This document shows, piece by piece, positions 1-32,760 of a stretch of DNA of 32,760 nt. The first letter of the stretch is position 1. Every line of letters begins with the position of its first letter. Below the pieces are notes generated by a model. The model was not told the origin of the DNA. It did no database searches and saw only the letters and a list, made by a program, of their open reading frames with translations. The position numbers and the translations under genes are program-made. The DNA lies in the IMG/VR virus record IMGVR_UViG_3300043774_000199, positions 1 to 32,760 of that record, one strand, 5' to 3'. The stretch is from a virus.

Positions 1-1841
1 TAAACACGACCAAGCTTTCCTTCTTTACGAATCTCGATCTGAGAAGCAATAGGATGAATAGAGCTAGTGCTATTATTGATGTAGCTAATTGATCCTGTAG
101 GTGGTACTGCTTGTAGGTTTTGGTTGTAAATACCGTGCTCCATTACGGAAGCCTTTAGTTCTTCCCAGTCCTTTTTCTTTGGGATACGAATCTTTGCATC
201 CTTAAATATCTGAGCAACCTTCTCTGTAGCTGGCTCCCATTTCTGCTGGGTGTACTTATCAAAGAAAGATCCATCTGCATACTTAGACTTTTTAAATCCA
301 TCAAATGGTGACTTAGTCTCGATAGCAATCTTGTTAGATGCCTTTAAGGCGTAGTACAATACTGTCAAGAAATAGATATTAGTAAAGTCAACTGACTGCT
401 CATCACCATAGTACATTTCTTCCTTGCCAAAGTAGCCGTGGAGGTTCATCTGACCAAGACCAATTGCACGAGACTTCTTGTTGCCCTCAGCTACTGACAT
501 TACGGAATCAATGTATGACTGCTCAGATACAGATGTAAGTGAACGAATGGCAACTTCAATAGTTTTTTCAAAGTCTGGAGACTCCATAGCCTTGGCAATG
601 TTTAGTGAGCCTAGGTTACAGGAAATATCCTTACCAATTTTTTTATAAGACATATCGTTGTTGTATGTAGTAGGTGTATTTACCTGAAGGATCTCAGAGC
701 AAAGGTTAGACATGTTGATGCGGCCTTCAATTGGGTTCTCCTTGTTTACAGTGTCTTCATAAACAATGTAGGGGTAGCCTGATTCAAACTGTAGCTCTGC
801 AATCTTCTCGAATAGTTCACGAGCTTTGATCTTGCTCTTGCGAATGCGTGGGTCATCTACCATCTCGTGGTACAGTTCTGTAACAGAGATGTCACTCATT
901 GGCTTTCCATATACTCTCTCTACATCGTATGGGGAGAATAGGTACATGTCTTCATTAGTCTTAGCTAGTTCAATAGTAATGTCTGGAATAACTACCCCCA
1001 AACTTAGAGTCTTGATTCGAGTCTTCTCGTCAGCGTTTTCCTTTTTAGTATCCAGGAACTTCATAATGTCTGGGTGGTGAGCGTTTAGGTAAACCGCACC
1101 TGCACCCTGACGAGCACCTAGCTGGTTGGCGTAGGAGAATGCATCCTCAAGCATCTTCATTACTGGAATAACTCCAGAAGACTGGTTCTCAATCTTTTTA
1201 ATTGGAGCACCATGCTCACGAACGTTTGTAAGGTTAAGACCTACACCACCGCCACGCTTTGATAGCTGTAGGGACGAAGTGACTGCACGTGCAATTGATT
1301 CCATGTTATCTTCAACACGTAGCAAGAAACAAGAAACAAACTCTCCACGCTGCTTCTTGCCTGCATTAAGAAAAGTTGGTGTTGCTGGCTGAAAACGACC
1401 AGAGATAATTTCATCTACTGTGTCTTTAGCAATTTGCTCATTACCACGTGCAAGCATTAGTGCGTTCATTACTACACGATCTTCAAAACGTTCTAAGTAG
1501 CGTTCTCCATCAAAAGTTTTTAGTGCGTATGAGGTGTAGAACTTATAGGCACCAACAAATGTTGGGAATCTAAACTTATAGGAGTAAGTCTGTTTAAATA
1601 AGTCTTTAACGAACTCATCAGAATACTGGTCAAGAACACTCTGATCATAGTACTCATTCTCCACTAGATAGTGAAGCTTTTCCTCAATTGAGTGAAAGAA
1701 TACGGTATTTAGGTTTACATGGTCTAAGAAGTAGGCTTTGGCTGCCTCTTTGTCCTTGTCAAACTGAATCTTGTTGTCTGCATCATACAGATTAAGCATG
1801 GCATTAAGCTCATGATAGCTATAGCTATTGTTCGTTGTCAT
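1..1841 (-). CDS. nrdE: Class Ib ribonucleotide reductase large subunit NrdE (partial, C-terminus off the left edge)
   Basis: Reduces ribonucleoside diphosphates to deoxyribonucleotides for phage DNA synthesis, working with NrdF and NrdI. About 613 codons are visible from an ATG at 1841, preceded by GAGGAT. The reading frame stays open to base 1. The redox and radical cysteines are in the expected places: FVSCFLL with Cys near residue 168, NLCSEI near 379 with the catalytic Asn-x-Cys-x-Glu pattern, and SCNLGS near 407. These spacings match class Ib NrdE proteins such as that of Bacillus. The N-terminus shows no ATP-cone, also typical of class Ib. The start lies 17 bases inside the end of nrdI, so the two are probably translationally coupled. 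NrdF and any NrdH glutaredoxin are not in this window and would be expected further left. The family call is very secure; only the missing C-terminus is unknown. Confidence 0.97.
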
Positions 1842-2247
1842 ATAATATCCTCATTCTTTCTTTAACCTTTTCTAGGTCTTCTGGTGTGCCAAATATTTCT
1901 ATTCTGGCAATTACTGGTACCCCAGTTTTTCTTGAGATCAAGTCTGCAGCTTTGCAAAAATGTTCTCCAAAATTTGTGTTTCCAAATCCTACGATTCCAC
2001 GTAGCTTGTTCCTATTTTCAGGAACGTTTAAAAATCCTCTGACTTGCCTGGGAATGGCTGATCGCTCAGAACCTCCACCATAAGTTGGTACAAATAGTAC
2101 ATAGTCATTACGAACCACAAGGTGACTACCCCCAGGCCCAGGATCGATAGGAATCCTAGTAGCATTATTAGTTCCATTAGTTAATTTCTCCACGAATCTT
2201 TTTGTATTCCCTGAATAATTTGAGAAATATACTATATCGATAGACAT
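1825..2247 (-). CDS. nrdI: NrdI flavodoxin-like activator of class Ib ribonucleotide reductase
   Basis: A small flavoprotein that supplies the oxidant used to assemble the dimanganese-tyrosyl radical cofactor of NrdF. It has 140 residues, normal for NrdI. The N-terminal phosphate-binding loop of flavodoxins is visible ([17 protein letters not shown], residues about 6-22). The characteristic [12 protein letters not shown] segment, near residues 108-119, is followed by a conserved C-terminal helix. The ATG at 2247 has the ribosome-binding sequence AGAGAGG eight bases upstream. The gene overlaps nrdE by 17 bases, forming a class Ib nrdI-nrdE unit. It is separated from the exported-protein gene upstream by an 83-base gap holding a hairpin. 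Confidence 0.95.
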
Positions 2248-2283
2248 TTATTATACCTCTCTTTTTATTTAGGGGATAGACAA

Positions 2284-2308
2284 GGGGAGAGACCAGAAGC
2301 CTCTCCCC
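2284..2308 (-). terminator. Hairpin between the exported-protein gene and nrdI (possible terminator or RNA-stability element)
   Basis: The arms GGGGAGAG (2284-2291) and CTCTCCCC (2301-2308) form a perfect 8-bp stem with a 9-base loop. It sits 22 bases after the stop codon of the exported-protein gene. In the minus direction the stem is followed by TTGTCTATCCCC, not a clean U-tract, so it is a weak candidate for intrinsic termination. A second near-copy of the left arm (GGGGATAGAC at 2272-2281 against GGGGAGAGAC at 2284-2293) offers an alternative pairing for the CTCTCCCC arm. It may attenuate transcription into nrdI or protect an mRNA end. Confidence 0.45.
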
Positions 2309-2330
2309 AAGATCTATTTTACCACATGTA

Positions 2331-3227
2331 TTACTTTACTAGCTTAACCTTCTTGTTTGGGTTAGCTTTGTTCCAACGCTTTGCAAGCTTGTTGAATCTA
2401 TCCTTAGTTACAGTTGCAGCTGTTAGAGCTGCAAGCTGTGCCTGTAGTGCAACAACTTGTCCAGCAAGATCTGCAACAGAGATGTTTGAAACAACTTCAG
2501 TTGCTGGTTTTGCAAGACCTGTTACAGCAGTTGCAGTAATTGTGTTAGCAATTACAGTTGTTCCTGCGGTTGCAGGTGCAGTTAGAGTTGCCTCGTAACG
2601 CTTGTCAGTTGCATCATAAGAAAACGCACCAATTGATCCACGAATTACTGTGGACGAAATGCTTGCGTTAGTTACAGCATTACCAAAAACGTCAGTTACA
2701 AGTGCAGTAATCTCTACAGCAGCACTTAGGTTTGCAACTGTTGGAGCAGATACTGCTAGGTTGTATGCAGGACCTGCGGTACCCTTAACGTAGTAAGTTG
2801 TTGTGTTGTTGTTTGCAGTTACAGCAACAGTACCAGTTTCAGTAGTGGTTGTGTAAACATAAACATCAGCAGTTGTACCTGTACCAGTTGGGATTGTTGC
2901 TGTAGACACTCCAGAGTCGACCTTTACGATGGTAGAACCAGAAGTAACAGCTGTGACAATCTTAGCATTGGTAGCAGTTACAGTTACATTGCTTCCAGCA
3001 GTTACACCAGACAATGCAATACGCAATGCATTAGCAGAGCTTACGTCATTGTTTGAAGGAACTGGGAGAGCAATTGCACTTGCAGAGGAAGTTCCTGCAG
3101 AGGCTGGAGACGCTCCAGCAACCGTTAGTGTAGCGGATGATGCATTAGCAGGGCCAGCAACAAGCATGGTTCCTACTAGAGCTACTGCAGAAGCAATAGC
3201 AATTAGTGGCTTCTTTAATGAAGTCAT
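2331..3227 (-). CDS. Exported Ig-like surface protein with signal peptide and basic coiled-coil tail
   Basis: A 298-residue protein with a clear Sec signal peptide. It has a basic start (MTSLKKP), a hydrophobic core (residues 8-25) and an ANA signal-peptidase site at 27-29. The mature part is rich in Thr, Ala, Ser and Val, with no cysteine. It reads as two beta-sandwich domains: about 31-155, and an invasin/Big-like domain about 155-240 containing VTDVFGNAVTNA. A short helical, heptad-like stretch (about 250-270) and a strongly basic C-terminus ending KKVKLVK follow. There is no LPXTG motif or membrane anchor. The ATG at 3227 has AAGGAG ten bases upstream, 19 bases after the terL stop. Export is unusual for a protein in a packaging and nucleotide-metabolism region. 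It may coat the host surface, modify adsorption or be a host-derived S-layer-like protein. The function is inference; secretion is well supported. Confidence 0.8.
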   Translation of the reverse strand: MTSLKKPLIAIASAVALVGTMLVAGPANASSATLTVAGASPASAGTSSASAIALPVPSNNDVSSANALRIALSGVTAGSNVTVTATNAKIVTAVTSGSTIVKVDSGVSTATIPTGTGTTADVYVYTTTTETGTVAVTANNNTTTYYVKGTAGPAYNLAVSAPTVANLSAAVEITALVTDVFGNAVTNASISSTVIRGSIGAFSYDATDKRYEATLTAPATAGTTVIANTITATAVTGLAKPATEVVSNISVADLAGQVVALQAQLAALTAATVTKDRFNKLAKRWNKANPNKKVKLVK

Positions 3228-3246
3228 ATTTTTGTATCTCCTTGTT

Positions 3247-5019
3247 TTATATTAGATTAAATCTATCCAGGTAGTCCTTGACATTCTCAGGGATAGGTTT
3301 ATATTCTATCACGTTGTCCTGGGGCTTGTCAAGCTGTTTTGGACGATCTTTATATGTATGAATCTCAATCTCTTGATTGAGGTTTTTTGGAGTATGTGAA
3401 ATAGCTCCAAAGACTGCACCACACACGGCATCCGCCAAGTCCTTAGAAGACTTTCTTGGGTGGTCAACTCTATTATTCTTAACAATCTTAAGTTCTGTTA
3501 GTTCTTCAAACAACAAGTCAATTGCTGGCATAGCCAAACGCTCTTCGTAAATCAACATGGCCATATCTTCGTAATGCTTTTTTGCAACTGAAACTGTATC
3601 TGTTTTAATACCTATTTGCTTTAACTCGTTCTGAATATCAAATGATTGCCAACGGTCAAAGGAAACCATTCCAATATTAAATCCTACCCTACGAAGATTT
3701 TGAATCCACTGTTTTACTTCTGACAGGTCAACAGGACCTTCTGTTTTTGGTTCCCACCAAGCAACTGCATCAACAATTACTATTGGAGCAACTTGCTCAT
3801 AATCTTTCATTACCTGAATGTTTACAAATTTTTCTACGTGTGCGATTGCAACTGCACATTTGTCGTGTCGTTGAGCAAGGTCAGCATGAACATAGTAAAC
3901 TTTGTCTGGGTTAGGCTTAAACGTTTCGTCAAACCTTCTAAAATGATCAAGTGGATTTCTAAGTGTCATTGCATTTTGAACTTTATCACGCTGTTTAAAA
4001 AATGCATCAGATGCAAAAGTTGGAATGCATGCAAATCGTTGCATAGCATCTCCTAAATCAGTAAAGAATGCATTCCTAAAATCATCAATTTTTCGAGTTG
4101 GATTAACTACCCAAGTGGGTCTTTTAATAGCAAACACTCCAGGATACTTATATGAAACAATAGTGTCTTCATCCCACTCAATCTTTAAAGAATTACCGTC
4201 AGTATTTTCTGGAAGATCTGGATTCATAATAAAGGTATGTGTTTTTGTTATAACTTCTTTTTCAGCAACTACTGCATCATACCTTTGAGAAATAAAGTCT
4301 CCAGGAAAACGTGGGAAGGACAGCAAGGCAACCTTGCCCAAGTCTGGAAAACGAGAATCAACTGATGCACGGAAGGCTTTATAAATATTGTCTGCAGTTT
4401 TGCCCTGGTCATTTCCTGTACCAATCTCTGTAGCAAAACCAGAAATTTCATCTAGCACGGCAAGGATAAGGTTTAGACCCTCATGAGATTCTCGCTCTGA
4501 GTGACCAGAGTAAACCGTAATAGACTTATCAAACTCAATAGACTCTGCCTTTGGATTATACTTTCCTGCAAACCAGGGAGATCTTTCAATCTTGCTTTTA
4601 AAACCTTTAAAGAAAACGTTCTTGGCCTGCTGGGCGTTAATAGCAACGTTAATAATGTCAATAGCATCTCCTGCTGGCTTGCCAAAGTACCTAGCAGGAT
4701 CTTTTAGGCAGAGTAATTTATACACAATGTATGCACAGGCAACTGTTGAAACAAAGTCCTTACCACTACCCTTGCCAAGCTGCAGAATGACTTCATTCTT
4801 TGTATACTTCTTATAGTACCTTCTGCCCTCCTCTGATCCCAAAATATCAACAAGATCTTCAAGCCTATAAATTTGACTCATTGCCTCGACAATGTCATAT
4901 TGAATTTCAGATAGAGGTGGCTGACCAAGGTAGTCTGAAGACTCAACAAACGTCTTAGCGTCTACTGGAGTTTCCTCAAAGTTGTCGTTCTTAAGTGCTT
5001 CTAAAAAATCATCAAACAT
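3247..5019 (-). CDS. terL: Terminase large subunit (ATPase plus RNase-H-like nuclease)
   Basis: The motor that pumps phage DNA into the prohead and cuts the concatemer. It has 590 residues with both expected domains. The N-terminal ATPase has a Walker A loop GKGSGKD (residues 82-88) and a Walker B LAVLDE (186-191, D190/E191). The C-terminal nuclease has the acidic triad of the RNase H fold: D380 in YVHADLA, D455 in MVSFDRW, and D527 or D530 in KDLADAV. The ATG overlaps the stop of the small-subunit gene by one base (TAATG), consistent with coupled synthesis. The downstream neighbour is an exported protein rather than a portal gene, so the usual terL-portal-capsid order is broken here. The packaging type (cos or headful) cannot be told from this sequence alone. 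Confidence 0.95.
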   Translation of the reverse strand: MFDDFLEALKNDNFEETPVDAKTFVESSDYLGQPPLSEIQYDIVEAMSQIYRLEDLVDILGSEEGRRYYKKYTKNEVILQLGKGSGKDFVSTVACAYIVYKLLCLKDPARYFGKPAGDAIDIINVAINAQQAKNVFFKGFKSKIERSPWFAGKYNPKAESIEFDKSITVYSGHSERESHEGLNLILAVLDEISGFATEIGTGNDQGKTADNIYKAFRASVDSRFPDLGKVALLSFPRFPGDFISQRYDAVVAEKEVITKTHTFIMNPDLPENTDGNSLKIEWDEDTIVSYKYPGVFAIKRPTWVVNPTRKIDDFRNAFFTDLGDAMQRFACIPTFASDAFFKQRDKVQNAMTLRNPLDHFRRFDETFKPNPDKVYYVHADLAQRHDKCAVAIAHVEKFVNIQVMKDYEQVAPIVIVDAVAWWEPKTEGPVDLSEVKQWIQNLRRVGFNIGMVSFDRWQSFDIQNELKQIGIKTDTVSVAKKHYEDMAMLIYEERLAMPAIDLLFEELTELKIVKNNRVDHPRKSSKDLADAVCGAVFGAISHTPKNLNQEIEIHTYKDRPKQLDKPQDNVIEYKPIPENVKDYLDRFNLI

Positions 5020-5549
5020 TATTCATGCACAATCGTAATTACTTGTTTTTCTTTTGCTACCTCAGAAAGTCTACGCATAATTTCATCACGAATCTCTGGG
5101 TGCTCTGAAGCTACGTCTCTCAAAATATTAACAAGGACTCCTTGCTTTCTTTCAATCTCTAGCATTTCTTCTGCTAACTCTTTGTTTTCTAAGAGCCCAG
5201 CCTTTTGTAGCATGTCAATACGTCTACCCTCAATGTCTAGCACCAACTTAATTGCTGCAGTCTTAGCGGATAGATTTGCTGTCGTAGTGGCGTCCTCGAT
5301 AACTTCATAAGCCTTTTGAATAAGTTTATTGTAGTGCGTATCTGCACCAACTAATGCCTCTTTCGCACGAGCACGAATTGCAGAATTGTCTGCAGCCATT
5401 GACCGCCACTCATTAATATAAGCCACGACCTTTTGCCTAGGCATAGCTAGCTCTTTAGAAATCTGAGTCTCGTTAACTCCCTGCAGATATTTCTCTACAA
5501 CCTTGTTAACTTCATCAAGATGCTCTACCGTTAAATCTTCAAACGACAC
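5019..5549 (-). CDS. Probable terminase small subunit (HTH DNA-binding), GTG start
   Basis: It is likely to recognise phage DNA and hand it to the large subunit encoded immediately downstream. The preferred start is GTG at 5549, because AGAGGG lies six bases before it and the overlap with the preceding gene is then only 11 bases. The longer frame back to 5639 would bury about 100 bases in its neighbour. This gives 176 residues. Residues about 25-50 read as a helix-turn-helix (NETQISKELAMPRQKVVAYINEW). The rest is almost entirely helical and charged, with central helices about 80-150, as expected for an oligomeric TerS. Assignment rests on the HTH, the helical make-up and the position directly before terL with a TAATG junction. 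Sequence recognition of the family itself is weak. Confidence 0.72.
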   Translation of the reverse strand: MSFEDLTVEHLDEVNKVVEKYLQGVNETQISKELAMPRQKVVAYINEWRSMAADNSAIRARAKEALVGADTHYNKLIQKAYEVIEDATTTANLSAKTAAIKLVLDIEGRRIDMLQKAGLLENKELAEEMLEIERKQGVLVNILRDVASEHPEIRDEIMRRLSEVAKEKQVITIVHE

Positions 5550-5823
5550 GCTTAGCCCTCTTTCGTCTTGTTGGAACACGCTTAACACGTTCCTGCTTAA
5601 AGGATCTAAATGCTGAACAAACGCCACGACTAATCTCAAAGCAATCTATCCAGTTTGCCCCAGTATTTTTATTTGTAGTTACACCAATAAACTTAAAGCT
5701 AGAGCCATACTCACCTTTAATCTTAATTATATCACCTGCGTGAATAGCGAATCCGTCAATCTCTACATATGGCTCAGTGGAAAAGTGAGTTGGCTTGGCA
5801 GGCACAGCATTACGCTTTGGCAT
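5539..5823 (-). CDS. Small basic beta-barrel-like phage protein, unknown function
   Basis: A 94-residue protein of no recognised function. The ATG at 5823 is preferred over an upstream TTG at 5838 because AAGGAAAG lies just before it. The centre (residues about 15-70) alternates short hydrophobic strands, for example YVEIDGFAIHAGDIIKIKG and FKFIGVTTN. This suggests a small SH3-like or KOW-like barrel. The C-terminal 25 residues are highly basic (KRVPTRRKRAKRVV) and could bind nucleic acid. It overlaps its neighbours by 14 and 11 bases, so it belongs to the same transcription unit as the terminase genes. An accessory packaging or DNA-binding role is possible but is inference only. Confidence 0.7.
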   Translation of the reverse strand: MPKRNAVPAKPTHFSTEPYVEIDGFAIHAGDIIKIKGEYGSSFKFIGVTTNKNTGANWIDCFEISRGVCSAFRSFKQERVKRVPTRRKRAKRVV

Positions 5824-6082
5824 TTCTTTCCTTTGCAATCTTTAAAAGTATTAAATAGCCCAAAAGGTCGTCAATTTCATTGTCCCCTGGCCAGTCGTGA
5901 CCGTTCTGTATGCGTGACAGCTTATCATCAATACGAACAAGAAGTTGCTCTACATTGTCTGCTTTTGAAAATATTCTTGATGGATGCAAAGCTGAATCTC
6001 CATACGATCTGTTCTTAGAAATTAGCAATTCTTTTACTTGATCTGAAACTCTTGCAATATCTTTTTCTGTTTGTGAACTCAT
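5810..6082 (-). CDS. Nucleotide-modification-associated domain (DUF1599-like) protein
   Basis: A 90-residue all-helical protein. It has the pattern KNRSYGDSALHPSRIF (about residues 23-38), RIDDKLSRI (about 50-58) and DDLLGYLILLKIA near the end. This is the recognisable layout of DUF1599-type proteins, also called nucleotide modification associated domain 1. They occur often in phages next to nucleotide-metabolism genes and resemble MazG-type helical bundles. The acidic residues in the last two segments could bind a metal, but no activity can be read from the sequence. The ATG overlaps the stop of the small HTH gene before it (ATGA), and its own stop overlaps the next gene. The start is secure; the family call is moderate. 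Confidence 0.6.
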   Translation of the reverse strand: MSSQTEKDIARVSDQVKELLISKNRSYGDSALHPSRIFSKADNVEQLLVRIDDKLSRIQNGHDWPGDNEIDDLLGYLILLKIAKERNAKA

Positions 6083-6234
6083 CTTCTAGACTTTCTTAAT
6101 CCGAATTTAGCCAAATATACGTAAATTGTTTCTACGCTAGTGTTACACTCTTTTGCAATCTGCTCTGGAGTCTTTTTATCAAAGTGATATCTTTTTTTAA
6201 GCCAGGCTTCGCTTGTATATAATTTAATAGCCAT
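6079..6234 (-). CDS. 51-residue helix-turn-helix protein
   Basis: A very small gene that fills the space between the RuvC-like and DUF1599-like genes exactly. Its ATG shares one base with the upstream stop (TAATG), and its TGA overlaps the next ATG (ATGA). The protein begins MAIKLYTSEAWLKKRYHFD. It continues with KTPEQIAKECNTSVETIYVYL (residues about 21-41), a textbook helix-turn-helix of the homeodomain-like or sigma-region-4 type, and ends in a basic tail (RKSRR). It probably binds DNA. Candidate roles are a regulator of this transcription unit or an accessory to terminase or recombination. The perfect fit between neighbours and the clear motif make it a real gene despite its size. Confidence 0.8.
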   Translation of the reverse strand: MAIKLYTSEAWLKKRYHFDKKTPEQIAKECNTSVETIYVYLAKFGLRKSRR

Positions 6235-6812
6235 TACTTTGTTAGCCTTTCCCAGTTGTTAATAGCCCAGTGACCAATGCCACAAGCATCTGCCACATCA
6301 TTATCTTCTATCTGTTTATCATAGTAAGTATTTACAAACTTAATTGTTTTTTGTTTCCTAAGTTCTCTTTCGTATGACTTGTACCAAGCTTTAGACTTAT
6401 CTGGAAATTCAGCTACGATATCTTGTTTTTCTTTAGTGGTAAGTCTTTTGTTTCCTATATAGCTTTGCCAAGTAATTGGATTCACAGCCCCTGCAATCTT
6501 TATGTTATTGATTCCTGCTGCACCAAGAATGGCACCTTGAACAAGTGCTAGGTCTGCTGCTGTTTTTGGACTATTCATAAAGACTGTGTGCTCAATTACA
6601 ATTGCATCTACGATATCATACATCTTAAAAAAAGAATTTAATTTTTTGCAAGCATCTGAAACTTTTTCGTAATTAGTTTTACCAACAAAATTAATCTTGC
6701 CTGTAGAAATAAGAGAACTGTTATTAAAAATTGCAAATGCCATACTGTTTGTGCTAGCATCAATTGCAAAAACTGTTGCTGGTTTATTAATTTCCTTCAG
6801 ATTCAGCTTCAT
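6234..6812 (-). CDS. RuvC-like Holliday junction resolvase
   Basis: Likely to cut four-way junctions and branched replication intermediates so that DNA can be packaged. It has 192 residues with an RNase-H-fold pattern: D18 in FAIDAST, E74 in IVIEHTVF, and the acidic group DNDVADA (D170, D172, D175) near the C-terminus. These match the catalytic carboxylates of RuvC-type resolvases. The middle holds the expected helical segment (TAADLALVQGAILGAAG). The ATG has AGAGG seven bases upstream, inside the end of the zinc-ribbon gene, which it overlaps by 26 bases. It sits with a Cas4-like nuclease and a RecA homologue, which supports a recombination role. The related crossover-junction nuclease families of phages are hard to tell apart by eye. 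Confidence 0.85.
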   Translation of the reverse strand: MKLNLKEINKPATVFAIDASTNSMAFAIFNNSSLISTGKINFVGKTNYEKVSDACKKLNSFFKMYDIVDAIVIEHTVFMNSPKTAADLALVQGAILGAAGINNIKIAGAVNPITWQSYIGNKRLTTKEKQDIVAEFPDKSKAWYKSYERELRKQKTIKFVNTYYDKQIEDNDVADACGIGHWAINNWERLTK

Positions 6813-7086
6813 TTATTAACCTCTTAATTTCTTTAAACTTTAAATTAACTTCTTTGATGTTTATACTACACCTGGCACACAGTGTGTCATCATTATAAAT
6901 AGACAACGACGAACCACATCCACCAGAACAAAGTCTAACCTTTTTTTCACGATTTTTAATTTTTAAAAACTTGTGACGCTCTGCTATTTTTTCTTTTGTT
7001 GCTTCTTCTCTACAACTTATTGAACAATAAATTTGATAAGAAACAGCTGGACTAAACTGCTTGTTACACCAATCACACGACTTCAC
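6787..7086 (-). CDS. Double zinc-ribbon protein, GTG start
   Basis: A 99-residue protein with two four-cysteine clusters. The first is CDWC followed by CSISC (residues 4-25). The second is CSGGC followed by CARC (about 53-73). They are joined by a basic helical linker, and a helical, charged tail follows. This suggests two structural zinc sites and nucleic-acid or protein binding. The start is GTG at 7086, 14 bases inside the end of the nuclease gene, and GGAGG lies six bases upstream, so it is well supported. No catalytic residues such as an HNH are visible. Small zinc-ribbon proteins of this kind are common beside recombination genes in actinobacterial phages, but their function is not known to me. 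Confidence 0.75.
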   Translation of the reverse strand: MKSCDWCNKQFSPAVSYQIYCSISCREEATKEKIAERHKFLKIKNREKKVRLCSGGCGSSLSIYNDDTLCARCSINIKEVNLKFKEIKRLINEAESEGN

Positions 7087-7861
7087 TCAATGCCTCCAGG
7101 GATTTGATCTTAATAGACCCCGTCCCTGCATCAGCACATACTTTGAATAGTGGACAAGTTTTACAAATCTTAGAATTAGATCTGTAGTTTTTTGTTGGAA
7201 GAGTTTTGTCTTCCCATGCTTTACGCACGTCACGCATCCATTGGAATGCACCGTCTACCCATTGACGATAATAATCATTTACCTCTACTGGAATAACCAG
7301 TAGCTCATGATTATTTTTGTTTTCATAAATTAGCACTGCTCTTTTTTTGCCAAGAATCTTCATGTAGATTAGCAACTGAATCAAATGTCCAGTCTTAGCC
7401 TTGCCAACCTTTTTACGATATTCGAATCCCTCGTTCATCATCGTTTTAATTTCTCCAAGCAGGTCTTCTCCTGCCCATTCAAGAATTACGTCTCCATATC
7501 CAAAGATTGGGGGGTCGTTGTTAACAATCTTGAATTCAGCGTCTTTAAGAATTTCTGCATCTGCCATAGCCTGTTGGATTCGCTCATGCGACTTTGTTCC
7601 AGCAGTCATGTTGGCACCGCCATAGGCGTCTGCGTTATCCTCAAACACTGCACCATCAAAAGCTAGGTACCAGTACCTTGGACATTCTCCATGACTATAT
7701 GCAATAGTTGATGGAGCAAAGGTCTTCTTTTGCTGAAACTTTGGACCTCTTTTAGCGATGTATCCGTGTTGGATCTTTTCAATTAGCTCTTGATTGTTTA
7801 AGAAAGATGGTGCATTTTCTATTTTCTTTACCATAACCTGTTGCAATAAATTTTTAGTCAT
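7073..7861 (-). CDS. Cas4/RecB-like PD-(D/E)XK exonuclease with four-cysteine iron-sulfur site
   Basis: A 262-residue nuclease probably used to resect DNA ends for recombination. The active-site residues of the RecB/Cas4 nuclease fold are visible in order: H92 in GTKSHERI, D124 in GYGDVIL, E137 and K139 in GEIKT, and Q162 in HLIQLLIYM. Four cysteines, C60 near the N-terminus and C233, C236 and C242 in CKTCPLFKVC, match the iron-sulfur ligands of Cas4 and AddB-type nucleases. There are no CRISPR repeats or other cas genes here, so it is a phage recombination nuclease rather than part of an adaptation module. The ATG at 7861 lies about 19 bases after a likely transcription start from the promoter upstream. 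Confidence 0.88.
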   Translation of the reverse strand: MTKNLLQQVMVKKIENAPSFLNNQELIEKIQHGYIAKRGPKFQQKKTFAPSTIAYSHGECPRYWYLAFDGAVFEDNADAYGGANMTAGTKSHERIQQAMADAEILKDAEFKIVNNDPPIFGYGDVILEWAGEDLLGEIKTMMNEGFEYRKKVGKAKTGHLIQLLIYMKILGKKRAVLIYENKNNHELLVIPVEVNDYYRQWVDGAFQWMRDVRKAWEDKTLPTKNYRSNSKICKTCPLFKVCADAGTGSIKIKSLEALSEVV

Positions 7862-7886
7862 TGTATTCTCTTTTCTATATCGTTCT

Positions 7887-7916
7887 ATTATACCATCAAC
7901 GAATGATATATTTCAA
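7887..7916 (-). promoter_or_regulatory. Sigma-70-type promoter ahead of the Cas4-like nuclease
   Basis: Read on the minus strand, TTGAAA (7916-7911) and a perfect TATAAT (7892-7887) are separated by 18 bases. The predicted start near 7880 leaves a leader of about 19 bases before the ATG at 7861, with a weak AAGAGA ribosome-binding site. The -35 box lies inside the end of the 101-residue upstream gene. It would drive the nuclease, zinc-ribbon, resolvase, HTH and probably terminase genes as a separate unit from the RecA-polymerase genes. Confidence 0.72.
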
Positions 7917-8201
7917 GGCAGAAACAAGGTTATTTATTGACTCTGCGGCTGTGTAGTATATGTTTTTCTTTGGTCTGTCAGACTTATCAACGTTAGTAAG
8001 CCATGTAGCTCTAAAGGCCATCTTTGCTGCAATAGCCTGAAGTCTAACTATCTCAATAGTCGCTACCTGCAAAGGAATGTCTGGCCTAACAATAAGCTTA
8101 GCAATAGTAGTTAAAGCCTGAGTTAGCTCTTCATCTTGCATGTAGTCTGCAATTTCTGCAAGACCATTAATTGATTCAATTGTTGTTTGTTGCTGCTCCA
8201 T
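7896..8201 (-). CDS. Small helical phage protein, unknown function
   Basis: A 101-residue protein of unknown function, predicted almost wholly helical. The N-terminal two thirds are acidic and hydrophobic (ESINGLAEIADYMQDEELTQALTTIA and on). The C-terminal part has a basic, aromatic stretch (RPKKNIYYTAAESINNLVSALKYI) that looks like the best conserved segment. Its ATG shares one base with the stop of the small nuclease gene (TAATG), so it is translated with the recombination genes. The promoter of the following gene is embedded in its last codons. A role as a recombination or replication accessory is suggested by position alone. Confidence 0.7.
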   Translation of the reverse strand: MEQQQTTIESINGLAEIADYMQDEELTQALTTIAKLIVRPDIPLQVATIEIVRLQAIAAKMAFRATWLTNVDKSDRPKKNIYYTAAESINNLVSALKYIIR

Positions 8202-8482
8202 TATTCCTCCAGTAGTTGTTCTAATAGTTCAAGCTCTATAATAGCAAGCCTTGTTTTTGAATTACCCTCACCCAGCACAACAATTATTGCTGGATCTGCC
8301 TTAGACTTCATTGCATCAGTAACTGCTTTTGCCCAGTTATCTTGATTAACAGTAAAGCCTTTTGGGTATTCTTTAAAGTCTACAACAAAATTTTTCCAAG
8401 TTGCGTCACCCTTTTTGGTATTGCGACCTGAATTCTTGTGCTGTTTTGCACCAATTCTTTTTGACTCACCACGCTCACTCAT
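8201..8482 (-). CDS. Small PD-(D/E)XK nuclease, possible Holliday-junction-resolvase type
   Basis: A 93-residue protein from an ATG at 8482 that overlaps the stop of the zinc-finger gene (ATGAGTGA). An in-frame ATG at 8509 has no ribosome-binding site. The order of motifs resembles compact phage PD-(D/E)XK nucleases. An N-terminal helix carries Glu (SERGESKRIGAKQ), then comes NSGRNTKKGDATW with the first catalytic Asp. VVDFKEY provides a D-x-K in place of the usual E-x-K. A helix with a lysine (DNWAKAVTDAMK) and a strand of the kind PAIIVVLG follow. The match is by pattern only and the Asp-for-Glu change is a caution. A location between RecA and the Cas4-like nuclease favours a role in junction or end processing. 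Confidence 0.55.
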   Translation of the reverse strand: MSERGESKRIGAKQHKNSGRNTKKGDATWKNFVVDFKEYPKGFTVNQDNWAKAVTDAMKSKADPAIIVVLGEGNSKTRLAIIELELLEQLLEE

Positions 8483-8654
8483 AGTCACTCTTTTTCTTTC
8501 TAGGTACATATAAGTTTACTTTAGAAATGTGCTTTTGAGAACACTGCCAAGTAAGGTCTTTTGTGTCATGCCACAGCCTTAGCTGAGCAACTTTTTCTCC
8601 ACAACGCTGACAAATAAATATCCCAGGGTAGTGGCTAAACGGTTTATTGTTCAC
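8475..8654 (-). CDS. 59-residue zinc-finger protein, GTG start
   Basis: A short gene between recA and the small nuclease gene. It starts with GTG at 8654, 11 bases inside recA, with AAGG six bases upstream, and stops with TGA overlapping the next ATG. There is no in-frame ATG, so the GTG is decisive. The protein has a two-part metal site: CQRC (residues 15-18), then C38 and H42 in WQCSQKH. This is a C2-CH zinc finger on a beta-rich scaffold, with a basic tail (PRKKKSDYE). It probably binds nucleic acid or a partner protein in the recombination cluster. The exact fit and the paired metal ligands support a real gene. Confidence 0.75.
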   Translation of the reverse strand: MNNKPFSHYPGIFICQRCGEKVAQLRLWHDTKDLTWQCSQKHISKVNLYVPRKKKSDYE

Positions 8655-9657
8655 TCAAAACCTTGCTTCTAATTGACTCTTGCAAATCTAAGTCTTCACG
8701 TACACGAGCAACAAAAGCATCTCTTCCTTGAAGCTTTGTTCCATCTTCAAGCTGATACCATGCACCAGTTCTGTTGATAACTCCTAGCATTTCTGCAGTA
8801 TCTACTAAATCACCAATTTCATCAATTCCAATTAGACCTCCACGATAGTAGAAGTCATATTCAGCAGAATCTCCTGGTGCAGATGTTTTAGAGTTTTGCA
8901 CTTCCCACCTTACTTTTCTACCAACCTTTTGTTCAATCAACTTGTCTCCAACCTTAATCTTACCCTTGATAGAATTAGCATCAGAGCCAGAAGAAAATAA
9001 CTTTACAATTGTTGATGACATAAACTGAGTGGTAAGGCCACCAGTTGGAACAGACTGCGTATACATTGCAGTAATGTTATTTCTTGCTTGAGAGATTGCA
9101 AGAATCAAAGCAGGCTTTTCACGATTGTTTGCCCAGTTAAGCATTAACCATGCATGCTTGAGATCTTTAGACTCTGCACCAATTTGTTTGGTCTGATCCA
9201 AAGCCTTTAGCTCTTCAGAATCTTTTTCAAAGTAAACTGCAGGAAGCAAAGAACTAATACTGTCAATTACAATTAGGTCTACGCCAGCAGTTAAAAGTGC
9301 AACACCAACATCAACCATATCGTTGATGCTTCTTGCTTCTGAATAAATTAACTTTTCAGTATCTACTCCAAGTTTTTTAGCCCACTCTTCGTCATAAGAC
9401 ATCTCAGCATCAATCCAGGCACAAAGCTTTCCTTCTTTTTGTGCCATACCTATTGTCTGTAGACAAAGAGAAGACTTTGCACTAGACTTACTTCCCCAAA
9501 GCAAAACTTGTCTGCCATATGGGAACCCACCACCTAATGCACGATTAAGTCCAGCACTTGGGGTTGGTTGCATTTCTGTCTGAATGCCTACCCCTGCCGT
9601 AATTCTTTTCCTAAGCTTTGGATCTAGTTTTGCTAAAGCTTCTTCAATAGTTGTCAT
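8644..9657 (-). CDS. recA: RecA/UvsX-type recombinase
   Basis: Forms filaments on single-stranded DNA and promotes strand exchange. It has 337 residues, close to bacterial RecA. Visible motifs are a P-loop (G55 to S62, ending SSAKS), the catalytic Glu E85 in WIDAEMSYD, Walker B LIVIDSIS (D132), a Gln-containing switch AISQARN, and an L2-like loop rich in Thr and Gly (about 200-213). The P-loop has Ala at the position where RecA has Gly (normally GxxxxGK[ST]), which I checked in the codons (AGT GCA AAG). The C-terminal lobe (about 270-337) is shorter and unlike bacterial RecA. The ATG shares a base with the MazG stop (TAATG). It is a phage-type homologue and not a recent host copy, judging by its divergence. 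Confidence 0.92.
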   Translation of the reverse strand: MTTIEEALAKLDPKLRKRITAGVGIQTEMQPTPSAGLNRALGGGFPYGRQVLLWGSKSSAKSSLCLQTIGMAQKEGKLCAWIDAEMSYDEEWAKKLGVDTEKLIYSEARSINDMVDVGVALLTAGVDLIVIDSISSLLPAVYFEKDSEELKALDQTKQIGAESKDLKHAWLMLNWANNREKPALILAISQARNNITAMYTQSVPTGGLTTQFMSSTIVKLFSSGSDANSIKGKIKVGDKLIEQKVGRKVRWEVQNSKTSAPGDSAEYDFYYRGGLIGIDEIGDLVDTAEMLGVINRTGAWYQLEDGTKLQGRDAFVARVREDLDLQESIRSKVLSEQ

Positions 9658-9977
9658 TAAAACTTTACCCCATGCATTTCTGGTCTAGTTTCGTTAATTT
9701 GTGTTTTCTTTTTTACTGCATAGTCAAGAGATATATTGGTATATCCATTTTCTACTAAGCCAGCGTATAGGTCAAGAGTTCTAATGATAATATCTGCCAT
9801 CTCATCAGCAACTTCCTCTTCTCCCTTATCTTTACGAATAGCTTCCATTACCTCTACAGCCTCTGACACAATCATCATTAATTGCTTAGTAATAAAAATA
9901 TCATCAACGTCTTCTGGCCAAAAGCCTTTCTTTACTGCAGTTTCGTGCAGTCGTTCACAAAGATCATCAAATTGCAT
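9657..9977 (-). CDS. MazG-like nucleotide pyrophosphohydrolase
   Basis: Likely to hydrolyse nucleoside triphosphates or an alarmone such as (p)ppGpp to the monophosphate form, favouring phage replication. It has 106 residues. The metal-binding helices of the all-alpha NTP pyrophosphatase fold are visible: SEAVEVMEAIR (about 38-48) and EEEVADEMADIIIRTLDL (about 53-70), which provides the ExxD pair. A third helix follows. It lies between the polymerase and RecA genes, overlapping them by 11 bases and 1 base, so it is made with the replisome. The substrate cannot be read from the sequence. Confidence 0.85.
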   Translation of the reverse strand: MQFDDLCERLHETAVKKGFWPEDVDDIFITKQLMMIVSEAVEVMEAIRKDKGEEEVADEMADIIIRTLDLYAGLVENGYTNISLDYAVKKKTQINETRPEMHGVKF

Positions 9978-12900
9978 TTACATCCTCCATTATCGTTGTT
10001 CCATCTTTGGTTTTACCAAAACTAAATTTATAAGCATTGCCTTCTTTGACTTTCATATAGGCAGTAGCAAAGGCTGTTGGAAATACTGTAACTGAATGCA
10101 GCTCTCTTGCAACATCTGCCAAAGTTAGAGACGCCATTTTCTTTCCAGCTTTGGTTACTCTTGGCTTAAATGAAACAACGTACATCTCTTCTTCTTTGTA
10201 TGGCAATTGCTTATAATTTAAAAACTTAACCAGTGCATTATCGCTACCCTTGACTTCATCAATTGGAACTGCAGAAACTATTCTATTATCACTAGCTAGC
10301 AAAATATAGGTTCGACCTGGTTCGATAATTGTTTGCTCTTCATCAAAAATACCAACGCTACCAGTTTTATCTAAGATCTCTACACGAGACCATCCTTGGC
10401 CACGCTTAATACTCTTTACCATTCCCATAAGAATAAACGCACCTTTTTCCTCAAAGTCTGAGACGTCATTAATAAATGCGTAAAAGTGATTGGGAATGTC
10501 TATATTAAACTCTGGCAGGTTTAGGTATTCGTAAAGATTTTGACGAACCTCTTCATCGTTCCTTGGGTTATCTGGGAACGTTGCACCACCAATAGCACGC
10601 AAGGCAGCAAGAGCACGTGAGTTAACTCCATTGCCTTTTCCAAAAGTAAACTCTTCAAGATCTTTATATGAGGCAAAAGGTCTTTGAGAAATATACTTGC
10701 TTGCAATGTTATCGCTAATATACTTAATTGCAGTAAGTCCAAATCTAATTGCCTTGCCCTCAATCTTAAAGTCAGCATCTGACTCATTGATATGAGGAAG
10801 CCTAATTGGAATATTCATACGCTTGGCTTCAATTAGATACTCTGTTCTAGCATCCTTATCTTTTTCATTTTTAAGAATAGAATACATAAACTCAAGAGGG
10901 TGATAATACTTTAACCAAGCTGTCCAGTAAGAAAGAGTTGAATAGGCAACAGCGTGAGACTTATTAAAGGAATACCCAGCGTGAGCCTCAAAGTCCGTCC
11001 ACAGGTCTAGTGCAGCGTTAGGAGTGAGGAATCTAGAAGCCCCAGATACAAACTTATCCTTAAACTGGTCAAACTCTTTTGCATCTTTTTTCTTACCAAT
11101 AATCTTACGAACCTTGTCAGCTTCAACCATTGTCATTCCACCAAGCTCTGTACATGCTTGCATAACCTGTTCTTGATATAGAATGCAACCATATGTTTCT
11201 TGAGTAAACGCTTTCATTACTTGGTGGTGATAGGCAATGTTTTGTCTACCGTGCTTTCGAGCAATGTAGTCTTTTCCAATTGTATTAGCAGCACCTGGAC
11301 GAACTAGTGCATTAGATGCAGCAAGTTCTGCAAAACTCTTTACTCCCATCTTAATTAACAGGTTTGTGTATGGCGTGGCTTCACATTGGAATACACCCTT
11401 GGTATAGCCAGACGAAAGCATGTCATATATGTTTTTATCTTCCATGTCAATCTTAAGCAAATCAATTTTTTGTCCTGATCTATCCTCAATAATATCTAAG
11501 GTGTCACGCAACACAGACAAGGTTTTAAGTCCTAGAGCATCAATCTTAATTAGACCAATACGTTCAGCCTCTTCCATGTCTACAGCAACTACAGGAATAC
11601 GACCGCCAGATCCTGGAGAAGTTCTGGTTTCCATAGGAGCAAACTTAAAAATTGGAGACTTAGAGGTTACAACACCAGCAGCATGAATTCCTGTACCACG
11701 AATACGACCACGAAGCTGATCTCCATACTTTTCAATCTCAGGATACTTTTCACGGAACCAAGCAGCTTGCTTAGAGTTGCAGTAATCATCCCAAGTGTCA
11801 ACAACCTTCATAACCTTGTTAACGTCTGTTAGCGGAATATGCAAAACACGAGCAATATCTCTAACTACACCCTTGTCTTTAAACTGCAAGAAAGTTGCAA
11901 TAGATGCTACGTGACGATATTGACGAACTAGGTAGTCCTTTACTTCTTCACGACGGTTGTCTTGAATGTCAGTATCAATATCTGGGAAGTCGTTACGCTC
12001 TGGATTAATAAAGCGGAAAAACAAAAGTCCGTGAATAATTGGGTCAATGTCTGTAATCCCCAAGGCATAGCAAAGAAGAGATCCTGCTGACGATCCACGT
12101 CCTGGGCCAACCATAATTCCTTCTTGTTTCGCCCAGTTAATCATGTTACGGACTACGAGAAAGTATGGTCCAAACTTTTTGTTCTTAATAACCTCAAGCT
12201 CTTCATTAAGTCTTGCAAGGTATTGGTCATTATAAACACCACGAGCCTTCAGACCCTCTGTAGCTAATTCTAATAGCTCACCGTCTGGGTCTTGATACTG
12301 AACTGGCAACAGGTTAAGGTTATCTTTGATTTCGTAATCAGTTATTTTGTTAGCAATTTGATGTGTAGCTTCATACATATCTTCACGATCAATACCCTGA
12401 GCCTTCATGGCGTTATGCATTTCTTCATCAGACAAAAGGTGAATGTCATACTCAGTAAATGAGATATCTCTATCTCCATAAAGATAGTTTAGCTTGTCTA
12501 CAAGATTGTCATACTTAACAGATTTTTCATAAGTTGAATCTTTTTGAACCTTGTTAGAATAAGTATTAAGAATTAGTTTAAGTTCCTGGATTTCTTTTTG
12601 TCCAGTATGGGCGTGATGACAGTCTGGAGTAACTACTGGAGTAACTCCAAATTCATCTGCAAGTGCTAGCAGCTGCTTGTTTACTTCTGGTGGATTGTGT
12701 GGCATTACTTCGATATAGAAATCATCTTTAAAAACACGCTTGTGCCATTCAATAATACGCTTTGCTTCTGCAAACTCTTCTGCCTCAATCGCTTTTGCTA
12801 GGGCACCAGAGAGGCACCCAGAAGTAATAATAATTCCCTCTGAGTACTTCTCTAGCACCTCGTAGTCAATGCGTGGCTTCTTGTAGAACCCCTCTGTCCA

Positions 12901-13239
12901 CGCAATTTCGTTAAGCTTGTTTAGATTTTCAAGCCCAACTTTGTTCTTGGCAAGAAGGATAACGTGGTTGTACACGAGATCAAGAGGACCTTGTCGCTCC
13001 TGCTTATCACGCTGGTCAAAACGATCTTCTGTGATATATCCTTCTACACCAAGAATTGGTTTGATGCCTGCCTCTTTGGCAGCACGATACATTTCTCTAT
13101 GACCAGATAGCGAACCATGGTCAGTAATTGCCAATGCAGACATACCCAAGTCTTTGGCACGAGAGATGTACTCTTGAGGAGTAGCAATCCCATCAAATAG
13201 AGAATAGTGCGTGTGAACATGCAAACCAACGTATGACAT
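9967..13239 (-). CDS. dnaE: DnaE-type DNA polymerase III alpha subunit with PHP domain
   Basis: The replicative DNA polymerase of the phage. It has 1090 residues. The N-terminal PHP domain (about 1-210) keeps what look like all metal ligands: H7 and H9 in HVHTHYS, D40 and H41, E66, H92, C142, H181, D206 and H208. It therefore may proofread, as in actinobacterial DnaE1. The palm has GPGRGSSAGS and the catalytic PDIDTD (about 419-424), with the third Asp in KIDALG (near 563). The fingers region contains YQEQVMQ and FNKSHAVAYS. The C-terminus has two OB-like segments, about 930-1000 and about 1025-1088; the latter is the usual DnaE OB (KPRVTKAGKKMASLTLAD). It lies between the SSB-like and MazG genes. 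No beta clamp or clamp loader is present in this window. Confidence 0.97.
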   Translation of the reverse strand: MSYVGLHVHTHYSLFDGIATPQEYISRAKDLGMSALAITDHGSLSGHREMYRAAKEAGIKPILGVEGYITEDRFDQRDKQERQGPLDLVYNHVILLAKNKVGLENLNKLNEIAWTEGFYKKPRIDYEVLEKYSEGIIITSGCLSGALAKAIEAEEFAEAKRIIEWHKRVFKDDFYIEVMPHNPPEVNKQLLALADEFGVTPVVTPDCHHAHTGQKEIQELKLILNTYSNKVQKDSTYEKSVKYDNLVDKLNYLYGDRDISFTEYDIHLLSDEEMHNAMKAQGIDREDMYEATHQIANKITDYEIKDNLNLLPVQYQDPDGELLELATEGLKARGVYNDQYLARLNEELEVIKNKKFGPYFLVVRNMINWAKQEGIMVGPGRGSSAGSLLCYALGITDIDPIIHGLLFFRFINPERNDFPDIDTDIQDNRREEVKDYLVRQYRHVASIATFLQFKDKGVVRDIARVLHIPLTDVNKVMKVVDTWDDYCNSKQAAWFREKYPEIEKYGDQLRGRIRGTGIHAAGVVTSKSPIFKFAPMETRTSPGSGGRIPVVAVDMEEAERIGLIKIDALGLKTLSVLRDTLDIIEDRSGQKIDLLKIDMEDKNIYDMLSSGYTKGVFQCEATPYTNLLIKMGVKSFAELAASNALVRPGAANTIGKDYIARKHGRQNIAYHHQVMKAFTQETYGCILYQEQVMQACTELGGMTMVEADKVRKIIGKKKDAKEFDQFKDKFVSGASRFLTPNAALDLWTDFEAHAGYSFNKSHAVAYSTLSYWTAWLKYYHPLEFMYSILKNEKDKDARTEYLIEAKRMNIPIRLPHINESDADFKIEGKAIRFGLTAIKYISDNIASKYISQRPFASYKDLEEFTFGKGNGVNSRALAALRAIGGATFPDNPRNDEEVRQNLYEYLNLPEFNIDIPNHFYAFINDVSDFEEKGAFILMGMVKSIKRGQGWSRVEILDKTGSVGIFDEEQTIIEPGRTYILLASDNRIVSAVPIDEVKGSDNALVKFLNYKQLPYKEEEMYVVSFKPRVTKAGKKMASLTLADVARELHSVTVFPTAFATAYMKVKEGNAYKFSFGKTKDGTTIMEDVNAI

Positions 13240-13250
13240 ATGCCTACCTA

Positions 13251-13907
13251 CTACCAGTCAATGTTAGAGGTAGCGGATCCAGATGGTCCATCAAAGCCCA
13301 AGTAGTAGGCTTCCTGCTCAGCATAAGGAATCTTGCTCAGAGCCATCTCTAGTGGGAATGGCTCAAACGCTGACCAGTCAAATGGCTGTGCATCTGGTGA
13401 TGTTGGAATTAGTGTGTAGCTGGTTTCAGTCCCCTGGCCATTACGCTTTAGCTTCCACTGTAGGTTTGAAATGCTACCAGTCTCTAGTGCATACTCACGA
13501 ATTGTGTTAAACGAAGACTGCTTGCTTACACCCATAGACCAAATAGCAACGTACGGTGCCTCAATACCATCATCTACAATAACATTGCAGTAGAAGCGTA
13601 GACGTGCTCGCCATCCTGCCTTTGGATCCTTGCGGTGCATTTCTTCTGCCCAGTCACGACCCTCTGTCTCCATTGTGTCTACGGCCTTGCGACGGTAGTC
13701 CTTTGGATTTGTGTGCTCCTTAACAACAAGAGCGAGTCCACGTGACTCTGCATAGTTAGCACTCTCTTCGTCTAGCTCTTCAACAAAACGAATCTTTACT
13801 GACTGGCCATCAGCAAGCTTTAGCCACTTTACCTTTGTTCCAGTTCCTTCATACTTTGGCTTATCAAGTAGTGCATTGATATTCTTTAGCCCTCTAGTTA
13901 CACTCAT
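13251..13907 (-). CDS. Probable single-stranded DNA-binding protein (gp32-like pattern)
   Basis: A 218-residue protein between the primase and polymerase genes. The N-terminal half has VKWLKLADGQSVKIRFVEEL (about 26-45). The centre has RLRFYCNVIVDD and APYVAIWSMGVSKQSSFNTI (about 103-136). The C-terminal part includes LQWKLKRNGQGTETSYTLIP. This layout of short strands, with a conserved aromatic and basic core, resembles the OB-fold region of T4 gp32-like proteins found in many phages. The C-terminus is flexible and ends in an acidic-aromatic tip (NIDW), loosely like the partner-binding tip of SSB. The ATG has AGGAG six bases upstream. No enzyme motif is present. The assignment is from pattern and position. 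Confidence 0.55.
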   Translation of the reverse strand: MSVTRGLKNINALLDKPKYEGTGTKVKWLKLADGQSVKIRFVEELDEESANYAESRGLALVVKEHTNPKDYRRKAVDTMETEGRDWAEEMHRKDPKAGWRARLRFYCNVIVDDGIEAPYVAIWSMGVSKQSSFNTIREYALETGSISNLQWKLKRNGQGTETSYTLIPTSPDAQPFDWSAFEPFPLEMALSKIPYAEQEAYYLGFDGPSGSATSNIDW

Positions 13908-13932
13908 TTTTTCTCCTATATTTCTGTGATTT

Positions 13933-14874
13933 TTAGTTTAACATAGCGAGTATGGTTTTGTCAAACGATGACTCAATATTTTTGATATCTTCGTCTGCCA
14001 TATCGCCAATGTCTTTGTATTGTTTATCTAGTTGTACTACAGAAACACGAGATCCAAGACTTTCAAGGATTTTATTTTTCATGTTTCCGCCTGCTTCATC
14101 ATTGTCTGCAATAACGTAAATGTTATTGAAGTATTTTTGTAGTAGGTCTATTTGGTAGTTAGACACATTTGCACCTAACGTAGCTACCGCTGGAAATCCG
14201 CATTGGTCTAGTCTAATTGCATCAAACGATGACTCAACAACATATACCTTGCTTGAAGTCTTTACACGGTGAAGATTAAATAAAACTTTGCTCTTTGGCA
14301 GTCCAGGAGTATTTTTAAAATCCTTGCCCTCAATAGATCTACCAACAAAGCCGATCTCCATGCCATCTGGAGAGTGTACTGGTATTGTTACCATGTCTTG
14401 CTTTTCAGAAAATCCCAAAGCAAACTTCTTGACAGAGTCGTCACTGATTAATCTGCCAGAATAGTATCGCATAGCACGTGGTGACTCTAGAGCTTGCTGA
14501 TTAAGTCTTTTGATTATTACCTGATCGAACTGGATATACTCTGGCTTTACAATTAAAGCTTTTGTTAGCTGCTGCTCAATATCTTTAGTGCCAGACTCTT
14601 TGCTTTTAATAAAACGCTCTGACTCAAAGTATGTCCTTCCAGACATGTGCATAACAACCTCTGTTAGGTCTGCATGCTTCTGGCAAGAAAAGCAAAAAAA
14701 CATGCCAGTAGTTTTGTCAATTTCTCCTGCTGGAGTTCTAGAGTTATTGTGAAATGGACAAAAGACAATATAGTCTGCGTCTAACTCTCTATCTACGCTA
14801 ATACCAATACCAGAAAGAACACGCTTCACTTGCTCTTCTGTATATTGATTAGCAAAGTGTCTCTTGTTACCCAT
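13933..14874 (-). CDS. dnaG: DnaG-type DNA primase
   Basis: Makes RNA primers for the DnaE polymerase. It has 313 residues. The N-terminal CHC2-type zinc site is complete: C39 and H42 in FCPFH, C61 and C64 in CFSC. The TOPRIM catalytic core follows, with E214 in VVESSFDA, D257 and D259 in IADNDEAG, and KDIGDMADE near 287-296. It is much shorter than bacterial DnaG (about 600 residues) and lacks the C-terminal helicase-interacting domain. Association with the DnaB-type helicase encoded next to it must use another surface. It has its own promoter inside the end of the helicase gene, and AGGAG lies upstream of the ATG. Confidence 0.93.
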   Translation of the reverse strand: MGNKRHFANQYTEEQVKRVLSGIGISVDRELDADYIVFCPFHNNSRTPAGEIDKTTGMFFCFSCQKHADLTEVVMHMSGRTYFESERFIKSKESGTKDIEQQLTKALIVKPEYIQFDQVIIKRLNQQALESPRAMRYYSGRLISDDSVKKFALGFSEKQDMVTIPVHSPDGMEIGFVGRSIEGKDFKNTPGLPKSKVLFNLHRVKTSSKVYVVESSFDAIRLDQCGFPAVATLGANVSNYQIDLLQKYFNNIYVIADNDEAGGNMKNKILESLGSRVSVVQLDKQYKDIGDMADEDIKNIESSFDKTILAMLN

Positions 14875-14923
14875 TTATTCTCCTGATATATTTAGTATTT
14901 GCAATGTATGTTTGCGTATTAAT

Positions 14924-14952
14924 ATTATACACTAAAAGTTAATTATCTTCAA
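14924..14952 (-). promoter_or_regulatory. Sigma-70-type promoter ahead of the primase gene
   Basis: On the minus strand TTGAAG (14952-14947) and a perfect TATAAT (14929-14924) are separated by exactly 17 bases. The -35 box is inside the last codons of the helicase gene. A start near 14917 gives a leader of about 43 bases with AGGAG before the primase ATG at 14874. It would drive primase, SSB-like protein, polymerase, MazG and RecA. The 64-base helicase-primase gap is otherwise empty. Confidence 0.78.
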
Positions 14953-16159
14953 AGTCTTTGTACTTGTAGTATCCCTTGTCAAAGTCTGCCTGTACTAAGA
15001 ACTCCCCCATGTATCCATTACGGTTCTTTCTAAAGACACACTCAATAATATCTGAGTTAGAAGCTCTACCAAGTGCTAGCACCCAGTCAGCATCATAAGC
15101 AATCTGTCGTGACCATGCTGTCTGTCCAAGTGTAGGAACAGTGTCTAACTTGGTAACATCATCTGGAGTTGCAGACGAAATAGCAATAATAGGAACTTCT
15201 TCAGAAATAGCCATCAGCTTTAGCTCACGAGAAAGGTTCTTCATTCGAACAGTTTCGTTATCAGACTTCTGGTTTGGAGACATAAGCTGTAGATAGTCTA
15301 CGATAACAAAGTCTGGACGGTACTGATCAATCTTGCCACGCAATACTGATGGATTTACGTCACCACCAGAGTCATTAGAAATAATATGAAACTCTGGCTT
15401 ACCTGCTACCTTATTCTCATGCCATCTTTTTAGCATGTCAATCTCAATCTCGCCAGAAGATAGTTTACGGTGTGACCAAACACCCTCACCCATAATTGTA
15501 AAGGCACGATTACGAACCTCTGTCTCTGACATTTCAAGGCTAACCACCATTGGAGACTTGCCTTGCTTCCATGCTTGAACTGCAAAGTAAAGGGATAGCC
15601 AAGACTTACCAATGCCAGGATAGGCTAGAAAGACTCCAAGCTGCCCTGGCATAATTCCTGAAGGCAAGTAGTTGTCAAAGCCTGGTAGGCCTGTTTTAAT
15701 GCCACTGAGGCCTAGCTCTGCCTGTTTCTGTGCATTTTCATAATAGGTAACTGCTGACTGTAGATCAGTTAAGTCAATATCACGAATGGCTGACGTATTC
15801 TTTTTTAGCTCTGACGTCTTAGTAATTAAAGACTCAAGAACTTCTACGCTCTTACCATTTTGAATATCACTTGCAGCATTCATAAGAATGTCTTTAAGAC
15901 TATTATTTAGGTACTCACCCTGTAGCTCTTCAAGGTGGTGCTTTGTTGATCCAATACCAGCTACAGGAGCAAAGTCACGGTACTTTTCAACTACAAGGTC
16001 AACTGGTGGAAGAATGCCATTATTGTCAAAGTAAATACGAACAAACTGCCAGATATCTTTGTGCGTACGTAACAGGTCTTCAACATTTGCCTGCAACAAT
16101 ACGTGCATCTGTTTATCTTCTAAAACTGCACTAATCAGTTTGTCTTCAGTGCTAGCCAT
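14939..16159 (-). CDS. dnaB: DnaB-type replicative helicase
   Basis: Hexameric 5'-3' helicase that opens the replication fork. It has 406 residues. The RecA-like motor domain starts near 150 (TGLPGFDNYL). It has Walker A AYPGIGKS (about 179-186), the catalytic Glu in VSLEMSE (E209) and Walker B FVIVDYLQLM (D288). A likely arginine-finger region lies in FRKNRNGYMGEFLV near the C-terminus. The segment after the sensor strand reads AISSATPDD, where bacterial DnaB has a QLSR-type Gln, an unusual detail. The N-terminal 130 residues are helical and shorter than in bacterial DnaB. The start overlaps the preceding small gene by 8 bases. Confidence 0.92.
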   Translation of the reverse strand: MASTEDKLISAVLEDKQMHVLLQANVEDLLRTHKDIWQFVRIYFDNNGILPPVDLVVEKYRDFAPVAGIGSTKHHLEELQGEYLNNSLKDILMNAASDIQNGKSVEVLESLITKTSELKKNTSAIRDIDLTDLQSAVTYYENAQKQAELGLSGIKTGLPGFDNYLPSGIMPGQLGVFLAYPGIGKSWLSLYFAVQAWKQGKSPMVVSLEMSETEVRNRAFTIMGEGVWSHRKLSSGEIEIDMLKRWHENKVAGKPEFHIISNDSGGDVNPSVLRGKIDQYRPDFVIVDYLQLMSPNQKSDNETVRMKNLSRELKLMAISEEVPIIAISSATPDDVTKLDTVPTLGQTAWSRQIAYDADWVLALGRASNSDIIECVFRKNRNGYMGEFLVQADFDKGYYKYKDFEDN

Positions 16160-16460
16160 TCAGCCATTCCTTCGCTTTCTTTCTTCTTTCAATTCTATCA
16201 AATCTGTCTTGCTCAGACAACTTCCTGTTTAATAATATTTGGTCTGCAAAATTTGAAAAGTACTTCCAGTCTGGTTTAGCAGCGTTTTCAAAGTAATACT
16301 CCAATAGGTCATAGCACATTTCTAGTGTGTAAGATTCAATCAGAGCATCAGCAGCCCATTGCTCTGCCCACATGTTATAGCTTGGCTTTGCACCATACTT
16401 GTCTTTGTAGTGCTTGTCAAATCTGCTTAGCAAAGCCATGCGGTCTTTGCGATCTGCCAT
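16152..16460 (-). CDS. Small helical protein upstream of the helicase, candidate helicase loader
   Basis: A 102-residue protein, basic at both ends and helical throughout. It has many aromatic residues (WAEQWAADALIESYTLEMCYDLLEYYFENA, then PDWKYFSNFADQILL) and a charged tail (RFDRIERRKKAKEWLNG). The aromatic, helical core resembles the C-terminal region of some phage replication-initiation or helicase-loading proteins. Its stop overlaps the helicase start by 8 bases, so the two are probably made in fixed ratio. I do not recognise a specific family. Helicase loading is an inference from position and composition. Confidence 0.65.
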   Translation of the reverse strand: MADRKDRMALLSRFDKHYKDKYGAKPSYNMWAEQWAADALIESYTLEMCYDLLEYYFENAAKPDWKYFSNFADQILLNRKLSEQDRFDRIERRKKAKEWLNG

Positions 16461-16666
16461 TACTGCTCGATTTCTGCTGCAGCTTCTTTTACTTTTTCTG
16501 CCAGCTTATTTTCTACAAAGCTGTAAACACGCTCAAAGGCGTCGTTAATTGTTTCTCCATCACGCTTGGCATCTACGATACCCAAGTCAAGTCGCAATGA
16601 CTGAAAGTTTCCTAGATTTAGCGTGTAACCAAGTGTTACTGTAACCTTAGTTTCTTCGTTATTCAT
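16460..16666 (-). CDS. Small conserved-looking phage protein, unknown function
   Basis: A 68-residue protein from an ATG at 16666. An in-frame GTG two codons earlier is possible, but the AAGGG ribosome-binding site better fits the ATG. The first half is beta-like (KVTVTLGYTLNLGNFQSLRLDLGIVDAK) and the second half is a helix (INDAFERVYSFVENKLAEKVKEAAAE). The pairing of a LGYTLNLGNFQS strand region with a FERVYSFVE helix looks like a compact, conserved alpha-beta domain seen in other phages, though I cannot name it. Its stop shares a base with the next ATG (TAATG). It lies between a MerR-type regulator and the replication genes. Confidence 0.68.
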   Translation of the reverse strand: MNNEETKVTVTLGYTLNLGNFQSLRLDLGIVDAKRDGETINDAFERVYSFVENKLAEKVKEAAAEIEQ

Positions 16667-16690
16667 ACCCACATACCCTTCTGAAATATG

Positions 16691-17233
16691 TTAAATTGAT
16701 TCTGACCAGACTGGGATAAAACGTCCATCTTCAGTCTTCGTATAAGTTAGTATACCATCACCCATACGTCTTGTCAACTCTTGATTTGTTGGTGTTAAGT
16801 TGTTTGTTACAAGGCCATCTTTACGTGCCTTGCCTATATGGATGGATGCTAGTATATCACGAATTTCTTTAACTTGCGATTCTGAGTAATAACTTCTTAC
16901 CTGCCATCCAGTATCTCCACCTTTTTGAGACCCCATTGGTTTTGGGATTATTCCTCTTTTCATTAAGGATGGCATATACTTTTTATGACGATTAACTAAT
17001 TTAGCAGTCTCTCCAACCGTATAGGCACGCTCACGATTTCTTTTAAAATCAGATATTAAACAAGTTTCTAGCCTATCTTGAATAATATTATAAACAGTTA
17101 TAGTACCAGCTGATCTAGTTATATGATGTGGTCTAACAAGATCATTATTTAAAAACCAAACTTTTTGGTTTCCTTTAACGATAGGCTCTTCGTTATACTT
17201 ATTCGAAGTTATAGTTTCTTTTGAAGTCTGCAT
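16691..17233 (-). CDS. MerR-type helix-turn-helix DNA-binding protein
   Basis: A 180-residue putative regulator from the ATG at 17233. A longer frame starts with TTG at 17260 inside the previous gene. Residues about 71-125 read as a MerR/excisionase-like winged helix: YTVGETAKLVNRHKKYMPSL, then KRGIIPKPMG as the wing, then a Trp-containing basic stretch before SYYSESQVKEIRDIL. The N-terminal 70 residues form a separate beta-rich segment (QKVWFLNNDLVRPHHITR). No effector-binding domain of classical MerR is present. It sits at the junction of tail and replication genes, just after a promoter, a natural place for a switch protein. The start is uncertain because no strong ribosome-binding site precedes the ATG. 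Confidence 0.75.
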   Translation of the reverse strand: MQTSKETITSNKYNEEPIVKGNQKVWFLNNDLVRPHHITRSAGTITVYNIIQDRLETCLISDFKRNRERAYTVGETAKLVNRHKKYMPSLMKRGIIPKPMGSQKGGDTGWQVRSYYSESQVKEIRDILASIHIGKARKDGLVTNNLTPTNQELTRRMGDGILTYTKTEDGRFIPVWSESI

Positions 17234-17237
17234 GGCA

Positions 17238-17681
17238 TTAGTTTGGAACTCCAATAACAAGCAAGTTTACTGATGTTGATACCGTACCGCTTTTATTAAA
17301 GCGAACAACGCCACTAACGCTAGATGTGTTAACGTCTGTAATCACAACAGTTACGTCTTCTCCAGCTTGAGTTCCACCAACGTTTACTGGAGTTGCTGTT
17401 ACGACTGGGCTATACTTAAAGTCAGCACCATATCTATAGATGAACGGTTCTACGTCTAAAGCGTTGACATTTCTTCCGCTAACTACTGGTGCAATACCTG
17501 CAACAATTCTGGCATCAGAAGTTTTAATATTTTGCTTGCCTGCAGACACAGTATCAACTGTAGTGTACTTGTATGTTGCAGAAGAGACTTGATCAGAAAC
17601 CTGGTTTAAAGCATTTGTAATCTGATAGATATAGGCAACGTCAATAGGTTGTCCACGTTCTGGTAAAGGTACTTTTGGCAT
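17238..17681 (-). CDS. Small structural-type (minor tail) protein, likely leaderless mRNA
   Basis: A 147-residue protein. The N-terminus is helical (PIDVAYIYQITNALNQVSDQV), followed by a Val/Thr/Asn-rich beta segment ending SLNLLVIGV-like (VSTSVNLLVIGVPN). This resembles a short trimeric appendage or receptor-facing domain with a coiled-coil stalk at its N-terminus. It is the last of the tail-type genes before the regulatory and replication genes. The ATG is only six bases from a perfect -10 box and has no ribosome-binding site, so a leaderless transcript is likely. No enzymatic motif is visible. The exact function is unknown. Confidence 0.65.
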   Translation of the reverse strand: MPKVPLPERGQPIDVAYIYQITNALNQVSDQVSSATYKYTTVDTVSAGKQNIKTSDARIVAGIAPVVSGRNVNALDVEPFIYRYGADFKYSPVVTATPVNVGGTQAGEDVTVVITDVNTSSVSGVVRFNKSGTVSTSVNLLVIGVPN

Positions 17682-17687
17682 GGTTCT

Positions 17688-17696
17688 ATTATATCA
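17688..17696 (-). promoter_or_regulatory. Extended -10 promoter giving a probable leaderless transcript
   Basis: On the minus strand TGATATAAT is a perfect extended -10 (TGn plus TATAAT). The last T is at 17688 and the ATG of the next gene begins at 17681, so the predicted start coincides with the A of the start codon. No Shine-Dalgarno sequence is present and no good -35 box is seen, which is normal for extended -10 promoters. It lies after the stop of the FN3-like gene and would express the small tail-type protein and the MerR-type regulator. Confidence 0.65.
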
Positions 17697-18203
17697 CTAT
17701 ACAGTAGTCTTTGGGGTTTGAAAAAGAGTTAGGACAGAGGCTGTTGGATAGTTTTCTTTAGTTTTTTGATATGTTGGTCTTTGAACAGCAACTTCAACAT
17801 GCTTAACAACTTCTGTACCACCACCAGGTGCTGGAATACTAGTAGGAAAAGCAAAAAGCTGATTGCTTGTAGGGGTATTTGTAACAAAGGCCCATGGATA
17901 ATTAGTTAAGTTGTCTGTTCCATTTCCAATCCATCTTATAAAAACATCATAATTACTAAGCCCTAGTTCTGGTTTTGGATTCCAAGCAACTGTTACAAGC
18001 TTTGCAGAATTATTTACTGCAATACTATAGTCTAATAATGTTGTGACTGGTGCAACAAGATCTACTATTGGAGACCACGAAGAAAATCTATTTCTATCTT
18101 CAGAAACAATCCTATACCTAACGCTATAAGAAACTGTGTTAGCATCAACAGGAGGAAGTTCATTTTTAAAAATAGTAACTTTTGTAATTCCAGGATCTGC
18201 CAC
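17697..18203 (-). CDS. FN3-like minor tail protein, GTG start
   Basis: A 168-residue protein starting with GTG at 18203, whose first base is the last base of the preceding stop (TAGTG). The protein reads as beta-sandwich material of the fibronectin type III kind: VSYSVRYRIVSEDRNRFSSWSP (about 24-45), then AKLVTVAWNPKPELGLSNYDVFIRW (about 67-91). The conserved Trp and Tyr of FN3 strands appear in the second segment. It probably decorates the tail tip or fibre and aids host contact. No enzymatic motif is seen. It belongs to the tail operon by position and tight coupling. The domain call is by pattern only. Confidence 0.7.
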   Translation of the reverse strand: MADPGITKVTIFKNELPPVDANTVSYSVRYRIVSEDRNRFSSWSPIVDLVAPVTTLLDYSIAVNNSAKLVTVAWNPKPELGLSNYDVFIRWIGNGTDNLTNYPWAFVTNTPTSNQLFAFPTSIPAPGGGTEVVKHVEVAVQRPTYQKTKENYPTASVLTLFQTPKTTV

Positions 18204-19756
18204 TATGTCACGTCCACTATAAATCTAAACTCTATAAAGTTGCTTGTGTTGGGGGCTTTAACAATGCTTGTTGCTGAACCATTTTGAACAATAGAATATC
18301 CAGTCATACCATAAAGCACATTTTGTGTTTGGACATTGTCAAGTCTTAGTGCATCTAAAGCAACATAATAGTTAGAAGATGGAGCTCCATTCTTAAATAC
18401 GGAGGCATATACCTTTACCACTTCAACAGCATTCCAGTTAAAACCTGCTGTTCTAAATAGCCCCTGCAACTCTGTTGAGGCAACTATAAATCTATTTTTT
18501 TGAAAATCATATTGTCCAGCTCCAGTTCCATTATCTAAATTAATCTGGAATCTTGCAAATTGTCCACCACCAAGAATGTCAGTTGTGGAAAAGTCTACAA
18601 CAATTCTTACTGAGTCAGGCTGCACCAGGTCTGCTCCATCTTTATTTACAACAGAAAATGCAAGTTTTAGCAAATCTGCTGGAGAGTTTCTTGTAAGATC
18701 ATAACCTTTTCTATTAAGATGAATGTGACTTGAAGATGGTGATATTAAAAGTTCTTGTGCTTCATTAGTTTTAACTGCCTGACCGCCAGAAACATAAGAT
18801 GTGGTTGTTGCATTTGCTCTAGTAAAAGTTGTAGCATTTGTTACTGTAATTGCCGAGCTTGTGGCATTATACCCAGATGGGTTGATGCCTGTAATAGTTA
18901 CAGTATCTCCAGTTGCAAATCCGTGTGGTATTGATGTTGTGTAAGTAACAGTTGTTCCATTACCAGTTACCCCAGAAATTGGAGCATAGTCATAAATTGC
19001 AGCGTCATCGCCAGCCATAAAGATGGTATTGTTAAAAAAGCGTGGCCTTTCATATCTTGCAAGACGATCTGCACTAGTAAAGGTTCTATTGCTTGCAGAT
19101 GCCTGAAACACTGGAGCTACAACGCTAATAATATCATCATCATTTCCATCAAGTGGAATGTTGATTGGTGGAATCGCAATAGATGCAACATCATCGTGAT
19201 ACTCCCAGTTTTCCCCCTCAGCAAAAGAATATAAAAGCTTGCTGTCATAAATTCCTGCAACACCGTTTGACCCAGCAGAGAAAACTCCAATCTCTGTAAT
19301 TTCATATCTCTCTTCTGCTGGCATTTGTGCCGTAAAGACAACCTTACTTACTCCATTATCGTTAATATACCCACGAGAAGTAATTGGAGTTCTAAACATT
19401 TCAAAATCTAAAACTTTTTTTGCTGAGTCTGGTTGCAATGAAAGTGTTGCAGAGCTTAGTGCAGTAGATGGGGCATAGTTTACAACAAACTGCGTTCCGC
19501 TAGATATTGCGGTTACAACAGTATTTCCTGCAGAAGAAAGCGTTCCAGTTCCAGAAGTTTTTACTATTTGAGCACCAACCCAAAGCCCAAGTGTGCTATC
19601 AGTTGTTATTGTTGTGCCAGATGAGCTAACCCCAGTCAAGGTTGTAACGTTATTCCTTGGTTGTGCACCACAGCCCAATGCGATATAAGATGCGTACGCT
19701 GGAGTGTTTCCAACCAGGTACTTTGCAATAATTCCTTTACCTACGTCTGTAATCAT
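18203..19756 (-). CDS. Tail fibre/baseplate-like protein with two inserted beta modules
   Basis: A 517-residue protein. The N-terminus (MITDVGKGIIAKYLVGN) and later segments such as SAKKVLDFEMFRTPITSRGY and EERYEITEIGVFSAG resemble tail-tip-associated proteins of siphoviruses. The C-terminal third (about 340-517) is a beta-rich domain that could face the receptor. Two Thr/Gly/Ser-rich modules interrupt the backbone. One, about residues 39-107, has SGTTITTDSTLGLWVGAQIV. The second, about 260-329, has GNGTTVTYTT, HGFATGDTVTITG and YNATSSAITVTNATTFT. Both are of the kind repeatedly found inserted in phage structural proteins. The ATG has GCAGGA upstream. A role in host binding is inferred from position. 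Confidence 0.75.
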   Translation of the reverse strand: MITDVGKGIIAKYLVGNTPAYASYIALGCGAQPRNNVTTLTGVSSSGTTITTDSTLGLWVGAQIVKTSGTGTLSSAGNTVVTAISSGTQFVVNYAPSTALSSATLSLQPDSAKKVLDFEMFRTPITSRGYINDNGVSKVVFTAQMPAEERYEITEIGVFSAGSNGVAGIYDSKLLYSFAEGENWEYHDDVASIAIPPINIPLDGNDDDIISVVAPVFQASASNRTFTSADRLARYERPRFFNNTIFMAGDDAAIYDYAPISGVTGNGTTVTYTTSIPHGFATGDTVTITGINPSGYNATSSAITVTNATTFTRANATTTSYVSGGQAVKTNEAQELLISPSSSHIHLNRKGYDLTRNSPADLLKLAFSVVNKDGADLVQPDSVRIVVDFSTTDILGGGQFARFQINLDNGTGAGQYDFQKNRFIVASTELQGLFRTAGFNWNAVEVVKVYASVFKNGAPSSNYYVALDALRLDNVQTQNVLYGMTGYSIVQNGSATSIVKAPNTSNFIEFRFIVDVT

Positions 19757-19759
19757 ATT

Positions 19760-20686
19760 TTATCCTGCCTCATATATTGTACCACTAGAAGTTAGCTGGA
19801 CTTCTACTAATTCACCATTTCCTAGATTAACAAATTCGATTATCAAGTCACCATTAGAATCTAGGTACGTATTAGCACCGTTTGCACCATTGCCAATTTG
19901 CGGAATTTTACTAGCAAGGTTAATTGTAAAATTTCCAAAAATTGTGTCAGACGTGTCTCTAAGCTTTAGCATATTGTTTGGATTATACTGTTGCTGTAAT
20001 GTATTAATATTCTTGATAGGCTGATAAAGCACTGTCTGGCCATTGACCGTATCGTGCCTTGCAATAGTTAGTATTTCTTGACCACCAATACTTTCAAACA
20101 ACAAGTCAGCAATAATTTCTTTTGGAACAGCATCATCGTCAAACAATACAGTATCTATTGGTGCTACTTTCACCTTTGGTGGTGGTGGAGGAGGTGGAGG
20201 TGGTGTTGGATAACTTGGCTCTGGATTAACCACAACAGCATTAGATTGCTCCTCTTCCCCTGGACCTGGGTCTTGCTCTACTACATTATCTTGCGTCTCA
20301 GCTGGTTTTGGTACAAACATTGGAGGTGGTGGTGGGCTAAACATTGGTGGGCTAAACATTGGTGGCGGTGGTGGTGGGCCAGCTTGATTATCTAGCGTCC
20401 TCATATACTGAGTAAGACTCATACCAGAAGCTTCAAAAGCTGCTCTACTGGAAGCTTGCTGTTGAGCTGCTGGAGGTGGAATTGAAAACCTAGGTGGTGG
20501 AGGCGGTGGAGGAGGAACGGAAAACCTTGGTGGTGGTGGAGGAGGTGGATTAAACATGGGTGGCGGAGGTGGAGGAACGGAAAACCTTGGTGGTGGTGGA
20601 GGAGGTGGCGAAAACATTGGTGGTGGTGTCTTAGGAGGTGGAGACACCCTATCTGCAACTATTGGACCTATTCCTGCTCGTGCCAT
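19760..20686 (-). CDS. Polyproline-rich tail protein with globular C-terminal domain
   Basis: A 308-residue protein. Residues about 16-72, 104-123 and 160-170 consist of proline runs of up to nine residues broken by short units such as MFSPP and RFSVPP. Between the first two blocks lies a short helical segment (RAAFEASGMSLTQYMRTLDNQ, about 81-101), and an acidic stretch (VEQDPGPGEEEQ) follows. Residues about 176-308 are a non-repetitive domain with IADLLFESIGGQEILTIAR and a beta-rich end (GDLIIEFVNLGNGELVEVQL). It lies between the tail-tip and fibre genes. It is probably an extended linker or arm of the tail tip. The proline runs would stall ribosomes without EF-P, which could limit its amount. 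The function is inference. Confidence 0.75.
   Translation of the reverse strand: MARAGIGPIVADRVSPPPKTPPPMFSPPPPPPPRFSVPPPPPPMFNPPPPPPPRFSVPPPPPPPPRFSIPPPAAQQQASSRAAFEASGMSLTQYMRTLDNQAGPPPPPPMFSPPMFSPPPPPMFVPKPAETQDNVVEQDPGPGEEEQSNAVVVNPEPSYPTPPPPPPPPPKVKVAPIDTVLFDDDAVPKEIIADLLFESIGGQEILTIARHDTVNGQTVLYQPIKNINTLQQQYNPNNMLKLRDTSDTIFGNFTINLASKIPQIGNGANGANTYLDSNGDLIIEFVNLGNGELVEVQLTSSGTIYEAG
20511..20608. repeat. 60-bp-period tandem repeat within the polyproline gene
   Basis: A 38-bp sequence at 20511-20548 is repeated exactly at 20571-20608. The 22 bases between the copies, and those preceding the first copy, are also similar. An imperfect third unit begins near 20472 (GAAAACCTaGGTGGTGG). In the minus-strand protein each unit encodes a proline run plus RFS(V/I)PP. 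A smaller 18-bp-scale repeat, GTGGGCTAAACATTG, occurs twice at about 20333-20361. Such repeats can expand or contract by slippage or recombination. Confidence 0.9.
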
Positions 20687-20688
20687 TT

Positions 20689-23600
20689 CTATACCTCACT
20701 CACATGCACGGTCATTGATGGACCCTGACTATTTCTTGTATATTCAATATTATACACAACAAACCTTGTGTCTGGCTTAGCAATTGCTTGGATTGTTCTT
20801 GGAACGTAGTTTACGTTAACAATATCTCCAAGCTGCATTGTTGGGATTGGAAAAATCTGCATACCAACTGATTTTCTTGGCCTTAAGTTTTTATTGATAA
20901 TCCACTGAAGCAGCTCCTCAGCAGAGTCTTGATCTTGAATATAGTCACTCTGTAAAGAAAAATCATTCTTGCCATACAGCAATCTACTATTTTTAATCTT
21001 ATCGTATTGCTCTAAAACAACCAGTGGAGACTGAACTAGCGTGCTACCCTTTAGTTCTGGATCAGAAAGATTTCCCCTTCTTTTTAAGTAATCATCAACT
21101 GTAATTGTATTAGTTGTGTCTTGAGTAAACGTTACCCCCTGAATTCTTAAATAGTTTCCAGTTGTTTCATCAAGATTAAGAATGGTATCAGTATTATTAA
21201 ATACCAAAAATTCTGCTCCATAGGAATCTGCAGTAAATCCAGAAACGGTATAGCCTCTTAGTCTGTTAAATGTTGGAGCAATCTGTGCATATAGTGCAGG
21301 GTACGAACGATCATATTTAATATTAAAGTATGCACACTCTCTCATAATTTCCCCAAACTCTTCATAGTAAAGCTGATAGGCTGGAGTGCCACTAGGAGAT
21401 ATGCCGCTTAGGTATGTACTTTGAACAACTCCAGATATAGAGTATTTTTGAAGAGCCTCTAAAGCATTTATCTGATTGTTATCATCTCCAAAGACTGCAG
21501 CAATTGGCACGTTTGTGTCAAACACTGTATTTTGTGCATAATTTTTTCCTAATGCATAAACGTTTTCAAACATTAGCTTTGAGGTACCACGAACAAACAA
21601 GCCTATAGATGGCGAAGAAAACGTTAGTGGTGATGTATCAGTTATTGTTTTTACAAGCCTTTGATTAACGTATAAATAAAAAACTCTAGTACCTTCGTTT
21701 ACATCAATATACTCAATTGCTACATCGTAAACAGTTGGATTTTCTTCACCAGCAAACCTATATTGTCCAGTAAAGTTTCCATCATCGACAGTGATGTTTC
21801 CAATCCCACCCCAAAGTTTAACTGGGATAGCATCAGTAGAAGAAGCATCTTTTTGTATTTTATAAAATAACAAATTTTGTATTCCTACTGTTGGATTGCC
21901 CTCTTCATCTTTTTTCAGATATTGCTCTAGGTTGCCAGAAGTTAGTGCTGCAATTTCAAAATAGTATCCATTGTTTGTTGTTGGGTCAACTAAAGAAATA
22001 CCTCCAGAACCTCCACCAAGTGTTATAGTTTTTGTTGGGTCTTCATTTTCAAGAGTAAAGTAGTTCATGCCACCCACAGGAGATTGTTTGTTTTCTCCGT
22101 TTGCCTCAATTTTTCCTATAACACGAAGCCTAGTTCCAAAATGCTTATATGCTTTATCAATTGGCTTATATACATAAGATAAAAAGTCTTGTGGCTTTTC
22201 ATCACTGTTAAAGGTTGGTCCAGTAAAAACTAGTGCAGATGATTGAATAGTTCCAGAGCTTGTTGATTTTAAGTTAGAGACATCTGTTTCTGTTGCATAA
22301 TTACTAGACAAAAAGTTCTTAATAATTCCATTTCTTTGAGACTTTTCTGCTTTAGTTTTATTTAGTCCAGCAGCTCCAGCAGTTGTAGCTGGACCAGTAA
22401 TTGATGGGTCAATGTTGTATAAAAATTGAGACTTCATACTACATCCCTGGACATTGTTGATGCTTGTCCAGTATGGATCAATTGAGGCCTTGTGCTCAGC
22501 AATTGGTGTTCCAAACTGCCCACGACCGTGACTAACAACTTCTCCATTTTTTAATTTTGTTATTCCATCTCTAGTTTCGTAAAATGGCTCTGCATAAATT
22601 CTTATTCTTCCTGTAGGATATATTTTTCCATTAAACGGTAGCTTAGAAAAATATCTTTGATACTCAAGATTATCTGATAGGAACACGTTTCCAGTTCCAG
22701 TTATAGAATACTCTACGGCATCGTACTTAATAATTTCTCCACCAGCATAAAGGTATCCCTTAAACCTGGTAATCCAGTATGCATTTTCTCCAACGTCAAA
22801 AATATTATTAATTATTTGATGATTTAAAACTGATGGGACAGCACTACTGAGGTTTGAGTTAAGTGGCATTGCTCCTAATGCAAACTTTTCCTGTTTTTGT
22901 GCATTGGCAGTTGTAGTTTTTTCTGTGCCAGAGACTTCCCACAAAAGTGATGGCTTATATATCCAAGTTTTATCAACATGCAATGACTGCTGAAGAGATC
23001 CATAACTTCTTTGAATTGACCTTGTTGTATAGTCAATTGTTCCAGCATTAAAAACTTTTTTGTCTGCTGAAGAAATAGCAATAATGTTTGAAAGTTCTCC
23101 TGGGTCTCCAGAGTAATCTCCAACTTCGTTTTGCTCTTGTCCTCTCAAAACCATGTCTACTGGCCTAACGCTTTCATCTAGCATATAGCCCTTAGTCATA
23201 ATTATAAAGTTATTATATTCATCGAAGAACATCGCAGACTGTGTTGCTACTGCTAGATCAGCAAGAACCTCTGCAACACTTTGATTTGGTGCAATAAAAA
23301 AATATGGAATAACTGGATCTTTTTCATTTGTCAATCTTCTAATTGCGTAATTGCTAAATCCAATAGAGTCAAGTAAAAGACATACAGCTTGACTGAGAGA
23401 AACTTCTGTCAAAAGAATATGTGGAGATTCTAGGGATTCAAAGTGAAAGAATAGATCTCTAAGACTAATAGATATTTTTCCAGGCTCGCCTGAGTTTTGT
23501 GGAATACCCTCAGAGTATAAACTTTTTAAGGGAATGTAATAGCTTGTATCGTTTACATTTTCAATTAACTCATAAAAAGAAAACTTGATATTTTTATTTA

Positions 23601-25017
23601 AATATTTTGAAATAATACTACCAAGTCTTCCACCAGTCCACACATTGAATTCGTTGAATGCTTCATCGTAATCAAAAATATCAATGCTACCAGTAGATGC
23701 AAGTATTTGTCCTACAGGTAAACCAGCACCAGATAAATCAGATAAAGTTTTTGTTAGTCTAAACTCAGAAGTTATGTCTGACATATTAACAACTAACCTT
23801 GAAGAAAATTCAATAAGCTCTAATGGCGTATTTGGAGTGTTCATTGTTTCCACAACCAATCTAATTCCCTTTAACATTATGAATTCCCTAAAGATGGTAG
23901 ATCCATTGTCATTTTCTGTATAGTAAGAAGGATCAACTAGTTTAGTGACAAACCTATCTCCATCTGCAGTTAGATTGCTGCCTAAGCCCCAGGAGTATTT
24001 TGGTGGAACTACAAGCCAGTCACTTCCGTCCCAAACGTATAGATCTCCCTTATCATCATCACTTGAAGTAATTAAATAACCATCTCCAGTAGACTGATTA
24101 ATTGATGGTAGTTGCAGGGTGCTAGAAAGCTGACCAAGATATTTAAAATCATTTCCAAACTGATATGGATTTTCTAATCCATACTCTAAAGATAAATATC
24201 CATCAACGTCAAATATTGGGCTCTCTCCATCGTCCCTTACTGAAGAAGAGGTAAAGTTTGCTGCATCAAGCCATTGATTATTTGGATCTAAATACTGAAC
24301 CTTAAAATTAACTGGTGTTGTTTTGTTAGATGATCCAAAAAACGGGTCTGGGAATGCCGCACCGTTAGGGCCTCTAAATGGACCAAGGTCTATATTTCCC
24401 ACATTGGTCTGCAGTTTTATAACAATTCTGTTAGTTGGAACTGCCTCTTTATAGACTACAAAAGGAACAGCATCATCAATTGGATATACTCCAGTAGTGC
24501 TATTTTTAGAAATTCCGTATTCTTGAGTAACGCCATTTGCACTTTCAGTTCTGTATGATCTCCAATACTTAAACTCGTCATCTCTAGTAGACATGTAATA
24601 TCTTGGACGCAAAAACATGTTTACATCTGAGCTTGGCAAATACCTATTATTAAAATAAGATAACTTATTGATTCCAGACCTTGGCCTAAACGGTTTAATG
24701 CATTCCTCTAAAGAATAATACAGTCCTTCCTTTTGTTTTGGATATTTAAAAACAATAGGCTCGTCATCTTCATTAACAAACCCAGAATCAATTGTTACAT
24801 CTGCATCAGTTGCACCAGTATATGTGTTTGCTGTATCTATCAGCTCAAAATAATTAGGCAATACATTGTATAGAGTTCCATCTTTACGATATCTGTAATT
24901 TCCAAGTTTTTGAATATTTCCAGGAATATTCATGTTCCACTCAGCAATTACAAAGCTTTTTGAACTGACAGTTTGTGACGTTAAGAGGTAGTCTTTCAAT
25001 TCTTCATTTTGAAACAC
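20689..25017 (-). CDS. Large tail-tip protein with lectin-like (LamG/ConA-type) domain, GTG start
   Basis: A 1442-residue protein. The GTG at 25017 is preferred: it shares a base with the preceding stop (TAGTG), and AGGAGG lies four bases upstream. A GTG at 25050 would overlap the previous gene more and has no such site. The N-terminal third is beta-rich, with a discoidin-like appearance around residues 200-280. A central region includes the helical LSQAVCLLLDSIGFSNYAIRRL and SVAEVLADLAVATQSAMFFDEY, typical of the hub portion of tail-tip proteins. About residues 985-1155 resemble a laminin-G/ConA-like sandwich (YYFEIAALTSGN, YDVAIEYIDVNEGTRVFYLYVNQRLV). The end has NPPRKS-like hub features (LQWIINKNLRPRKSVGMQIF). 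It is probably the central tail hub that also binds host glycans. Confidence 0.75.
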   Translation of the reverse strand: MFQNEELKDYLLTSQTVSSKSFVIAEWNMNIPGNIQKLGNYRYRKDGTLYNVLPNYFELIDTANTYTGATDADVTIDSGFVNEDDEPIVFKYPKQKEGLYYSLEECIKPFRPRSGINKLSYFNNRYLPSSDVNMFLRPRYYMSTRDDEFKYWRSYRTESANGVTQEYGISKNSTTGVYPIDDAVPFVVYKEAVPTNRIVIKLQTNVGNIDLGPFRGPNGAAFPDPFFGSSNKTTPVNFKVQYLDPNNQWLDAANFTSSSVRDDGESPIFDVDGYLSLEYGLENPYQFGNDFKYLGQLSSTLQLPSINQSTGDGYLITSSDDDKGDLYVWDGSDWLVVPPKYSWGLGSNLTADGDRFVTKLVDPSYYTENDNGSTIFREFIMLKGIRLVVETMNTPNTPLELIEFSSRLVVNMSDITSEFRLTKTLSDLSGAGLPVGQILASTGSIDIFDYDEAFNEFNVWTGGRLGSIISKYLNKNIKFSFYELIENVNDTSYYIPLKSLYSEGIPQNSGEPGKISISLRDLFFHFESLESPHILLTEVSLSQAVCLLLDSIGFSNYAIRRLTNEKDPVIPYFFIAPNQSVAEVLADLAVATQSAMFFDEYNNFIIMTKGYMLDESVRPVDMVLRGQEQNEVGDYSGDPGELSNIIAISSADKKVFNAGTIDYTTRSIQRSYGSLQQSLHVDKTWIYKPSLLWEVSGTEKTTTANAQKQEKFALGAMPLNSNLSSAVPSVLNHQIINNIFDVGENAYWITRFKGYLYAGGEIIKYDAVEYSITGTGNVFLSDNLEYQRYFSKLPFNGKIYPTGRIRIYAEPFYETRDGITKLKNGEVVSHGRGQFGTPIAEHKASIDPYWTSINNVQGCSMKSQFLYNIDPSITGPATTAGAAGLNKTKAEKSQRNGIIKNFLSSNYATETDVSNLKSTSSGTIQSSALVFTGPTFNSDEKPQDFLSYVYKPIDKAYKHFGTRLRVIGKIEANGENKQSPVGGMNYFTLENEDPTKTITLGGGSGGISLVDPTTNNGYYFEIAALTSGNLEQYLKKDEEGNPTVGIQNLLFYKIQKDASSTDAIPVKLWGGIGNITVDDGNFTGQYRFAGEENPTVYDVAIEYIDVNEGTRVFYLYVNQRLVKTITDTSPLTFSSPSIGLFVRGTSKLMFENVYALGKNYAQNTVFDTNVPIAAVFGDDNNQINALEALQKYSISGVVQSTYLSGISPSGTPAYQLYYEEFGEIMRECAYFNIKYDRSYPALYAQIAPTFNRLRGYTVSGFTADSYGAEFLVFNNTDTILNLDETTGNYLRIQGVTFTQDTTNTITVDDYLKRRGNLSDPELKGSTLVQSPLVVLEQYDKIKNSRLLYGKNDFSLQSDYIQDQDSAEELLQWIINKNLRPRKSVGMQIFPIPTMQLGDIVNVNYVPRTIQAIAKPDTRFVVYNIEYTRNSQGPSMTVHVSEV

Positions 25018-25730
25018 TATACCTCCTCTAAAGTAATGCTGATATTCCACATGTCAAAATTGCCAGCACCTCTTTTTTCTATTGAGTAATTAAAAGAAGT
25101 AACGTACATAAAATAGAAATCTGTATAGTTAGCTAATTTCCCATAATTTGCATCATCATATCCATATGTAGCAAAATTATCATACGCTAGATATACCCAA
25201 AATGGAACTCTATGAGTTTGATACCAAGCAAGAATTTCTGCACCACCAGCTCCACCATCAACAGTGTACTGTTGGTCTGCAAAGTATGGTGAGCCAGAAG
25301 ATGCAATTGATCTAGTTTGATTTGGAGTTGCTGAATTACTGTCGTCATCAACGCTTGCAGACGTAATTATATCTGGCAATCCAGTAGTTTGAGAAAAGTC
25401 TGGGTTTGTTGCATAGGCCCTAGATGGTAATCTTTCCCAGCTTAACTCAATTGTTCTTTTTTCGCTAACATAAAAAGATCTCATTTGGGCGTTAACCATT
25501 CTTTGTCTATTTTCAAACCTATTTGAAGATATGTTGATTGGTCCACGATTATGATCTGACAAAATAATAAACGAATTTTCCGATATATCAGTTGTTCCAT
25601 ATTCTGAACTTAGTTCAAATCCAGGTGGTCTAGCAACGCCATTAACAAACACTGGGGCATTGTCAGCAAATAATACTGCCTGTGGTCTAGAATAACGTTT
25701 TCTGTTATTCATATATTGCTGGGTAGCCAT
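25017..25730 (-). CDS. Distal-tail-type protein downstream of the tape measure
   Basis: A 237-residue protein encoded directly after the tape-measure gene, the position of distal tail (Dit) proteins in siphoviruses. Recognisable parts are an N-terminal strand region (QAVLFADNAPVFVNGVARPPGFEL), a middle segment with RTIELSWERLPSRA, and a C-terminal part with ILAWYQTHRVPFWVYLAYDN and SFNYSIEKRGAGNFDMWNISITLEEV. The latter is typical of a tail-tube-like beta fold that ends in a strand. Its ATG overlaps the tape-measure stop (TAATG) and its stop overlaps the next GTG. Dit function is inferred from order and fold impression. Confidence 0.65.
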   Translation of the reverse strand: MATQQYMNNRKRYSRPQAVLFADNAPVFVNGVARPPGFELSSEYGTTDISENSFIILSDHNRGPINISSNRFENRQRMVNAQMRSFYVSEKRTIELSWERLPSRAYATNPDFSQTTGLPDIITSASVDDDSNSATPNQTRSIASSGSPYFADQQYTVDGGAGGAEILAWYQTHRVPFWVYLAYDNFATYGYDDANYGKLANYTDFYFMYVTSFNYSIEKRGAGNFDMWNISITLEEV

Positions 25731-28700
25731 TAGTTGATCACCTTACCCCTGAGTCGCTGAGAATCCATTTGCTTAATTTTCCTAATTACAGTGTTTGCAA
25801 TAGCGTCAGGGTTTGCTTCAGATCCACCCTTAACATTTACACTTAAGCTATAATTATACACTGTGCTAGAGTTATCTGAGTTAATGATTGATGGGCTTTC
25901 TGGTGTTCCTAGGTCATAGCCTCTTGGCATAGTGGGCCTAGGCATTCTAGATGGACCACTCAAATTTTTCCAGTTTGGTCTAGAAGGAGATGGAACTGAA
26001 ATCTTTAAATTATCTCTAAAAACTGGTTTAAGGTGATACTCATCTCCAGGTCGCATCATCATGTCTCTGATTAGTCCAGGGAATTTGCTTTCGTTCATTG
26101 CTTTAAGCATTGGCATAAATTCTTTTGTAGAGGCTTTGTTAACAACAAACTCTCCAGGAGTCAGCATAGTTGGGACCACGTCTCCCATTCCTGTACCGCC
26201 AACGACACCACCATAAGCCATTTTCTTAACAATTCCACCGTACTTCTTGGCACGTGCTCTATTTGCCATAGCCTTATCTCTGCTGGCTTCTGTAGTGGCT
26301 GCCTTCTTTTTATCGCTTGCAATCCATCTTTCTGCTGCATCAGCACTCATGCCAGCATATTTGTTTGTAGGGCTTGTTGACTTTGAGCTAGTTGTTGTGG
26401 TGGTAGACTTAGAGCTTGACCCTCCACCGCCACCGCCTCCTCCGCCTCCGCCTCCGCCAGCAGGAACAACAACTTCTTGAATAAACAACTTAACTGTTCT
26501 ATCTTTAATGCTTGTCCAATTCTTTACAATATCTCCAACAAGTAGTTTGGCTACGTCAAGAACATCTTTGTACTTTCCTGCAGCAATGTTTGAAAGGTCT
26601 TGAGCTAGTTTTGCATCTTCAAAAGCTTGTCTCTGAAGATCAATAGCATCAAGCTCAGTCTGTTTCTGCTGTTCTAAAACAGCAAGTCTATCTTGAGCAG
26701 CCTTAAGCGTTCCAGTTTCAATTGTATAAATTCTATCCTGCAAATCACGAATTTCACGAAGCTTTATTTCTTTTTGTTCTTCAAGGTTATAAATCTGCTG
26801 AGTAATTGCAAACTGTCTTTGTTCAATTTGCTCTCTGTTTAATCCAGATGCCCCAGTTAATCCAGCCAGTTCTGACTGACGAGCAGCATCCAATGCACCA
26901 CCAATTGAACCAGTAGCTGCTGCAGCTGATTGAGCCCTCATGTCTTGCATTAGTCCAGCTGCTGCTGAGATATCTCCCTGGCTTAATGCATCAGCAAGAC
27001 TAATTTGAGACTTCTGCTGATTAATGATATCCTGATTAATCTTTTTAACATCTTCTAGTGCCTTTGCCTGAGCGTCATACTTTTCAGTAATAGCCTTAGA
27101 CTTTTGATCAATAATTGCAAGGTCATTAGAAAGGTCGCTAGCTTCCTCTTGTAGATCAGCAATTGGTCTATCATAAGTAAGTTCAATAGTTCTTTCTTTT
27201 TTAGCAACGTCTTCTTGCAAATCTGAAATTTCTTTTTCAGCTGCTTCAATTGCATTTTGCTCTTTCTTAATCCTGTCACGATAGTTTCTTTCAATATTTC
27301 TTTCAAGAATATCGAAGTACTCGTTTGCCTTACTAATTATGTCGTCAAGGAATCCATCAAAGTCTGTTTGCACTTTAATAGATAACTCTAGTGCTTCTAG
27401 CTTCTTTGCTTCAGCATTTGTTTGCTTAATAAGACTAATAAGTTTTTCCCACTGAGCTGTGCCTGGTCTTGTCTTAGCTATAGCTGCTGCAATTTGTGGA
27501 TCGCTAGCTGCATCAAAAGCTTCCTTAACTCCCATACCAGCTGCACGAAGCTTATTAAATGCACCTATGTTATTCCTAATTTCGTCCCTTTGCTTTTGCA
27601 AGCCTTCAACTGCTTCTTGGTAGTCGCTCTTCTTTCCTGCTCCGCCGCCACCAGAGCGTGCTACAGGGGATGCGGCAGCTAGGGCCATCATTTCCCTATA
27701 CCTATCCATTAACACGGTCTGTTCGGCTGAGTTAGCTGCTGCTGCTAGGGCTGCTGCAAAGTTAGCATCCGCTACTGCAGCGGTAGCCTCAGCTGCACTA
27801 AACCCATTTTGAGTTAATATATTATAGGCTGTAGCTTCATTTTGAAGTGCTTGAATTCTTGCATCAAGATCATCAAGTCCCTCTCTGTATTCTGCTGCCT
27901 CAATCTCAACCTGAAGCTCTTCTTGTTTTGCTTCTGCTGCTGCTTCAGCTGCCTTGACTTCTGCATTGGTAGCCTCAACCATATCTTCTTTAATTCTAAG
28001 AAGTTCTTCCTGATCTTTTGGATTTGTGCTTTTAGAAAGTTGTTCCATTCTATCAATTGTTTCTTGAGGAACTTCTACACCGCTAAGCAATGCTTCAATA
28101 ACAACTAGCTGAGACTCTAAATCATTTAGGCCATTTAGCTGTTCTTCTACCCCAAGGTTTTTAGCAATTGTTGGAAGGACTAGGCCAAGAGCTGCTGGAT
28201 CTAAATCTCTAAGGTTTCCAGTAACTACAGAAATCTGAGACTGGAATTCTGTTGCAGAAAGAGTTCCCTGATCAAGTCCAGCCTTCAAGGCAGTAATTGC
28301 GGTACTTACTTCCCCACCTAAAGTTGCAGCCTGTTGCTTAAGCTTTTCTGGAAGAACCGCTGCTTGGGTCATAGTTCCTCTATAAGTTTCTATTGTTTGA
28401 GGAGGAACGTACGCTGCTTCAAATGCTTGATTGTATGCAGAGGCATTGGCCTTTGCTGTAGTTGCAATGCTTTGTAGTGATGCAGCATCAGTTGGGTCAA
28501 ACTTAACACCAAAAGATAAATCTACATTAGTCTTGCCTGCTTCAGTTGCAATAGCAGTAGCAAGTGCTGCAGCTGCTTCTGGATTAGATCCTGAAGCAAT
28601 CAACTGAATAATCATTGAGTTAAGGGCAGACTCTGCCTCAGCAAGGGTTGCACCTTTTATTGCACTAATCTGATCAGCAAAATCAGTAGTAAAGTTTTCG

Positions 28701-31700
28701 CTCTGCTGTATTTCTTGTGCCTGTGATAGTTGAGCACCCTCAACACCCTTTACCTGAGTAATTCCAGCAGAAAGGTCAACTCCGCCAGTTGGAGTAAAGC
28801 CAAGAAGCTCTCCAGCCTTCTTCATCTTTTCAGCAGCAAGGAATGCAGTATCTCCAAGACCAGTAATCTTTTTCTTTTGCTCTTCTATAATACTTCCAAC
28901 AAACTTAAATGCTTCAAATGCTAGAAGTGCTCCACCAATAAATGGCACTGCCCTTAGCAAGAAGTTTCCAAGCTTTCCTAGTGGGCCAATAACGCTAGTT
29001 ACTGCACCACCAATGTTTGCCATTAGTCCAGCACCCTTTGCTAAGCCTGCACCACCACCACGCTTTGTCATAGCAAAAAGATTTCCACCAATGGCACTTG
29101 CTTTTTCTGCAATCTTTGCTGAAGTAAGTGCTGATGTTACTGTAGTAAGAGCAGAAAAGGCCAAGCTTACTTGGAAAAGGATTCCAGCAATTTCTCCAAC
29201 TGTTCCACCAAACATTGACATAACACCAGCCACACCAGAAATAGCAAAGCTTGCTTTTTGTGCAGTATTTGAAAACTCTCCTACCTTGGCGATAGTAGAG
29301 CCAAGCTGAGCACTAAATGCTCTTTGAAGGCCTACCTGCCTTGAAGCCTCTTGTGCAGCCATTCCCGATTGGCTCTTATAGTTGCTAGCTTTTGCATCCC
29401 AAACTGAAACACCGTCAGTTGAAGCTCGTCTTGGTCTTCCTGATTGCGTAACAGCTGCAACAGTTTCTTTTGCTGCTTCTTCAACCTTTGGTTTTCCACG
29501 CTTTAACTCATTTGCATATCCATCAACGGTATCTTTTGCAATTGCTTTTGTTCTTTTTGATTCAGAATTTGTCTGTGCTGATTCTTGTAAACCATCATTA
29601 AACTGTGCAAGCTGTACTCCTGCTAAAGGCTGTGCTCTTTCAAACTTGTTTCCTCCAAGACGAAGCTCCCTGCCCTGAGAAGTTCTTACACGACTCTTGG
29701 CAGACATTCTTGTTGGATCTGCTGCACTTGGAACTTGGTATGGCTGTAGTCCTGCAGCTTTAGCATCTTCAGCTGTTGGGTTTACCCTAAACTGGTAAAG
29801 TCCTTTTTCTGCTGCATCAAGTGCTGTTCGTAATTTAGATGTGGCTGGAATAGACTGACGAACTTCTTTTTCAAGCAGTGCAAACTGCTCAGATGTTATA
29901 GTTGCATTTTTATTTTGAGCAACCATAGCAGTAACGCCCTTTGCAATTTCAGCATCGTAAACTGCAAGCTCTTCTGCAACTTCGCTCATCTTGGCACCGC
30001 CAAGCTTTACGCTCTTTGACCACTTTTCAGAACCTCTTGACTCAAAGTCTGCTAAGAAATCTGATGCTGAAACGGCACCACCATCTCTCATTCCAACATT
30101 TAGCTTAGAGTCTTGAGAAAAACCTAAACCAGAATATATGTGAGCCTTTAGGTCTGGCCCAAACGTATCACGAAGATCTTTAACTGTAGACAGCATTGCT
30201 TGTGAAATTTTTCCTGTACCACTACTTAGTGCAGAAGCAAGTTCATCAATCGTGATTGTCATCCTATCTGTAACATGAGCAAAATCAGTTGTTCCAGATG
30301 TACTTATCTTACCAACCTGCCCTCCCTGATTAAAACCAGGAAGCTTTCCAGCATTAAGTGCCTCTAAGAAAGGAAGCATTTTTTGTGCTACTGCTTTTTT
30401 AACTACAAACTCGCCAGGAGTTAGCATTGCAGCTACAGTGTCTTTGTTTCCAGATCCACCAACAATTCCTCCTGCAGCAAACTTGGCTCCTGGCTTAAAC
30501 CCTGGTTTCATCATATTTGGATTCATTGCTGCAAACTTCATACCAGCTGCCATAGCTTGCTCATATGCAAGCTTTAATTGATTAACGGCTCCTGCTTCAA
30601 CATTAAATGTCTGAATAAGGTTTGAGTGAGACTGGTTAAGGGACGCAGCGGCAGCTGAAGCTTCTAGCTGCTCCATTGTCATATATTGAGTTGACTCACC
30701 AAGAACTTTAGTTTGACCAGTTATTCCAAGATAGCCGTTTCGTAGCATTGCAATAAACTTAATTGAGTTTGCAATACCGTTGGCAAGAAGACCAAAAGTC
30801 ATTAGGATAACTGGACCCAAACCACCAACAATTGCAACAGTGGCAGCAACTGCTTTTTTAATTCCTTCAGGCAGTGCATTAAATCTTTCTAGAATATCTG
30901 ATATGATTTCTACAAACGGTGTAACAACTTCAAGAAAAACCTCACCAATTGGTGCTAAAGCTATCTTTAAATCTTCAACAGTCTTTAGGAACTTGTTCAT
31001 TGCAGACTCTGCAGTCACTCCAAGTTCTTTTTCAGACATGTTTGCTAGCTCACCAATAGAAGCTCCTGCAAGATCTAAAACACGAGAAGCCTGAGTTCCA
31101 TCTCTAATTACGTTATCAAACAAAGTAGAAAGACGTGCAAACTGGAACTTACCAAATAGCTGCTCAATTGCTTGAGCTCGTTTTGTTGGCTCTAGCTTGT
31201 CAAGTGCTTGAGCAAAACCAATAACTACACCCTTGACGTCATTTGGGTTAGCCTCAACAATTCCTCTAAGGTTAATTCCAAGACTTGCCAAGAAAGCTGC
31301 AGACTTTTCGCTTGGGTTAATTAATGATGCAAGACCAGACTTTAAAGCGTTAGCACCCTCTGAGGCATTAATTCCACCTTCCTTCATTGCAGCCATGAAG
31401 AAGGCTAGATCTTTTACGTCACCACCAAGAGACTGAATAACTGGTGCAACCTTTGGAATAGCTGTTGTAATGTCATCAAGAGAAACAACAGTTTGGTTTT
31501 CAACGGCGTTAAGGAAATCAATAGACTGAGCTAGATCTGCTGAAGAAAGTCTAAAAGAGTTCTGTAGAGATATTGTTGTTTCTAGTGATTTTTGATAATC
31601 AATCTGACCAAGTACGGATAGTCGCAAAGACTGTTCAGTCTGTCTTTGTAGGTCTACCCCAGAAAAACCTGCTGCTGCAGCCTCAGCTGCAATTCCTACA

Positions 31701-32479
31701 GTGTCAGCAGCTGCAATTCCATATTGGGTAAATCCAGAAGCTAGTGCCTGAATTTCTTCAAGGGCTTTTGCCCTTTCTGCATCTGGAGTAAATAGGTCTC
31801 CATATACTTTTTTAAACTTAATTACTTGAGCTTCCATTTCCATGAAAGTTTTTGCTGCAACTGTTCCAAGTGTAACTAGTGGCAGGGTAAAACCAACCAT
31901 AAGCTGGCGACCAGCCCACTGGGTATTTTTACCAAAATTTAGAAGGTTGGTAGAACCTTGCTTAACAAGCTGATTAAACAATGCTTGCTTTTGAGCAGCA
32001 ATGGCTGTTTGTGTGCCAAGATCTTTCATGTCAAGGACTTGAGGCCTGATTGCAATTGCTTGCATTGCACCTTGTGCATCACGGCCAAGCTTGACGTATT
32101 GCGTCTGAAGAGTTTTTACTCTTTCAACAGCAACCTTTTCAATTGTGTTAAACTCTGCTGCAAAGTTTTTGCCAAATGTTTTTGTGGCACCAGCAGAGTA
32201 TCTGAAATACTCTCGCATTGAGAATTTATTTTTCTCAAGAGAGTTTGTAAAAGTTTCTGCGGAAGTTCTAACAGTACGCAACTCTGCAGAGAAAGCTCCA
32301 ATAGAGTTAATGCTATTGACAAAGTTTTTCTGCAGGTTGCGTTGTGCTAAGGCTGCTGCCTCACTGCTTTTTGCTATAGAACTGTGAAACTGCGAGATCT
32401 GACGCTGAAGGGCTTTGAGCTGCGACAATGCATCTGACGTATCTATTCCTACGCCAATATTGGCATTTACATCTGCCAT
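25730..32479 (-). CDS. Tape-measure protein (TP901-type)
   Basis: It sets tail length and is ejected with the DNA. It has 2249 residues, the largest gene here. Residues about 1-180 are helical coiled coil. About 210-560 match the TP901 tape-measure core (GIAAADTVGIAAEAAAAGFSG, AFFMAAMKEGGINASEGANAL). Hydrophobic segments lie near 536-580, 1086-1120 and 1166-1197 and could cross the host membrane. Long helices with Ala/Glu/Gln/Lys heptads occupy about 1250-1950. A run of glycines near 2006 precedes a C-terminal tail. A TPGEFVV motif occurs twice, near 680 and 2100. The common estimate of about 0.15 nm per residue suggests a long flexible tail, roughly 300 nm or more. GAGGTG lies eight bases before the ATG. 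Confidence 0.95.
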   Translation of the reverse strand: MADVNANIGVGIDTSDALSQLKALQRQISQFHSSIAKSSEAAALAQRNLQKNFVNSINSIGAFSAELRTVRTSAETFTNSLEKNKFSMREYFRYSAGATKTFGKNFAAEFNTIEKVAVERVKTLQTQYVKLGRDAQGAMQAIAIRPQVLDMKDLGTQTAIAAQKQALFNQLVKQGSTNLLNFGKNTQWAGRQLMVGFTLPLVTLGTVAAKTFMEMEAQVIKFKKVYGDLFTPDAERAKALEEIQALASGFTQYGIAAADTVGIAAEAAAAGFSGVDLQRQTEQSLRLSVLGQIDYQKSLETTISLQNSFRLSSADLAQSIDFLNAVENQTVVSLDDITTAIPKVAPVIQSLGGDVKDLAFFMAAMKEGGINASEGANALKSGLASLINPSEKSAAFLASLGINLRGIVEANPNDVKGVVIGFAQALDKLEPTKRAQAIEQLFGKFQFARLSTLFDNVIRDGTQASRVLDLAGASIGELANMSEKELGVTAESAMNKFLKTVEDLKIALAPIGEVFLEVVTPFVEIISDILERFNALPEGIKKAVAATVAIVGGLGPVILMTFGLLANGIANSIKFIAMLRNGYLGITGQTKVLGESTQYMTMEQLEASAAAASLNQSHSNLIQTFNVEAGAVNQLKLAYEQAMAAGMKFAAMNPNMMKPGFKPGAKFAAGGIVGGSGNKDTVAAMLTPGEFVVKKAVAQKMLPFLEALNAGKLPGFNQGGQVGKISTSGTTDFAHVTDRMTITIDELASALSSGTGKISQAMLSTVKDLRDTFGPDLKAHIYSGLGFSQDSKLNVGMRDGGAVSASDFLADFESRGSEKWSKSVKLGGAKMSEVAEELAVYDAEIAKGVTAMVAQNKNATITSEQFALLEKEVRQSIPATSKLRTALDAAEKGLYQFRVNPTAEDAKAAGLQPYQVPSAADPTRMSAKSRVRTSQGRELRLGGNKFERAQPLAGVQLAQFNDGLQESAQTNSESKRTKAIAKDTVDGYANELKRGKPKVEEAAKETVAAVTQSGRPRRASTDGVSVWDAKASNYKSQSGMAAQEASRQVGLQRAFSAQLGSTIAKVGEFSNTAQKASFAISGVAGVMSMFGGTVGEIAGILFQVSLAFSALTTVTSALTSAKIAEKASAIGGNLFAMTKRGGGAGLAKGAGLMANIGGAVTSVIGPLGKLGNFLLRAVPFIGGALLAFEAFKFVGSIIEEQKKKITGLGDTAFLAAEKMKKAGELLGFTPTGGVDLSAGITQVKGVEGAQLSQAQEIQQSENFTTDFADQISAIKGATLAEAESALNSMIIQLIASGSNPEAAAALATAIATEAGKTNVDLSFGVKFDPTDAASLQSIATTAKANASAYNQAFEAAYVPPQTIETYRGTMTQAAVLPEKLKQQAATLGGEVSTAITALKAGLDQGTLSATEFQSQISVVTGNLRDLDPAALGLVLPTIAKNLGVEEQLNGLNDLESQLVVIEALLSGVEVPQETIDRMEQLSKSTNPKDQEELLRIKEDMVEATNAEVKAAEAAAEAKQEELQVEIEAAEYREGLDDLDARIQALQNEATAYNILTQNGFSAAEATAAVADANFAAALAAAANSAEQTVLMDRYREMMALAAASPVARSGGGGAGKKSDYQEAVEGLQKQRDEIRNNIGAFNKLRAAGMGVKEAFDAASDPQIAAAIAKTRPGTAQWEKLISLIKQTNAEAKKLEALELSIKVQTDFDGFLDDIISKANEYFDILERNIERNYRDRIKKEQNAIEAAEKEISDLQEDVAKKERTIELTYDRPIADLQEEASDLSNDLAIIDQKSKAITEKYDAQAKALEDVKKINQDIINQQKSQISLADALSQGDISAAAGLMQDMRAQSAAAATGSIGGALDAARQSELAGLTGASGLNREQIEQRQFAITQQIYNLEEQKEIKLREIRDLQDRIYTIETGTLKAAQDRLAVLEQQKQTELDAIDLQRQAFEDAKLAQDLSNIAAGKYKDVLDVAKLLVGDIVKNWTSIKDRTVKLFIQEVVVPAGGGGGGGGGGGGGSSSKSTTTTTSSKSTSPTNKYAGMSADAAERWIASDKKKAATTEASRDKAMANRARAKKYGGIVKKMAYGGVVGGTGMGDVVPTMLTPGEFVVNKASTKEFMPMLKAMNESKFPGLIRDMMMRPGDEYHLKPVFRDNLKISVPSPSRPNWKNLSGPSRMPRPTMPRGYDLGTPESPSIINSDNSSTVYNYSLSVNVKGGSEANPDAIANTVIRKIKQMDSQRLRGKVIN

Positions 32480-32505
32480 TCAGGGGTCACCTCGCTTGTA
32501 TTTTG

Positions 32506-32760
32506 TTAGTTATCTAAAACGTTTGCTACGCTATCAAGCTTTACTCCAGATGCTGCTTCAACAATCTTGTAGACTGTTGGAAGATCTAGAAGCTCTTCAA
32601 GAGCCTTTACATCTCCAGCAAGTTCTGGCTTGTACTGCTTCATAGCAATTTGCACACACTCTAGAAGAAGGTTAACTGACTTTTCATTATCCTCAGCTAC
32701 CTCTGCTACCCCCTCAAACTTCTTCATGAATGGCTTAAGAAGAGAGATTTTTAGTGGACG
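32506..32760 (-). CDS. Probable tail-assembly chaperone, C-terminal part (N-terminus off the right edge)
   Basis: The last 84 residues of a helical protein whose frame is open at the right edge; the internal ATG at 32727 is not necessarily the start. The visible part reads RPLKISLLKPFMKKFEGV, then NEKSVNLLLECVQIAMKQY, then LEELLDLPTVYKIVEAASGVKL. This is the pattern of tail-assembly chaperones encoded just before the tape-measure gene in actinobacterial phages. Only 26 bases separate it from the tape measure. No -1 or +1 frameshift extension is possible at the end, because both alternative frames stop at once. The identification is by pattern and position. Confidence 0.7.
   Translation of the reverse strand, partial: RPLKISLLKPFMKKFEGVAEVAEDNEKSVNLLLECVQIAMKQYKPELAGDVKALEELLDLPTVYKIVEAASGVKLDSVANVLDN

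Follow-up and report, generated by a model that had tools for sequence, protein, structure and literature searches.

A poly-proline phage protein as one allele of a probably exchangeable N-terminal arm on a conserved C-terminal domain, in phages with likely actinobacterial hosts

The window analysed here is a virus record of IMG/VR, 32,760 bases in length. Its minus strand encodes, at 19760–20686, a 308-residue protein with long proline runs and linkers of the RFSVPP and MFSPP type, an open reading frame that had been described from the DNA letters alone and that its translation bears out. The protein falls into two parts, an N-terminal poly-proline arm and a C-terminal domain (CTD) shared with homologues. 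Two relatives, L002 and L003, form a three-member clade with the window, and L003 is the nearest. The features of the locus are as follows.

18203–19756, minus strand: downstream neighbour, a tail protein of 517 aa and possible fibre (phrog_9983).
19760–20686, minus strand: the whole gene, N-terminal poly-proline arm plus conserved CTD (308-aa ORF and homologues).
19763–20164, minus strand: CTD, residues 175–308, family unassigned (35–87% identity to the window's domain across 107 sequences).
20165–20686, minus strand: poly-proline arm, residues 1–174, an allele of a hypervariable N-terminal region (Pfam/PHROG match absent; dN/dS 0.19 against L003).
20177–20203, minus strand: nine-proline run adjoining the CTD, which replaces the PPPPPVKTAPID hinge of relatives (sequence comparison).
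20378–20470, minus strand: non-proline insert in the arm, residues 73–103 (AAQQQASSRAAFEASGMSLTQYMRTLDNQAG), kept in L002 and L003.
20498–20617, minus strand: two 60-bp tandem units, residues 24–43 and 44–63 (repeat search).
20571–20608, minus strand: exact 38-bp repeat, first copy (38 bp reached in 0 of 500 synonymous shuffles).
20511–20548, minus strand: exact 38-bp repeat, second copy, 60 bp further on in the gene (the region overlaps a 36-bp gap in L003).
20689–25050, minus strand: upstream neighbour, a Tal-like minor tail protein of 1453 aa (phrog_10359; 25% identical to Streptomyces phage minor tail proteins).

The first 175 residues contain 67 prolines, in runs of 7, 6, 7, 8, 6, 5 and 9 plus three runs of three, and the runs are joined by RFSVPP (twice), RFSIPP, MFNPP and MFSPP. 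The gene holds 37 PPP tripeptides, most of them near its start, versus none in the other ORFs (26 window ORFs examined). The arm's mRNA is 34% C and 17% G, and its proline codon usage (CCA at 46 of 67) matches that of the rest of the window (247 of 343). No tRNA genes were found in the window, and a promoter and terminator scan gave no more matches than shuffled sequence. The original prediction was of a protein built from 60-bp tandem repeats, with an exact 38-bp repeat at 60-bp spacing. The exact repeat is present; when synonymous codons were shuffled within the arm, the longest exact repeat averaged 20 bp and never exceeded 35 bp over 500 trials. Amino-acid composition alone therefore does not account for the repeat, which stems from duplication or conversion. 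The tandem unit also exists, but ‘built from’ overstated it, since there are only two copies, covering about 122 bp (20502–20623). Elsewhere the arm is rich in proline but irregular, and it surrounds the insert, which is probably helix-like.

The predicted location in the tail region holds, since the gene adjoins that of the Tal-like protein. Beyond the Tal-like gene lie genes for a 237-aa protein and then a 2249-aa protein, whose size and place suggest the tape measure. In loci fetched through the Tal-like gene, the CTD gene again comes directly after it, and both neighbours were readable in 158 of the 175 unique copies listed. Separately, we observed a weak E1_FCCH-like segment at residues 266–328 of the downstream protein at 18203–19756 (E 1.7e-5, below Pfam's cut-off) and, at 26421–26458, short repeats that encode a run of glycines in the tape-measure protein.

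The order tape measure, small minor tail protein, large minor tail protein is shared with Stanwilliamsviridae (BillNye and relatives). BillNye's small gene at the equivalent place, gp194 (112 aa), is unlike the window's; profile comparison showed no homology to the CTD, and it was rejected as a homologue. The Tal-like protein is about 25% identical, and DnaE 57%, to proteins of these Streptomyces phages, the record being a 32.8-kb fragment. A whiB gene, which has been taken as an actinobacterial marker in work on freshwater phages (PMC6802176), is carried by 6 of 16 large contigs that have the CTD gene. Together with the likeness of Tal and DnaE to Streptomyces phage proteins, this makes an actinobacterial host likely, with no assignment at the species level. 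From the literature on such phages, and not from the habitats of the contigs, we infer a freshwater origin.

Homologues were collected by scans with the Tal-like protein, the CTD and a second poly-Pro homologue, plus one DNA pattern. IMG/VR contains at least 301 complete copies of the gene, at least 175 of them non-identical; the family is larger than the set listed. Every complete copy listed shares the CTD of roughly 134 residues, and residues E24, E30, D38, G42, Y47, N52, F76 and F79 (domain numbering) are invariant in 107 chosen sequences. The domain has no family match in Pfam, PHROGs or PDB profiles; PDB profile matches at E 0.04–0.7 (alcohol dehydrogenases and the like) were rejected, as were matches of the full protein to the EA1 S-layer protein (E 0.005) and TOM40 (0.13), which were low-complexity or marginal. 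No homologues were found in annotated phage records by tblastn with either the full protein or a minimal homologue, nor did the CTD profile match any GTDB genome. AlphaFold2 models of the CTD from 38 and 107 sequences had pLDDT values of 48 and 61 and pTM of 0.33–0.34 and were not interpretable. Foldseek matched no PDB fold, its sole yield being an uncharacterised phage protein (A0A6J5P4M5) that is homologous by sequence and 41% identical. The open-licence literature searched contained no description of the family. A distant homologue, 35% identical, lies at L004:121–534 in IMGVR_UViG_3300005805_000898 and suggests a wider family.

The arms are far more diverse. Among the 175 non-identical copies listed, they range from 25 to 247 residues (median 134), and 35 have arms shorter than 45 residues. 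We distinguished minimal, LysM, helical (lysine/alanine/glutamate-rich), poly-Ser, (PT)n, (GP)n and poly-Pro arms; among listed copies whose arms number 55 residues or more, 57 types can be told apart at less than 45% global identity. LysM (PF01476) was matched by 6 of these 57 representative arms (best E 6.9e-12). The window protein has no Pfam match and hence no LysM, and most representative arms match no adhesin. Two of them give weak matches (best E 1.4e-4) to FIVAR, a domain known from bacterial surface proteins. The arms of L162, L126, L128, L157, L120 and L025 have in common a short segment that contains cysteine (such as CPSGHERVRITFMDGVETNVESLGC) and has no named family among the matches listed. 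Most copies share a proximal hinge, xTPxTP ... PPPPPVK, and order-promoting residues are scarcer in arms than in the CTD (0.205 vs 0.336).

Poly-Pro arms as dense as the window's are rare: only 3 of the 175 listed unique copies have at least 15 PPP motifs, namely the window, L003 and L164, with L002 left out of the count since its 5' end is cut off. The DNA pattern for the poly-Pro unit found 32 stretches, and a CTD accompanied it only in the known L003 contig and in L164; the other stretches with readable poly-Pro frames were rejected as unrelated to the gene. Within the window's own clade (window, L002 and L003), only poly-Pro arms were observed.

Next, we compared arms on near-identical backgrounds, using 125 pairs in 31 groups whose Tal C-termini are at least 95% identical; we counted groups because pairs are not independent. 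In 8 of the 31 groups, arms less than 35% identical occur in spite of this Tal identity, and in the lowest-arm pair of each of those eight the CTDs are 0.89–0.99 and the downstream proteins 0.91–0.99 identical. As the copies were gathered by their likeness to one gene, such shares do not represent frequencies in a population. Over all 125 pairs, median identity is about 95–98% for both the CTD and the downstream protein, and that of the arm is 0.70 where Tal is at least 98% identical and 0.39 where it is 95–98%. The pair L022/L259 has arms 0.25 identical despite values of 0.99 for Tal, 0.99 for the CTD and 1.00 for the downstream protein. In L271/L269, nucleotide identity is 94.6% before and 95.9% after an unrelated arm, and the breaks, as located by aligning nucleotides, fall at the start codon and at CCACCAGTTAAAACAGC; in the compared pairs generally, the swap boundaries are the start codon and the PPVKTAPID linker. 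One pair of arms is 69% identical on CTDs that are 63% identical, an excess that suggests transfer. Swapping was seen in sister clades and was not observed within the window's three-member clade. All sequences come from metagenome assemblies; the recurrence of the same junctions in separate contigs argues against chimeras, short of excluding them. We rejected the possibility that the gene is the target of a diversity-generating retroelement, as whole N-terminal segments are replaced with changes of length, rather than adenine-directed point changes at the C-terminus.

Arms also change in length. The original prediction proposed repeat number among relatives as its own test, and the number does vary: a 12-residue unit is missing from the poly-Pro array of L003, precisely where the window has its repeated unit, L002 has a different repeat arrangement, and the sister pair L106/L145 has 8 versus 16 (GP) units with identical CTDs and downstream proteins. 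In an alignment of about 11 kb between the window and L003, the arm stands out between Tal and the downstream gene as the site of several gaps. The same comparison shows 81 gap bases at 25250–25499, more than in the arm, within the 237-aa gene between the Tal-like and tape-measure genes, and 12 at 26250–26499, around the tape-measure glycine run, whose length may vary too. Against L003, dN/dS is 0.19 in the arm (dS 0.45) and 0.15 in the CTD, values that are approximate since the repeat alignment is uncertain. Of 58 aligned proline positions, 54 have proline in both, and the codon differs at 17 of the 54. By this estimate the poly-Pro arm is under purifying selection, which favours a role at the protein level over one at the level of the nucleic acid alone.

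On balance, we lean towards reading the gene product as a small accessory protein at the tail tip of a siphophage that infects actinobacteria, with a tail-docking CTD and an exchangeable spacer or adhesin arm. The CTD would dock on the tail, probably on the upstream Tal-like protein (docking on Tal is our assumption), and would hold out the N-terminal arm. The arm would be a cassette whose exchange points are the start codon and the proline-rich hinge; where it consists of simple repeats, units gained or lost would alter its length as well. Some arms would carry LysM or helical modules while others would be plain spacers, the window's being a polyproline-II spacer. LysM arms suggest the cell wall as the target, and arm exchange probably adjusts how the tail meets the host cell, although LysM can be structural in some phage baseplates (PMC11915804). 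This proposal presumes that the protein is present in the virion, that it touches the cell wall and that changes of host drive the diversification. The original prediction had called the protein a stiff arm; a poly-Pro arm is indeed present, but it is only one allele on a conserved CTD, so that stiffness cannot be what the gene provides in general.

An unlikely alternative is that the arm is a weakly constrained disordered tether, drifting and expanding by slippage, whose sequence is irrelevant. Low-complexity tracts of poly-P, poly-S, (PT)n and (GP)n do vary in length among close relatives, and arms of about 30 residues suffice in the 35 short-armed copies. However, the dN/dS of the poly-Pro arm indicates constraint, and drift would not yield the replacement of unrelated whole modules, LysM included, at sharp boundaries. 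Less probable again is an intracellular protein, either an assembly factor or an anti-host factor of variable specificity. The CTD matches no structural protein, as would be expected of it, but the constant place between two tail genes, the proline-rich hinge and the wall-binding LysM modules of some arms fit an extracellular tail part better.

Least probable, if only slightly so, is a brake on expression, in which the 37 PPP motifs, mostly near the gene start, pause ribosomes, EF-P sets output and the C-rich, G-poor mRNA may permit Rho-dependent polarity downstream: so few copies share such motifs that this is not a conserved control, the ordinary CCA usage gives no sign of tuning, and amino acids are kept while codons change. 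Work on E. coli has documented EF-P dependence and Rho uncoupling at poly-Pro tracts (PMC5021804, PMC8129111), which makes it likely, as the original prediction held, that translation of the arm depends on EF-P; EF-P limitation as its purpose is unsupported, given that codon usage is ordinary and nearly all relatives are without such runs.

Hypervariable recognition genes in phage tails are already known (PMC3909814, PMC10202952). As in the metaviromic islands of marine phages, which hold host-recognition genes (PMC3909814), a tail-region gene, here in the module from the Tal-like gene to the tail protein gene, differs between otherwise near-identical phages, as it does in the eight groups above. 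As for a binding domain, LysM occurs in six of the 57 representative arms, and the window's has none. In contrast to those islands, it is the N-terminus of a small protein that varies here, with a constant C-terminus and fixed junctions. The ‘Ca. Planktophila’ phage island (PMC10202952) likewise belongs to freshwater actinobacterial phages and is a variable stretch over part of a tail fibre and collagen-like repeat proteins, but it is a 5-kb, multi-gene region seen by recruitment, whereas ours is one cassette of up to about 250 codons within one gene, and the likeness is one of kind rather than of established homology. Phage fibres usually vary at the C-terminus. The present layout, with a constant CTD and a variable N-terminus, is the reverse of that classical order. 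Three features set the present case apart from those known: a C-terminus that stays constant while the N-terminus varies, a cassette that lies in one gene and has fixed junctions, and a domain of an undescribed family.

Freshwater Actinobacteria have abundant phages, most of them still uncultured, in which the genes for host specificity are largely uncharted. A single-gene cassette with constant flanks, present in hundreds of contigs, would give a short amplicon for tracking diversification in one lake, and it would also mark the tail-tip gene and lend itself to a swap experiment of defined design. Only as a member of an allelic series can the odd poly-proline protein be understood. Tentatively, and with confidence a little short of even, we propose that this series marks a dedicated tail-tip diversification site in a large group of environmental actinobacterial phages, in which a constant docking domain of an undescribed family would carry an arm cassette that is replaced whole (LysM, helical, poly-Ser, (GP)n, poly-Pro or almost nothing) and tuned in length by repeats, allowing fast change in how these phages reach and hold the cell wall.
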